From the NCBI GenBank assembly GCA_025363455.1, contig JANYDW010000066.1:1-64000 (forward strand): a stretch of DNA of 64,000 bases. The letters are read 5' to 3'. The position numbers and the translations under genes were made by a program. The stretch comes from Oleiharenicola sp. GTDB taxonomy: Bacteria; Verrucomicrobiota; Verrucomicrobiia; Opitutales; Opitutaceae. Shown piece after piece: positions 1-64,000 of the stretch (positions are counted from its first letter, which is position 1; every line of letters begins with the position of its first letter). The notes under the pieces were generated by a model. The model was not told where the DNA came from, searched no databases, and saw nothing but the letters and a program-made list of their open reading frames with translations.

Positions 1-139
1 GAGTATGAATGGATTGCTGGAGACTCACGGCGAGGCGGTTCATGCCCCTCACAGCGACTTGCGCCGCCCGAGGGGCAACCTCTCAGCGTGGCCGGTTTTG
101 AAGTGGCCCTACCTGGCCGGTTTTGGGTGGCCACTGACA
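1..139. mobile_element. IS21-like element terminus (partial; element would extend left of the window)
   Basis: Two copies of TGGCCGGTTTTG (89-100, 114-125) followed by GGTGGCCACTGACA; repeated internal binding-site-like motifs next to a TGACA/TGTCA tip resemble IS21-family ends. No intact transposase in window. Confidence 0.4.
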
Positions 140-295
140 GCAAGGTGACCGGTCGCAGCCACAAACAGGTGATGCGGGCTGCGCGCAAGGCGCTGCGCGA
201 AATGGCATCGGCTGGACGGGCGAAAACTCAGAGCAAGACGAGGAACTGATCCGGAGAGAAGCGGAGCAAAAGCAGGGTTGGATTTACCGCTAATG

Positions 296-475
296 GGATT
301 CATCAACGGATGAATCCTTGGACGTGCGCGGCGACTGATCGTCGCCGCTGATTGGCTCTGGGGCCTGCTGATCGCAGGCTGGGATTTTGTGGTCTGCGAC
401 TAGCAGACCCCTCCGAACCTTCACCGGAGACGATTAGTCGGAGGGGTTGAGCAAAGGTTCGCCTGTTGGCGAACC
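296..475. repeat. Array of consecutive perfect hairpins (TRRTC-loop type)
   Basis: GGATTCATC-AACG-GATGAATCC (296-317), GCGGCGAC-TGATC-GTCGCCGC (328-348), GCCTGC-TGATC-GCAGGC (363-379), GGTCTGC-GACTA-GCAGACC (391-409), CCCTCCGA..TCGGAGGG (409-445), GGTTCGCC-TGTT-GGCGAACC (456-475). Confidence 0.85.
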
Positions 476-478
476 TGA

Positions 479-664
479 TTAGTGGTTAACCCCAAACTGG
501 ATTCCGGTTTCCTCGGCTTCGACCTCCAGCCAGAGTCGGATGGCTTCCTTGATATTGGCCAGGGCTTCGTCGCGGGTAGTTCCCTGCGAGTGGCAGCCCG
601 GTAAATCGGGACAGCTCACCGCCCAGCCCTCGTCGGATTGGAAGAGCGTCACGCGGTAGTTCAT
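479..664 (-). CDS. HicB-like type II toxin-antitoxin / HicB-fold protein (61 aa, orphan)
   Basis: MNYRVTLFQSDEGWAVSCPDLPGCHSQGTTRDEALANIKEAIRLWLEVEAEE is the HicB signature (CPDLPGCxSxGxTxxEAxxNIxEAI). ATG at 662-664; the longer ORF start is spurious. Confidence 0.8.
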   Translation of the reverse strand: MNYRVTLFQSDEGWAVSCPDLPGCHSQGTTRDEALANIKEAIRLWLEVEAEETGIQFGVNH

Positions 665-759
665 GGAGGGAATAGTCGTCAGAAAGGAGCCGAGGTCAAG
701 TTTGCCGGCGAAGTAGGAATTGCAACACGCAGGCGCATATACCGCAAGTTTTGGACGGG

Positions 760-1359
760 TTAGCTCCCTCGGGCGTGCTGAATTTTCAGCACGGCGATGA
801 TCCAGATCAAGGCGGCTGCGACTAGCGGTGGACCGACATTCTTCCACGTCCACAAGATTCCTGTGCAATACCAACCTGGCTGCAGAGTGGCCAAGAACAC
901 ATGCGCCGTGAAAAGAAACGAAACCGAAATCACGGCCTTCTCTGGCAGAGGCGATATCATGGACATGAAAATGGCCGCGAGCAGCGCCGTCATCACAAGC
1001 ACATGCATCCATCCCGCTTTGCTGATGTCCAGATACCATTTTCCGGTTTCATGGACGGGGAACATGTGGCCTGTAATCCCCTCGGCTCGAAACGATTTTG
1101 CCCACTGTGCATGAGCAATGACCGTAGCCACGAGCGCGACTAGTAACATAGCAAGGGCGAGCAGGCGGTTTTTAGAAAAGTAGGGGAAGGCCAAGCCTGT
1201 CGCTACCGACAAAATGATCAGGTCGCTCCACATCCCACCGTGATTCAGGAACCCCATTTTCACGCCCCTGTGTGTAAGGGTTCCTTCCATTGCAGAAACT
1301 ACGCCCGATAAGAGAACAGCGACAACTACCACGGAAAATGCTGCAAAACTAAAGTTCAC
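760..1359 (-). CDS. Hypothetical integral membrane protein
   Basis: 199 aa, several hydrophobic segments; no family recognised. Confidence 0.6.
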   Translation of the reverse strand: MNFSFAAFSVVVVAVLLSGVVSAMEGTLTHRGVKMGFLNHGGMWSDLIILSVATGLAFPYFSKNRLLALAMLLVALVATVIAHAQWAKSFRAEGITGHMFPVHETGKWYLDISKAGWMHVLVMTALLAAIFMSMISPLPEKAVISVSFLFTAHVFLATLQPGWYCTGILWTWKNVGPPLVAAALIWIIAVLKIQHARGS

Positions 1360-1381
1360 GCGTCGGTTCTGATTCAGTAGC

Positions 1382-3274
1382 CTAATCAGGTTTCGCTACG
1401 GATTCGGTGAGTTTCAGCGCGAGGTGAACGAGTGGGTCGTCATGTTTCTTCTGCCACTTGCGGGTTTCAGCTATGGCAGTCTGTAGTTGTGCGAAGGTAA
1501 CGATTGGTAGCCGTCCTTGCGCTCGGCGCATGAGCCACAAAAGGTGGGCGATCCGAAGGCAGCCGTCATCGTGATAGAGTGGGTTCTCGAACCACTTTGT
1601 AGCATCCGCAATGGCGGCGGTTACTTGGTCTGGGGTTCCGCGGTCACCGGCGAGCCATAGGTGGGCCACACGCACCATGCGATCTTCTTTGGAGCCCGAG
1701 GTCTCCAACCAAGTGCGGGTTTGCTGAAGGACTTCGGCAACGTGATTATTGGCCATCCCCGCGAGCCAAATGATGCCCCAGCGCACCAAAGTGTCGTTCA
1801 CAGCTGGATTCTGTTCGAGCCAACGGTATGTTCGCATAAGGACGCGCACTATCGCATCGTAGTCTGCCTGTCGCCCAGTCAACCACAGTAGAAATGCGTG
1901 TGCCAGACCACTGGTATGCTCGCGATCAAGCCAGGAATTTATTTTCTCAATAGCTACCGGCACCCAATCTCGTTCACTTGGGGCAGTCCCTTCGGGCGGA
2001 AAAATGAATCGCACCGCCTCAGGTAGCGTCTCTCGATGTGAAGTGATACTACAGATTCGCTTCACGAACACGGACGAGTTTCCCTGAACTTTCAGCCATT
2101 GCAAAAGCGATGCCCGCGTCAATGCATCCTCCAGGTGCCTCCGCACAAAATCAGGTTCCGGGATTGTTCTGCTCATGAATCCATCAATGGTTTGCTTCCA
2201 AGAACTTTCATCCAGCTTTAAGGTTAAGATTCCGGTTGATGGTAAAGGGGCGGCCAAAAACTTGGCGGTGGCATAAGCCAAATCGATGGCCTTTTGCGGC
2301 GCGCCACGTCTGAGGACAGCCCAAGTTAGGACTGCACGGAGAAAGATATCGTTGGGGTGTTTGGCCAGTCGCTTCAGTCCCAAGTCGAAGCACGCGTTCA
2401 TCTCGTTAAAAGTGCCTCTCCACTCCACAATACTCACGCCTACCAGGCAGTCGGAGAACAACGCGTCATCAATCACCCGACCTGAAGTTCTTGCTGCATT
2501 GCCATTGTGCTCTTTGGACACTGGTTGGCCATTGGCGGAATCGAATGGCGTGCTTTTCTCAGCCAAGGAGTGTATTAAGTTAGGAAGCGCACTTAGATTC
2601 AAAGTACCGCGTATCAAGTTAGCTAGTGTCACAATTCTAGTGTCGTCCAACAACTGGTACTCGCTAGATTCATGATCCCAGTATATCTCTACGCAGCCAA
2701 CTGGCAGGTAATTTCTTATGGTGATCCTTTTCCTGCGTTTGCCTACAGCACTTGTGTCGAGTTTGAATATCTTTAGTTTCACGGAGCGATCAGACTTATC
2801 TCCTAACAGTCCCTTGAAGCTTAGATTATTGCTGCCGTTAATTGCATTGAATAACTGCGCAGAGGGATCCTGTGGATTACAAAACCAATATGTTTGCCCC
2901 GGCTTACTCGCAGCCTTCCAAATACGGTATTGTAGAAAGAATAATGCAAATGATGGTCCAAGCTTAGACCAAGGAAGTGGATATGTGTCGTGACCTTGCT
3001 CTAAAAAATTCGGATTTGCTGATGAATCATCGCAATATTCGACCTTTGTGAGAGAGACCGGCTGTGAACCAGTGAAAAACAATCGCAAATATCGACCCTG
3101 AGTCGGAAGTAGTTTGGCCTCTGAAGATGGCGTGCTTGTCAGAGCCGCATTAGTCTCACTAGTTGACTTTAGATTCATGACAGCACTCGTGGTTAAGGAG
3201 ATTACTAACCACCAATTTGACAGCTGGCAATCTGCTTTCAGAACTGTTCCGAATGCTTCCGAAATCGCTGCCAT
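1382..3274 (-). CDS. Hypothetical protein with C-terminal TPR-like Trp/Leu helical repeats
   Basis: 630 aa; C-terminal ~35-40 aa repeats (RWLEQNPAVNDTLVRWGIIWLAG... / TWLETSGSKEDRMVRVAHLWLAG... / KWFENPLYHDDGCLRIAHLLWL...). Start may be internal (Met at about 3178). Confidence 0.6.
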   Translation of the reverse strand: MAAISEAFGTVLKADCQLSNWWLVISLTTSAVMNLKSTSETNAALTSTPSSEAKLLPTQGRYLRLFFTGSQPVSLTKVEYCDDSSANPNFLEQGHDTYPLPWSKLGPSFALFFLQYRIWKAASKPGQTYWFCNPQDPSAQLFNAINGSNNLSFKGLLGDKSDRSVKLKIFKLDTSAVGKRRKRITIRNYLPVGCVEIYWDHESSEYQLLDDTRIVTLANLIRGTLNLSALPNLIHSLAEKSTPFDSANGQPVSKEHNGNAARTSGRVIDDALFSDCLVGVSIVEWRGTFNEMNACFDLGLKRLAKHPNDIFLRAVLTWAVLRRGAPQKAIDLAYATAKFLAAPLPSTGILTLKLDESSWKQTIDGFMSRTIPEPDFVRRHLEDALTRASLLQWLKVQGNSSVFVKRICSITSHRETLPEAVRFIFPPEGTAPSERDWVPVAIEKINSWLDREHTSGLAHAFLLWLTGRQADYDAIVRVLMRTYRWLEQNPAVNDTLVRWGIIWLAGMANNHVAEVLQQTRTWLETSGSKEDRMVRVAHLWLAGDRGTPDQVTAAIADATKWFENPLYHDDGCLRIAHLLWLMRRAQGRLPIVTFAQLQTAIAETRKWQKKHDDPLVHLALKLTESVAKPD

Positions 3275-3397
3275 CTTTATTCGCCAAAAAGTCTGCGATT
3301 ATGGCGTCAGTCACCCAGGCAACCGATCCTTCCGGACTCAATTCGTGAGCGCTAGATAGGCCGGCCCGAGGGTGATGATAATAGGAGATCAAGCGCC

Positions 3398-3619
3398 ATG
3401 TGGGGATTTAAATCCAGTGAAGAAATAGCTGCCGAGGCTGCTTCTGAGCGTGCCGAGGCTGAGCGTATAGAAGCAGTTGAAGAGCACAATCGAGGCCAAC
3501 GAGAGGGGGCTGAGTCCTCCCTGAGCGACCGTCTCGTCCACAACACAATTGGAAATCTCGTGCATAGCGAGGAATTCAATAACGGTTACGACAACGCCAC
3601 GCGTGGGAAGCTCCTCTAA
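3398..3619 (+). CDS. Small charged hypothetical protein (73 aa)
   Basis: ORF with Ala/Glu-rich helical N-terminus, followed by a strong hairpin. Confidence 0.5.
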   Translation: MWGFKSSEEIAAEAASERAEAERIEAVEEHNRGQREGAESSLSDRLVHNTIGNLVHSEEFNNGYDNATRGKLL

Positions 3620-3636
3620 CTGAGCAGGGTAAACAA

Positions 3637-3663
3637 GGCGGCCGAGGCAAATCCTCGGCCGCC
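3637..3663 (+). terminator. Strong hairpin, probable terminator
   Basis: GGCGGCCGAGG-CAAAT-CCTCGGCCGCC, followed by CTTTGCC; weak T-run. Confidence 0.5.
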
Positions 3664-3685
3664 CTTTGCCTCAAATATCACTAAC

Positions 3686-4369
3686 ATGACTACGAACAGT
3701 AATTTCCTGGTTCAGGCACTAGTTGCAGCGATTGTCGCGGTGGGTTGCCTGATTCTGACTGGCTGCGCTGGTCTTGCGATGGAAGCAGGGGCTGCGCGCA
3801 TAGCCCTCGGTCGAGCCGCTATTGGCGCGGGAACCGTCACGCTGGGAGAAATGGCGATCGTGCCCGAGGTGGTGGCAACCGAGGCAGTGGCAATGCGGGT
3901 GGGTGCCATGAGCGTCGGCAGGATGACAGGAGCGGCAGAGGTTCGTGCCGCCACATCGGTCATGGCGCGTTCTACAGCCGGTGAGTTCGTCGGCTACATT
4001 GAACGCGATGCGGGCGAGGTTGTCGTGCGCGATGCCGCCAGGAATGTGCTGTCGCGCAGTGTACCACTAAACAACCGCATCATACACATGAACCGTTACG
4101 GCCGGGAAGTCGGAGTCTCAGAGTGGTCTGACTCCTCGATGACAACGCTTGATCACTATATCCTTAAAGAAAATGGTCCTCGGCTTTTCACGGGTCGCGA
4201 CGTCGTGGTTGATGACTTTATCGAGCATTATGATGCTGGTCTGAAATACATCGGTAGATCGCCGCTGCTGGGTGAAGCCGGCCAAGCAGCTGGTGCCAAC
4301 GGCAGTATCATGCTCAATATCGCGGCGTTGGCTGCCGCCGCGGCTGCGACTCAAGAGGAGCGGCACTGA
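3686..4369 (+). CDS. Putative lipoprotein
   Basis: N-terminal signal with lipobox-like LTGC (VAVGCLILTGCAG), Ala/Val/Met-rich stretch, then a polar C-terminal domain. Confidence 0.6.
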   Translation: MTTNSNFLVQALVAAIVAVGCLILTGCAGLAMEAGAARIALGRAAIGAGTVTLGEMAIVPEVVATEAVAMRVGAMSVGRMTGAAEVRAATSVMARSTAGEFVGYIERDAGEVVVRDAARNVLSRSVPLNNRIIHMNRYGREVGVSEWSDSSMTTLDHYILKENGPRLFTGRDVVVDDFIEHYDAGLKYIGRSPLLGEAGQAAGANGSIMLNIAALAAAAAATQEERH

Positions 4370-4383
4370 CAATCGCGGTACAC

Positions 4384-4956
4384 ATGTTGCAGAAAGAACA
4401 GCCTCTCGCCGACGGGATATTGGCTCCACTGGATGCCCAGGAGCGCCGTTGGAGCGGGCTGCGGGCAGGGCGAGCGGGCAAGCTGGGCATAGGTTTGTTC
4501 GCGGCGCGCGACTATTCACAAGGGGAGACCGTATTGGTCTTTCGTGGTCCCGTGCTTTCCCTGAAGGAAACATTGGCTCTGGGGCGGCGGTTCAGCTACT
4601 ACCCGGTTCAGATCGGACCAGGCCAATACGTGGATGTCACAGCTGAAGGGGAACCGGCGACATTCCTAAACCATGGCTGCGGCCGGAACTCAAACTGTGG
4701 GATCAGGGGCTTGACCGAGTTGTGGGCCCTGCGGGAGATCAAAGCTGGCGAGCAATTGCTCTTCGACTATGCGCTCACTTCGGAAGGTGATCCCGAGCAG
4801 ATGATCTGTCGCTGTGGCAGCAAGGATTGCCGTAGGGTTGTCGGCAATTTCAGCGATATGGACACCAAGACCAAGCGGTACTTTCTCAGGCTGGGTGCGG
4901 TGAGCGAGTTTGTTGTCGTGATCCTAAAGAAGGCGGGGAAGCTGCGCAAATATTAA
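4384..4956 (+). CDS. SET-domain protein (putative lysine methyltransferase) with post-SET-like Cys motif
   Basis: KLGIGLFAARDYSQGETVLVFRGP, FLNHGCGRNSNCGI (NHSCxPN-like), ALREIKAGEQLLFDY (GEELxxDY-like), CRCGSKDCRRVVG (post-SET CxCGxxxCRG-like). Confidence 0.85.
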   Translation: MLQKEQPLADGILAPLDAQERRWSGLRAGRAGKLGIGLFAARDYSQGETVLVFRGPVLSLKETLALGRRFSYYPVQIGPGQYVDVTAEGEPATFLNHGCGRNSNCGIRGLTELWALREIKAGEQLLFDYALTSEGDPEQMICRCGSKDCRRVVGNFSDMDTKTKRYFLRLGAVSEFVVVILKKAGKLRKY

Positions 4957-5054
4957 GGAATCGTCTGCAAGCAGGCTCCTATAGGACGCCGCGTTCTCTG
5001 TGTCCTCCGTGTTTAATGGTTGAAATAAAGGCGGTTGAGGAAACCGCCACTACC

Positions 5055-6968
5055 TCACACTTTCGCTTTCTCCGGCAGGGCCTTGGTGGCGACCTCGGTC
5101 TTGAAGCGGGTGATGACGTCGGCGACCTTGAGCACGCCTTCGTCGCCCTTGGCGCGGGAGCGGACGGAGACGCTTTGCGCCTCAGCCTCCTTCTGGCCGA
5201 GCACGAGCACGTAGGGCACCTTGTCGATCTCACCGCGGCGGATCTTGGCGCCGAGTTTGTCGGAGTGGGAATCGAGCGTCACGCGTAGATCGGCGGCCTG
5301 CATCTGGGCGAGCACAGCCTGGGCGTAGTCCATGACCTTGTCGCTGATCGGCACGAGGCGGATCTGCTCGGGGGCGAGCCAGAGCGGGAAGTCGCCGCCG
5401 AAGTGCTCGATGAGCACGCCGCAGAAGCGCTCCATCGAGCCGAAGGGCGCGCGGTGGATCATGACGGGGCGGTGCGCGGTGTTGTCGGCGCCGATGTAGG
5501 TGAGGTCGAAGCGGACGGGCAGGTTGTAGTCCACCTGCACGGTGCCGAGCTGCCACTCGCGGCCGATGACGTCCTTGATGACGAAATCGATCTTCGGGCC
5601 GTAGAAGGCGGCCTCGCCGGGCTCCTCGGTGAAGGGCACGCCGAGCGTCTGCGCGGCGGCGCGGCACGCGGCCTCGGCTTTGTCCCAGTTCGCCGGGTCG
5701 CCGGTGTATTTGTTGGAGTCGGGGTCGCGCAGGCCGACGCGCACGCGGTAGTCGGACATGCCGAGCGTGGTGAGGACGGTCTTCACGAGGGAAAGGCAGC
5801 CGATGATCTCCTTGGGCACCTGTTCCTCGGTGCAGAAGAGGTGGGCGTCGTCCTGGGTGAAACCGCGGACGCGGGTCATGCCGTTGAGCTCGCCGGACTG
5901 TTCCCAGCGGTAAACGGTGCCGAATTCCGCGAAGCGCACGGGGAGGTCGCGGTAACTGTGCGGCTGCGAGGCGAAGATCTTGATGTGGTGCGGGCAGTTC
6001 ATCGGCTTCAGGAGGAAGCCGTCGATCAGCTGGTCGTCGGGGAGGATGCGGTCCTTGGTGATGGTTTCGGTGCCGGTGAGCTTGTTGACCTTCTCAGCGA
6101 GGTGCACGGAGACGGCCTCGATGCGGTTCGACATCTCGGCGCAGGAGCAGCCGGAGGAGATGAGCTGGTCGAGGGCGTCACGCTCGACGACGGGCGGGAA
6201 CTGCGAGTCCTTGTAGTAGGGGAAGTGGCCCGAGGTCTTGTAGAGCGAGAGGCGGCCGATGTGCGGCGTGAAGACCTGCGAGTAGCCCTGCTTGCGGAGC
6301 TCGCCGGAGATGAAGTCCTGCAACTGCTGGCGCAGGATCGAGCCGTTGGGCGTCCAGAGGATGAGGCCCTGGCCGACGTCCTCGTCGATGTGGAACAGCT
6401 TCAGCTCGCGGCCGAGTTTGCGGTGGTCGCGGAGCTTGGCCTGCTCGAGCTGCACGAGGTAGTTGGCGAGTTCCTCCTTCGTCGCGAAGGCCGTGCCGTA
6501 GATGCGCTGGAGCTGCTGATTGGTCTCGTCGCCCCGGTGATAGGCGCCGGCGATGGAGAGGAGTTTGAAGGCCTTTAACTTAGCCGTGTAGCGGACGTGG
6601 GTGCCGGCGCAGAGGTCGGTGAACTCTCCGTTGGTGTAGAAGGAGATTTTTTCGTCCGCCGGGATGTCGGCAAGGCGGCCGAGTTTGAATCGCTCCTGCC
6701 CGCGGGCCTTGATGATCTCGACGGCCTCCTCGCGTGAGACCTCCTTGCGGTCAAAGCGCTGGTTCTCGTCGGCGATCTTCTTCATCTCGGCCTCGAGCTT
6801 GGCGAGGTCTTCCATCGTCAGCTTGTGGGCGAGATCGATGTCGTAGTAGAAGCCCGTGTCGGTCGGCGGGCCGATGTCGAGTTTGGCATCAGGGAAGATG
6901 CGGAGGACGGCGGTCGCCAATACGTGCGAGCACGAGTGGCGGAGTTCTTCGAGCGGGGACATCGACAT
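5055..6968 (-). CDS. thrS: Threonyl-tRNA synthetase (no TGS domain)
   Basis: HSCSHVLATAV, GFYYDIDL, DLCAGTHV, LKPMNCPHHIKIF, RWEQSGELNGMTRVRGFTQDDAHLFC, APFGSMERFCGVLIEHFGGDFPLWLAPEQIRL. Confidence 0.95.
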   Translation of the reverse strand: MSMSPLEELRHSCSHVLATAVLRIFPDAKLDIGPPTDTGFYYDIDLAHKLTMEDLAKLEAEMKKIADENQRFDRKEVSREEAVEIIKARGQERFKLGRLADIPADEKISFYTNGEFTDLCAGTHVRYTAKLKAFKLLSIAGAYHRGDETNQQLQRIYGTAFATKEELANYLVQLEQAKLRDHRKLGRELKLFHIDEDVGQGLILWTPNGSILRQQLQDFISGELRKQGYSQVFTPHIGRLSLYKTSGHFPYYKDSQFPPVVERDALDQLISSGCSCAEMSNRIEAVSVHLAEKVNKLTGTETITKDRILPDDQLIDGFLLKPMNCPHHIKIFASQPHSYRDLPVRFAEFGTVYRWEQSGELNGMTRVRGFTQDDAHLFCTEEQVPKEIIGCLSLVKTVLTTLGMSDYRVRVGLRDPDSNKYTGDPANWDKAEAACRAAAQTLGVPFTEEPGEAAFYGPKIDFVIKDVIGREWQLGTVQVDYNLPVRFDLTYIGADNTAHRPVMIHRAPFGSMERFCGVLIEHFGGDFPLWLAPEQIRLVPISDKVMDYAQAVLAQMQAADLRVTLDSHSDKLGAKIRRGEIDKVPYVLVLGQKEAEAQSVSVRSRAKGDEGVLKVADVITRFKTEVATKALPEKAKV

Positions 6969-7134
6969 GGCGGGTGTTGGTTGTGGTCCCCCTTACGAAT
7001 GGAGGGCCGGAGGTACCTATCCCGCGGCTGCGGGACAGGGCCGAAGGCGCAGATTGGCCGGGAGTTTTGCCGGCTGTCAATGCCGGGTTGGCTCAAGGCA
7101 GATTGGCCACAAAAAGCACAAAAAGCGCAAAAAT

Positions 7135-7221
7135 GGAGGGCCCGCGTCCCTGCGGGCCGGGCGGAGGGTAGGGCGGCGGCTCCGTTCGCCGCCGCGGCGC
7201 GGAACGGAGTCCGCGCCCTAC
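7135..7221. repeat. REP/BIME-like palindromes (GGAGGGCCCGCGTCCCTGCGGGCC plus GTAGGGCGGCGGCTCCGTTCGCC..CCGCGCCCTAC)
   Basis: Inverted pair headed GTAG/CTAC; same family at 11021-11074 and 52328-52381. Confidence 0.75.
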
Positions 7222-7373
7222 CTATTTCTTCACCGGCTCGAGCTTGTAGCCGTCCTTGCCGTCGAGCATGGACCAGCCGGCGGCGGCGAGTTCCTTGCGC
7301 AGGGCGTCGGCTCCGGTCCAGTCCTTGGTGTGCTTAGCAGTCCAGGGCTTTTCGACCAGGGCGATGATGACGC
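7222..7373 (-). pseudogene. Remnant of a cysS 3' end (C-terminal ~45 codons only)
   Basis: Reverse-strand translation VEKPWTAKHTKDWTGADALRKELAAAGWSMLDGKDGYKLEPVKK* aligns with the C-terminus of intact cysS, AEKRWAAKQAKDWTGADALRKELHDRRWVMFDAKDGYKLEPLKR*. Confidence 0.9.
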
Positions 7374-7492
7374 CTGCAGCGCAATCGCGATTGCTCAAAT
7401 TAGCTTAAGAATAGAGGGTTTGAGGACACTAGCTGTCGTTAGTTAAATAGCACCCGACGCAGTTTTCACATTCTCAGCGCGAGGACCTCTCC

Positions 7493-7912
7493 ATGATTTT
7501 TAAAATCGATTGTATCTGCGATAGCTCCACGATGAGTAAAACCAACGGGCCCCTTTGTGATAATTGGGTTGTGACCATTGAAGCACCGAGTGCGCGAATT
7601 GCTGAGTATCTGGTGTTGAGTAACTATCCGGGGGTAATGCATGCAAAAGCTACAATTGCTGAGCCTTTGTCGTTTTTTAAATCTTTGATTGCCTTGTTTA
7701 GGGCACCCAGCGCTGCAGTAGTTTTTACCTTGGAACTCGAATGCATGCGGCGATTGGGCTATCGCGAAGGTTGGTTCGACATGGAACGCGGAAGACGTCC
7801 AAGCTTTGAGGATTGGGATTTAGATGAAGCGAGATGGCCAAAGAGTGAGAACGAAATCCCTGTGATCACGCGTTACGCAGACGGACTTCATCAGGATCGC
7901 CTTATAGAATGA
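7493..7912 (+). CDS. Hypothetical protein (139 aa), lower-GC cargo between cysS remnant and cysS
   Basis: Intact ORF in AT-richer DNA convergent to cysS; no family recognised. Confidence 0.6.
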   Translation: MIFKIDCICDSSTMSKTNGPLCDNWVVTIEAPSARIAEYLVLSNYPGVMHAKATIAEPLSFFKSLIALFRAPSAAVVFTLELECMRRLGYREGWFDMERGRRPSFEDWDLDEARWPKSENEIPVITRYADGLHQDRLIE

Positions 7913-7943
7913 ACGCTTACTACTGAGGCGAATATCTTCTATG

Positions 7944-9332
<1,389 letters not shown>

Positions 9333-9410
9333 GAAGCAGACGGGTGGCCACAAAAGGCGCAAAAAGCACAAAATTATCAACCCCGGATTACAGAGACCAA
9401 ACCACCGGAC

Positions 9411-9672
9411 TTTTAACCACTAATGACCACTTATGGGCCACTAATTGAGATCAATGCATCGGAGGGCACCACGAAACACACTAAACACCCGAAAAACTAT
9501 CAATGCAGAGGCCGACGCCTTTTATTTGTTACTATCGAAGTCAGTGAATCTCCTCGGTTTCACTCTTTAGTGTGTTTCGTGTTTTTCGTGGTTAACTCCG
9601 ATCGAATCGGTCGAGCTGTAATCACAGTCCGGATTAGTGAAAATTAGTGTGGCTTAGTGGTGCCCTCCGGTC
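9411..9672. repeat. Long imperfect inverted repeat built from 10-bp-period CCACTAATGA-type units
   Basis: CCACTAATGA/CCACTTATGGG/CCACTAATTGA near 9418-9450 against TTAGTGAAAA/TTAGTGTGGC/TTAGTGGTGC near 9635-9665; arms CGGAGGGCACCAC and GTGGTGCCCTCCG. Confidence 0.7.
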
Positions 9673-9917
9673 CGGGGCCTTTAAAGCTTAGGTCCGAACC
9701 ACCAGACCTCAAACCTCGGAGTGTTTGCCACAAAGAACACAAAAAGGATCCGTCCGCCGTTCGAATGACTTCCGTGCGCCTATAGGCGCCTTGAGAGCAT
9801 AGTCCCTCAACGATACTTCGTGTTTTTCGTGGCCAAAATTCCGGGGATTCTGGTTCTGTCATGAAAAGTTTAGCGTGAAATGGCGCTGAATAGTGGTTTA
9901 CTCCGGTTTCCGTCACC

Positions 9918-10931
9918 ATGGCCAAGACCAACAAGCTTGAACTGATCCATCGTCCCCGCCGGCTGCGCCGTCAGCCCAGCCGCCGCGCCCTTGTGGCCGA
10001 GACGGTGCTGCGCGTCGAGGACCTGATCGCCCCGCTGTTTGTCGTGGACGGCAAAGGGAAGCCCGAGGCCATCGCGTCCATGCCGGGGGTCTTCCGGCTG
10101 AGCATCGCTGATCTGATCAGGGAGTGCCGAGAGCTGCACCAACTCGGCGTGCCAGCCGTGGCCCTGTTTCCCAAGCTTGACGGCAAGCTTAAGAACGAGG
10201 GGGGCACCGAGGCCCTCAATCCCGCCACGCTCATCCTCCGCGCCGTGCGCGCCGTGAAGAAGGCCGTGCCGGAGCTGAGCGTCATCACCGACGTCGCCCT
10301 CGATCCGTACACCAGCCACGGGCACGACGGCGTGCTCAACGAGGCCGGAGACGACGTGGATAATGACCGCACCGTGGCCATCCTCGGCAAGATGGCGGTG
10401 TTGCAGGCCCAGGCGGGCGTGGATTTCGTGGCGCCATCGGATATGATGGACGGTCGCGTTGGCTATGTCCGCAAAGCGCTCGACGCCGCGGGCCTCACGG
10501 ACACCGGCATTTTGGCCTACTCGGTTAAATATAATTCCGCTTACTACGGGCCGTTCCGCGACGCCGTGGGCAGCGCGCAAGCCGCCGGCACGCGGTTGCT
10601 CAGCAAGGCGACGTACCAGATGAACCCGGCCAACCGCCGCGAGGCCATTCGCGAGATGCAACTCGATGTGGTCGAGGGAGCGGATATCGTGATGGTGAAG
10701 CCGGCCGGTGCCTACCTCGATATCATCCGCGAGGTGCGCAACAACACGCGCCTGCCGCTCGCGGCCTATCAGGTTTCCGGCGAATACGCCCAGATCCACG
10801 CCGCCGCCCGGCTCGGCTGGCTCGACCTCGTGCGGTGTCGCGACGAGTCATTGCTCGCCATCAAGCGAGCAGGTGCGGACATGATTCTCACGTACTTCGC
10901 CAAGGAAGTGGCGAAGGCTTTAAGAGGGTAG
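9918..10931 (+). CDS. hemB: Delta-aminolevulinic acid dehydratase (porphobilinogen synthase)
   Basis: RPRRLRRQPSRRALVAET, DVALDPYTSHGHDGV, APSDMMDGRVGYVRKALD, MVKPAGAYLDIIREV, AYQVSGEYAQI. Confidence 0.96.
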   Translation: MAKTNKLELIHRPRRLRRQPSRRALVAETVLRVEDLIAPLFVVDGKGKPEAIASMPGVFRLSIADLIRECRELHQLGVPAVALFPKLDGKLKNEGGTEALNPATLILRAVRAVKKAVPELSVITDVALDPYTSHGHDGVLNEAGDDVDNDRTVAILGKMAVLQAQAGVDFVAPSDMMDGRVGYVRKALDAAGLTDTGILAYSVKYNSAYYGPFRDAVGSAQAAGTRLLSKATYQMNPANRREAIREMQLDVVEGADIVMVKPAGAYLDIIREVRNNTRLPLAAYQVSGEYAQIHAAARLGWLDLVRCRDESLLAIKRAGADMILTYFAKEVAKALRG

Positions 10932-10991
10932 GGCGCGACCGCTGGGCGCGCCGTAGGGACATTCGCGGACGGCCCAGCGGTCCGTCCCTAC
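10928..10991. repeat. BIME-like palindrome, GTAGGGCGCGACCGCTGGGCGCG family
   Basis: GTAGGGCGCGACCGCTGGGCGCG...CGGACGGCCCAGCGGTCCGTCCCTAC; related copies at 15602, 22689, 58691 and inside mnmA. Confidence 0.85.
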
Positions 10992-11020
10992 CGGCGCTGC
11001 TGCGCCAAGAGACAAAAGGG

Positions 11021-11074
11021 GTAGGGCGCGGACTCCGTTCCGCGCCGCGGCGGCGAAGGGACTCGCCGCCCTAC
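11021..11074. repeat. BIME-like palindrome, GTAGGGCGCGGACTCCGTTCCGCG family
   Basis: GTAGGGCGCGGACTCCGTTCCGCGCCGCGGCGGCGAAGGGACTCGCCGCCCTAC. Confidence 0.8.
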
Positions 11075-11751
11075 CGTTTTGTCCACAGCGCCCTGGTCAG
11101 CACGAGGTGACCGAACAGCGCGCCGCCGACGCAGACCGGGCCGATCAGGGCGTAAGGCAAGTGGAAAGCCAGCAGGAGCGGCGGTTGCTGGCCCCAGCCA
11201 AAAGGTACAGGCGAGGACATGACCGCCACGCGCATAACATTCAGCAGCAGGGCGAACCCGACGACGTTGGCGATCGTCGCTGCGGTCGGGTGGCGTGCGG
11301 CGAGCGGTGCGCAAACCAGCGCCGTGATGCCGCTCACAATGTCCCAGTTTTGCCCCGTCCACGTCATGCTCTCGGGGATCGTGCCTTGCGCCGCCCATTC
11401 GTGCAGAACGAGTTCCAGCGGCAGGCGAAACGCCTGGAACCCCACGAGGGCCGCCAGCGGTACATTCGTCGCCAGCCGTCCTCCGAAGGGCGACAGCGCG
11501 GCCGCGCTGCAGATGATCAAGATGGGGCCGAAAAAGAAGGGCAGGCCGTTGAGGGGCAGGGAGGTCATCTTTCCGCCCGCCACCAGCACGGTCAGGGCCC
11601 CGAGCCAGACGGTGAGGATCGCAAAAGCAGTGACGAACACCCGACCGCGGCCATAGGTGCGGAGGACGGCCCACAGAAAGGCCATCACGACCACCGCCAC
11701 GATGGCACGGAAGGCGAGGACCGAACCAGTGCTGGCCGGGTGGAAGTCCAT
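11071..11751 (-). CDS. Hypothetical polytopic membrane protein
   Basis: 226 aa with multiple hydrophobic helices; stop codon lies in the adjacent repeat. Confidence 0.65.
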   Translation of the reverse strand: MDFHPASTGSVLAFRAIVAVVVMAFLWAVLRTYGRGRVFVTAFAILTVWLGALTVLVAGGKMTSLPLNGLPFFFGPILIICSAAALSPFGGRLATNVPLAALVGFQAFRLPLELVLHEWAAQGTIPESMTWTGQNWDIVSGITALVCAPLAARHPTAATIANVVGFALLLNVMRVAVMSSPVPFGWGQQPPLLLAFHLPYALIGPVCVGGALFGHLVLTRALWTKR

Positions 11752-11758
11752 CGGCGGA

Positions 11759-13210
11759 TCACTTCGCCAGCTTGCTGTGCCGGCGGCTGTAGCCGAAATA
11801 GACGACGAAGCCGAGCGCGAGCCAGATCGTGAGGTTGAGCCACGTGATCGTGGGCAGGGCGAACATTTGCGCGATGCAGATCAGGATGCCGAGCACGGGC
11901 ACGAACGGCACCCAGGGAGTGCGGAAGGAGCGAGGCATGGCCGGCTGGGTCCGGCGCAGCACGAGGACGCCCGCGCAGACAAGCGCGAAGGCCAGCAACG
12001 TGCCGATGGAGATGAGTTCGCCGAGCAGGTTGAGCGGGAACAGCCCGGCGATGATCGCGCACGAGATGCCCGTGATCCAGGTCGTCACGTGCGGCGTGCC
12101 GTACTTCGGATGGATCTTGGCGAAGGTGTCGGGCAGAAGGCCGTCCTTGGCCATGGCGAAGAAGATGCGCGGCTGGCCGAGCAGGGAGACAAGGATGACC
12201 GACGTGAGGCCGGCGAGCGTGGCGGCCTCGATCAGGTAGCGGAACAACGCGGGCGCCTGCACCTGTTGCAGGGCGTAGATGAACGGCGCGTCCACGTTGA
12301 GCTTGGAATAGTGCACCATGCCGGTGAGCACCAGCGACACCGCGACGAACAGGAAGGAGACGGCGGCGAGCGTACCGAGCAGGCCGATGGGCAGGTCGCG
12401 TTGCGGATTCTTGGTCTCCTGCGCGGCGGCCGACACGCAGTCAAAGCCGACATAGGCGAAGAAGATGGCGCCCGCGCCGCGAAAGATGCCACTCCAGCCG
12501 TGTTCGCCGAATTCGCCCGAGTTGGGCGGGATGAACGGGGTCCAGTTGGCCATGACGGACTCGCGGTGGCCGAAGAAGTACCAGATGCCGTAGCCGATCA
12601 GGGCGAGGAGGACGCCGACCTTGATCACCACCATCAGGTTGTTGAAGTTGGCGGATTCCTTGATGCCGATGTAGAGAATGTAGGTCAGGAGAAGCGAGAT
12701 GAAGACTGCGGGGAAATTGATGAGCGCGCCGGTGGTCACGAGGTGGCCGTCCACCACGTCGAGCGGGGCGCTGGCCATGACCTTGGGCAGGACGAGGCCG
12801 AACTCGCCGAGGACGTCGCGGGTCGCCCCGGACCAGCTGACCGCGACGGCGGCGCCGGAGAACAGGTACTCGAGAATGAGGCACCAGCCGACGACCCAGG
12901 CGAAGATTTCGCCGAGGCTGCCGTAGGTGTAGGTGTAGGCGCTGCCGGAAACGGGGATCATGGCCGCCAGCTCGGCGTAGCAGAGGCCGGCGAAGAGGCA
13001 GGCGATGCCGGAGACGATGAAGGAGATGGCGATGGCCGGGCCGCCGTAGAGCGCGGCGGCCTGGCCGGTCTGGACGAAGATGCCGGCGCCGACCACCGAG
13101 CCGATGCCCAGGCTGACGAGGCTGAGCGGGCCGAGGGTGCGCTTGTAGCCGTGTTCGGCGGCGGCTTCCGCCTGGAGCGAGGCGATCGACTTGGTGCGCA
13201 GGAGACTCAT
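11759..13210 (-). CDS. APC-family amino acid permease
   Basis: LGIGSVVGAGIFVQTGQAAALYGGPAIAISFIVSGIACLFAGLCYAELAAMIPVSGSAYTYTYGSLGEIFAWVVGW and about 12 TM segments; cationic amino acid transporter-like. Confidence 0.9.
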   Translation of the reverse strand: MSLLRTKSIASLQAEAAAEHGYKRTLGPLSLVSLGIGSVVGAGIFVQTGQAAALYGGPAIAISFIVSGIACLFAGLCYAELAAMIPVSGSAYTYTYGSLGEIFAWVVGWCLILEYLFSGAAVAVSWSGATRDVLGEFGLVLPKVMASAPLDVVDGHLVTTGALINFPAVFISLLLTYILYIGIKESANFNNLMVVIKVGVLLALIGYGIWYFFGHRESVMANWTPFIPPNSGEFGEHGWSGIFRGAGAIFFAYVGFDCVSAAAQETKNPQRDLPIGLLGTLAAVSFLFVAVSLVLTGMVHYSKLNVDAPFIYALQQVQAPALFRYLIEAATLAGLTSVILVSLLGQPRIFFAMAKDGLLPDTFAKIHPKYGTPHVTTWITGISCAIIAGLFPLNLLGELISIGTLLAFALVCAGVLVLRRTQPAMPRSFRTPWVPFVPVLGILICIAQMFALPTITWLNLTIWLALGFVVYFGYSRRHSKLAK

Positions 13211-13310
13211 TTAATAGCGGCCGGCCGTTCCGGTTCACCAAGCGGGCGGATGAAGGTCATGCGGGCTACCCAGAAGGATTGTCCGCGGGCTGGCAACAAG
13301 GCTTTTGACG

Positions 13311-13523
13311 CTGAGGGTCCAATACCCCGAAGCTTCGGCCGTCGCCCGGCCTATGGCCGACAGGTGCTTCGGCTTGGCCGGGACGGAGAAGCCCGCTTGC
13401 AGGCGATTCTGCGGTCGGTCCGGCGGCGGGCGTTCCGAATCGCCTGCAGGCTCCTACAAAAAACGGCCAGAAACAGCGGCTTGGCGGACCTGATCAATGC
13501 CTCGGGGTTTGCCCCGAGGATCT
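13311..13523. repeat. Composite ~200-bp repeat (copy 1)
   Basis: Same order of blocks as 62571-62757: AATACCCCG..AGCTT, GCAGGCGATTCTGCGGTCGGTCCG..GGCGGGCGTTCCGAATCGCCTGCA, CTCCTACAAAAAACGGCC, AATGCCTCGGGG..TGCCCCGAGGATCTTTA. Confidence 0.8.
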
Positions 13524-14321
13524 TTACCGGCCGCGCTTGCTGCTTTTCGGCTTCTCGTCCCCTTCCTCGGCGTCGTCGGAATCGTCATCCTCGTCGTCCT
13601 CATCCTTGTCCTTGTCGCCGTCCTTCTTCTTCTCGCCGTCCTCGTCGTCCTTATCGGCGTCATCGTCATCGTCCCACTTAAGCGACGAATCGTTCTTCAT
13701 CTTTTCGTCCTCCTCCTCCTCGACGTCAGGCACATCGGCCTCCTCGTCACCGCCCTTGACCTTCTCGCCGTCCTCGTCGTCCTCCCCGTGGCCCTCGGGG
13801 GTGTAGTCGAGGATGGCGGTGATCTCGGTGAAGAGGTGCACGGCCTTGCCCTCGATGAAGTCGCTGTTTTGCGCCTCGCGGATCTGGTCCTCGACCTCAT
13901 CCACGGTGAGCTTTTCCTCGAGGTCGAGGATCTCATTGAGCATCTTGACGCGCAGGCGGGTGATGTGGTCGAGGAAATCGGCGTAGGGGCCGTTCTCCTC
14001 GTCGATCACGTCGGGCAGGGCGAAGAGTTTCTCCTCGGACTCCAGGAGGGGTTGCTTGATGCGCGCGAGGCGGACCTTGCCCTTGCCTTGATCCTTCGCG
14101 ATGCGGAAGGGGATGAAGGCGCGCTCGAACACGTCCTGGTCGAAGCCGTATTCGCGCAACGGGTCGATCAGCTCAATGATGTGGTCGACCTGGCGGGGGT
14201 CGATGATGCTGAGGCCGTCCACGTCCCAGTGCACGGGATCGCTGACCTCGTCGACCCACCAGTTGTGGTCCTCGCCGAGTCGGACTATGCACCATTCAAG
14301 TTTGGGAGAGCCTTTCGCCAT
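13524..14321 (-). CDS. Hypothetical protein with very acidic D/E/K low-complexity C-terminal tail
   Basis: MAKGSPKLEWCIVRLGEDHNWWVDEVSDPVHWDVDGLSIID...; tail DDDDDADKDDEDGEKKKDGDKDKDEDDEDDDSDDAEEGDEKPKSSKRGR. Met at 14319-14321. Confidence 0.75.
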   Translation of the reverse strand: MAKGSPKLEWCIVRLGEDHNWWVDEVSDPVHWDVDGLSIIDPRQVDHIIELIDPLREYGFDQDVFERAFIPFRIAKDQGKGKVRLARIKQPLLESEEKLFALPDVIDEENGPYADFLDHITRLRVKMLNEILDLEEKLTVDEVEDQIREAQNSDFIEGKAVHLFTEITAILDYTPEGHGEDDEDGEKVKGGDEEADVPDVEEEEDEKMKNDSSLKWDDDDDADKDDEDGEKKKDGDKDKDEDDEDDDSDDAEEGDEKPKSSKRGR

Positions 14322-14531
14322 GGTTGTTGTGTTCTGAATTCCGTTGCACGAAAAGGGCGGGGCGGAGGGCTTGTCAAATACTGAAACGCCAAAAGTTGAG
14401 AAAGTTGCATCTCGCCCCGCCCGAAAGAGAAATGCGGCGGCACACTGCGAAGCCGGCGCGAAAAAACAAGACCAAAACTTTGGCGGTCGTGTGCTTGTAA
14501 CGTGGCTCGCGGATGCCATCGTGCGCGCCAC

Positions 14532-15593
14532 ATGGGCTGGCTCTATAAAAACGTCGCTAAACCTGCCTTTTTCCGGCTCGATCCCGAGCACGCGCACGAG
14601 GTGGCGGTCAATGGTCTCGCGCTACTTGGCCGGTTGCCTCCGCTATGCGCCCTGCTGGAGCGATGGCACCGCCTGCCGCCCGCGCTCCACCGACCGGTCG
14701 AGTGTTTCGGGCTCAAGTTTCCCAACGCCGTGGGTCTCGCCGCAGGTTTCGACAAGAATGGCCGGGCCTGGCCCGCCGCCGCCGCCCTGGGCTTCGGCCA
14801 CGTGGAGATCGGGACGGTCACCCTGCACGCGCAGCCGGGCAATCCGCGCCCCCGGGCTTTCCGTTACCCCGCCGAGCAAGCGGTGATCAACCGCATGGGT
14901 TTCAATAACGAGGGCGCCGCCGCCGTGGCGGCCCGGCTAGCGAAACTGCCCGGACCGGGCCGGCGTTCGATTCCGCTGGGCGTCAACTTGGGCAAGAGCA
15001 AGGTCACGCCGCTGCACGAGGCGCTGGAGGATTACCTCGGCAGCTTCCGGCTGCTGGCCGACCACGCCGATTACGTGGTCGTGAACGTCAGCAGCCCCAA
15101 TACGCCCGGCCTACGCGAACTGCAGGACGCCTCCTGGCTCAAGCCGCTGCTGGCCGCGCTGGTGGACGAGAACATGACGCGGGTGTCCGCCGGCAAGCCG
15201 CGCCGGCCAGTGCTGCTCAAGATCGCGCCCGATCTTTCCTTTCCGCAGATCGACGCGGCGCTCGGCGTCATCGCCGACCTCGGGCTTGACGGCATCATCG
15301 CGACAAACACCACGCTGGGGCGTCCGGGCTTTTTCGCGACGGTGAACGAGGCGGGCGGCCTGAGTGGTGCGCCGGTGCGCCGCCGCTCGACGGAGATAAT
15401 CAACTACATTTCGCGGGCCACGAACGGCCGGCTGCCGATCATCGGCGTGGGCGGCATCATGGACGAGGCGGCGGCGGGCGAGAAAATGGACGCGGGCGCT
15501 ACGCTGGTGCAGCTCTACACGGGGCTGATCTACCGCGGGCCGCTCTTCGCGGCCGAGGTGGCGCGGGCAGTGGGGCAGAGGCAGCGGGGGTGA
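14532..15593 (+). CDS. pyrD: Dihydroorotate dehydrogenase (quinone, class 2)
   Basis: AAGFDKNGRAWPAAAALGFGHVEIGTVT, RMGFNNEGAAAVAARL, NVSSPNTPGLRELQ, IIATNTTLGRPG, GVGGIMDEAAAGEKMDAGATLVQLYTGLIYRGP. Confidence 0.96.
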   Translation: MGWLYKNVAKPAFFRLDPEHAHEVAVNGLALLGRLPPLCALLERWHRLPPALHRPVECFGLKFPNAVGLAAGFDKNGRAWPAAAALGFGHVEIGTVTLHAQPGNPRPRAFRYPAEQAVINRMGFNNEGAAAVAARLAKLPGPGRRSIPLGVNLGKSKVTPLHEALEDYLGSFRLLADHADYVVVNVSSPNTPGLRELQDASWLKPLLAALVDENMTRVSAGKPRRPVLLKIAPDLSFPQIDAALGVIADLGLDGIIATNTTLGRPGFFATVNEAGGLSGAPVRRRSTEIINYISRATNGRLPIIGVGGIMDEAAAGEKMDAGATLVQLYTGLIYRGPLFAAEVARAVGQRQRG

Positions 15594-15601
15594 TGTAACG
15601 G

Positions 15602-15664
15602 GTAGGGACGGACCGCTGGGCCGTCCGCGATTGTGTTTACGGCGCGCCCAGCGGTCGCGCCCTA
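15602..15664. repeat. BIME-like palindrome (GTAGGGACGGACCGCTGGGCCGTCC...GGCGCGCCCAGCGGTCGCGCCCTAC)
   Basis: Same family as 10928-10991. Confidence 0.85.
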
Positions 15665-15675
15665 CCTGCCGAAGC

Positions 15676-16590
15676 TCAAATCGCCCAGTCCGCGCCATCC
15701 ACGAGGATCTCGTGGGCCTTGCGCGGGCGGACGGTCAGGCTCGTCTCCTTGTAGTAGGCGACGCTGTGCGCTGGGATGGAGTCGCGGATCCAGACGTTGG
15801 CGCCAATGACAGAATGCGCACCCACGCGGGTGTCGCCGCCGAGGATGGTGGCGTGGGCGTAGATGGTGACGTGGTCCTCGATGTCGGGATGGCGCTTCAC
15901 GCCTTTGACCGGGTTGTTCTTGCCATCGGTCTCGAAGGATTTCGCGCCGAGCGTGACGCCTTGATAAATCTTCACGTGGGTGCCGATCGTCGCCGTCTCT
16001 CCGATGACGACGCCAGTGCCGTGGTCGATGAAGAAGTGTGAGCCGATGTGCGCCCCGGGGTGGAGGTCGATGCCGGTGCGCTCGTGGGCATACTCGGTGA
16101 GCATGCGCGGCAGCAATGGCACCTGGAGGGCATAGAGGACATGGGCCAGCCGCTGCAGCGAAATGGCCAACACGCAAGGGTAGGCGAGGATGATTTCGTC
16201 CGTGCTGCGGGCGGCGGGGTCACCGGAGTACGCGGCCGCTACGTCGGTCTGCACGAGGCGTCGGACTTCGGGCAGCGTGGACAGAAACTGGATGGTGATC
16301 TTTTGCGCGGTGGTCTTGGCCTCGGCATTGCCGGCATAGCGCAGGCTTTTCTCCATCTCGGTGGCCAGGCGGGTTTCGATCTTCTCGAGCAGCTTGTCGA
16401 GCCAGACGGCCGCCTCGGCCTGGGTCAGCCCGCTGTCCTCGAAAAACCCCGGAAACAGCAGGTGCATGAGGTCACGGGCCAGGTCGTTGACCAAGTCCTG
16501 CGAGGGTAGATTGGCTCCGTCGAGGTGGTTGATGCCGCCGCCCAGGGCGTAGGATTCAAGGAGGGCCTGCTTGATGGCTTTGGGGGTCAT
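15676..16590 (-). CDS. Serine O-acetyltransferase (left-handed beta-helix hexapeptide family)
   Basis: TGIDLHPGAHIGSHFFIDHGTGVVIGETATIGTHVKIYQGVTLGAKSF...KRHPDIEDHVTIYAHATILGGDTRVGAHSVIGANVWI; CysE/EpsC-like. Confidence 0.9.
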   Translation of the reverse strand: MTPKAIKQALLESYALGGGINHLDGANLPSQDLVNDLARDLMHLLFPGFFEDSGLTQAEAAVWLDKLLEKIETRLATEMEKSLRYAGNAEAKTTAQKITIQFLSTLPEVRRLVQTDVAAAYSGDPAARSTDEIILAYPCVLAISLQRLAHVLYALQVPLLPRMLTEYAHERTGIDLHPGAHIGSHFFIDHGTGVVIGETATIGTHVKIYQGVTLGAKSFETDGKNNPVKGVKRHPDIEDHVTIYAHATILGGDTRVGAHSVIGANVWIRDSIPAHSVAYYKETSLTVRPRKAHEILVDGADWAI

Positions 16591-16657
16591 GGAGCGGAAT
16601 GGGCCGATAGCTTCTTCAAAAACCCTTTCCGGTCAAATGTGTTGGGCGGGAATCTCG

Positions 16658-16930
16658 TCATAGGGGGGATCGGGGTCCCGAGTGCGCGCGCAGAAAGTGC
16701 CGTTTCAGAAAGGTCTTTCCGGATCCGTTCTTGAGGTACTTCTCAAATGCATACGCGGTCCTTTCGTCTGCAAATGCAATATAAGAGACTAAGTTCCACG
16801 GCTTGAACTTACGGGTATGCGGCGATTTGCCTTCGTTGTGTTGGCTCAGACGCTCTCTCAGATCGTCGGTAACGCCGACATAGTGATGGTCCAGATAATA
16901 CACGCTTTCGATTAGGTAGACGTAAGTCAT
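16658..16930 (-). CDS. GIY-YIG domain protein (UvrC-like small endonuclease family)
   Basis: MTYVYLIESVYYLDHHYVGVTDDLRERLSQHNEGKSPHTRKFKPWNLVSYIAFADERTAYAFEKYLKNGSGKTFLKRH. Confidence 0.9.
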   Translation of the reverse strand: MTYVYLIESVYYLDHHYVGVTDDLRERLSQHNEGKSPHTRKFKPWNLVSYIAFADERTAYAFEKYLKNGSGKTFLKRHFLRAHSGPRSPL

Positions 16931-17144
16931 ATAACAGGAGAATGTGCGTTTCCGCCTCCGTGTCTGTGATTTCGCCGTTCCGTAAGCTCGGACTCGTTTG
17001 TGCGGCTCACAAGCCATTCGATCGTGAAACGCCGTCCTCCGCCAGGCCTACGGACGGCAGCCTTCGCCCTCTGTCCAGGTAACGTTGCCCTAAGGGCATT
17101 CGAGGATTTCGGGCTGGCCGGCCAGCCGTTGGCCCGGCGAAGGC

Positions 17145-17229
17145 TGGTGCTCGGGACAGGACTCGAACCTGCACGCCTTACGGCACACGCACCTCAAACG
17201 TGTGTGTCTACCAATTCCACCACCCGAGC
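17145..17229 (-). tRNA. tRNA-Leu(GAG), CCA encoded
   Basis: GCTCGGGTGGTGGAATTGGTAGACACACACGTTTGAGGTGCGTGTGCCGTAAGGCGTGCAGGTTCGAGTCCTGTCCCGAGCACCA: acceptor GCTCGGG/CCCGAGC, long variable arm, loop TTGAGGT. Confidence 0.95.
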
Positions 17230-17413
17230 GTTTTAACCAACGGAAGGGCGAATTAGGGGATTCGTTCCATTCATGTAAAGCCCCGAAATGCGCTTGCGTC
17301 GCTGTTTCTTCGTGGGGCACACTGCTTTCTCCTGCGGGCCTGACCGGACGCGTGGAACACCTAGACCAACCCAAGCATTACACCGGGTAACCACGCCCGT
17401 TTTTACGCCAGTC

Positions 17414-19408
17414 ATGGAAGATAACAAGCCCGCCAACGAACCCAACGAACAGGGGTTGAATAAAATCGACCTCAGTCAGTTGCAGACTTTCAACTTCGGC
17501 ACGCAATGGACCGAGGTTAAACCGATCGCTCCCGGCCGCCGCGAACGCGATTTCGACCGCGGTGAGCGGCGCGACCGCCGCGAGGGCGGACCCGGAGGCG
17601 GAGGCGGGGGACAGGGTGCGCCGCAGATGCGCGACCGTCGGGCGTTTCGCAAGCCGGCCGGTCCGGTCGGTGGTTCTGGTCCGGGTGCGCCCGCGACCGA
17701 GGGCATGCCTTCTGGCCCGGGTGGCGGCGAACCGCGTCGTTTCGACCGGGGTGGACCGGGTGGCCCGCGCCGCGAATACCGGGGCGAACCCCGGGGCGAT
17801 CGCCGCGAGGGCGGGGAGCAGTCCTACGACCGCGCGCCCTATATCAGCCCTTATTTTACCGCGACCTGCTATCCCGAGGACACCGGCTTTGCCGCCATCG
17901 TTAAAGCCGTCCGGGCCTCCTGCCGCACGTTCCAGCTCTTTGAGATCACCAAGGCCGTGCTGGAGAAAAACGACCGCTTCGTCGTCGTCGTGCAGCGCGC
18001 CCGGCCCCAGGCCGCGGAAGGCGTGCCGGCCGAGAAGCCCGCCCCGCTCTACATGTCGCTGCCCGATCACCTGCCGTTCGACACGGAAGAGGCCGCCGTC
18101 CAGCACGCGCTGAGCAACAATCTCACCGCCTTCTTCGAGATGGCGGAGGTCGAGGTCGACCCCCCGAAGGGCAGCTATTCTATCATCAACAAGTGCGGCA
18201 TCACCGGCGACCTGCTCGGGCCGCCGAATTACCACCGCTACCAGCAGATTTTGCAGCAGCATTACGCCGCCAAGATCAAGGGCATGTCGTTCGACCGCTT
18301 CCGCGAGAACATCGTCTCGGTCCGCGAGCCTGAGGTCGCGGCCGCCTGGCTCGAGAAGATGAAGAAGATCACGCGCTATACGTGGAAGCCACCGGTCGCC
18401 CGGACCACAACCACGCCGCCGATGCCAGTGGCTGCGCCTGCTGAAACGGCACCGGCTGAAAGCCCGGCCGCTGCTTCCGCTGATGTCGCCGCTCCCGCAG
18501 CGGAGGCTCCGGCGGCAACTGCGCCTGAGGCTGCCGCCCCTCCGGCCCCCGCTCCGGAAGCACCCGCACCGATCACCTTCGACAGCATCGAGGATGCCCG
18601 GCTGCACCTATTGACCCACGCTCGCGACAAGGTTGTCCGGGCGCTGGATAACGTGCGCTTTCACGGCAAAAACATCGAGAAGCTGCCCCCTGGTGAGATC
18701 CGCCGTGCCCTTGAGGGCCACTTGGAGCGCCAGCGCCGCTTCCCACTCGATACGGCCAATGCCCTGCGCGGACGCCTGCGCCGCGAAAGTTTCACCATCT
18801 TCAAGAAGGGCTCGCGCGGCGTCTCGTATGTCTGTGCCGTCAAGCGCCGCTTCCGGGTCCCCGGCCAGGTATTCTCCGACAGCATCTCTGCGCTGATCGA
18901 TTTCATCGAGAAGCATCCGATGGTCCATGTTAAGGATCTGCCGAAAAATTATCTCGGCATCGACATTCCTGCGCCGCAAGCCGCCGCTCCGGCAGCACCC
19001 GGCGCCGACGGCACGGCTCCTTCCGTGGTGCTTCCGCCCGAACAGGCCGAGAAACTGCGCAAGATGAGCAACGACCTGCGCTGGCTGGTCATGGAAGGCT
19101 ACGTCACGGAGTTTTCCGACAGCAAACTTTTCGCCCCGCCAGCCATGGCGCCGCAGACCGCCAAGAAAGCCGAGGCGGGCGACGAGGAGAATGACCCCGT
19201 GGACTTCCCCGAGGCGCCCGCGGTGGCCGCGGCTCCAGCCTCCGCCGAGCCTGCGGCTGGCGGGCCTGCCGCCTCCGTTCCGGTCCCGAGTTCCGAAGCT
19301 GACACTACCCCCGCTCAGCCGGCCTCTGCCGAGCCGGTGGCAGTCGAACCCGCACCGAAAGCCGCGGCGCCCGCCGCCGAGGAACCCAAGCCCGAGGCGC
19401 AGGCCTGA
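17414..19408 (+). CDS. Large hypothetical protein with RGG-like disordered N-terminus and Ala/Pro-rich linkers
   Basis: Starts MEDNKPANEPNEQGLNKIDLSQLQTFNFGTQW; R/G-rich region; conserved-looking blocks (APYISPYFTATCYPEDTGFAAIVKAVRASCRTFQLFEITKAVLEKNDRFVVVV; DARLHLLTHARDKVVRALDNVRFHGKNIEKLPPGEIRRALE). Confidence 0.8.
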   Translation: MEDNKPANEPNEQGLNKIDLSQLQTFNFGTQWTEVKPIAPGRRERDFDRGERRDRREGGPGGGGGGQGAPQMRDRRAFRKPAGPVGGSGPGAPATEGMPSGPGGGEPRRFDRGGPGGPRREYRGEPRGDRREGGEQSYDRAPYISPYFTATCYPEDTGFAAIVKAVRASCRTFQLFEITKAVLEKNDRFVVVVQRARPQAAEGVPAEKPAPLYMSLPDHLPFDTEEAAVQHALSNNLTAFFEMAEVEVDPPKGSYSIINKCGITGDLLGPPNYHRYQQILQQHYAAKIKGMSFDRFRENIVSVREPEVAAAWLEKMKKITRYTWKPPVARTTTTPPMPVAAPAETAPAESPAAASADVAAPAAEAPAATAPEAAAPPAPAPEAPAPITFDSIEDARLHLLTHARDKVVRALDNVRFHGKNIEKLPPGEIRRALEGHLERQRRFPLDTANALRGRLRRESFTIFKKGSRGVSYVCAVKRRFRVPGQVFSDSISALIDFIEKHPMVHVKDLPKNYLGIDIPAPQAAAPAAPGADGTAPSVVLPPEQAEKLRKMSNDLRWLVMEGYVTEFSDSKLFAPPAMAPQTAKKAEAGDEENDPVDFPEAPAVAAAPASAEPAAGGPAASVPVPSSEADTTPAQPASAEPVAVEPAPKAAAPAAEEPKPEAQA

Positions 19409-19420
19409 TCGATTCACCAC

Positions 19421-19450
19421 AAGCCCGCTCGATTTGAGCGGGCTTTTTGT
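19421..19450 (+). terminator. Rho-independent terminator
   Basis: AAGCCCGCTC-GATTT-GAGCGGGCTTTTTGT directly after the 17414..19408 stop. Confidence 0.9.
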
Positions 19451-19475
19451 TTGGCGCGGGAGCGGAGTCCACGCC

Positions 19476-19910
19476 CTACCTCAATACAATGCGATGCTTG
19501 TCTCCTTCCACGATCGCCAGCGTCAGGTGCCACGCCTTCTTGGGCAGCCACGCGCCGGTTTTCTCCGGCCACTCAATGGCGAGGCACCACGGGCTGACCA
19601 GGAATTCCTCCAGCAGGAGTTCTTCGAGTTGGTAGGTGTTTTCCAACCGGTAGGCGTCGAGGTGTACGAGTTTGATCACGCTGCCGGGATAAACCGAATA
19701 GATCGCGAAGGTTGGGCTCGTCACCTGTTCGCGCACGCCCAGACCCTGGGCCAGGCCCTGCACGAAGGTCGTCTTGCCCACGCCCATGTCGCCATGGAGG
19801 GCCAAGGCAGTATCGGGCGGGAGGACAGCGGCCAGCTCCGCAGCGCGCGCGCGGGTTTCCGCCGCCGAGGCGGTGGTGATGCCGGCGCGGAGTTTCTCGA
19901 GAATGGTCAT
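19476..19910 (-). CDS. tsaE: tRNA threonylcarbamoyladenosine biosynthesis ATPase TsaE
   Basis: LALHGDMGVGKTTFVQGLAQGLGVREQVTSPTFAIYSVYPG, LVHLDAYRLEN, CLAIEWPEK. Confidence 0.93.
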   Translation of the reverse strand: MTILEKLRAGITTASAAETRARAAELAAVLPPDTALALHGDMGVGKTTFVQGLAQGLGVREQVTSPTFAIYSVYPGSVIKLVHLDAYRLENTYQLEELLLEEFLVSPWCLAIEWPEKTGAWLPKKAWHLTLAIVEGDKHRIVLR

Positions 19911-19978
19911 GGCGGGGTGGCCGCCACTGACAAAAAAAGTTTAGCGACGGATTTCACGGATTAAAACTGATGGTATTG

Positions 19979-20085
19979 GTCACAGAGGCTCAAAAGGCGC
20001 AGAAGAGATCGGCCACAAAAAGCACCAGAAACACGAAAAGAGCAGGTGATCTCATTTTTGTGCTTTTTGTGGCCAACCGATTGGT
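19979..20085. repeat. CACAAAAAG-type 9-bp-period inverted arrays
   Basis: GGCCACAAAAAGCACCAGAAACACGAAAAG ... TTTTTGTGCTTTTTGTGGCCA; related arrays at 7105-7133, 9351-9373, 9569-9596, 9729-9747, 34029-34056. Confidence 0.75.
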
Positions 20086-20092
20086 CGGGTGC

Positions 20093-21049
20093 TCACCGCA
20101 GATGTTCATAACCGCGATAGTCGGTGAGGTTGAGCGCGTCCGCCGGCAACTTTCCGCGACGGACGAAAGTGCCGACGCGGGTCAGGGACACCTTGGGGAA
20201 ACGCTTCTGCCAGTCGCGTTGCACGCGGCCGAGGTCCGCCCGGACGCGGATGACGATCAGCAGTTCATAGTCCTCACCGTCGCCGAGCGCGTGGCGCAGC
20301 GGGCTCCGGCCCGAGCGCCGGGCCTGCTGTCGGGCGGCGGCGCTGACCGGGATTGTCGTTGGATCCAGTGCCGGGACCAGCCCGGCCGGGGTGAGCGACT
20401 CGAGGTCCTTGGCGAGGCCATCGCTCACGTCCATCATCGCGCGCACCTCGGGCCGGCCGGAAAGCCACGCGCCCTCGGCGAGCCGGGGTGAAAATTGATA
20501 ATGGTGTCCTTGCAGGCTGCCGCCGAGCCGGCCGGTAACAAAAATATGATCCCCCGCCCGGGCACCAGTGCGCGTGATGAGCCGGCCAGTGGATTCGCCG
20601 TGCAGCGTGAGGAAGGCACCGAAGAATCCCTTCGGCCCCTGCGTGATGTCACCCCCGACGATCTTGACGTCATGACGCCGGGAGCAATCCGCGAGTCCGA
20701 GATAGAAGTCGCGCAGCCACACGACACTCGTCTCGGGGGCCAGGGCGAGAGAAATGACGGCTGCCACCGGGCGGCCACCCATCGCCGCGATGTCACTCAG
20801 GTTGCGCTTGAGGAGCTTGGCGCCCACGGCCCGGGCCGGCACGCGGTCATCAAAATGCCGGCCATGGATCACGGGGTCGGTCGTGACCAGTTGGTGCCGT
20901 CGCGTCGGCGGGATAACGGCGCAGTCGTCGCCGATGCCGAAGGGCGAGGCGGGCGAGGCGTCGCCCAGCCAGCGACGGATCTCGGTGATGAGGCGGCGCT
21001 CGCCGCGAGCGCCGGCCGAACGGGCGCGATTGGACGTGAACGGGCTCAT
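20093..21049 (-). CDS. thiL: Thiamine-monophosphate kinase
   Basis: GIGDDCAVIPP, LVTTDPVIHGRHF, RNLSDIAAMGGRPVAAVISLALAP, IVGGDITQGPKGFFGAFLTLHGE, MMDVSDGLAKDLESL, GDGEDYELLIVI. Confidence 0.95.
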   Translation of the reverse strand: MSPFTSNRARSAGARGERRLITEIRRWLGDASPASPFGIGDDCAVIPPTRRHQLVTTDPVIHGRHFDDRVPARAVGAKLLKRNLSDIAAMGGRPVAAVISLALAPETSVVWLRDFYLGLADCSRRHDVKIVGGDITQGPKGFFGAFLTLHGESTGRLITRTGARAGDHIFVTGRLGGSLQGHHYQFSPRLAEGAWLSGRPEVRAMMDVSDGLAKDLESLTPAGLVPALDPTTIPVSAAARQQARRSGRSPLRHALGDGEDYELLIVIRVRADLGRVQRDWQKRFPKVSLTRVGTFVRRGKLPADALNLTDYRGYEHLR

Positions 21050-21918
21050 GAATTCGACTGCGTCAGGCCGGAGAGCAGCAGGATGATCGTGTTCAGGTTG
21101 AACAGGCCGTGCGCGATGATGGCGACGCGGATGGAGCCGGTGGCCTCGTAGACCAGCGCCAACAGCATGCCCAAGACCGCGAGCGGCAGGAAGCTCGCCC
21201 AGTTGGCGTGCAGGGCGCCGAAGCAAAGGCCGCTGATCAGCAGGCCGGGCGTGCGACCGAGCTTCTGCCGGACATAGCGGTAGAGTCCGGCGCGAAACAG
21301 CAGTTCCTCGTAGATGGGAGCGCCCACGCAGGCGACCAGCAGCATCCCGGCGACGATGAAAGGCGACTTGGTCTGGGTGAAGAGCGCGATCAGGTCCTGC
21401 GGTTCATCGGGCAGGCCGCAGGCGCGGAGCAGTTCCATCCAGCCCAGGCTGAGGAGGATCAGGACAGGCAGGGCGACCAGCAGCGTGCCGATGGCGTAAC
21501 CCGTGGCCTCGGACCAGGACAGGGCCGGGCGCGCGGGACGAGGCGGGGGCAGGTTGGAGCCGAACTGCCAGGTGCGCTGGATGGAGGGAAATAGCACGCG
21601 CCACCCGAGCAGGGCACCGCCATAGTTCGCCACTCCGTAGACGAAGAGTTCGATGCCCGTATGGTCCGGCGCCTTGGCGAGGGCGGGTCCGAACAAGAGC
21701 TGGACCAAGGCGCTGCAGGCAAAGCCGGATAGAAAGATCAGTCCGGCCCCGAGAGCGAATTCCGCCAATGAAAGTGAGAACTGGGGCAACTGGCGCACGG
21801 CCAGCCAGCGCTGCCGCTGCCGGGCATTGAACAGCAGCCAAAGCGTCAGACCCGCCCCGCCGAACACCAAGGTGTATTCGAGAACGGCGATTGTGAGCTG
21901 CAGCGGATCAGTGGGCAT
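21046..21918 (-). CDS. CPBP-family intramembrane metalloprotease
   Basis: GAPIYEELLFRAGLYRYV...FGALHANWASFLPLAVLGMLLALVYEATGSIRVAIIAHGLFNLN. Confidence 0.9.
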   Translation of the reverse strand: MPTDPLQLTIAVLEYTLVFGGAGLTLWLLFNARQRQRWLAVRQLPQFSLSLAEFALGAGLIFLSGFACSALVQLLFGPALAKAPDHTGIELFVYGVANYGGALLGWRVLFPSIQRTWQFGSNLPPPRPARPALSWSEATGYAIGTLLVALPVLILLSLGWMELLRACGLPDEPQDLIALFTQTKSPFIVAGMLLVACVGAPIYEELLFRAGLYRYVRQKLGRTPGLLISGLCFGALHANWASFLPLAVLGMLLALVYEATGSIRVAIIAHGLFNLNTIILLLSGLTQSNS

Positions 21919-21999
21919 GGATTCACCTCATGCTTGGCAGGGCCGCCCGGGAATAACCACCCCGAAAAGCCGGGGGAGACCCACTAAAGAGGGCTAGCT

Positions 22000-22061
22000 G
22001 TAGGTCGGGGTTTATCCCCGACATCGAAGCGACTGAGTGTCGGGCATAAAGCCCGACCTAC
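22000..22061. repeat. BIME-like palindrome (GTAGGTCGGGGTTTATCCCCGACATCG...TGTCGGGCATAAAGCCCGACCTAC)
   Basis: Two hairpins in inverted arrangement with GTAG/CTAC ends; copies at 28219-28244 (half) and 57689-57747 (in uvrA). Confidence 0.85.
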
Positions 22062-22660
22062 ACTCCCCGCGTCGGCGCGACGAACCAGCTGCGATCGCCT
22101 TTCTTATAGGGAACATTTCCGTCGTAGCGGCCGGGCACCTCCACGAAACGCAGGGCGCGCGTGGCGCCAATCTCCGAGGTGAAATACCCGAGCATGGTCA
22201 GCTGCTTCATCATCCGGAAATAATGCGCGGGCTCATCCGCGGCCGTGGCAGCGGTGTGCAGGCGCTGCTCGGCGTCGAGTTCGTTGAGCAGGATGGTGCG
22301 TTCCTTCGGCGTGGCGGCGGTAAATTCCGCGCCGAAGCGCTGCTGGCTGATGCGCCTGATCTTGACGAGGCCGGCGAGGAAAGCGGTGTGATGGGCATCG
22401 TCGTAACACTCCGCGACCATCATGGCCATGAAACCGCCGATTCCGACCGCCTTGGCTCCAGGGGTATCGGTGGCCGGGATGATAGTCTCGCCAATCTCGT
22501 CGAGCAGCACGATGTCGGCGGCATTGAAGTGAGCCGACACAGTCTTGCCAGGCAGCGCGGCACCGCGCAGGAAGGCGTCTCCGCCGATGACTGCGCCGCC
22601 CATGACAAGAGCGAGGCGGGCGAGAGCGTCGCGACGGGAGATAGGGGTGGGAGAGGTCAT
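22058..22660 (-). CDS. Gluconate 2-dehydrogenase subunit 3-family protein (TAT-like signal)
   Basis: SRRDALARLALVMGGAVIGGDAF twin-Arg leader; LLDEIGETIIPATDTPGAKAVGIGGFMAMMVAECY. Confidence 0.85.
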   Translation of the reverse strand: MTSPTPISRRDALARLALVMGGAVIGGDAFLRGAALPGKTVSAHFNAADIVLLDEIGETIIPATDTPGAKAVGIGGFMAMMVAECYDDAHHTAFLAGLVKIRRISQQRFGAEFTAATPKERTILLNELDAEQRLHTAATAADEPAHYFRMMKQLTMLGYFTSEIGATRALRFVEVPGRYDGNVPYKKGDRSWFVAPTRGV

Positions 22661-22688
22661 GGCAAATTGGTAGCTCGGAGTTTGGGAG

Positions 22689-22752
22689 GTAGGGCGCGAC
22701 CGCTGGGCGCGCCGCGCGGACATGCCCGGACGGCCCGGCGGTCCGTCCCTAC
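22689..22752. repeat. BIME-like palindrome (GTAGGGCGCGACCGCTGGGCGCG family)
   Basis: GTAGGGCGCGACCGCTGGGCGCGCC...GGACGGCCCGGCGGTCCGTCCCTAC. Confidence 0.85.
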
Positions 22753-22805
22753 CTGCGCTGGCGCGCAAAGACCGGCAAGGCGACCGTGACAGTTGGTCGG
22801 GTTCA

Positions 22806-24488
22806 TCACAGATTCCCTTTCTTCAGCTCCGCGACGGCGAAGTCGGCGGCGCGGGCGGTGAGCGCCATGTACGTGAGCGATGGGTTCACGCAGGAGGAGG
22901 AGGTCATGCAAGCGCCGTCGGTGACGAACACATTGGGCGCTTCCCACACCTGGTTGTGGGCGTTGAGGACGGACGTCTTCGGATCGCGGCCCATGCGGGC
23001 GGTGCCCATCTCGTGGATGCTGCGGCCGAAGTTGTAGCCGGCATCGACCGGCTTGACGTTCTTTGCCCCGGTGGCCTCGAGCATCTCCACGGCGTCGGCG
23101 ATCATTTCCTTCCGCATCCGGACCTCGTTGTCCTTGAGCTCACAATCCATGGCGAGGATGGGCAGGCCCCATTTATCCTTGGTGGTGCGGTCGAGGGAGA
23201 TCTTGTTGTCGTGGTAAGGCAGGGTCTCGCCAAAGCCGGTCATGCCGATCATCCACGGCCCGGGCTCGGTGAGGGCTTCCTTCAGCGGCGTGCCGATGCC
23301 GATCTCCGGCACCTCGCGCTCCCAGCCGAGGCGGCTGGCGGCGCCCTGGTAACCGAAGCCGCGGATATAATCGCGCTTCTCGCCAAACAAATTCCGGTAA
23401 CGCGGAATGTAGAAACCGCCCGGCCGCCGGCCGTAGACGATGCGGTCGGTATAGCCCTCGACCTCGCCGAGGGCGCCGATGCGAAAGTGGTGGTCGATCG
23501 CGTTGTGCCCGAGCTCGCCGCTGCTGCCGCCCAGGCCGTCCGGCCAGACATCCGTGGCGGAATTCATGAGTAGCCACGTCGAGTTGAAGGCCGAGGCGCA
23601 GAGGAAGACGATCTTCGCCTTGTACTCATAGGTCTGGTTTGTCTCGGCATCGAGGACCGTGACACCAGTGGCGCGCTTCGTGTCCTTGGCGTAGTTGACG
23701 TGGGTGACGATCGAGAAAGGGCGCAGCGTGAGGTTGCCCGTGGCGACCGCGGCAGGGAGAGTGGCGGACTGCGTGCTGAAATACGCGCCGAAAGGGCAGC
23801 CGAGCCAGCACTTGTCGCGGAACTGACAGTTGACGCGGCCGGCGTGCGGCTGGCTGAGATTGGCGAGTCGCCCCATGATGAGGCGGCGGCGGTCGTTGAA
23901 GTGCGTTTTGAGGCGAGCGGCGACGTCCTTCTCCACGCAGTTGAGCTCGAAGGCCGGGAGGAATTTTCCGTCGGGCAGCTGCGGCAGGCCCTCGAGCGAA
24001 CCGCTGACGCCGGCAAAGCTCTCGGCGTAGTCATACCACGGCGCGATGTCGGCATAGCGGATGGGCCAGTCCACGGCGATGCCGTCCTGGGCGTTGGCTG
24101 TGAAATCGAAGTCGCTCCAGCGGTAGCTGTGCCGCCCCCAAATGAGCGAGCGGCCGCCGACCTGATAGCCGCGGAACCAGTCGAAGGGCTTCACCTCCTT
24201 GTAGGGGCAGGCCGTTTCGTCGGCCCAGAAGGCAGCATTGCCTTCGTAGAGCAAGTCGCGGTTGAGGACGGGATAATTCTCGATGAGCGCCGTGGATTTT
24301 TTGCCGCGATGCGGCAATTCCCACGGGGGCGTGAGAGCGGTAGGGTAGTCCTTGATGTGCTCGATGGGTCGGCCGCGCTCGAGCATGAGCACCTTGAGGC
24401 CCTTCTCGGTCAGCTCCTTGGCCGCCCAGCCGCCGGTGATGCCGGAGCCGACAACGATCGCGTCATAGGTATTCGTGGATTCAGCCAT
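22806..24488 (-). CDS. GMC-family oxidoreductase
   Basis: YDAIVVGSGITGGWAAKELTEKGLKVLMLERGRPI; C-terminal GTARMGRDPKTSVLNAHNQVWEAPNVFVTDGACMTSSSCVNPSLTYMALTARA. Confidence 0.92.
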   Translation of the reverse strand: MAESTNTYDAIVVGSGITGGWAAKELTEKGLKVLMLERGRPIEHIKDYPTALTPPWELPHRGKKSTALIENYPVLNRDLLYEGNAAFWADETACPYKEVKPFDWFRGYQVGGRSLIWGRHSYRWSDFDFTANAQDGIAVDWPIRYADIAPWYDYAESFAGVSGSLEGLPQLPDGKFLPAFELNCVEKDVAARLKTHFNDRRRLIMGRLANLSQPHAGRVNCQFRDKCWLGCPFGAYFSTQSATLPAAVATGNLTLRPFSIVTHVNYAKDTKRATGVTVLDAETNQTYEYKAKIVFLCASAFNSTWLLMNSATDVWPDGLGGSSGELGHNAIDHHFRIGALGEVEGYTDRIVYGRRPGGFYIPRYRNLFGEKRDYIRGFGYQGAASRLGWEREVPEIGIGTPLKEALTEPGPWMIGMTGFGETLPYHDNKISLDRTTKDKWGLPILAMDCELKDNEVRMRKEMIADAVEMLEATGAKNVKPVDAGYNFGRSIHEMGTARMGRDPKTSVLNAHNQVWEAPNVFVTDGACMTSSSCVNPSLTYMALTARAADFAVAELKKGNL

Positions 24489-24653
24489 GGGGAAATCGGG
24501 TGCGCCGGGTGGAAGGGCGCGGGTGAGAGAGAGGTGACGACTCCATGGAGTCGAGGAATCGCGCGGAATCAACCACGGGTTTACGGGTGCTGGTCCCGTC
24601 CGGGGTCATGTTGGGCTGGTCAAGTTGCGGTCGAACAGGCAGCTTGGCGGTCG

Positions 24654-27600
24654 ATGAAATCCCCCGTTCGTCCGATGGTGGTTGGTCTTGTGATCCTGCT
24701 CTCGGGTCTGGGGGTTGGTGCGGCCACCAAGAAGGCCAAGGCGCCGGCGGGTTCCGGTTCGTGGCTCACGGATTTTCGACGCTACGTCGCCCAGAAGGAT
24801 CTCGCGGTGGAGAGTAGCTATTCCTCCCCAATCGCGAAGCCGGGCACGGTGACCATGAGCAACCTGTTGCGCGCGCTGCCCGCACCCGCGGACTGGCCGC
24901 AGTTGCGGCTCAACTTGAAAGCCGCGGCGGCCCTGGCCCCGGCCGGTGTCGAGCAGCAGCGACTGCAGGCGGGTGCTTGGCTGCTGGACTACCTGCTCGG
25001 TGACCGGGCGGCAGTCCTCGCGGAATTGCCGGCGGCCGCCGAGCCGGCCACACGTCTGACCAATGCCGTGGCCGGATTGCGGGCCAGCCTCAGTGCCGGG
25101 AACGATGGGGCAAACGCGGAGTCGCCCGAGGACGTGGTGGATGGTTTCGAGCAACAGGTCACGCTGCTTGAGCCGCTCGACCTGGACGAAGTGAAGCGCG
25201 AGCTTGACGGAGAGGATAACATGCTGCGTCTCCAGCGCCTGGTGGCCGCCGGCAAGTCGATGAACGAACAGATGGCCGCGGTTTACGACGAATACCAGAA
25301 CAGCAGGGACAAGTCGGCGGCAAAATTGAAGATGGAGGCGCTCGCCAAGGAGTTCACCGAGCAACTCCGGCCGGACCAGGAGGCGCTGGCTCCGTACCTG
25401 GAAAAGCCGTTGGTTGAGCGTTATCGCATGACCCTCGAGGAGGGCCCCGAGACGCCGGATAAATCCGTGCCAACGCTTGCCATCCCCGACCTGGTGAAGC
25501 TCGCCGGCCGGGAAGACGCCGAGGACCTGTTACGCCGGGCCCTGCACCTGCCCGCGATGCTGTTCCTGTATGACAACAGCGGCGCGGACACCAGCAAGCT
25601 GGTGCGGGAACTGGCGCTGTCCGAAATCACCACGCTGAAAGTGCCCTCATGGGGCTTGGCAAATTCCGTGGACGCAGGCCCGCTCTTCGAGGCGTTGCTC
25701 CAGAGATTTTCCGCCCCTGATCCGAAAGATGATCATTACGGGGATTTCCAAATGGCCGGTGGCTATTATCTCGTTGGCTTGATCGAGCAGGGTCGCATCC
25801 CGGACGCCGTGGCCTTCGCCAGCCGGCCCGGTGCAGGCTACGATCTTCACCTGCCCTATGAGGTGATGGAGGCGCTCGAGCGCAGCGGCCAAGCGCCCGC
25901 GCTGTGGGATTTCCTCAAGGACTGGCTGGGACAATTCCCTGCGGCCCGTGAGTGGGACCGCTTCAACCGCCTCTCGGCGCAGCTGGGCCGGCAGGAGGAG
26001 TTGAAGGCATTGATCGGCACGCTGGCCGCCAACGGTGCCCTGGCCGGCCTGGACCGGCTGCGCGCGCAGGAAATGCAGGCCGGGGTCGAACTGGCGACCG
26101 ACGATCTCGCGGCGGCCGTGGCCCGCTTGGAAGCGGTGCTGGCGCTACCGGTGGCCACCGCGGAGGAGCGCGCCAGTCAGCTCGCGATTGTCGTGAAGCT
26201 GCTGCAACTTGCCGACCTGCGTAATGACGCCACGGGCTTCGTTGGCGTCCTGGCTGTGGCCGAGGCGCTGTTGGAGAAGAGCTGGGATGAAGCCCCCGCC
26301 AAGGCCTTCAGCGACTCCATCAAGCTGGTGACCACGCTCAACAGCCTGGGCCGTCTGGACGATGGCCACCGGCTCGGGCGCGCGACACTCGAGCGGGTGG
26401 CGGCTTTCCAGCAAAAGACCGCGGCGCCGCAAGAGGGTGAGGTCGGGAAACTGCGTCTGCCGGAATATGAACTGCGCAGTCTGCTCAGCGAGCAGTTGCG
26501 CGCGGCAGTCGAGCTCGCCCACTGGCCGGAGGCGCTGGCGCTCGTGCAGGAAAACCCAGGGTGGAACGCGCGGGATGCGAGCGGACTGCTGCAGGAGAAG
26601 GTGCCCTCCAACAAGCGGCCGGTGAATTTCTATGTCGCGCAGGTGGCGCTGCACCAGAAGGACCCGGTGCGGGCGCGCCGGATCCTCGAGGCGCAGCTCG
26701 TCGCGACGCCCGGCGTCGATGCGGTCTACGAGGCTTATCTGGGCCGGGCGCAAAAAGACGCCCCGTCCCTGCTGGGAAAACTCACGGCGGCGGACCGCTA
26801 TGAGGAACGGCCGCTCATCTGGCGGGCGCGGCTTGAGTTGGACGCGAAGAAATGGGAGGCAGCGGGCGCAACCTTGCAGCAGGCGGTCGCCATCGATCCG
26901 TCGGACGGCGAGGAAGGTCGGGGCGACCGTATGCGCGTCTATGCCTTCATGGCGCAGGCCGCGCGCGGCAAGGGCGACGCGGTGAAGGCGAAATTTTTCG
27001 AGGACGTGGTCAAAGCCATCCGGCTGTCGGAAACGGCGGACCGCTGGTTCGAGACCGGGGCCTATGCGCATGCCATCGCGCTGTATCGGAGTGCGCTCGG
27101 CTTTTTCCAAGATGCCTATTGCATTCAATCCCGGCTCGCGGTGCGGCTGGCCAACGAGGGCAAGGTGGATGAGGCCGCCGAGCATTACCGGCGCGCATTT
27201 GAGCTCATGCCCGATAGTTTCGGTCGCGTGGAGAGCCATTGTTTCGGCTGCGAGCATGTTTTTGCCGGGGAAAAGCCCCAGGGGGTGGCGGAGCAAGTGT
27301 TCACCACAATGCTCGCGGCCCGCCCCGATAAGCCCCAGCTGCATTACCTGATGGGCTACCTGCGGCAAGAGCAGGCGCGGCCGCCCGAAGCGGCGGAGTA
27401 TTTCCGCCGGGCCGTCGAGCTCGATCCGCTCTACCTCAATGCGTGGGACAAGCTCGCGGGCTTGGAATCAAAGCTGCACTTCACCCCGGCGCAGCGCGAC
27501 GACTTGCAGCTCAAACTGCTCGAGTTGGACCCGGCCCGCCACCATGTCTCGCCCGATCTCTCACGGGTCACGGATCTGGCCCGACTCTGGAAGACTCTGG

Positions 27601-27860
27601 CGGAAGCTGGCCGCGTCGTAGCCGCTTTGCCGGTGGCGGGCCCGTTGTGGGAATTGAAAGCCAGCGCCGCTCAGCTGGCGACGAAGGGCGCGGAGGCCAG
27701 GCCTTGGGAAATTTCCGGTCGCGAAAAGGATTTCGCCGCGGTCATGCTGGCACACCCGTTCATGGAGGCGGTGCAAAATTACCTTGTCTGCTTGAATCCG
27801 CCCCGGGGGAACGGGGACGGGGAGCGCATGGACGAAAGCCCGGTAATCTCGGCTTATTGA
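24654..27860 (+). CDS. Large secreted/periplasmic TPR-repeat protein
   Basis: Signal-like MKSPVRPMVVGLVILLSGLGVGAATKK; TPRs such as LAVRLANEGKVDEAAEHYRRAFELMP and HYLMGYLRQEQARPPEAAEYFRRAVELDPLYLNAWDKLA. Confidence 0.8.
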   Translation: MKSPVRPMVVGLVILLSGLGVGAATKKAKAPAGSGSWLTDFRRYVAQKDLAVESSYSSPIAKPGTVTMSNLLRALPAPADWPQLRLNLKAAAALAPAGVEQQRLQAGAWLLDYLLGDRAAVLAELPAAAEPATRLTNAVAGLRASLSAGNDGANAESPEDVVDGFEQQVTLLEPLDLDEVKRELDGEDNMLRLQRLVAAGKSMNEQMAAVYDEYQNSRDKSAAKLKMEALAKEFTEQLRPDQEALAPYLEKPLVERYRMTLEEGPETPDKSVPTLAIPDLVKLAGREDAEDLLRRALHLPAMLFLYDNSGADTSKLVRELALSEITTLKVPSWGLANSVDAGPLFEALLQRFSAPDPKDDHYGDFQMAGGYYLVGLIEQGRIPDAVAFASRPGAGYDLHLPYEVMEALERSGQAPALWDFLKDWLGQFPAAREWDRFNRLSAQLGRQEELKALIGTLAANGALAGLDRLRAQEMQAGVELATDDLAAAVARLEAVLALPVATAEERASQLAIVVKLLQLADLRNDATGFVGVLAVAEALLEKSWDEAPAKAFSDSIKLVTTLNSLGRLDDGHRLGRATLERVAAFQQKTAAPQEGEVGKLRLPEYELRSLLSEQLRAAVELAHWPEALALVQENPGWNARDASGLLQEKVPSNKRPVNFYVAQVALHQKDPVRARRILEAQLVATPGVDAVYEAYLGRAQKDAPSLLGKLTAADRYEERPLIWRARLELDAKKWEAAGATLQQAVAIDPSDGEEGRGDRMRVYAFMAQAARGKGDAVKAKFFEDVVKAIRLSETADRWFETGAYAHAIALYRSALGFFQDAYCIQSRLAVRLANEGKVDEAAEHYRRAFELMPDSFGRVESHCFGCEHVFAGEKPQGVAEQVFTTMLAARPDKPQLHYLMGYLRQEQARPPEAAEYFRRAVELDPLYLNAWDKLAGLESKLHFTPAQRDDLQLKLLELDPARHHVSPDLSRVTDLARLWKTLAEAGRVVAALPVAGPLWELKASAAQLATKGAEARPWEISGREKDFAAVMLAHPFMEAVQNYLVCLNPPRGNGDGERMDESPVISAY

Positions 27861-27950
27861 GCGCGGCGAGGGAACTGGAACAGCCTGGGTTAGGTCGGCC
27901 TTCATGCCCGATGCATACCAGGGCGTGTATTCAAACCACCCTGAGAGGAC

Positions 27951-28155
27951 TAACCACTGATGCTTCGCCTACCGGCTGCGCTTCAATATCCCCTCCGCCT
28001 AATCGGCTCCGGTTTTGGTTCCGGGGAGCGGCTAATCGCCGCTCGGGAATTTGGCTTGGCTGTCGGCGATTAGCCGACCCCCGAAGCCCAGGGTGGAGCC
28101 GATAAGGCGGAGCGCACCAAGTAGCAGGGCCGTTAGGCGAGGCATGAGTGGTTAA
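27951..28155. repeat. Nested palindrome with two internal perfect TRRTC-loop hairpins
   Basis: Outer arms TAACCACTGATGCTTCGCCTA / reverse complement TAACCACTCATGCCTCGCCTA and CTCCGCCTAATCGGCTCC / CTCCGCCTTATCGGCTCC; inner GAGCGGC-TAATC-GCCGCTC (28026-28044) and GTCGGC-GATTA-GCCGAC (28062-28078). Confidence 0.85.
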
Positions 28156-28271
28156 AACCGGATCGATGGTTCGGCCCTTTGGCGTTGGTTGCAGGGTTTG
28201 ACGACACGCCCTAATCACATGTCGGGGGATAAACCCCGACCTACAAAAGCTACCCGCCCACACGCGAGCCC

Positions 28272-30581
<2,310 letters not shown>

Positions 30582-30622
30582 GGGGTAAGCGGACGTGAGC
30601 TTGGTGAGAGCCGGAGGAAGCG

Positions 30623-32614
30623 TCAGGCAAAGGGACTCTGTGAGAGACTGGTGGCCGTACCATGGTCCAGGACCTCCCGGACGATGCGGGCGAGTGTCTT
30701 CGGTTGGTAGGGTTTTTGGAGGAAACAGAATTCGGTATTCGATTTAATGACGTCCCGCGCCTGCGCCGGGTTGTAGCCGCTGCTGAAGAGCACCCTTAGT
30801 CCGGGCTTTTCGGCCCGGAGCCGACCAGCGAGTTCATGGCCGGTAATCTCGTCGGGCATGACCAGGTCGGTCAGCAGCAGGCTGATCTTTTCGCGGTGCC
30901 ACTTCCAGGCATCCAACGCCTCGACCCCCGTTCCAGCCTCGAGCACCTTGTAGCCGTGCATTTCCAGGACGGTTCGGGCAAAGGCCCGGACGGACTCCTC
31001 ATCCTCCACCAGCAAAATGGTCTCCTTGCCGCCGGTGAGCATGTGGTGTTCGAAGGACGGGGTGGTGCGAGCGGACTCTGCCTCGGTGGCGACCGGGAAA
31101 AAAACCTGGAACAGCGTGCCCGTCCCGACCTCGCTCTCGACCTCGACCCAGCCCTGATGCTGCCGCGCGATGCCGAACACGGTGGCCAGCCCGAGACCCG
31201 TGCCCTTTCCCTCTTCCTTGGTGGTGAAGAAGGGCTCGAATATCCGGGGCAGGATCTCGGCCGGGATGCCACAGCCGGTATCGCGCACGCCCAGCACGGC
31301 GTAGGCGCCGGGTTTCGCATCGGAATGCTGCGCACAGTCGGCGGCGGCGACTTCGCGGGAGCCGGTGCTGAGGACGAGGCTGCCGCCCTTGGACATCGCA
31401 TCGCGGGCGTTCACGGCGAGGTTCATCATGATCTGCTCGACCATGCCGGCGTCCGCCATGATCCGGGGCAGCGGGCGCGCGAGGTCGACATCAAGCCGGA
31501 TGTTCTCGCCGATCATGCGTCGGAGCATCGAAGTCACATTGTCCACCACCTCGTTCAGGTCGAGCGATTGGTTGTGGGGGTAGCTTTTGCGGCTGAAAAT
31601 GAGCAGTTGCCGGGTGAGATTGGCCGCCCGGCCGCCGGCCACAAAGATGTGCTTGAGAGATTCCACGACATTTGGAGGCAGGACCTGATTGTCGAGGAGC
31701 AGGTTGCTGTAGCCGTTGATCACGGTGAGCATGTTGCTGAAATCATGGGCGATGCCGCCCGCCAGCTGGCCGATGGACTCCATTTTTTGGGCCTGTTGCA
31801 GCTGCTCTTCGAGGTGCTTGCGTTCGGTGACATCGTGCGCCACGCCCACCATGCGTTCCACCTCGCCGAGGGGGGAGCGGACCGGATAGCCTCGCTCCTC
31901 AATCCAGCGGCTGGTGCCGTCGGCCTGCTTGATGCGGTATTCCAAGCTGTAGGGAATGCCTTGGCCGAGCAGCCCCCGGAGGTGCACCAGCCCGGGCCGG
32001 TCTTCGGCCCAGACTGCCTCCAGCCAGCTTTCCGGCCGGGCATGGAGCTCGGCGAGGGGCCGGCCCCAGATCTGGGCGTAAGCGGGGCTGACGTAGTGGA
32101 TCTGCCGGCCGTCGGCCGAGGCGCTCCAGAACACATCGCGGATATTCTCCGCCATTTCGCGGAGCCGTTCCTCGTTTTCGCGCAGGGCCTGCTCGGCCTG
32201 CTGGCGGCCCAACCGGTCCCGGGTTTGCTCCAGGGCACGACGGATCGCGGGCCCGAGGAGGGCGAGGCGGGTTTTCAGCACGAAATCGGTGGCGCCGTCC
32301 CGGAGGATTTCTACGGCGCGTTCCTCACCAATGGTCCCGGAGACGAGAATTAAGGGGATGTCGGGCTGAAGTTCGCGTGCGAGCACCAGGGCGGACGCGC
32401 CGTCATAGCCGGGCAAGGTGTAATCGGACAGGATGAGATCGTAGTTTCCGCGGGCCAGGGCCGCCGCAAATTCCGCGCTGGTCGTCGCGCGCGTAAACAC
32501 GCTGGTCAGCCCCGCGGCTCCGACGGCATGCTCAACCAAGGCACAATCCTGCTGATTGTCCTCAAGATGCAAAATCCGGAGAGCGGCGAACCCGGCAGGG
32601 TAGTCGGTTTTCAT
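30623..32614 (-). CDS. Hybrid histidine kinase (REC-PAS-HisKA-HATPase-REC)
   Basis: N-terminal [70 protein letters not shown]-terminal [19 protein letters not shown]. Confidence 0.94.
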
Positions 32615-32733
32615 AGGGGTTACGCGCCGGGTGCCCGAAGGCCCCCGGAACGCAGGGTAGGCGGCCCGTTGCCTACTTGGCGTAGTTTAGGTAGAATACC
32701 GCCTATGTAAAGTCCTCCCTAAGCAGTTATAGT

Positions 32734-34005
32734 TCAGGTAAACACTCCACTACCGATGAGTTGCTCGCCGCGATAGAGGGCCATGATTTGGCCCGGGGCG
32801 AGAGCACGCTGAGGTTGGTCGAATTGGATTTGCGCGGCCTGAGGTAGGACGCGACCGCTAAGCGCGCCGCGAACGGGACCATTGGCTTCGGACAACGTTG
32901 GGTCCAGCGGTCCCGCCCTACCCAATTCTCTGGGGCCAGCCCCTTCGACGAGCTCAGGGCCGGCGAACCCGGCGACAGGTACGAATTCAATCGCCACACG
33001 CGGATCGCGGTAGCGCACGCGACATTCGAGACGCTGCGTAGTGGTGATGGGCTCGCCGATGAAGCTCAAGCTGTGTACGCGGCACCCGGTGGCCCATAGG
33101 CCGGGTGCGTTGGGCTGGTCAAAGGCGACGAGCAGGGCGTGGTCGCTGGTGCGCTTGCCGGTGACGACGTAGGCCTGGTGATCAGTGTTGGATGGGATGC
33201 GAATGCCCCGCCGCTGGCCGATGGTGTAGTAGTGCAGGCCGCGGTGCGCGCCCAGGATCTTCCCATCGGTTGCGCGGACGATCGGCCCGGGGTGCTCAGG
33301 CACATAGGCCTTGAGGAAGTCCGCCATCTTCACCTCGCCGATGAAACAGATGCCCTGGCTGTCCTTCTTGCGCGCGGTGGGGAGCTTCGCGTCGGCCGCG
33401 AGTTCGCGCAGCGCCGGTTTGGTGAGGTGGCCGATGGGAAAGAGGGCGTCGCGGAGTTGGGCCTGCGAGAGGAGGGCGAGGAAGTAGGACTGGTCCTTGT
33501 TTTTGTCCAAGCCTTCGAGAAGGGCGAATTGAGGTAGGGCGTGACCGCTGGGCGCGCCGCGAACGTTACCGTTGGCTTCGGACAACGGCGAGCCCGGTAG
33601 TTCCACCCGACCAGTTTCCACCCGTCGTGCATAGTGCCCCGTTGCCACGGCCGCGAAGCCCTCGGCCTTGGCGTACTGCGCGAACACGCCGAATTTCATC
33701 TCACGGTTGCACATCACGTCGGGGTTGGGCGTGAGACCGCGCTGGTAGCCGTCGAGCAGGTAATCCACGACCAGCCGGCGGTAGTCCGCCATGAGATTGA
33801 CGACCCGAAACTCGATGCCGAGGACTTCCGCAGTGGCCCGGGCGTCATCGATGTCCTGCATCCACGGGCAGTGGCCGAGCACGTTGTCCTCGTTAATCCA
33901 GTTCTTCATGTAGGCGCCGACCAGCTCGTGTCCCTGCTGCTGGAGCAGGAGAGCGGCGACGGAGCTGTCAACTCCGCCGGATAGGGCGACGAGGATGCGG
34001 GCCAT
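32734..34005 (-). CDS. mnmA: tRNA-specific 2-thiouridylase MnmA, with two in-frame repeat insertions
   Basis: [88 protein letters not shown]. Confidence 0.95.
32844..32921. repeat. BIME-like repeat inside mnmA (in frame)
   Basis: GTAGGACGCGACCGCTAAGCGCGCC...GGTCCAGCGGTCCCGCCCTAC, 78 bp; encodes [27 protein letters not shown]. Confidence 0.85.
33534..33598. repeat. BIME-like repeat inside mnmA (second copy, partial)
   Basis: GTAGGGCGTGACCGCTGGGCGCGCCGCGAACGTTACCGTTGGCTTCGGACAACG; encodes [19 protein letters not shown], matching the first insertion. Confidence 0.8.
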
Positions 34006-34160
34006 GGGGGAGATTGAGGCAGAGGTTGGTCACAAAAAACACAAAAAACACAAAACCAGAACCGGTGACCGCGACGGAGCAGCGGTGGTAACACCGCCGG
34101 CCAGCCCTCGGATGACGGCGGCTCCGTGCTGGGAGATGCTTCCGCCACACTTCGCTTGCG

Positions 34161-36677
34161 GTGGCGCGGCAATTGCTGGAGTATCACAGCCTGCTTTTTG
34201 TCGTGTCCTCCCGCGCCCCTTTCAACCCCGAGCAAGCCCAACGCATCGCCCGCGCCTGGCTGATCTCCGCCTCCACCGGGATTATTGAGATGGGGGCGGA
34301 TTGGACCGCTGAGTCGCTACCGCTGCTGGCGCCCGGGGACAAGGCCTTTGAATTCACCGACCTGAGCCCGGCGGCACCGTCGCTATATGCTGACGAGGCG
34401 GCCTACTACGTGGACGAGTTGGGGTCGCTGGTGTTCATGTTGGATCCGGCGGAGCACAGCTGGGTGGATTTCAGCGTGATGCCGATCTACGTGGCGGGGG
34501 ACTTCAACGGCTGGCAGGAGGCGGTCGGCCAGCCGGGATGGATGATGGTGGCGGGCGAATTGAACGGGCGTCCGGTGCTCCTGCTGCGCAAGCCCGCCGC
34601 GCCGTTGCTGACGGATCCGCCGCAGCAGTTCAAGTTCGTGACCGGCGACAACCGCTGGATCGACCTGCCCCGTGATGCAACCAACCTGGTGGCCGACCCC
34701 CGGGGCCGCATCAACCGCGCCATCTTCCGCGACCGGACGGGCCGCAATCTCTTCCAGTTTACCACGACCGCGCCGGCGCTGCTCAACCAGACGTACTCGG
34801 TGGTCCACATGCGCGACGGCCGCGAAGCGCCCAAGACGCGGGTGCGGCTCGGCAAATTTTTCCATGAGATGCGGAGCGACCTGCCGCTCGGTGCGCTGAT
34901 CGGGCGCGGCGAAACTACCTTCCGGATCTTTGCGCCGCGGGCGAAGCACGTCCGCTTGTTCCTCTGTGAGAAACTGGAGGAGATGGGCTCGGCTTACGGC
35001 TACGAGTTGGACCGGAAAGTGGAGGAGGGCGGTTGGCAGGGCGTCTGGGAGGCGTACCTTAACCGCAACCTGCACGGCTGGTACTACTGGTATTCGGTCA
35101 GCGGCCCCCATGACGTGTTCGGTCATTTCCACCCGGGGCAGAAGATCCTGGATCCTTACGCCCGGGCGACGGTCGGGCGCGAGGGGCCGGGCATCGTACT
35201 CGACCCGGCGTGGGTGGGGCTGGCCGACCGGAAATTCGCCACGCCCGCCTGGCAGGACCTCGTGATGGTCGAGGCGCATGTGCGCGACCTCACGGCGCTC
35301 AGCCCGCTCCCGCTCAGCCCCGATGAGCGGCTGGGATTCATCGGGCTCCGGAAATGGGTGGAGAGTCCCGATTTCTATCTGAAGAAACTCGGGGTGAACT
35401 GCGTGGAGCTGCAGCCCGTGCACGAGGCCGACGGGCAGACGCGCGCGGAATACCACTGGGGATACATGACGACGAACTTCTTTGCCCCCTCCAGCGCCTA
35501 CGGCCTCGACGCCGCGCGGGCTTCGCAGGTCAAGGAACTGCAGGAGCTGGTGGCAGCGTTCCACGGGCAGGGCATGGCCGTCGTCATCGACGTGGTCTAC
35601 AACCATGTGGGCGAGCCGGCGCACCTGATGTTCGTCGACAAGCTTTATTACTTCGAGCTCGGCGACGACGGCAGCCTGGCCAACTGGAGCGGCTGCGGCA
35701 ACGACCTGCGCTGCCGCTCGGCGATGGCGAAGCGCCTGATCATCGACAGTCTGGTGCAGCTGATCGAGGTCTATGGTGTGGACGGCTTCCGCTTCGACCT
35801 GGCCGAGCTGATCGGGGTGGAGGTGCTCCGCGAAATCGAAACGGCCGTGAAGCGGGTGAAGCCCGACGTGATCCTGATCGCCGAGCCCTGGAGTTTCCGC
35901 GGGCACATCGCGGCGGCGCTGCGCCCGACCGGCTATGCGTCGTGGAATGACAATTACCGGAATTTCCTGCGGGACTACGTCCATGGGCGGGGCGGGGCGG
36001 ACTCGTTGGAATATTTTCTCAAGGGTTCGCCATGGCACTTCGCCTATTGGCCGGCGCAAACGGTCAATTATACCGAGTCGCACGACGATCGCACCTGGAT
36101 CGACAACATCACGGAGAACGCGAATCACAACGGCTCCCACCCGACGCAGAATGACCGGCAGCGGACTCACCTGATGGCGGCGATCCTGCTGGCCTCGGTG
36201 GGCATCCCGCTGCTCGCCGAAGGACAGGATTTCCTGCGCAGCAAGCAAGGGGTCAACAACACCTACCGGCGCGGCGACCTCAACGCCCTCGATTACCGGC
36301 GGCTCGCGCGCTACCCGGCCACGCATAAGTATTTTGCCGATTGGATCGCGTTCCGGCGTTCGGCCCGCGGTCACCTGCTGCGGCAATGGTCCCGGCCGTC
36401 GGAAGGATTTTTCCAGTGTTTTGCGGTGCCCGGACAACCGGCCATGGTCGCGGTGTACAACGCCGACGGCAGCCAGGGCCTTGGGCGGCTCATGTTTGCC
36501 GTCAATCCGCATGTCGACGACACGACGATTCCGCTCGGGGAGTTCGCCGCCCTGGGCTGGGAGCTGCTGGCCGACCATGAGTGCTTCTACCCCGAGAGCC
36601 GGCCCGCGCCCTCGCAATTGTCTCCGGCGGGGATCTTTATCCCGGGCCTGGGGTGCAGTCTGTGGATAGCCGGCTGA
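34161..36677 (+). CDS. Pullulanase-like alpha-glucosidase (CBM48 + GH13)
   Basis: FRIFAPRAKHVRLFL (CBM48-like), VVIDVVYNHVGE, VDGFRFDLAELIG, LIAEPWSF, VNYTESHDDRTWIDNI, GIPLLAEGQDFLRSKQGVNNTYRRGD. Confidence 0.9.
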   Translation: MARQLLEYHSLLFVVSSRAPFNPEQAQRIARAWLISASTGIIEMGADWTAESLPLLAPGDKAFEFTDLSPAAPSLYADEAAYYVDELGSLVFMLDPAEHSWVDFSVMPIYVAGDFNGWQEAVGQPGWMMVAGELNGRPVLLLRKPAAPLLTDPPQQFKFVTGDNRWIDLPRDATNLVADPRGRINRAIFRDRTGRNLFQFTTTAPALLNQTYSVVHMRDGREAPKTRVRLGKFFHEMRSDLPLGALIGRGETTFRIFAPRAKHVRLFLCEKLEEMGSAYGYELDRKVEEGGWQGVWEAYLNRNLHGWYYWYSVSGPHDVFGHFHPGQKILDPYARATVGREGPGIVLDPAWVGLADRKFATPAWQDLVMVEAHVRDLTALSPLPLSPDERLGFIGLRKWVESPDFYLKKLGVNCVELQPVHEADGQTRAEYHWGYMTTNFFAPSSAYGLDAARASQVKELQELVAAFHGQGMAVVIDVVYNHVGEPAHLMFVDKLYYFELGDDGSLANWSGCGNDLRCRSAMAKRLIIDSLVQLIEVYGVDGFRFDLAELIGVEVLREIETAVKRVKPDVILIAEPWSFRGHIAAALRPTGYASWNDNYRNFLRDYVHGRGGADSLEYFLKGSPWHFAYWPAQTVNYTESHDDRTWIDNITENANHNGSHPTQNDRQRTHLMAAILLASVGIPLLAEGQDFLRSKQGVNNTYRRGDLNALDYRRLARYPATHKYFADWIAFRRSARGHLLRQWSRPSEGFFQCFAVPGQPAMVAVYNADGSQGLGRLMFAVNPHVDDTTIPLGEFAALGWELLADHECFYPESRPAPSQLSPAGIFIPGLGCSLWIAG

Positions 36678-36690
36678 GCTGGCGAAGTGA

Positions 36691-36770
36691 CAAGTATCAA
36701 GCGCCAAGGAGCAAGGTTGGGTCCCGGGGGTTGCGTCCTTGTCCCGGGTCCCTTGATAATTAATACTTAC
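36691..36770. repeat. 7-bp-period degenerate inverted array (CAAG phase)
   Basis: CAAG at 36691, 36698, 36705, 36712; CTTG/CTTA at 36738, 36752, 36766 on the return arm. Confidence 0.7.
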
Positions 36771-36847
36771 CTCGACCATAGAGACCGGGGATCACTGTTT
36801 ATTACGCAAATAATGCCCACTGCTGCGCGGATAACGGCACAATTTGA

Positions 36848-37966
<1,119 letters not shown>

Positions 37967-37984
37967 GTCGCGTCCGACTCAAAG

Positions 37985-38091
37985 CGAAAGGCTGAAAGGC
38001 TGAAGGACTGAATGGCTGAACCAACAGCGCAGTCCTTCAACTTTCAGCCTTCTTCATTTCAGCCCTTCAGCTATTCAGTCCTTCAGCCTTT
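37985..38091. repeat. 8-bp-period inverted array between gap and pgk
   Basis: CTG at 37992, 38000, 38008, 38016 (AAAGGCTG units); TCAG at 38059, 38067, 38075, 38083 (TTCAGYCC units). Confidence 0.8.
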
Positions 38092-39333
<1,242 letters not shown>

Positions 39334-39340
39334 CGGTCTC

Positions 39341-39429
39341 AGTAGCGAGGAGTGAGCATCGCGTAGCGGGCATCCCGATTCTCCGGCTGAAATTCTACTC
39401 GCTACCCACTACCCGCTACTCACTACTTC
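39341..39429. repeat. 7-bp-period inverted array between pgk and tpiA
   Basis: AGTAGCG AGGAGTG AGCATCG CGTAGCG GGCATCC (39341-39375) against CTACTCG CTACCCA CTACCCG CTACTCA CTACTTC (39395-39429). Confidence 0.85.
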
Positions 39430-39437
39430 TTAATATC

Positions 39438-40208
39438 ATGACCCTCCGCAGAAAAGTAATCGCCGGTAACTGGAAGATGAACAAGACGGCCGCCGAGGGC
39501 GTCGCGCTCACCAAGGACATCGTGGCCGAGATCGGCCGCGAGGCCACGGTGGACATCGTACTGTGCCCGCCGTTTACCGCGCTCGAAAGCGTGGGCCGGA
39601 CCCTGGAAGGCCAGAGCATCAAGCTCGGCGCGCAGAACATGCACCCGGAGAAGGGTGGCGCCTTCACGGGCGAGGTCTCCGCCGAGATGCTACGTGACCT
39701 CTTCGTCTCGCATGTCATCCTCGGCCACAGCGAACGCCGCACTTATTTCGCCGAGACCGACGCCTTCATCAACAAGAAGGTTGTGATCGCACTGTTCCAT
39801 CAGCTGAAGCCCATCCTATGCGTCGGCGAGACCCTCGCCGAGCGGGAGGCCGGCTCGACGCTGGCAGTCGTGCAGCGCCACGTCGAGGGCGGTCTCGCGG
39901 GCGTCACCGTCGAGCAGATCACCAGCGTCATCATCGCCTACGAACCCGTGTGGGCCATCGGCACCGGCAAGGTGGCCACGACGGCCCAGGCGCAGGAGGT
40001 GCATGCGTTTATCCGTGACTTGCTGACCAAGCTCTACGGCGCGCCGCTCGCGCAGAAGGTTCGTATCCTTTACGGCGGCTCCATGAAGCCGTCCAACGCC
40101 GCCGAGCTGCTCAGTCAGAAGGACATTGACGGCGGTCTGATCGGCGGCGCCTCACTCGAGGCCCGTTCGTTCATCGACCTGGTCAAGGCGGCAGACGCGG
40201 CGAGCTGA
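39438..40208 (+). CDS. tpiA: Triosephosphate isomerase
   Basis: RKVIAGNWKMNKTAAEG; HVILGHSERRTYFAETD; VIAYEPVWAIGTGKVAT; ILYGGSMKPSNAAELL. Confidence 0.97.
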   Translation: MTLRRKVIAGNWKMNKTAAEGVALTKDIVAEIGREATVDIVLCPPFTALESVGRTLEGQSIKLGAQNMHPEKGGAFTGEVSAEMLRDLFVSHVILGHSERRTYFAETDAFINKKVVIALFHQLKPILCVGETLAEREAGSTLAVVQRHVEGGLAGVTVEQITSVIIAYEPVWAIGTGKVATTAQAQEVHAFIRDLLTKLYGAPLAQKVRILYGGSMKPSNAAELLSQKDIDGGLIGGASLEARSFIDLVKAADAAS

Positions 40209-40227
40209 GCTGGGTTCCGTACTAAAA

Positions 40228-40298
40228 GGTGGAACCCGGCCTCCGGACGGGTTTGGTTGAACTGCTCGGAAAACGCGTCCAGAGGCCACGTTCCACCT
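40228..40298. repeat. GTGGAACCCGGCCTCCGGACGGGTTT...AACGCGTCCAGAGGCCACGTTCCAC palindrome
   Basis: Family recurs at 44924-44998, 47002-47073, 50048-50115, 60370-60430. Confidence 0.85.
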
Positions 40299-40320
40299 AA
40301 GTCAGCTGCTTAGATATGGC

Positions 40321-40818
40321 TTAGGTCGTGCGCGTTTCGAATTGCTCCAGCATTTCGCGGGTCGAGGGCGGCAGGTCGGCGCCATCGAGGATGGCCAGCA
40401 GGTCGCGGACGTGGGTTCGTACGGGCGCGGCATCAGCCGGCGACTCCAGCGCAACCGACAGGGCGATGTAGAGGGCAAGCAGGCGGGCGCCGAGGGCGAG
40501 ATCGGTGCTGCCGCGATACGCATAGAGTTCCGCCGTGTGCTGCAACAGCGTGGCGTAGGTCAGGCAGCGTGCCTGCCCGGCGGACTTCGCTTCCCCGGAC
40601 TGCAGCGCGGCCAGTTGCTCGTCGGCGGACAGCCCCAGGAATTTCGCGGCGGGCATGCCGAAGTTTTTCTCCTGCAGGTGCAGCGCGAGCAGGAGGGTTT
40701 CGTTCAGGTCCGTCTTGTCTTCCTCGCCCAGGGTTTTTCCCTTGCGCCGCAGGCGTGCGATCAGGCGGCCGATCGTTTCGATGTGCCGAAGGATGTAATC
40801 TTGCTGTTGGGAGGGCAT
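40321..40818 (-). CDS. Hypothetical helical protein
   Basis: MPSQQQDYILRHIETIGRLIARLRRKGKTLGEEDKTDLNETLLLALHLQEKNFGM...; no family assigned. Confidence 0.65.
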   Translation of the reverse strand: MPSQQQDYILRHIETIGRLIARLRRKGKTLGEEDKTDLNETLLLALHLQEKNFGMPAAKFLGLSADEQLAALQSGEAKSAGQARCLTYATLLQHTAELYAYRGSTDLALGARLLALYIALSVALESPADAAPVRTHVRDLLAILDGADLPPSTREMLEQFETRTT

Positions 40819-40852
40819 GGTGACGCTAACGATCCGCAGGATTGTTCGAAGT

Positions 40853-40929
40853 GTAGGAGCCTGCTTGCAGGCGATCCGGTGCGCCCGCCGCCGGACTGCG
40901 CTCTGCATCGCCTGCAAGCAGGCTCCTAC
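40853..40929. repeat. BIME-like palindrome (GTAGGAGCCTGCTTGCAGGCGAT...ATCGCCTGCAAGCAGGCTCCTAC)
   Basis: Copies at 42803-42879 and 62609-62685; partial at about 13397-13457. Confidence 0.9.
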
Positions 40930-40956
40930 AAAAGGCCGTCGAGATGGCGGGCATGG

Positions 40957-42774
40957 CTATTTGGCCTTGAGGATTTCATCGATGGCCGACTGCGAAACCG
41001 GGTGGTACGTAGGGCGCGCTTGGGCGTAAATCCGCCGCGCCAAGTCGAGGTTCGCCGGGGTCTTGGCCATTTCGGTATAGAGTTGCTTGAGGAATTTCCG
41101 GCGGCCCTGCGCGGTAAGGAATCTCTCGAGGGCGGGATAGGCTGGACGATAGTCCTCCTGGATGGATTTGAACAACCAGGCGGCGAGAATCTCGCTGTTA
41201 CCGCTGGCAGAGAAATGGAAGGCGTCTTCGAGCGCCGCCATCCGTTCCTGACCCAGACTCGGCATCGAGCGAATGAAGTGCAGCCGCTCCTGGGTCGACC
41301 ACGGTCCGATGGCGATGGTGGTGGCGGGTGATCCGCCGGCGAAACGTTTGGCTTCCGCCTCCACGCTCGCGAACGCCGTCGAGCGCGGCACAGGGCAATT
41401 GGTTGGAAAGCCCGGGCCATGGAGCCATGCCTCGATGCCGGCGTTGGCGGCGACATCCGGTAGTTTGGCTTTCAGGATTTCGACGAAATGCGCGGTCGTC
41501 ATCGACTTGAAGGCGTTTGCGTCGAAGTACTCGCGCAGGAACCAGTCCCAGCGCTCTCGCCCGGCGGTTTCCTCGAGCAGCCGCAGGAACAAGGAGCCTT
41601 TCCAATAGACGTTCTCGGGCGCGTCGTCCGGGTCCCGCCCGGCCAGCTCGAGGTAGAGCGCCTGGTCGGCTGCGGGGAGAGTTGCCATCAACTCCTTCGC
41701 TTTGTTCTTATCCAGCAGCCAGAACATCTCCGAGCGTGCGTGGCCATAAAGCTCCTCGGTGATCCGTTGCTGGAAATAATTGGTGAAGCCCTCATTGAGC
41801 CAGAAGTCGTTCCAAGTGGCGTTGGTGACGAGGTTGCCGCTCCAGGAGTGCGCCAATTCATGGGCGATCAGGTCGGCGAGAGATTTGTCGCCGGCAAGAA
41901 TGGTCGGCGTCACGAAGGTCAGGCGCGGGTTTTCCATACCGCCGTAGGGAAAACTCGGCGGCAGCACCAGCAGGTCGTAGCGACCCCAGCGATAGGGGCC
42001 GTAGAGTTTCTCGGCGGCGGCGATCATGCGCGGCGTGTCCTCGAACTCGTGGGCCGCAGCCGGGAGCGTAACCGGTTCGGCATAGACGCCACTGCGTCCA
42101 TCGAAGCCGCGGAAAGCCAGGTCGCCCACGGCGATGGCCATCAGGTACGACGGCACCGGTTGCGGCATGTGGAAATGGTAGACGCCGTCGGGGGATTTTT
42201 TCTGCGGATTCTCCGCGCTCATCAGGGCGAGCAGTTCCTGGGGGACGTGCAACGTGGCATCGTAGGTGAATCGCACCGAAGGCGAGTCCTGGAGGGGCAC
42301 CCAGGTGCGCGCGAGAATCGACTCGGATTGGGAGAGCAAGAACGGGTGCACCTTGCCCGCAGTCATCGCGGGTTCCAGCCACTGCAGGGCCCTGGCGCCG
42401 GGACTGGTGGCGTAGTCGATGGCGACCTCGGTGGTGTCGGCGGCCAGCGTCACCTCGAGCGCCTGGCCGAGGAGGGGATCGGTGGCTTGGAGTTTCCAAG
42501 CGGCCACGGCGCCACCGGGCCGGAGCGTGATGCGGGTGATTGTCAGGTCCTGCGTATCGAGCGTGAGGGTTGTCGCCCCGGGCTGTTCGCGCCGCAGCCG
42601 CAGCGTAGCCGTGCCGGTCAGTTGTTTCTTCGTGAAATCGACGTTCAGGTCGAGCGTGAGGTGTTCAACCCGGATGGCCTCGGGCCGCGCATAGGAATGG
42701 GGATCCTTGATGGGCGCGGCGCAGCCGGCGGCTATTAGAGACAAACAGGTGAAGAGATACTTCAGGGAACGCAT
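40957..42774 (-). CDS. M1-family metallopeptidase (leukotriene A4 hydrolase/aminopeptidase-like), lipoprotein
   Basis: LIAAGCAAP lipobox; FPYGGMENPRLTFVTPTIL; DLIAHELAHSWSGNLVTNATWNDFWLNEGFTNYFQQRI (HEXXHx18E). Confidence 0.93.
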   Translation of the reverse strand: MRSLKYLFTCLSLIAAGCAAPIKDPHSYARPEAIRVEHLTLDLNVDFTKKQLTGTATLRLRREQPGATTLTLDTQDLTITRITLRPGGAVAAWKLQATDPLLGQALEVTLAADTTEVAIDYATSPGARALQWLEPAMTAGKVHPFLLSQSESILARTWVPLQDSPSVRFTYDATLHVPQELLALMSAENPQKKSPDGVYHFHMPQPVPSYLMAIAVGDLAFRGFDGRSGVYAEPVTLPAAAHEFEDTPRMIAAAEKLYGPYRWGRYDLLVLPPSFPYGGMENPRLTFVTPTILAGDKSLADLIAHELAHSWSGNLVTNATWNDFWLNEGFTNYFQQRITEELYGHARSEMFWLLDKNKAKELMATLPAADQALYLELAGRDPDDAPENVYWKGSLFLRLLEETAGRERWDWFLREYFDANAFKSMTTAHFVEILKAKLPDVAANAGIEAWLHGPGFPTNCPVPRSTAFASVEAEAKRFAGGSPATTIAIGPWSTQERLHFIRSMPSLGQERMAALEDAFHFSASGNSEILAAWLFKSIQEDYRPAYPALERFLTAQGRRKFLKQLYTEMAKTPANLDLARRIYAQARPTYHPVSQSAIDEILKAK

Positions 42775-42802
42775 GGGAAAAAAGGAGGCTTGGCTCGGGT
42801 TT

Positions 42803-42879
42803 GTAGGAGCTTGTTTACAAGCGATACAGAACGTTGTTAGTCGGCGGGGATCTCGAATCGCCTGTACACAGGCTCCTAC
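42803..42879. repeat. BIME-like palindrome (GTAGGAGCYTG family)
   Basis: GTAGGAGCTTGTTTACAAGCGAT...ATCGCCTGTACACAGGCTCCTAC; compensatory stem variation. Confidence 0.85.
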
Positions 42880-42910
42880 ATTTTTTCAAACGAACTTATC
42901 TGACAGGACA

Positions 42911-43897
42911 TTAGCTGGCGCGATCCGCCAGCGATTCGATCAGGGCGGAGAGGAAGGCCTTGTCTCCCGGCAGGGCGGTGAGGGCAGTGAAGGCGGCCTC
43001 GGTGTGTTGGCGGGCGAAATTCCGCGAGGCATCGAGTCCGTGGAGTTTCACGTAAGTTGTTTTGCCGGCCTTGGCGTCCTTGCCGGCGGTCTTGCCGAGC
43101 GTGGCGGTGTCGGCGGTGGCGTCGAGGATGTCATCCACGATTTGAAAAGCCAGGCCGAGGTGCCGCCCGGTGTTGCGGAGCGTCGCCAATTGGGGATCCG
43201 TGGCCCCACCGCAGAGTCCGCCAGACACGAGTGCGGCAGTGATCATGGCCGCGGTTTTGTTGAGGTGAATGAAATCAAGCTCATCCGCGGTGGCATCGGC
43301 CTTTTTCTCGGCCAACAGGTCTTCCATCTGGCCGCCGATGAGTCGTTCGCTGCCGGCGGCCTCGGCGATTTCCTGCGTTAGCGCGGCGGCCAAAGCGGGG
43401 CGCGCGGCGTAGTGCCGGGCCACCAGCTGGAAGGCGAGGGTCAGGAGCGCGTCGCCCGCGAGCAGCGCCGTGGCTTCGTCGAACTGCTTGTGCGTGGTCG
43501 GCCGGCCCCGGCGGAGGTCATCATTGTCCATGCAGGGCAGGTCGTCATGGATCAGCGAATAGGTGTGGACGCACTCCAAGGCGACGGCGGCGGGCAGTGC
43601 GTCGGTAGCGCGCGGGCCAAACAGGTCCACGGTAGCCAGCGTGAGGACGGGCCGAAGGCGTTTTCCGCCGCCGAGAAGCGCATAGCGCATCGCTTCATGC
43701 AACCGCCTGGGTCGGGTGGTGGCGGGTGGGACGAGCTGGTCGAGCCCCTGCTCGACTCGAGCGCGGTGGGATTTGAACTGGGCGGCGAAATCCACGGGCG
43801 GCACAACTTTCCCGCGGTCGCCCCGATTGGCAAATGGATTGTGAACCGGGGGTTGCACCCAGAAGAGGCTCGCCATGCGGGCCGTGCCCACTTTCAC
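42911..43897 (-). CDS. Polyprenyl diphosphate synthase (farnesyl/geranylgeranyl-type)
   Basis: ALLGGGKRLRPVL; SLIHDDLPCMDNDDLRRGRPTTHKQF; GLAFQIVDDILDATAD. Confidence 0.92.
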   Translation of the reverse strand: MKVGTARMASLFWVQPPVHNPFANRGDRGKVVPPVDFAAQFKSHRARVEQGLDQLVPPATTRPRRLHEAMRYALLGGGKRLRPVLTLATVDLFGPRATDALPAAVALECVHTYSLIHDDLPCMDNDDLRRGRPTTHKQFDEATALLAGDALLTLAFQLVARHYAARPALAAALTQEIAEAAGSERLIGGQMEDLLAEKKADATADELDFIHLNKTAAMITAALVSGGLCGGATDPQLATLRNTGRHLGLAFQIVDDILDATADTATLGKTAGKDAKAGKTTYVKLHGLDASRNFARQHTEAAFTALTALPGDKAFLSALIESLADRAS

Positions 43898-43914
43898 TCC
43901 GGTCGCAAAATCCG

Positions 43915-44181
43915 ATGCCCACCTACGAATACGTCTGTACCAAATGTGGTCACGAGCTGGAGGTCTTCCAATCCATGAAGGATGCTCTCCTGACCAAATG
44001 TCCGGCCTGTCGCAAGGCCGCCCTGAAGCGCAAAGTGGGCGGCGGAGCGGGATTGATTTTCAAGGGCACGGGCTTCTATATTACTGACTACAAAAAAAAG
44101 TCCGGCGAACCTTCCGCTCCTGCCAAGTCTCCTGAAACCAAGACCGAAACCAAGCCTGCGGCCATTCCCGCGGCTAAATAA
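43915..44181 (+). CDS. FmdB-family zinc-ribbon protein
   Basis: MPTYEYVCTKCGHELEVFQSMKDALLTKCPACRKAALKRKVGGGAGLIFKGTGFYITDY. Confidence 0.93.
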   Translation: MPTYEYVCTKCGHELEVFQSMKDALLTKCPACRKAALKRKVGGGAGLIFKGTGFYITDYKKKSGEPSAPAKSPETKTETKPAAIPAAK

Positions 44182-44189
44182 CCCCTACC

Positions 44190-44906
44190 ATGGCTGACAA
44201 GAAAATCGAAAAGGCCCTCTACGGCCCGAGTCTTACCGAGGTGGCTTTGGGTGCCGTGCTGGGCCTCGTGGCGGGTGTGGTCTGCGCCTGTGTCTATCTG
44301 GTTTTCAAGCCGGTCATGCTGGTGAAAGAAATGCCCAAGGAAGTCACGCGCGGCATCGTCTATTACGTCCCAGGTGCCGAATCCAGCAAGGGCAAGACTT
44401 TCACGGCCAAACAAAAGCAGTTCGTCGCCGGCACGAGCATTACGCTCATTGAGGAAGAGTTGAACGCGTGGGCCGCCACAGCCTTTACCGCTGCGCCCGC
44501 CAAACCGGCGGCCGCGCCCAAGGCAGCCAAGCCTGACGCCGCGGCCAAGCCCGAGGAGGCCAAACCGAACCTGAATGGTATTTTCAATCCCGGCGTCCCG
44601 AACTTCAAGATCGCGAACGGCAAGCTCCAGATCGGCACCAAGTGCATCCTCAATTGGTATGGCCTGACCAAGGAAGTATTCGTGGTCACCACGGGCGAGC
44701 TGGTGAAATCCGGGGACAAGTTTTTGTATACGGCCCAGACGCTTTATCTCGGCTCCTGTCCCGTGCACCTCTTGCCGGCGGCGGCTGGACCGTTGATGTC
44801 GACGCTTATCGACAAGAGAAAGGCGCCGGATGCGATCAACTCGGCGTGGGCCAAGCTCAGCGAAGTGACGATCGAGGGCAACACGCTCAAGCTGACGGTG
44901 CAGTGA
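44190..44906 (+). CDS. Hypothetical membrane-anchored protein
   Basis: One N-terminal TM helix, Ala/Pro/Lys linker (KPAAAPKAAKPDAAAKPEEAK), conserved-looking C-terminal domain. Confidence 0.7.
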   Translation: MADKKIEKALYGPSLTEVALGAVLGLVAGVVCACVYLVFKPVMLVKEMPKEVTRGIVYYVPGAESSKGKTFTAKQKQFVAGTSITLIEEELNAWAATAFTAAPAKPAAAPKAAKPDAAAKPEEAKPNLNGIFNPGVPNFKIANGKLQIGTKCILNWYGLTKEVFVVTTGELVKSGDKFLYTAQTLYLGSCPVHLLPAAAGPLMSTLIDKRKAPDAINSAWAKLSEVTIEGNTLKLTVQ

Positions 44907-45000
44907 GCATGCTCGTTCCCAATGGTGGAACCCGGCCTCCGGACGGGTTTGCCTTGGAGCGTTACCTGCCAGCCCGTCCGGAGGCCGGGCTCCACCCCCC

Positions 45001-46590
45001 GTGTCGAAGAACTTGAAAAACATCAGTGTCGTCGCCGCGGCCACCGTGGTGTCACGCGTACTGGGCCTGGTGCGGGAGATCTGTATCGCCGCGGTGTTCG
45101 GCACCAGTGCGCTGAGCTCGGCCTTTGTCTCGGCCTTCACCCTGCCCAACCTGTTCCGTCGCCTCCTCGGCGAGGGGGCGTTGACCGCGGCCTTTGTCCC
45201 GACGATGGCGCACGAGCTGGAGCACCGGCAGCGCGGGGCGGCCTTCGATCTCGTCAGCAAGGTGTCCAGCAGGCTGCTGGTGGTCACGGTGGTGTTGGTC
45301 GCGCTGGCCATGCTGGCCTGCGCCAATGCCGGGGCCCTGCTGCGCGCCCTGGGCGGACTTGGGCTTGAAGCCGATACCACGGACCGGTTGCTACTCGGGG
45401 CTGACCTGGCGGTCCTGCTGTTTCCTTACCTGGCCTTTGTCTGTCTCGCGGCGGCGTTCAGCGCGGCCTGCCAGGTGCTCGGGCGGTTTAGCGAACCGGC
45501 GCTGTCGCCGGTTTGGCTCAATCTCGCGATCATCGCCGCCCTCGCGCTCGGCAGCGCGTGGGCTTGGGGAGATGCGGCGCGCATGAATCTCCTCTGCGGC
45601 GGCGTCTTGTTCGGCGGGTTTCTGCAGATGGCGGTACCCGCCGCGGTGCTTTGGCAGGAGGGATGGCGGCCGCGTTTCGACCTGCGGGCCGACGACCGGG
45701 TGCGGGAGATCACCCGCCTGATGGGGCCGACCTTGATCGGCTCCGCCATCTACCTGGTCAACATCTCGGTTTCCCGGTTCATCGGTCTGTCCTTGAACGA
45801 CCAGGCGGCTGCGGTGCTGAACTGGGCGACCCGGGTTATGGAGCTGCCGATCGGGGTGTTTGCCGCCGCCATCGCCACCGTGGTGTTTCCGCTCATCGCC
45901 CGACATGCGGCCCGCTCGGACTGGGTAAAAATGGGCGAGGATTATCACAAGGGTCTCCGGCTGGTCATGATTATCAACGTGCCGGCGGCAGTCGGACTCA
46001 TGCTGTTGAGCGAACCGATCGTGCGGCTGCTGTTCCAGCGTGGGCACTTCCACGCTGGCGACACCGCGTTGATGACGCCAATCCTCTCCGCCTATGCCCT
46101 GGGGTTGCCCTTTCTATCGTTCGTCTCGGTGGCCCTGCGCGGTTTTTATGCACTGAAAGACACGGCGACACCCGTGCGCGCTGCGGCGCTGAGTTTCGTG
46201 GTGAACCTCGGGCTCAGTCTCCTGCTGATCCGTTGGTTTTCCACCGTCGGCCTGGCGCTGGCCAGCACTCTGGCTGTCCTGGTGCAGGCATGGTTTCTGC
46301 AAACCCGGCTCTCGCGCAAGCTGCCAGGACTTGGTTTCGCCCCGTTGCTGCCCAATCTCGGTAAGATTGTCCTCGCCAGTGCCGTCATGGGCGGAGCGGT
46401 GTGGGGCGGGCTCAAGCTGGCCGCCGGCCTGGCCTTGCCGCCCAAGGGCCACGATATCGTGGCGATCGCCGGACTCATCCCGTTGGCCATGGCGGTTTAT
46501 GGTGCCTTGCTTTGGCTCTTGAAAATCGAAGGCCGGGAGGAAGTGGGGCAGGTGTGGACAAAGTTGCGCGGCAGGGTCAGCCCGGCGTGA
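45001..46590 (+). CDS. murJ: MurJ/MviN lipid II flippase (GTG start)
   Basis: SVVAAATVVSRVLGLVREICIAAVFGTSALSSAFVSAFTLPNLFRRLLGEGALTAAFVPTMA. Confidence 0.95.
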   Translation: MSKNLKNISVVAAATVVSRVLGLVREICIAAVFGTSALSSAFVSAFTLPNLFRRLLGEGALTAAFVPTMAHELEHRQRGAAFDLVSKVSSRLLVVTVVLVALAMLACANAGALLRALGGLGLEADTTDRLLLGADLAVLLFPYLAFVCLAAAFSAACQVLGRFSEPALSPVWLNLAIIAALALGSAWAWGDAARMNLLCGGVLFGGFLQMAVPAAVLWQEGWRPRFDLRADDRVREITRLMGPTLIGSAIYLVNISVSRFIGLSLNDQAAAVLNWATRVMELPIGVFAAAIATVVFPLIARHAARSDWVKMGEDYHKGLRLVMIINVPAAVGLMLLSEPIVRLLFQRGHFHAGDTALMTPILSAYALGLPFLSFVSVALRGFYALKDTATPVRAAALSFVVNLGLSLLLIRWFSTVGLALASTLAVLVQAWFLQTRLSRKLPGLGFAPLLPNLGKIVLASAVMGGAVWGGLKLAAGLALPPKGHDIVAIAGLIPLAMAVYGALLWLLKIEGREEVGQVWTKLRGRVSPA

Positions 46591-46603
46591 TGCCCCGTGT
46601 ACG

Positions 46604-46680
46604 GTAGGGCGGGATTGCTGATCCCGCCTCGATCGTGGCGATACTGGCGGAGGCAGGCGGGATCAGCGATCCCGCCCTAC
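46604..46680. repeat. BIME-like palindrome (GTAGGGCGGGATTGCTGATCCCGCC...GGCGGGATCAGCGATCCCGCCCTAC)
   Basis: Same family at 51280-51357; related copy in frame in tsaD at 50957-51034. Confidence 0.88.
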
Positions 46681-46719
46681 AATTTTGACACCGGGGCTCC
46701 CGGTCCCTTCCCTAACGGC

Positions 46720-47001
46720 ATGTCCGAAGCAACTCTCGTCCAGCACAACCCCACGGCGCACCGTTACGAAGCGGTCGTCGACGGATTTCTGTCGGTGTGC
46801 GAGTACGAGGTCGTGGCGGACCGGATGATTTTCACGCACACGCTGGTGCCGCCGGAATTGCGGGGCCGCGGCATCGCCGAGCTCTTGGTACGGGCGGCGC
46901 TGGCTGAGGCGCGGGCGAGTGGGCGGAAAGTTGTCCCAACCTGTAGCTACGTCGCCAAGTTCATCGAGCGGCATCAGGAGTATCAGGATTTGGTGGCGTA
47001 G
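46720..47001 (+). CDS. GNAT-family N-acetyltransferase (short YjdJ/GtlB-like type)
   Basis: ADRMIFTHTLVPPELRGRGIAELLVRAALAEARASGRKVVPTCSYVAKFIERHQEYQDLV. Confidence 0.9.
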   Translation: MSEATLVQHNPTAHRYEAVVDGFLSVCEYEVVADRMIFTHTLVPPELRGRGIAELLVRAALAEARASGRKVVPTCSYVAKFIERHQEYQDLVA

Positions 47002-47151
47002 GTGGAACCCGGCCTCTGGACGGGTTTCTTGCAACCATGATCCAACCAACGCGTCCAGAGGCCGCGTTCCACCTCAAGGCATGAAAAAACCCGTCACGCA
47101 GGCGCGGGACGGGTCGGGTAGGGGCGATTGCCCTCCATCGCCGGTTCGAAC

Positions 47152-47382
47152 TCAGGCTTTCTGGACCAGGCCGGCCTTGATGGCCTTGACTGAAACCCAC
47201 ATGCGCTTGGAGCCGCCGTTGGGCAGCTTGACGTTGATCCACTGCAGGTTCGGACGGAACAAGCGGGTGGTATGCTTGGTGACGTGGGTACCAATGCCGC
47301 CACTCTTCTTGGACTGACCCTTGCGGTGGATGATTTTGCCTTTGGTGGGGCGTTTACCGGTGATTGCGCAAATTCGTGCCAT
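47152..47382 (-). CDS. rpmB: 50S ribosomal protein L28
   Basis: MARICAITGKRPTKGKIIHRKGQSKKSGGIGTHVTKHTTRLFRPNLQWINVKLPNGGSKRMWVSVKAIKAG. Confidence 0.96.
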   Translation of the reverse strand: MARICAITGKRPTKGKIIHRKGQSKKSGGIGTHVTKHTTRLFRPNLQWINVKLPNGGSKRMWVSVKAIKAGLVQKA

Positions 47383-47467
47383 GGTGTTTCTTGAGTTAAA
47401 GGTTGAGGAGTAAAGGACGGCTCTTTGCCTTAGCAAGGGAAAATTGGATTTCACCCGGCCGGAGTCG

Positions 47468-48454
47468 TTATTTTCGTAAAGCATGGAGGGCCTGAAACTT
47501 CTGCCCCATGTTGGCCGGGTGCAGAAGCTGGATGAGCATCCGTTTGCGCAGGCTGAAACTGCTCGCTTCAGCCTTGGTGATGGCCGCGAGGGTATCCGCC
47601 GAGTAATTCATGAAAAAACTCTCCTGCGAGTCCACGCGTGACTCGCCAAAACCGGCCCGACCCAAGCCATCCTCCAACCAGTCCCAGCAAATGTGGCAGG
47701 TCAGGTCCTGTTTGCCCGGGCGGGCCAGCAGGTCATTGCTCATCTTCTGGCGGTGGTAGGTTCGCGCGGTGCCGGAGGGGATGTTTTCGGCCAGTTCCTG
47801 CCAATATTTGCCGTAGTCAAAGGCGAGGAACAACCCACTCCACTTTTGCCCAACGATCCGCTCCAGGATCGGCACGGTCCGCAGGGGCATGTCGATGTGG
47901 TAGTTCTCCTCGGCCGTCTTCGGCAGGCGGTTGGCGTGCGCCGCGAGTTCGGGGGACAGCTCCGGCAGCACGACGTGGCGCAGATGCCGGCCGTGCAGGG
48001 CCACGCCCAGTTCCTGCCAGCGTCCATCCTGCCAGACGACCCGGTGAAACGGCTGGGCGTCGAATAGCTCGTTGGAAAACACCACACTCTGGACGGGGAA
48101 CACGAAAGGCTGGCCGTAGGAGATGGGCTGGTAGGCGGCAAAAGGGTGGGCGATGTCGCGCAGGATTCCGGCGCCGGGTTCGGCCGCAACCTCGACAAAC
48201 GTATAATCGGCGGGTTTGGCCGACCCGAGCAGCTTGACCGCCGCGGCCACGACGAGCTCGCCGAAGACGGGGTTGAACGACGTGGCCGTGAAAAAGTCCG
48301 CCTTCGCATCGCGCCCGACGCGCTTGAAATCCCGGGTGTAGTAGCCCGCCGTCGGGTGATACATCGCCAGCTCCATGAAGCGGGCGAAGGGCACTCCGGC
48401 CGCCGCATTGGGCTCTGCGGCGAAGATTTCATAAAAGTCTGACGAGGAAGCCAT
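47468..48454 (-). CDS. SAM-dependent methyltransferase, MidA/NDUFAF7 family
   Basis: FARFMELAMYHPTAGYYTRD; VEVAAEPGAGILRDI; VVFSNELFDAQPFHRVVW; FLAFDYGKYWQELAENIPSGTARTYHR. Confidence 0.85.
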   Translation of the reverse strand: MASSSDFYEIFAAEPNAAAGVPFARFMELAMYHPTAGYYTRDFKRVGRDAKADFFTATSFNPVFGELVVAAAVKLLGSAKPADYTFVEVAAEPGAGILRDIAHPFAAYQPISYGQPFVFPVQSVVFSNELFDAQPFHRVVWQDGRWQELGVALHGRHLRHVVLPELSPELAAHANRLPKTAEENYHIDMPLRTVPILERIVGQKWSGLFLAFDYGKYWQELAENIPSGTARTYHRQKMSNDLLARPGKQDLTCHICWDWLEDGLGRAGFGESRVDSQESFFMNYSADTLAAITKAEASSFSLRKRMLIQLLHPANMGQKFQALHALRK

Positions 48455-48565
48455 TTGCCAAGCCAAACATTTGCGGCCAGTGAAAGCCATGCCCAAAAAG
48501 ATTTTTTGCTTCGTCGGAGCGCGTACTTCCCGCTAGCTGTTCCAAACGTCCTTCCGCATGTCGAA

Positions 48566-48671
48566 CTACACACCCCGGCGCTGCGCGCCACCCCTCTTGA
48601 TAGAGGGGACCCAAACTTTCGCAGCCGAAGTCCCGTCTATAAAGAGGGGTGCCCGACAGGGCGGGGTGTGT
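48566..48671. repeat. ~105-bp imperfect palindrome upstream of ctpA-like gene
   Basis: ACACACCCCGGCGCTGCGCGCCACCCCTCTTGATAGAGGGGA ... GTCTATAAAGAGGGGTGCCCGACAGGGCGGGGTGTGT. Confidence 0.8.
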
Positions 48672-49962
48672 TGCCTTGCTGCCTGATCACCTCCCGTCTC
48701 CCTTGTCCTCCACGCTCAAGCGCCTTGCGCTCATCCTCTTTGCCATCGCGGCGGGCTTCGGACTTGCCCAGTTCTCGGCCCGGCATGCGGCGGCCCCAAG
48801 CTGGTGGCCCGATCGCGAGCGCGACAAGCAGGCCCGCTACTTCAAGGAGGTCCTCCAACTGGTGAAGGAGAACTATGTCGGTGACGCTCCGGCTGACTAC
48901 GCCACCCTCACGCGCTCCGCCCTCGACGGCATGGTGTCGCAGCTCGACCCGCATTCCGCTTTCATGCTGGCCGAGGAATACCGGGAAACCGAGGAGGAGA
49001 TGACCAACGCTTTCACCGGGGTCGGCATCCAGGTCGAGCAGCGGGACAACCAGGTCGTCATCGTGGCGCCCATTCCCGGCACACCGGCGGAGCGCGCCGG
49101 CGTGCGCCGCAACGACCGGCTCACCAAGATCGACGGCCAGCCGTTGGCCACGCCGACTCTCGACGCCACGATCAAGCTCGTGCGTGGTGAACCGGGTTCG
49201 CTGGTCACGCTCACGGTGTTCCGCCCGAGCTCGGGCAAGACCATTGATTATCCGCTTCATCGAGAAAAGATCCGCCTCGAGAGCGTCCGCTACACGGCCA
49301 TGCATCCCGGTCACATCGGTTATCTGCAGATCACGCAGTTCAGCGAGCGCACCGGGGAAGAATTCGAGACGGCTTTGGAAGGGCTGGAGAAGGAGGATTT
49401 GCGCGCCCTCGTCATCGACCTGCGCAACAATCCGGGCGGCTTGCTCGACGCGGCCATTGAGGTTTGCGACCAGTTTTTCAACAAGGACGAGTTGATCGTC
49501 TACACTCAGGGCCGCACGCCGGAGTCCCGGGAAAACCACTATGCCCGGGGCGGCCATCGCCCGCGCACCTACCCAGTGGCGATCCTCGTCAACGGGGGCA
49601 CCGCCAGCGCGGCCGAGATCGTATCAGGCGCAATGCGTGACACCAAGCGCGCCATCATCGTGGGCGAAAAGTCCTTCGGCAAAGGTTCCGTCCAGAGCGT
49701 GATCGAACTGCAGAATGGCGAAGGCCTGAAGCTCACCACCGCACGCTATTACACGCCCAGTGGCGTCACCATTCATGAGAAGGGCATCTTGCCGCAGGTG
49801 GAAATCGAGGTCAGTCCCGACGACGAAGCCCGACTCCGCTCGCAACAGTCCCGGGTCGAGTTCGGTCCCGAGCCCGGGGATGACCTGAAGCCCATCACCG
49901 ACGTCCAGCTCGCCGCCGCCGAGGAAGTCCTGACCGGGGTGCTGGCGGCGAAGGGAAAATGA
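48649..49962 (+). CDS. C-terminal processing protease (S41 family, PDZ domain)
   Basis: MVSQLDPHSAFMLAEEY; GVGIQVEQRDNQVVIVAPIPGTPAERAGVRRNDRLTKIDGQPL; LVIDLRNNPGGLLDAAIEV; GEKSFGKGSVQSVIEL. Start at 48649 lies in a palindrome; TTG at 48703 is a plausible alternative. Confidence 0.93.
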   Translation: MPDRAGCVALLPDHLPSPLSSTLKRLALILFAIAAGFGLAQFSARHAAAPSWWPDRERDKQARYFKEVLQLVKENYVGDAPADYATLTRSALDGMVSQLDPHSAFMLAEEYRETEEEMTNAFTGVGIQVEQRDNQVVIVAPIPGTPAERAGVRRNDRLTKIDGQPLATPTLDATIKLVRGEPGSLVTLTVFRPSSGKTIDYPLHREKIRLESVRYTAMHPGHIGYLQITQFSERTGEEFETALEGLEKEDLRALVIDLRNNPGGLLDAAIEVCDQFFNKDELIVYTQGRTPESRENHYARGGHRPRTYPVAILVNGGTASAAEIVSGAMRDTKRAIIVGEKSFGKGSVQSVIELQNGEGLKLTTARYYTPSGVTIHEKGILPQVEIEVSPDDEARLRSQQSRVEFGPEPGDDLKPITDVQLAAAEEVLTGVLAAKGK

Positions 49963-50149
49963 GAGCGACCGGCATATTGTCTTTTGGAGGGGCGGCGCTC
50001 GTCGCCGGGTCGCGGCTGGAGGCCGGAAATGACAAGGCTTGCCTGGAGGTGGAACCCGGCCTCCGGACGGGTTCAGTCACGCGCTCCAAAACGCGTCCAG
50101 AGGCCGCGTTCCACCTCGTGACGTCCCGCTCGCATTTTCCGGCCACCCC

Positions 50150-51283
50150 ATGATCCTCGCCCTCGAAAGCTCCTGCGACGAAACCGCGGTCGCCGTCCTC
50201 GACCCGGCGGTCGGTCTCACGGGCGAATGGGTGCATAGCCAGATCGCCCTGCACGAGGCCTACGGCGGAGTCGTGCCTGACCTCGCCAGCCGGGAGCACC
50301 TCGCCCATTTTGGCCCGCTGTTACAGCGGGCCCTGGCCACGGTGCGGCCGGAGCAGGTGACGAAGATCGCCGTGACCAACGGTCCGGGCCTTGCGGCGTG
50401 TCTCGCGATGGGTTTGGCCACGGCCAAGAGCCTCGGGCTCGCCTGGCGCGTGCCGGTCGTGGGCATTAATCATCTGCGGGCCCACGCCTTCTCGCCCTTC
50501 ATCGCTCTGCACGCGACGAATCCCTCGGCCTTCGACGCGGAGTTCGCAAAACTTCTTCCCCATCTCGGCCTGTTGGTCTCGGGAGGCAACACCGCCTTGT
50601 TCTCCCTCGACGAGTCGCGCCGCATCACCTTGCTCGCCTCCACGATGGACGATGCCGCCGGTGAAGCCCTGGACAAGGGAGCCAAGCTGCTCGGGCTCAG
50701 CTATCCCGGCGGGCCGCAGGTGGAGAAGCTGGCGGCGACGGGCAACCCGACGGCCTTTGCCTTCCCCAAAGCCGTCGCTCAGCGCTCCACGCTCGAGTTC
50801 AGTTTTTCCGGCTTGAAGACGAGCCTGCGCTATCAGTTGGAAAAGATGGCGCCGGAGGAGATCGAACATCGCAGGACCGACCTTTGTGCCAGTTACCAGG
50901 CGGCGGTCTTCGAAGCCTTGGTGCGGAAGTCACAGCTCGCGCTGGAGCGCGGTTTTGGAGGGCGGGATCTCCGAATCCCGCCTTCTTCCGACGGCGCCAC
51001 TGATGCAAGGCGGGGTTCGGAGACCCCGCCCTACAGCGAGACAGTTCCCTATCGCAGTTTTGGCCTGTCCGGTGGCGTGGCGAACAACCAGACGCTCCAG
51101 ACGAAACTCGCGCAGGTTGCGAAGCAGATCGATGTGCCGTTCCTTCGCGCACAAACCAAGCACACCGGCGACAACGCCGGGATGATCGCCTTCGCCGCCT
51201 GGGCTGAGCGTGAGTCGGGCGGGGTCAATGAGTCCGGGCTCGCCCTCGAGATCGCCCCGAGCCTGCCGCTGGCGCAGCTGTAG
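50150..51283 (+). CDS. tsaD: tRNA N6-adenosine threonylcarbamoyltransferase TsaD, with in-frame repeat insertion
   Basis: MILALESSCDETAVAVLD; YGGVVPDLASREHLAHF; GINHLRAHAFSPF; LLVSGGNTALF; DDAAGEALDKGAKLLGLSYPGGPQVEKLA; FSFSGLKTSLRY; GLSGGVANN. Confidence 0.96.
   Translation: MILALESSCDETAVAVLDPAVGLTGEWVHSQIALHEAYGGVVPDLASREHLAHFGPLLQRALATVRPEQVTKIAVTNGPGLAACLAMGLATAKSLGLAWRVPVVGINHLRAHAFSPFIALHATNPSAFDAEFAKLLPHLGLLVSGGNTALFSLDESRRITLLASTMDDAAGEALDKGAKLLGLSYPGGPQVEKLAATGNPTAFAFPKAVAQRSTLEFSFSGLKTSLRYQLEKMAPEEIEHRRTDLCASYQAAVFEALVRKSQLALERGFGGRDLRIPPSSDGATDARRGSETPPYSETVPYRSFGLSGGVANNQTLQTKLAQVAKQIDVPFLRAQTKHTGDNAGMIAFAAWAERESGGVNESGLALEIAPSLPLAQL
50957..51034. repeat. BIME-like repeat inside tsaD (in frame, 78 bp)
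   Basis: GGAGGGCGGGATCTCCGAATCCCGCC...GGCGGGGTTCGGAGACCCCGCCCTAC; encodes about 26 residues GGRDLRIPPSSDGATDARRGSETPPY. Confidence 0.9.
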
Positions 51284-51357
51284 GGCGGGATCGCTGTTCC
51301 CGCCTGCTTGCACCCCGCCATATCACGCTCGTGGCGGGATCAGCGATCCCGCCCTAC
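51280..51357. repeat. BIME-like palindrome supplying the tsaD stop codon
   Basis: GTAGGGCGGGATCGCTGTTCCCGCC...GGCGGGATCAGCGATCCCGCCCTAC; TAG at 51281-51283 is the tsaD stop. Confidence 0.9.
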
Positions 51358-51434
51358 AGTTTCAGTCACACCTGGCTTGCCGGGTCGCCAGTCATACGCA
51401 TTGCGAATTGGCCGGCCGTGGCTAGTCTGCGCGC

Positions 51435-52310
51435 ATGTTACCCCGCAAAACCCTGCCCCTGTTCCTCGTCCTGCTGGCCATGTCTGCCGTCGCCCAGCAG
51501 GATTATTCCAAGGTTGAGATCAAGGCGACCCAAGTCTCCGGCAATGTCTACATGCTCGAGGGTGCGGGCGGCAACATCGGGGTCTGCGTCGGTCCGGACG
51601 GCATCCTGATCGTGGACGACCAGTTTGCCCCGCTGGCCGACAAGATCACCGCCGCGCTGGCGCAGCTCAACCCCGGCAAGCTTAAGTACGTCGTCAACAC
51701 CCACCACCACGGAGACCATACGGGGGGCAATGCCGCGTTTGCGACCCGCGACGCGACGATCATCGCCCATAGCAACGTGCGGGTGAACATTGCCAAGGAT
51801 CCGAAAGCACCCGCCGCGGCCCTTCCGGTGATCACGTTCACGAACGGCGCCTCGTTGTTTTATAATGGCGAGGAGATCACGGCGACCTTTTACGGCCCGG
51901 CCCACACCAACGGGGACAGCGTGATCCGGTTCACCAAGGCCAACGTGATCCACATGGGGGACCAAATGATGACGGACCGGTTTCCGTACATTGATTTCAG
52001 CAACGGCGGGGACCTCGATGGCCTGATTGCCAACTGGAAGACCATCATCGCCAGTGCCCCGGCCGACGTGAAGCTCATCCCGGGCCACGGCCGGCTGGCG
52101 ACGCTCGACGACCTGAAGGCGGCTCTCGCCGTCGTGGAGGAATCAGCCGCCGGGATCCGCAAGGGCATGGCAGAAGGGAAGACGCTCGAGCAGCTCAAGG
52201 CGGAAGGCCTGCCCGAGAAGTTCAAGAGTTGGGGCAGCGGGTTCATCAACCCTCACCGCTGGATCGAGACGATCTACAATCAGTCGCACAAGGACGTGCC
52301 GAAGGTGTAA
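51435..52310 (+). CDS. Secreted MBL-fold metallo-hydrolase
   Basis: Signal peptide; GGNIGVCVGPDGILIVDDQFAPLADKI; VVNTHHHGDHTGGNAAF; FYGPAHTNGDSVI; LIPGHGRLA. Confidence 0.92.
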   Translation: MLPRKTLPLFLVLLAMSAVAQQDYSKVEIKATQVSGNVYMLEGAGGNIGVCVGPDGILIVDDQFAPLADKITAALAQLNPGKLKYVVNTHHHGDHTGGNAAFATRDATIIAHSNVRVNIAKDPKAPAAALPVITFTNGASLFYNGEEITATFYGPAHTNGDSVIRFTKANVIHMGDQMMTDRFPYIDFSNGGDLDGLIANWKTIIASAPADVKLIPGHGRLATLDDLKAALAVVEESAAGIRKGMAEGKTLEQLKAEGLPEKFKSWGSGFINPHRWIETIYNQSHKDVPKV

Positions 52311-52327
52311 ACGGAGCAGGTCGTCGG

Positions 52328-52381
52328 GTGGGGGGCGGATTCCGCTCCGCGCCGCGGCGGTGAGCGGAGTCACCGCCCTAC
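52328..52381. repeat. BIME-like palindrome at the uvrA stop codon
   Basis: GGGGGGCGGATTCCGCTCCGCGCCGCGGCGGTGAGCGGAGTCACCGCCCTAC; CTA at 52378-52380 is the reverse-strand uvrA stop. Confidence 0.75.
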
Positions 52382-55300
52382 CTTTTTAGCTTCTCGCGGA
52401 GATACGGGGCAGTTGGGCTCTGCTTGATCTTTAACAGCCCTTGTAGCGGGCCTTGGTAGATGATCTCTCCGCCGTGGGGTCCGCCACCGGGGCCAAGTTC
52501 GAGAATGTAGTCGGCTTCGGCGAGGAGATCGAGGTGGTGCTCGATGACGACTACGGTGTGACCTTGGTCCACGAGGTTGTGCAGGACCTTGATCAGCTTC
52601 TCGCAATCGCTGAGATGCAGGCCGATGGTCGGCTCCTCGAGCAGGTAGAGATTGCGGATGGTGATATTGCGCGAGCGTTCCTTGTAGCTCTGCAGGCCCT
52701 TGGTCAGCTCGGTGACGAGCTTGAGCCGCTGGGCCTCGCCGCCGGAAAGAGTCGGACTGCTTTGCCCGAGCGTGAGGTAGCCGAGGCCGCAATCGACCAT
52801 GAGTTTGCACACCTGCGAGAGCTGTGAGTGGAAGTCGAAGAACCCAGCGGCCTCGTCGAAGGTCAGCTGCAGCACCTGCCCGATGTTTTTCCCCCGCCAC
52901 GTGATGTCGGCCAGTTCGGGACTGTAGCGCGAGCCGCCGCAGGCATCACAGGGCAGGTAGGAATCGGCCATGAACGCCATCTCGAGCTTGATGCGGCCGG
53001 CGCCCGAGCAGGTCTCGCAGCGCCCACCCGCGGTGTTGAAGGAGAAGCGTCCGGCCGTGTACCCGCGCATCTTGGACTCGGGCAGGGTGGTGAAGAACTG
53101 GCGGATCAAGTCGAAGATACCGAGGTAGGTCGCCGGCGTGGAGCGGGGCGTCTTGCCGATGGGGGCTTGGTCGACCTCGATGACGGATTTGAAGCCTTGA
53201 GCGCCGCTCAAGGTTTCAAAGGGGAGGGAGGCTGGAGTCGGGAGACGGGAAGCGGATCGAGGCGAAGAGGACCGAGCAAGCTCGGCCCCTACATCGGAGG
53301 TGAAGCCGGATAGCCTTACGAATTCCTTGCCGGTGAGCTTGGCTTTCTTGTGCTTGATCGCGCAAGTGACGGCGGGATGGAGGATGTCCCGGAAGAGCGT
53401 GGACTTGCCCGCGCCGCTCGGGCCGCAGGCCATGATGAGCCGGCCCGGCGGCAGGCGGAGGGTTTGGCCGCGGAGGTTACGGTAGTTTATTTCCGTCAGC
53501 TGCAGGAAGCTTGTCTCTTGTAGGGGCGTGGCTTGACCACGCCCAATGCGGGCGCGCACAAGGCGCGCCCCTACAGGGTCGATCGGTCGATAGCTCCCAC
53601 GTAGCGGGTGCTTGATCCCCTTCGCTAAAAACAGGCCCGTCAGCGACGACGCATTCGCCTTGATCTCGGCGGGGGTGCCGTTGGCGAGAACTTCGCCGCC
53701 GTGGACACCTGCGCCGGGGCCTAGGTCGATGATCCGGTCAGCGCGGGCCATTAGCCCGTCATCGTGCTCGACGACGAGGAGCGTGTTGCCCTTGGCCTTG
53801 AGCGATTGAAGCGTGTCGATCAGGCGGTCATTGTCGCGGGCGTGGAGGCCGATGGAGGGTTCATCGAGGACATAGAGGACACCGCTGAGGTTCGAGCCAA
53901 GCTGGGCCGCGAGGCGGATGCGCTGGGCCTCGCCACCGGAAAGGGTCTCGGTGGGGCGCTCGAGGGAGAGGTAGTCGAGGCCGACGTGGGCGAGGAATTT
54001 CAGGCGCTCCTCGATCTGGGGCACAATATCCTGCGTGATCAGTTTGGAGCGGGCGTCGAGCTGCAGGTTGCGCAGGGTGGCGATGAGCTGCTCGGGGACG
54101 AGGCGGAGCAATTCTGGCAGGGAGATGGAAGAATCCTGTAGGGGCGCGGCTTGAGCGCGCCCTTGGGCGCGCACGAGGCGCGCCCCTACATTGCCCTTGG
54201 TTTGCTTCAAAGGCAGTCGGACCGCCCGCGCGATGCGGTTCAGGCGTTCACCGTGGCAGGTGGGGCAGGTTTTGCCCTGCGAAGCAGGGTCGTCGGGATC
54301 AAAGGATCGCAGCGCGTCGGCCACCTCGTCGGACATCTCCTCATCCTCGTCCGGCTTGAGCATCCAGTCGTAGATCCGGCCGTGGCCGCGGCAGGTCGGG
54401 CACCAGCCGCGCGGTGAGTTGAACGAGAACTGCTTCGGATCCAGCTCAGGGAAAGACTCGCCGCTGGCGATGTCGGTACGGGTGGTGGAGAACCAGGAGA
54501 GCGTTTCACCAGACGGAAGCACGATGAAACACGAACCTTTGCCCAGCTGGAGGGCCTTGTCCAAGGCAGATGACGGATGACGGATGACAGAGGACGGTGT
54601 TGGACTGGAGGCGGACGCACCCGAGCGCGGCGCGTTAGGGACAACGCGCCCTACCTTTAAGTCCGCGACGACGACCTCAATGTCATGCTCCTTGTAGCGG
54701 TCGAGTTTCTGGAAGGTGTCGGTGCGGAGCAGGCGGCCGTCAGCGCGCATCAGCTCATAGCCCTGTTTCTCGATCCACTTGGCGATCGGCTCGTGGTGGC
54801 CCTTGCGGCCGCGGATCAGGGGGGCGCACAAGTAGAGGTGCTTGGCTTTTTTTGCCTTGGGCGAGGCGAGAGTCTTTTCCAAGAGTTGTTTCAACTGGCT
54901 TGGGGAGAGGGGTGTGACCGGCCGGCCGGACTCGGGATGATGCTGGATGCCGGCGCGAGCATAGAGGAGTCGGAGGTATTGCGCTACCTCGGTGATGGTG
55001 GCGACGGTGGACTTGCGTGAACCGCGGGTGATGCGCTGCTCGATGGCGACGGTGGGCGGAATGCCGGTCAATCGGTCAATGTCGGGGCGAGGCAGCTGCT
55101 CGACGAATTGCCGGGCATAGGGGGACATTGATTCCATGAACCGGCGCTGGCCCTCGGCAAAGATGATGTCGAAGGCCAGGGTTGACTTGCCCGAGCCGGA
55201 GACGCCCGTGACGACCGAAAGCTGCCGGTGCGGAATCGAGACGCTGATGTTCTTCAGGTTGTTCTCCCGCGCGCCGAGGACTAGGAGCGAATCGGAAACC

Positions 55301-58300
55301 TGAGACTTGAAACCTGAGACCTGAGGATTGTAGGGGGCGGGATCTTCGGCGGCGATCAGTTCGGCCCGCAGGGACGCGGGTCCTCCAAGGGCTTCGCGGA
55401 GGAAGGGCGCGGTGGCAGTGTTTGTGGCGGCGATGTCCTCGGGGGTTCCCTCAGCGACGATCTTGCCGCCGTCGGCCCCGGCCTCGGGGCCGACCTCTAT
55501 GATCCAGTCGGCCGACTTCAGCACGTCGAGGTTGTGCTCGATCACGACCACGCTGTGCCCACGGTCCACGATTCGCTGGAGTACCTCCAGCAGGCGTTTC
55601 ACGTCATGGCGGTGGAGGCCGGTGGTGGGCTCATCGAGGAGGAGCAAAGCTCCTCCCGGTGAAACCTGAGCCGGCCCCGCAGGAGCTGGGCTCTCCACGG
55701 CCCGCAGAGACGCGGGCCCTCCAGAATTGGCCGCATAGTCGGAAAGATAACGGACCAGCTTGAGACGCTGGGACTCGCCGCCGGAGAGGGTGTTGAGAGG
55801 CTGGCCGAGGGGCAGGTAACCCAGGCCGACGGCGTCCAGCGAGGCGAAGCGATTGAGAATAGGCACCTGCGCGGAAAAGAATTCGAGGGCCTCGGAGATA
55901 GTCGTGTGGAGGAGGTCGTCCACGGACTTGCCATTCCACTGGATGGCGAGCACCTCGGGCTTGAAGCGCCGACCCTCGCAGATCGGGCAGGGCACGAAGA
56001 CATCGGAGAGGAATTGCATCTCGACGCGCTCGCTGCCGAGGCCCTGGCAGTGGTCGCAGCGGCCCTCGCCGCTGTTGAAAGAGAAGCTGGAGGCGCTGAA
56101 GCCGGCCTCCTGGGCCGCGGGTGTCGCGGCGTAGAGCTCGCGGATGAAGTCCCAGGCCTCGCAATAGAGCGCGGCGTTGGACCGGGGCGTGCGACTGAGC
56201 GGCGATTGGTCCACGAGGACGATCTCGGAGAAGGCGGCAGAGGTCGGTTGGTTTGCCTCCGGTTCTTGTAGGGGCGCGGCTTGACCGCGTCCCTGGGCGC
56301 GCACAAGGCGCGCCCCTACATGGTCGGTCACTGTGATGGAGGCGATTTCGGCCGGGTCCTCGGTCATCTGGCTGCGCTGGGAGAGCAGGCCCTGGTGGAT
56401 GACGTTGTCGAGCAGGGTGGACTTGCCGGAGCCGGAGACACCCGAGAGGCAGACGAGGCGCTGCAGAGGCAGTTGAAAGCTGAGATCCTTGATGTTGTGT
56501 TTGGACACCGAAGTGAATCGAAGCCAGCTCGTCTGTCTCGATTCATGATTTACGATTGATGATTTACGATTTGAAGAAACGACGGGGCGACGCTGAGCCG
56601 GCAAGTCGATGCTCTGCCGGCCGGAGAAATAGGCGCCGGTGATGCTTCGCGGGGAACGCAGCATGCCACCGACGGTGCCTTGGAAGACGATCTCGCCGCC
56701 GCGCGCGCCGGGCTCAGGGCCGACTTCGATCACGTGATCAGCCGCGCGGATCATGGCCTCATCGTGCTCCACCACGACGACCGTGTTGCCCGTGTCGGTG
56801 AGCGTGCGGATGATGCCAAGCAGGCGGTCGATGTCCCGGGGGTGCAGTCCGACCGATGGTTCGTCGAGGACGAAGAGCGTATCCACGAGCGAGGTCCCGA
56901 GACAGGAAGTGAGGTTGACGCGCTGGACCTCGCCGCCCGAGAGGGTGCGTGAGGTGCGGTCGAGCGTCAGGTAGCCAAGCCCGACCTGCACGAGGTACCG
57001 GAGGCGAGTGACGATGGAGTCGTGGGCGAGGTCGCGCTGGTGGAGCGATGAGTCGGATTTATCGCGACCAAGGTCGCTCCCACAGGAACGGACCAAATCC
57101 AGCAATTTGCCGACGGGAAGTTGGTAGAGTTGGGGCAGCGTATGATTCTGCCATTTCCAGCACAATGCCTCGGGCTGGAGACGGGCGCCACCGCACTCGG
57201 GGCACTGGTTGTAGGACCGATACCGCGACAGGAAAACCCGCACGTGCATCTTGTAGGTCGTTTTCTCGAGATAGCGGAAGAACCCTTTCAGGCCGTACCA
57301 GTATTTCGGCCAGGCCTTGGTCTCGCCATCGTAGCCCGGGGACCCGTCGATGATGAAAGCCTTCTGCTCGGCGGTGAGCTGGGCGAAAGGGACCTTGGTC
57401 GGGAGACCGAGTTTCCTGGCGAACTGCAGGAGGTCTTTCTTCGACTCGCCGTAAACCTCGCCTTCCCAGGCCCGGATGGCGCCGTCCTCGATGGAGAGCG
57501 AGTGGTCGGGAATCGCCAGGCGGTAGTCAATATCGATGACCCGGCCGAAGCCCCGGCACTTCGGGCAGGCTCCGAGCGGGGAGTTGAAGGAGAACATCCC
57601 TGGTGTGGCTGGGCGGAAAGTACGGCCGGTCTTCGGCGAGTGCAGGCCGCGGGAGAAGTGGCCGGCGGGAGAAAAGAGCCCGGAAAAAGCAGGTCGGGGT
57701 TTATCCCCGACATCGGGGGATTCAGTCGGGCGTAAAGCCCGACCTACATTCTGCGGCGCAAACAAAAACACCTCGCCTTTGCCGAAGTGCAGGGCGGCTT
57801 CGCAGGCCTCGAGGAAGCGGGGCTTGTTGTCGGTGGAAATCAGGAGGCGGTCCTGGATGACGAAAATGAACGTCGAACTCTCAACGCCCAACTTTGAACG
57901 CTCAAGTCTCGAACCCGAAGAGAGAACTTCGAGCAGATCCTCAATTTTGGCGAGTTCGAGAGATGGCTCCTTGAACGTTGAGCGTTCAGCGTTGGGCGTT
58001 GAACGTTGTGCCGCAGGCACCAAAACGCGGGTATAGCCCTGGCTCTTGATGCTGGTGAGAACCTCGGCCCACTTGAGATTGTCGGGCTTGGCGATGCGGA
58101 AGCAGAGCAGAAGGGTCGCGGCGGGACGAGCGGCAAGGGTCTTGGCCCAGATGGTCGCTGGGGTGTCGTCCTCGACCTTCTCGCCGGTTGCAGGGTCGTA
58201 GCACGCGGCGACATGGCTGAACCAGACTTTGAAAAAATCGGTCAGCTCGGTCATGGTGCCGATGGTGGAACGGGAGGTTTTGACGGTGTTGGTTTGCTCG

Positions 58301-58587
58301 ATGGCGATGGACGGGCGGATGTTTTCCACCGAGTCGACCTTCGGCTTGTCGAGGAGGTCGAGGAACTGCCGGGTGTAGGCGCTGAAGGTCTCGACGTAGC
58401 GGCGCTGGCCCTCGGCGTGGAGGGTACCGAAGACAAGCGAGGACTTGCCCGCACCGCTCAGGCCGGTGACGACGATATATCGACCCAGCGGCAGATCGAG
58501 GTCGAAGCCCTTGAGATTATTCTGCCGGACGCCGCGCAGGCGGATGGATTCGGGGGCTGAGCTGGGCGGAGTCGGCACGGCAGGCAC
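52378..58587 (-). CDS. uvrA: Excinuclease ABC subunit A, tandem-fused (four ABC modules, 2069 aa), with many in-frame repeat insertions
   Basis: Four Walker A motifs ([40 protein letters not shown]) and four LSGGE signatures ([44 protein letters not shown]), CxxC zinc modules. Confidence 0.95.
53227..53291. repeat. In uvrA: 7-bp-period array plus GTAGGGGCCGAGCTTGCTCGGTCC palindrome
   Basis: GGAGGCT GGAGTCG GGAGACG GGAAGCG (53227-53254) then GGACCGAGCAAGCTCGGCCCCTAC. Confidence 0.8.
53520..53574. repeat. In uvrA: BIME-like palindrome GTAGGGGCGTGGCTTGACCACGCCC...GGGCGCGCACAAGGCGCGCCCCTAC
   Basis: Encodes [19 protein letters not shown]. Confidence 0.9.
54138..54189. repeat. In uvrA: second copy of the same palindrome
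   Basis: GTAGGGGCGCGGCTTGAGCGCGCCCTTGGGCGCGCACGAGGCGCGCCCCTAC; encodes [18 protein letters not shown]. Confidence 0.9.
54568..54655. repeat. In uvrA: 7-bp-period array plus GTAGGGCGCGTTGTCCCTAACGCGCC palindrome
   Basis: AGATGAC GGATGAC GGATGAC AGAGGAC (54568-54595); GGCGCGTTAGGGACAACGCGCCCTAC (54630-54655). Confidence 0.8.
55295..55386. repeat. In uvrA: 7-bp-period array plus GGAGGACCCGCGTCCCTGCGGGCC palindrome
   Basis: GAAACCT GAGACTT GAAACCT GAGACCT GAGGATT (55295-55329); GGCCCGCAGGGACGCGGGTCCTCC (about 55363-55386). Confidence 0.85.
55684..55723. repeat. In uvrA: GGAG-headed palindrome
   Basis: GGAGCTGGGCTCTCCACGGCCCGCAGAGACGCGGGCCCTCC; encodes [16 protein letters not shown], and GGPASLRAE recurs at the 55363 copy. 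Confidence 0.8.
56268..56319. repeat. In uvrA: third copy of the GTAGGGGCGCGGCTTGACCGCG palindrome
   Basis: Encodes [18 protein letters not shown]. Confidence 0.9.
56540..56574. repeat. In uvrA: 7-bp-period array GATTNNN
   Basis: GATTCAT GATTTAC GATTGAT GATTTAC GATTTGA; encodes [12 protein letters not shown]. Confidence 0.85.
57061..57084. repeat. In uvrA: TGTGGGAGCGACCTTGGTCGCGAT palindrome
   Basis: GCGACC-AA-GGTCGC stem with GTGG head. Confidence 0.7.
57689..57747. repeat. In uvrA: GCAGGTCGGGGTTTATCCCCGACATCG...TCGGGCGTAAAGCCCGACCTAC
   Basis: Same family as intergenic 22000-22061; encodes [20 protein letters not shown]. Confidence 0.9.
57869..58008. repeat. In uvrA: inverted pair of 7-bp-period arrays
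   Basis: AAC/AAG at 57876, 57883, 57890, 57897, 57904; return arm TTGAACG TTGAGCG TTCAGCG TTGGGCG TTGAACG TTG (57971-58008). Confidence 0.85.
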
Positions 58588-58690
58588 TGAATGGTGACGA
58601 ATCAGCGGAATGCAAACCGGCAGGGACGGCAGCCGCAGATTGCTGACATGACGCTGTCAGGAGTGACTTTCGCGTAGGCGCGATAGCGCG

Positions 58691-58753
58691 GTAGGGACGG
58701 ACCGCCGGGCCGTCCGCGAATACCTTTCGGCGCGCCCAGCGGTCGCGCCCTAC
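58691..58753. repeat. BIME-like palindrome upstream of uvrA
   Basis: GTAGGGACGGACCGCCGGGCCGTCC...GGCGCGCCCAGCGGTCGCGCCCTAC. Confidence 0.85.
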
Positions 58754-58828
58754 CGGGTCGGGTAGTCCCACGAGCCCGACCCTCCAGCGTCGATCCCGGC
58801 CCGCAGAGACGCGGACCCTCCACCAAAC

Positions 58829-59914
58829 TCACCCCTTGGTCAGATCCCGGAAGAGATTCAAATGGGCCTGGACCTGCCGCTCGGGCACAAAATGCGACTG
58901 GGCGTGCCGGCGGGCGTGTTCGGCGAAGCGTTTGCGTAGGGCCGGTTCGCGGATGAGACGATCCAGCGCCACAACAAAGGCGGCCTGCTCGAGATTCTTG
59001 ATCAGGTAGCCGGATCGATCAGGCGCGAAACATTCTCCGACGCCCACGATGTCGTAGGCGACGGCGGGTAGACCGTGGAGCTGGGCCTCGATGAGGTAAT
59101 TGGACAACGACTCGCTCTGGGAGGTCAGGACGGCGAGGTCGGCGGCGAGGTAGAGCGGGGTAGGTTCGGGTTGGTAGCCGAGGAACTTTACCCGTCCGCC
59201 CAAGCCGAGGTCATGGGCGAGGCGCTCGCATTTCTTCCGTGTCGGTCCCTCGCCGGCGAACCAGAGCTGCCAGTCGACGTAGCCAGGCAGCCGGGCGCAG
59301 ATCTCGATCAGCTCTCGCTGGTTTTTCCAAGGCCGGAACATGGCGACGTTGAGCAGGACGACCGTGCTGGGATTGGCGCCGTGGTACCGGCGCAACGCCA
59401 GGTTGCGCGTGGCGGTGTCGTCGGTGAAGCGGAGCACGGGATTGTGGATGACCGTGACCTTGTGGCCGGGGATGTCGTGGGCGTCCGTGATGACCCGCTT
59501 GGCCACATGGCTGTTGGCGATGATGTGGCGGCAGAGCCGCAGCGAGCGCACGAAGAGCATGGGCAGAACCTTGCCCGTGCGCATGGTGCAGATGACGGCT
59601 GCCCGGGGCAGGCGCGACTGGATGAAGCCCGCATAGCAGTTGGCCATGCGGCCCATGCAAAGCACGAGGTCGGGGGCGGCCTCCTCGGCGGAGCGCAACA
59701 ACCGCGGGGCGAACCAGTCGAGGCGCGTGTCGAAGGGTTGCAGCGACCGGAAGGCGAAGGGCTGTTGTTCGCCGTCGAGTTCCAACACACCGCGCGGCCG
59801 GAAGGTGAGGAGAGTGACCTCGTGCCCGGCCTTGGCGAACGCCGTGGCCATGAAGACCGACTGGCGCTCGGTGCCGCCGCTGCGGAGGTAGTCTTGGACG
59901 ATGAGAATTTTCAT
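58829..59914 (-). CDS. Glycosyltransferase (GT-B fold, group 1/GT4-like)
   Basis: MKILIVQDYLRSGGTERQSVFMATAFAKAGHEVTLLTF; LNVAMFRPWKNQRELIEI; SQSESLSNYLIEAQLHGLPAVAYDIVGVGECF. Confidence 0.92.
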   Translation of the reverse strand: MKILIVQDYLRSGGTERQSVFMATAFAKAGHEVTLLTFRPRGVLELDGEQQPFAFRSLQPFDTRLDWFAPRLLRSAEEAAPDLVLCMGRMANCYAGFIQSRLPRAAVICTMRTGKVLPMLFVRSLRLCRHIIANSHVAKRVITDAHDIPGHKVTVIHNPVLRFTDDTATRNLALRRYHGANPSTVVLLNVAMFRPWKNQRELIEICARLPGYVDWQLWFAGEGPTRKKCERLAHDLGLGGRVKFLGYQPEPTPLYLAADLAVLTSQSESLSNYLIEAQLHGLPAVAYDIVGVGECFAPDRSGYLIKNLEQAAFVVALDRLIREPALRKRFAEHARRHAQSHFVPERQVQAHLNLFRDLTKG

Positions 59915-59955
59915 TGCTCCGCAGGGGGGTGCGGCAAAAGTCACGCCATCATTCA

Positions 59956-60369
59956 ATGAACAACGCGTTCGTCAATCTGCTGGTGCGGTGGCTTATTTTG
60001 GCGCTGGGCGTCGTCCTCGCGGAGAAGCTCGTGCCGGGCATCAAGTGCGACGACGGGTTGACGCTGGCCGTCGTGGTGCTGCTCCTGAGCTTCTTCAACG
60101 TTGTCCTCAAGCCCCTGCTCCTGCTTTTCACTCTGCCCTTCATTGTCCTCTCGCTCGGGTTGGGTATCTGGGTGATCAACGCCCTGTTGTTCTACGTCGT
60201 CGGCCGGCTGGTGGACGGCTTCCACGTCGCCGGTTTCGGATCGGCGTTGCTGGGTGCGTTGATCGTCAGCGTGACCAACCTGGTCCTGAGCCGGCTCATG
60301 ATGCCGCCGCGCAAACCGCCGGGCCCGCCGCGCGCCCAAGCCAAGCGCGAGGACGTGATTGATATTTGA
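59956..60369 (+). CDS. Phage holin family 4-like (DUF/PF04020-type) membrane protein
   Basis: MNNAFVNLLVRWLILALGVVLAEKLVPGIKCDDGLTLAVVVLLLSFFNVVLKPLLLLFTLPFIVLSLGLGIWVINALLFYVV. Confidence 0.88.
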   Translation: MNNAFVNLLVRWLILALGVVLAEKLVPGIKCDDGLTLAVVVLLLSFFNVVLKPLLLLFTLPFIVLSLGLGIWVINALLFYVVGRLVDGFHVAGFGSALLGALIVSVTNLVLSRLMMPPRKPPGPPRAQAKREDVIDI

Positions 60370-60490
60370 GGTGGAACGCGGCCTCCGGACGCGTTTGTGG
60401 GAGAAGCCCGTCCAGAGGCCGGGCTCCACCTTAGTTTCAATTTGACGCGACCCGCCCCCGGGGCGACTTTCCCCGTTCACAAATCCAATT

Positions 60491-61885
60491 ATGTCAGACG
60501 CAATTTACGACTTGGTGATCATCGGCGGTGGTCCTGCCGGTTACGTGGCTGCAATCCGCGCCGGGCAGCTCGGCAAGAAAGTTGCAGTCATCGAACTGGA
60601 GCGTGCCGGTGGGACGTGCCTCAACTGGGGTTGCATCCCGACCAAGGCCTTGCTCAAGAGCGCCGAGCTCTACCGTACGTTGCAGAAAGCCGAGGCTTAC
60701 GGCCTGAGTGTCACCGGCGTGTCATTTGACTTCGCCAAGGTCGTCGAACGTTCGCGCGGCGTGGCGGCCCAGATGGCCAAGGGCGTCGAGTTCCTCTTCA
60801 AGAAAAACAAAGTGGATTACTTCGTCGGCAAGGGTTCGGTCGTGATGCCCGGCATGGTTGAGGTCACGGCGGGCGAACACCGGGGAAAGTTTTTCAAGAC
60901 GAAGAACATCCTCCTCTGCACCGGCCAGAAGCCGAAGCAGCTGCCGAACCTGCCGGCCGACGGCACCCGCGTGCTGACGTCCCGCGAGGCGCTGGCCGCC
61001 AAGTCCCCGCCAAAGTCCATTGCCATCATCGGCGCCGGCGCCATCGGCGTGGAGTTTGCGTATTTCTTCAACGCCTTCGGCGTGAAGGTTACGCTCATAG
61101 AGATGCTGCCGCAGATTCTTCCCGTCGAAGACGAGGAGGTCGCGAAGCTCCTGGAGCGCAGTTTCACCAAGCAGGGCATGGCGGTCCATACCGGCACCAA
61201 GTGCGAGAACATCCGCTCCGGCGAAAAAAGCGTGAAGCTCGACCTCGTGAAGGACGGCGCCAAGACCGAACTCGAGGTCGAGACAATCCTCGTCGCCATC
61301 GGCATCACGGCCGCCCTAGACGGGCTGGTCTCACCCAAGGTGAAGCTCGAGCTCGATCGCGGTTTCGTGAAGGTCGATGCCAATTACCAGACCAGCACGC
61401 CGGGAGTCTACGCCGCCGGGGACATCCAGGGCCCGCCGTGGCTCGCGCACGTCGCCTCGTTCCGCGCGGTGCAGGCCGTCGAGGGCATGTTCGGCCACGC
61501 CAAGCCGAAACAGGTCGGCAATTTTCCGGGTTGCACGTACTGCCAGCCGCAGGTGGCCAGCACGGGCCTCACGGAGAAGCAGGCCAAGGAGAAGAAGCTC
61601 GACTACAAGGTCGGTAAGTTTCCTTTCACCGCGGTCGGCAAGGCCGTTGCGGCCGGCGACACCGAGGGCTTCGTCAAGGTCATCGCCGACACGAAGACCG
61701 GCGAAATCCTCGGCGTGCACATCATCGGCAACGAGGCCACGGAGCTCATCGCCGAGTACGTCATGGCGATTGACCAGGAAATCACGATCGAAGAGATCCA
61801 CCATTCGATCCACGCCCACCCGACGCTGTCCGAGGCCCTCGGCGAGGCCGCATTGGCGAGCCTCGGCCAGGCGATCCACATCTGA
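60491..61885 (+). CDS. lpdA: Dihydrolipoyl dehydrogenase
   Basis: YDLVIIGGGPAGYVAAIRAGQLGKKVAVIELERAGGTCLNWGCIPTKALLKSAEL; GVYAAGDIQGPPWLAHVAS; HSIHAHPTLSEALGEA. Confidence 0.96.
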   Translation: MSDAIYDLVIIGGGPAGYVAAIRAGQLGKKVAVIELERAGGTCLNWGCIPTKALLKSAELYRTLQKAEAYGLSVTGVSFDFAKVVERSRGVAAQMAKGVEFLFKKNKVDYFVGKGSVVMPGMVEVTAGEHRGKFFKTKNILLCTGQKPKQLPNLPADGTRVLTSREALAAKSPPKSIAIIGAGAIGVEFAYFFNAFGVKVTLIEMLPQILPVEDEEVAKLLERSFTKQGMAVHTGTKCENIRSGEKSVKLDLVKDGAKTELEVETILVAIGITAALDGLVSPKVKLELDRGFVKVDANYQTSTPGVYAAGDIQGPPWLAHVASFRAVQAVEGMFGHAKPKQVGNFPGCTYCQPQVASTGLTEKQAKEKKLDYKVGKFPFTAVGKAVAAGDTEGFVKVIADTKTGEILGVHIIGNEATELIAEYVMAIDQEITIEEIHHSIHAHPTLSEALGEAALASLGQAIHI

Positions 61886-61922
61886 GTCGCCACAGGTTTC
61901 TCGCGAAGATAACGAAGGATTT

Positions 61923-61952
61923 GAAGGCCGGCGGTTCCGCCGGCCTTTATTT
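61923..61952. terminator. Rho-independent terminator between convergent genes
   Basis: AAGGCCGGCGG-TT-CCGCCGGCCTTTATTTTG. Confidence 0.85.
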
Positions 61953-62531
61953 TGTTTTTAGGGAAACAACCGGTGGTTGCGGCAAACGTCGCGTTTGCGC
62001 GGCCTCGATCAGTCGGTTGATGTCCACAGGATCGAGGTTGAGATCAACGTGGGGGGGCAGGGTTTCATCATTTGCCGGGTTGGGCAACTTCGGTAGAGTA
62101 TGAGGAGCAATCGCCAGCTCACCCATTATCATAAACTGACATTCTTCATAAAGATCGGCGGGGATTAGGCAGCCCACTCCAGGCAAACCAGCGGCAGCGC
62201 GATAGAATGTGCGTTTTGCACGCTCATCGTGCATTTCCCAGAACACCAGCAGCACGGAGCCGGTCAGAGCCGCCACACCCGCGCCGCACTTCAGGATGCG
62301 GCGGCGATAAGACTCCTCCTTGCCCTTCACGGGACGCCGGATGGCGATCTTGTAGCGGGCGCAGAATGAAGCAGCAGGGGAGGAGAGCAGCTTCAACCGT
62401 TCGCTGACCGTCATGGCCTCCAGGTTGTGGACGTTCTTCTTGCAGTAAGAACAGAAGCGGCTCGTCTCATTGCCAGACATGCCTTCCCAGGATTTGGGGC
62501 AAAGCAGGGTGGGGATCAGCATGTTGTCCAT
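61947..62531 (-). CDS. Hypothetical single-TM protein with CxxC zinc-ribbon-like N-terminus
   Basis: CPKSWEGMSGNETSRFCSYCKKNVHNLEAMTVSERLKLL, then one TM helix. Confidence 0.75.
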   Translation of the reverse strand: MDNMLIPTLLCPKSWEGMSGNETSRFCSYCKKNVHNLEAMTVSERLKLLSSPAASFCARYKIAIRRPVKGKEESYRRRILKCGAGVAALTGSVLLVFWEMHDERAKRTFYRAAAGLPGVGCLIPADLYEECQFMIMGELAIAPHTLPKLPNPANDETLPPHVDLNLDPVDINRLIEAAQTRRLPQPPVVSLKTK

Positions 62532-62570
62532 CGCCTATGAGACGAAGCAACCCGAGGTTTATTAGCGGTG

Positions 62571-62757
62571 GGTCTAATACCCCGCAGCTTGCGTCGGCTT
62601 GGTCGGGAGTAGGAGCCTGCTTGCAGGCGATTCTGCGGTCGGTCCGATGGCGGGCGTTCCGAATCGCCTGCAAGCAGGCTCCTACAAAAAACGGCCCGAA
62701 AACATCGGCCTGGCTGTCTGATCTAATGCCTCGGGGCGTGCCCCGAGGATCTTTATT
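62571..62757. repeat. Composite ~200-bp repeat (copy 2, with complete GTAGGAGCCTGC BIME inside)
   Basis: AATACCCCGCAGCTTGCG...GTAGGAGCCTGCTTGCAGG...CTCCTACAAAAAACGGCCCGAAAA...AATGCCTCGGGGCGTGCCCCGAGGATCTTTA. Confidence 0.85.
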
Positions 62758-62958
62758 AGATAACTCATGAACTTTGGCGTCGCAGCTTTTTGCGCGAGGT
62801 AACGGAAGGGGAAGACCAGAAGTCCGCAGGCATTCGAGCCAGCGCTGGAATTGATATAAGGTTAATACCCACGGTGGGAACAAGGGTTTGCTCAGGCATT
62901 AGCCCTTGCGAGAATTCAAGATGGTGGGTTATATTATGAATGCTGCAGAGCACACGCG

Positions 62959-63387
62959 GTGTGTTTGCCCCTCGCTCCCGTGATAAATCGAATTAATCCC
63001 GTCAAAATCCTGCTCGTCGATGATGAGACCTATATGCGGGTTTTCGTCGGGCAGGCGTTGCGGGTGTCCATCAACTGCACCCTGTTGGAGGCGCGCAACG
63101 GGGAGGAGGCCATCGCCACCTGCGAGGCGGGCAATCCGGACCTGATCATTCTCGACATCCACATGCCGCGCATGGACGGCGTGACGGCCCTCGGCAAGAT
63201 TCGCACGCTCAAGCCGGACACGCCCGTCGTCATGCTAACCTCGGCCTCGGAGGAGGCGGTGGTTGAAAGCTGTGTGACCGCCGGCGCCTCGTTTTTTATC
63301 CGGAAGGATGTCCGGGCGGGCCTGCTAAGAAACGAACTGGCGGCGATGCTCGAACAATTTTTCCCGGAAGAAAAGGCACCACAATGA
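62959..63387 (+). CDS. Single-domain response regulator (CheY-like)
   Basis: VKILLVDDETYMRVFVGQAL; PDLIILDIHMPRMDGVTALGKI; VVMLTSASEEAVV; FIRKDVR. Confidence 0.92.
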   Translation: MCLPLAPVINRINPVKILLVDDETYMRVFVGQALRVSINCTLLEARNGEEAIATCEAGNPDLIILDIHMPRMDGVTALGKIRTLKPDTPVVMLTSASEEAVVESCVTAGASFFIRKDVRAGLLRNELAAMLEQFFPEEKAPQ

Positions 63388-63581
63388 GCACGCCCGAACA
63401 ACCTAAGGCCAAAGTTCCTTCGCTGGCGGATTTTTTGGTCCGCTACGACCTGAAATCCCTGCTGGAAGAGGCGCGGCTGGATTACGAGGAGGCCTCTTCT
63501 GGCAGCCCCCGTCATCTGGACCAGAAAGACATCGCTGCGCGGTTCGCCGCGAAGCGCACCCCGCCCAAGCCCGTCCCATGA
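63384..63581 (+). CDS. Small hypothetical protein, translationally coupled
   Basis: Overlaps the stop of the upstream response regulator (ATGA) and the start of the downstream gene (ATGA). Confidence 0.65.
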   Translation: MSTPEQPKAKVPSLADFLVRYDLKSLLEEARLDYEEASSGSPRHLDQKDIAARFAAKRTPPKPVP

Positions 63582-64000
63582 GCCACGTGGAGCAATTTCT
63601 CGAGTCCGTGCGCCGGCAAGCCCCGGCCCAGCTCCAACTGATCGACTCCCGGGCGAACTTGCTCAAGACGGAGCCGATGCGGCTGCTTTCTGATTTGATG
63701 GAACGGGGAGTGTTGCCGAAGAGCCGCCTGTGCCAGTTGTGGGCCGATTCCCTCGGCGTGGCTTACGTCAACCCGACGGCCGTGGCCGTCCCGACCGACG
63801 GCTTCGAACAGCTGCCGGTGGACATCGCGCGGCGCGTCGGGGCGGTCGCGCTCAACTCGATGGGGGATGGCGTGACGGTGGCCATGGGCGACCCGCTCAA
63901 TACCAAGCAGGTCGAGTCGCTGGGCAAGATTCTAGGCAAGACGGTCAGCCCGGTCTTCGCCCACCCCGACGAGATCGCGACCGTGATCGACATGTACCTC
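63578..64000 (+). CDS. GspE/PilB-type ATPase N-terminal domain (truncated by window end)
   Basis: MSHVEQFLESVRRQAPAQLQLIDSRANLLKTEPMRLLSDLMERGVLPKSRLCQLWADSLGVAYVNPTAVAVPTDGFEQLPVDIARRVGAVALNSMGDGVTVAMGDPLN, MshEN/T2SSE_N-like. Confidence 0.8.
   Translation, partial: MSHVEQFLESVRRQAPAQLQLIDSRANLLKTEPMRLLSDLMERGVLPKSRLCQLWADSLGVAYVNPTAVAVPTDGFEQLPVDIARRVGAVALNSMGDGVTVAMGDPLNTKQVESLGKILGKTVSPVFAHPDEIATVIDMYL

Follow-up and report, generated by a model that had tools for sequence, protein, structure and literature searches.

A three-hairpin interspersed DNA repeat of Opitutaceae whose single units are oriented with chromosomal GC skew

Our analysis identifies a hairpin cluster near the start of a 64-kb window (the whole stretch of DNA analysed) as one copy of an interspersed structured DNA repeat that is, as far as sampled, specific to Opitutaceae. 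The repeat unit forms three hairpins with covarying stems, and copies consisting of a single unit are consistently oriented with respect to the GC-skew half in which they lie. To our knowledge, most known cases of replication polarity among repeats concern whole transposons, e.g. IS200/IS605 and Tn7. A short repeat that combines near-perfect polarity, covarying stems and jointly switching loops is a natural system in which to find a hairpin-reading enzyme, and, in a phylum that has been little studied, it can also serve as a strand marker of the direction of replication. Any complete Opitutaceae genome would allow the polarity test to be repeated. For Opitutaceae, Verrucomicrobia and Lacunisphaera, searches of the literature on REP and palindromic repeats brought up nothing but the Opitutus terrae GTAG REPs; since these searches covered open-access papers, they provide weak evidence that the family is previously unreported.

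Structure of the repeat

No other 200 bp of the window are as rich in hairpins as the cluster, which has five perfect ones against a maximum of three in three first-order Markov controls, and both of its strands fold far better than shuffled sequences (z -6.4 and -10.1). The initial annotation had described six perfect hairpins; five of them are perfect, and the sixth, the inner H2 of monomer 2, has merely 3 bp plus weak outer pairs. That annotation had overlooked both the build of the cluster and its nature as an interspersed repeat. The window element is an inverted dimer of an alpha and a beta unit (Table 1), and full copies in general are inverted dimers of a ~97-nt monomer. Among 58 dimers that were typed, 37 were beta-beta, 21 alpha-beta and none alpha-alpha.

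Table 1. Coordinates of the repeat and of neighbouring features in the window.
Feature	Position	Strand	Basis
Whole element, inverted dimer of two ~97-nt monomers	283..489	.	repeat in own genome; profile match 284-489
Monomer 1, alpha type, H2 fully paired	283..379	+	model R1, 100.6 bits at 284-379
Monomer 2, beta type, H2 with 3x3 internal loop	392..489	-	model R1, 89.4 bits at 392-488
Terminal motif TTTACCGCTAAT	283..294	+	inverted match of 478-489; unit consensus TAACCRCTRAT
Terminal motif ATTAGTGGTTAA	478..489	-	sequence; gives last codons and stop of hicB-like gene
Terminal hairpin H1, 9 bp, loop AACG	296..317	.	hairpin scan; H1 covariation
Hairpin H2, 8 bp, loop TGATC	328..348	.	hairpin scan; covariation
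Hairpin H3, 6 bp, loop TGATC	363..379	.	hairpin scan; covariation
H3 of monomer 2, 7 bp, loop GACTA (minus strand TAGTC)	391..409	.	hairpin scan
Inner H2 of monomer 2, GAC-GATTA-GTC (minus strand TAATC)	429..439	.	sequence
H1 of monomer 2, 9 bp, loop TGTT	455..476	.	hairpin scan
hicB-like antitoxin gene, 61 aa, neighbour outside the element	479..664	-	PF15919, E 3e-12
Second, diverged core copy	27953..28124	.	profile match E 2e-21
MITE-like ~295-bp element around the second copy, outer inverted repeats TAGGGCGTGTNTTCAAACC	27919-28213	.	

The monomer (~97 nt; family range ~97-125 nt) begins with AACCRCTNATGG, followed by hairpins H1, H2 and H3, and the consensus of 174 units reads TAACCRCTRATGGGATTCRYCAACGGRYGAAACC ... 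CTCCGRCTNATCGYCTCCG ... GGGGTCTGCTNATCGCAGAC. The loop consensus TRRTC that had been proposed for the cluster was right in spirit and wrong in detail. Over the 174 pooled units the pentaloop of H2 and H3 is (C)TNATC(G), with T at 99%, any base, A at 99%, T at 100% and C at 96%, closed by a C-G pair; the rule does not extend to the whole cluster, in which the outer hairpins (H1) have unrelated loops.

Standard pairs occupy 87.9% of the pair cells in 88 units, reaching 97% in H1 and H3 and 70% in H2, where the unpaired cells correspond to the beta type's 3x3 internal loop. Cells in which both partners have changed number 340, compared with 110 +/- 14 in shuffles (0/500), i.e. about threefold, and pairing dropped to 31-44% when the stem partners were slid by 1-3 columns as a control. 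Orthologous copies likewise have stems altered on both sides and loops that are kept. Template-switch correction of quasipalindromes is a possible alternative source of compensatory stem changes.

Loop subfamilies coexist within a single genome, G024 (a complete 4.73-Mb chromosome from a genus other than the window's), in which about ten copies have the loops of both hairpins, H2 as well as H3, changed from CTNATCG to CCAATGG, and a third loop type is found in two copies. The two loops of a unit switch jointly, with one mixed copy (L226) as the single exception, which suggests one reader of both loops. A CGGAG motif is conserved ~10-20 nt upstream of the monomers in G024 and in another genome, G030.

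Copies and distribution

The window's own genome holds ~20 copies, mostly at 68-80% identity, and within the genus the element was found in 17 of 21 genomes, at 0 to ~60 matches per genome. With a covariance model it was detected in 35/120 genomes and 19/49 genera of Opitutaceae (Verrucomicrobiota), leaving 85 of the 120 genomes without it, and, in a sample of 289 genomes from across the phylum, nowhere outside this family; these large searches used strict filters, under which weak copies may be missed. A scan for an internal hairpin in 85,462 species returned 33 loci, mostly in Opitutaceae or other Verrucomicrobiota, and by our estimate chance would produce roughly as many as the few seen in unrelated phyla. 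Plasmids and phages searched for the element gave no match, and one viral contig gave a weak match. Rfam 15 recognised only a tRNA within the window and yielded no credible match at related loci.

The initial annotation would have been contradicted by such hairpins being confined to two loci, or by random loops at other loci. Neither is the case: the loop motif recurs well beyond the window, in the ~20 copies of its genome and in hundreds across the family, with loop positions conserved at 96-100%. By heuristic ORF calls the element is intergenic, with 0/40 monomers of G030 and other genomes, and likewise none in G024, inside predicted ORFs. From copy number and patchy distribution we infer that the element is mobile; no autonomous copy of it was found.

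Several copies in the window's genome and in a further genome, G017, sit inside ~295-bp elements with TAGGGCGTGTNTTCAAACC ends, and such ends were detected in 13 of the 21 genomes of the genus and gave no matches in controls. These outer repeats are absent from the window copy. At one locus (G010:C246) the TAGGGCGTGTNTTCAAACC ends lie ~860 bp apart and could delimit an autonomous IS.

The final three codons of the hicB-like gene and its stop codon are contributed by the right end of the window element; the gene does adjoin the cluster directly, as had been annotated (PF15919, E 3e-12). The IS21-like end that had been placed at 1-249 has no Pfam match.

Orientation relative to replication

The GC skew of G024 stays negative as far as 1.9 Mb, and from 2.1 Mb onwards it is mostly positive. 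Twelve monomers located at 0.48-2.05 Mb lie on the minus strand and seven at 2.31-4.28 Mb on the plus strand, so that 19/19 match the GC-skew half as well as the skew of their own 3-kb flanks (p 4e-6). Orientation matches GC skew on 14 of 15 contigs in G030, and in G030 and other genomes together 38 of 40 further monomers agree with it; many of these 40 lie on a contig with others (in G030, 25 copies occupy 15 contigs) and are therefore not all independent. One contig of another species carries at least 17 monomers, all in the same orientation.

Replication direction was read from GC skew as a proxy. The origin of G024 was likewise placed by GC skew, and the assembly starts at dnaA, located at the opposite skew switch, so that which strand is leading and which lagging is something we infer. 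A search for SSU rRNA for origin placement gave no matches in any of four genomes and was uninformative. In the sampled blocks of G024 (L241-L260) GC skew is very strong, reaching 0.34, and dnaA lies at one skew switch.

The strand of neighbouring genes does not explain the polarity, since agreement is near half: the nearest genes in G024 are on the same strand as the monomer in 16 cases and on the opposite strand in 22, and in G030 and the other genomes the left gene agrees in 21/38 and the right gene in 16/40 (heuristic ORF calls). ORFs in the examined blocks are split 133 vs 135 between strands, without bias. Composition does not explain it either, because a related tandem CCRCNRATGGACRCNRAT repeat, which has the 5' motif in common with the monomer, is non-polar (9 vs 8 loci). 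GTAG REPs, which are the HUH-dependent repeats known from these genomes, have no consistent polarity. In the G024 blocks mentioned above, seven GTAG hairpins were seen, all on the C-rich strand.

Dimers, the window copy among them, have no clear polarity. Among alpha/beta heterodimers 13/21 agree with the polarity, which is not significant, and for MITE-borne dimers in G017 polarity is absent or not significant. The polarity result consequently concerns the family and not the window copy itself.

Comparison with known systems

In behaviour the element resembles IS200/IS605 transposons, which insert in the lagging-strand template and whose orientation follows replication (PMC5371812, PMC6006769). 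Like the element, they and their non-autonomous derivatives have subterminal hairpins on one strand and a replication-following orientation (PMC5371812, PMC6006769), seen here in 19/19 monomers of G024 and 38/40 elsewhere by the GC-skew proxy. The element differs in having three hairpins in ~100 nt, and no tnpA was found in or next to its copies.

REPs and BIMEs (REPINs) of the GTAG and CGTC superfamilies are likewise intergenic, high-copy hairpin units, often in inverted pairs (PMC3733652). They share with the element family-specific loops and the gift of stop codons to flanking genes, as reported for GTAG REPs (PMC3733652). However, a REP is one ~25-nt hairpin (unit 20-40 bp), whereas the element packs three hairpins into ~97-125 nt; its consensus of 174 units lacks GTAG or CGTC at the hairpin foot, CGTC occurring only inside the H2 loop or stem of some units. 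Also, the element does not lie beside the RAYT genes examined, and its single units are strongly replication-polar.

ERIC-like and MITE palindromic repeats resemble the element as interspersed palindromes of ~130-300 bp, and some element copies sit in MITEs, but in the window copy a separable polar unit occurs as an inverted dimer, with no outer terminal inverted repeat, and H2 and H3 loops are conserved while the stems covary. With integron attC sites the element has in common single-strand hairpins and, on CANJIU010000146, arrays in one direction. In contrast to attC, it comprises three hairpins with conserved loops scattered round the chromosome, and its neighbouring genes lie in either orientation, including those predicted between the copies on contig C2 of G030; no R-box pair was recognised by eye. 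As for an intrinsic terminator, one weak match was obtained where 0.6 are expected by chance, and the orientation of the element bears no relation to gene strand. The initial view that the cluster is not a CRISPR, an attC site or a simple terminator is borne out.

Origin of the repeat

We favour, with slightly better than even confidence, a scenario in which the element is a non-autonomous Opitutaceae repeat whose three-hairpin strand was inserted single-stranded at replication forks, the window copy being a later inverted dimer. The near-perfect polarity of the monomers is consistent with single-strand insertion into one and the same replication strand, as for IS200/IS605. The hairpin loops of the unit would be recognised by a single-strand-specific endonuclease or transposase, and the unit would enter replication forks as single-stranded DNA; provided that the leading strand is the G-rich one, the hairpin strand would lie in the lagging-strand template. 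In the window two units would later have been joined as an inverted dimer, comparable to the BIMEs of REPs, and in the window's genus related dimers may have been taken up by MITEs, whose movement probably relied on a DDE transposase, and have spread without polarity. A bolder proposal, which we offer tentatively and with clearly less than even confidence, is that the repeat represents a so far undescribed class of non-autonomous single-strand DNA elements, ~100-nt multi-hairpin units that an enzyme reading their paired identical loops would place at replication forks in one fixed orientation, and that loop and enzyme co-diverged into subfamilies (CTNATCG, CCAATGG).

Strict orientation with the GC-skew half, compensatory changes that preserve structure at orthologous sites and the intergenic position (0/40 in ORFs) would also suit a repeat kept for a polar chromosomal function, e.g. 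a priming, fork-restart or segregation signal that is read from one strand, with wrongly oriented copies lost by selection. We hold this to be unlikely, given that copy number ranges from 0 to ~60 per genome in one genus, that 85/120 family genomes do without the element and that subfamilies with different loops occur within one genome. A little less probable again is that resident RAYT (TnpA-REP) HUH transposases mobilise the repeat in trans as a REP-type element. Almost every element-bearing genome of the genus does carry RAYT genes, as do G024 and G030, and the layout of monomers and inverted dimers resembles that of REPs and BIMEs (PMC3733652, PMC6006769), but most of the RAYT genes examined have ~25-nt GTAG hairpins of their own on their flanks in place of this element, a GTAG or CGTC foot is absent from the element, and GTAG REPs are not consistently polar.

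Transposition as a MITE, by a DDE transposase acting on terminal inverted repeats, would account for the copies within ~295-bp elements with TAGGGCGTGTNTTCAAACC ends in the window's genome and G017. Such outer repeats are missing from the window copy and from the monomers of G024 and G030, however, and a double-strand mechanism does not predict strand-polar monomers, which makes this scenario improbable. Hardly more credit, and if anything a little less, can be given to an element acting as RNA, be it a bidirectional terminator, an mRNA stabiliser or a retrotransposed small RNA: the stable fold on both strands, the covariation and a terminator-like match at 362-380 are in its favour, but orientation is independent of neighbouring genes, the terminator match is within chance (0.6 expected), mismatches (G-T 35 vs A-C 28) give no clear one-strand excess, and no Rfam family is matched.

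For the favoured single-strand insertion scenario an HUH-type partner, as suggested in the initial annotation, is plausible given the replication polarity, although none was found and the resident HUH genes (RAYT) own GTAG REPs. A RAYT partnership was considered and rejected, as the RAYT genes whose flanks were inspected mostly had GTAG REPs of their own: at the RAYT loci examined no element lies at the ends, and most carry ~25-nt GTAG hairpins. Screening ~70 Y1 loci of the genus with the element profile gave only four with both, roughly 0.7 kb or more apart. Y1 genes are present and none was found flanked by the element; neither among the Y1/RAYT loci of the genus nor in G024 and G030 was a cognate enzyme found.

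Composite and nested copies

Other repeats occur within or next to several copies. At four loci of the window's genome (L009, L011, L023 and L117) a 58-bp hairpin-rich element (TCCTGTTGCTGCC...GCGGCTGA) lies within the TRATC loop of H3, and three related copies of it were seen elsewhere (C61, C11 and C70). In L096, L094 and L105 the halves of the dimer are separated by other repeats, namely a MITE with TAGGGCGTGTTTGCAAAAT ends and a GTAG REP. Finally, at L336:10781-10845 a tandem GACGCTAAT repeat is fused to the H3 end of the element, AACCRCTNATGG being common to both.
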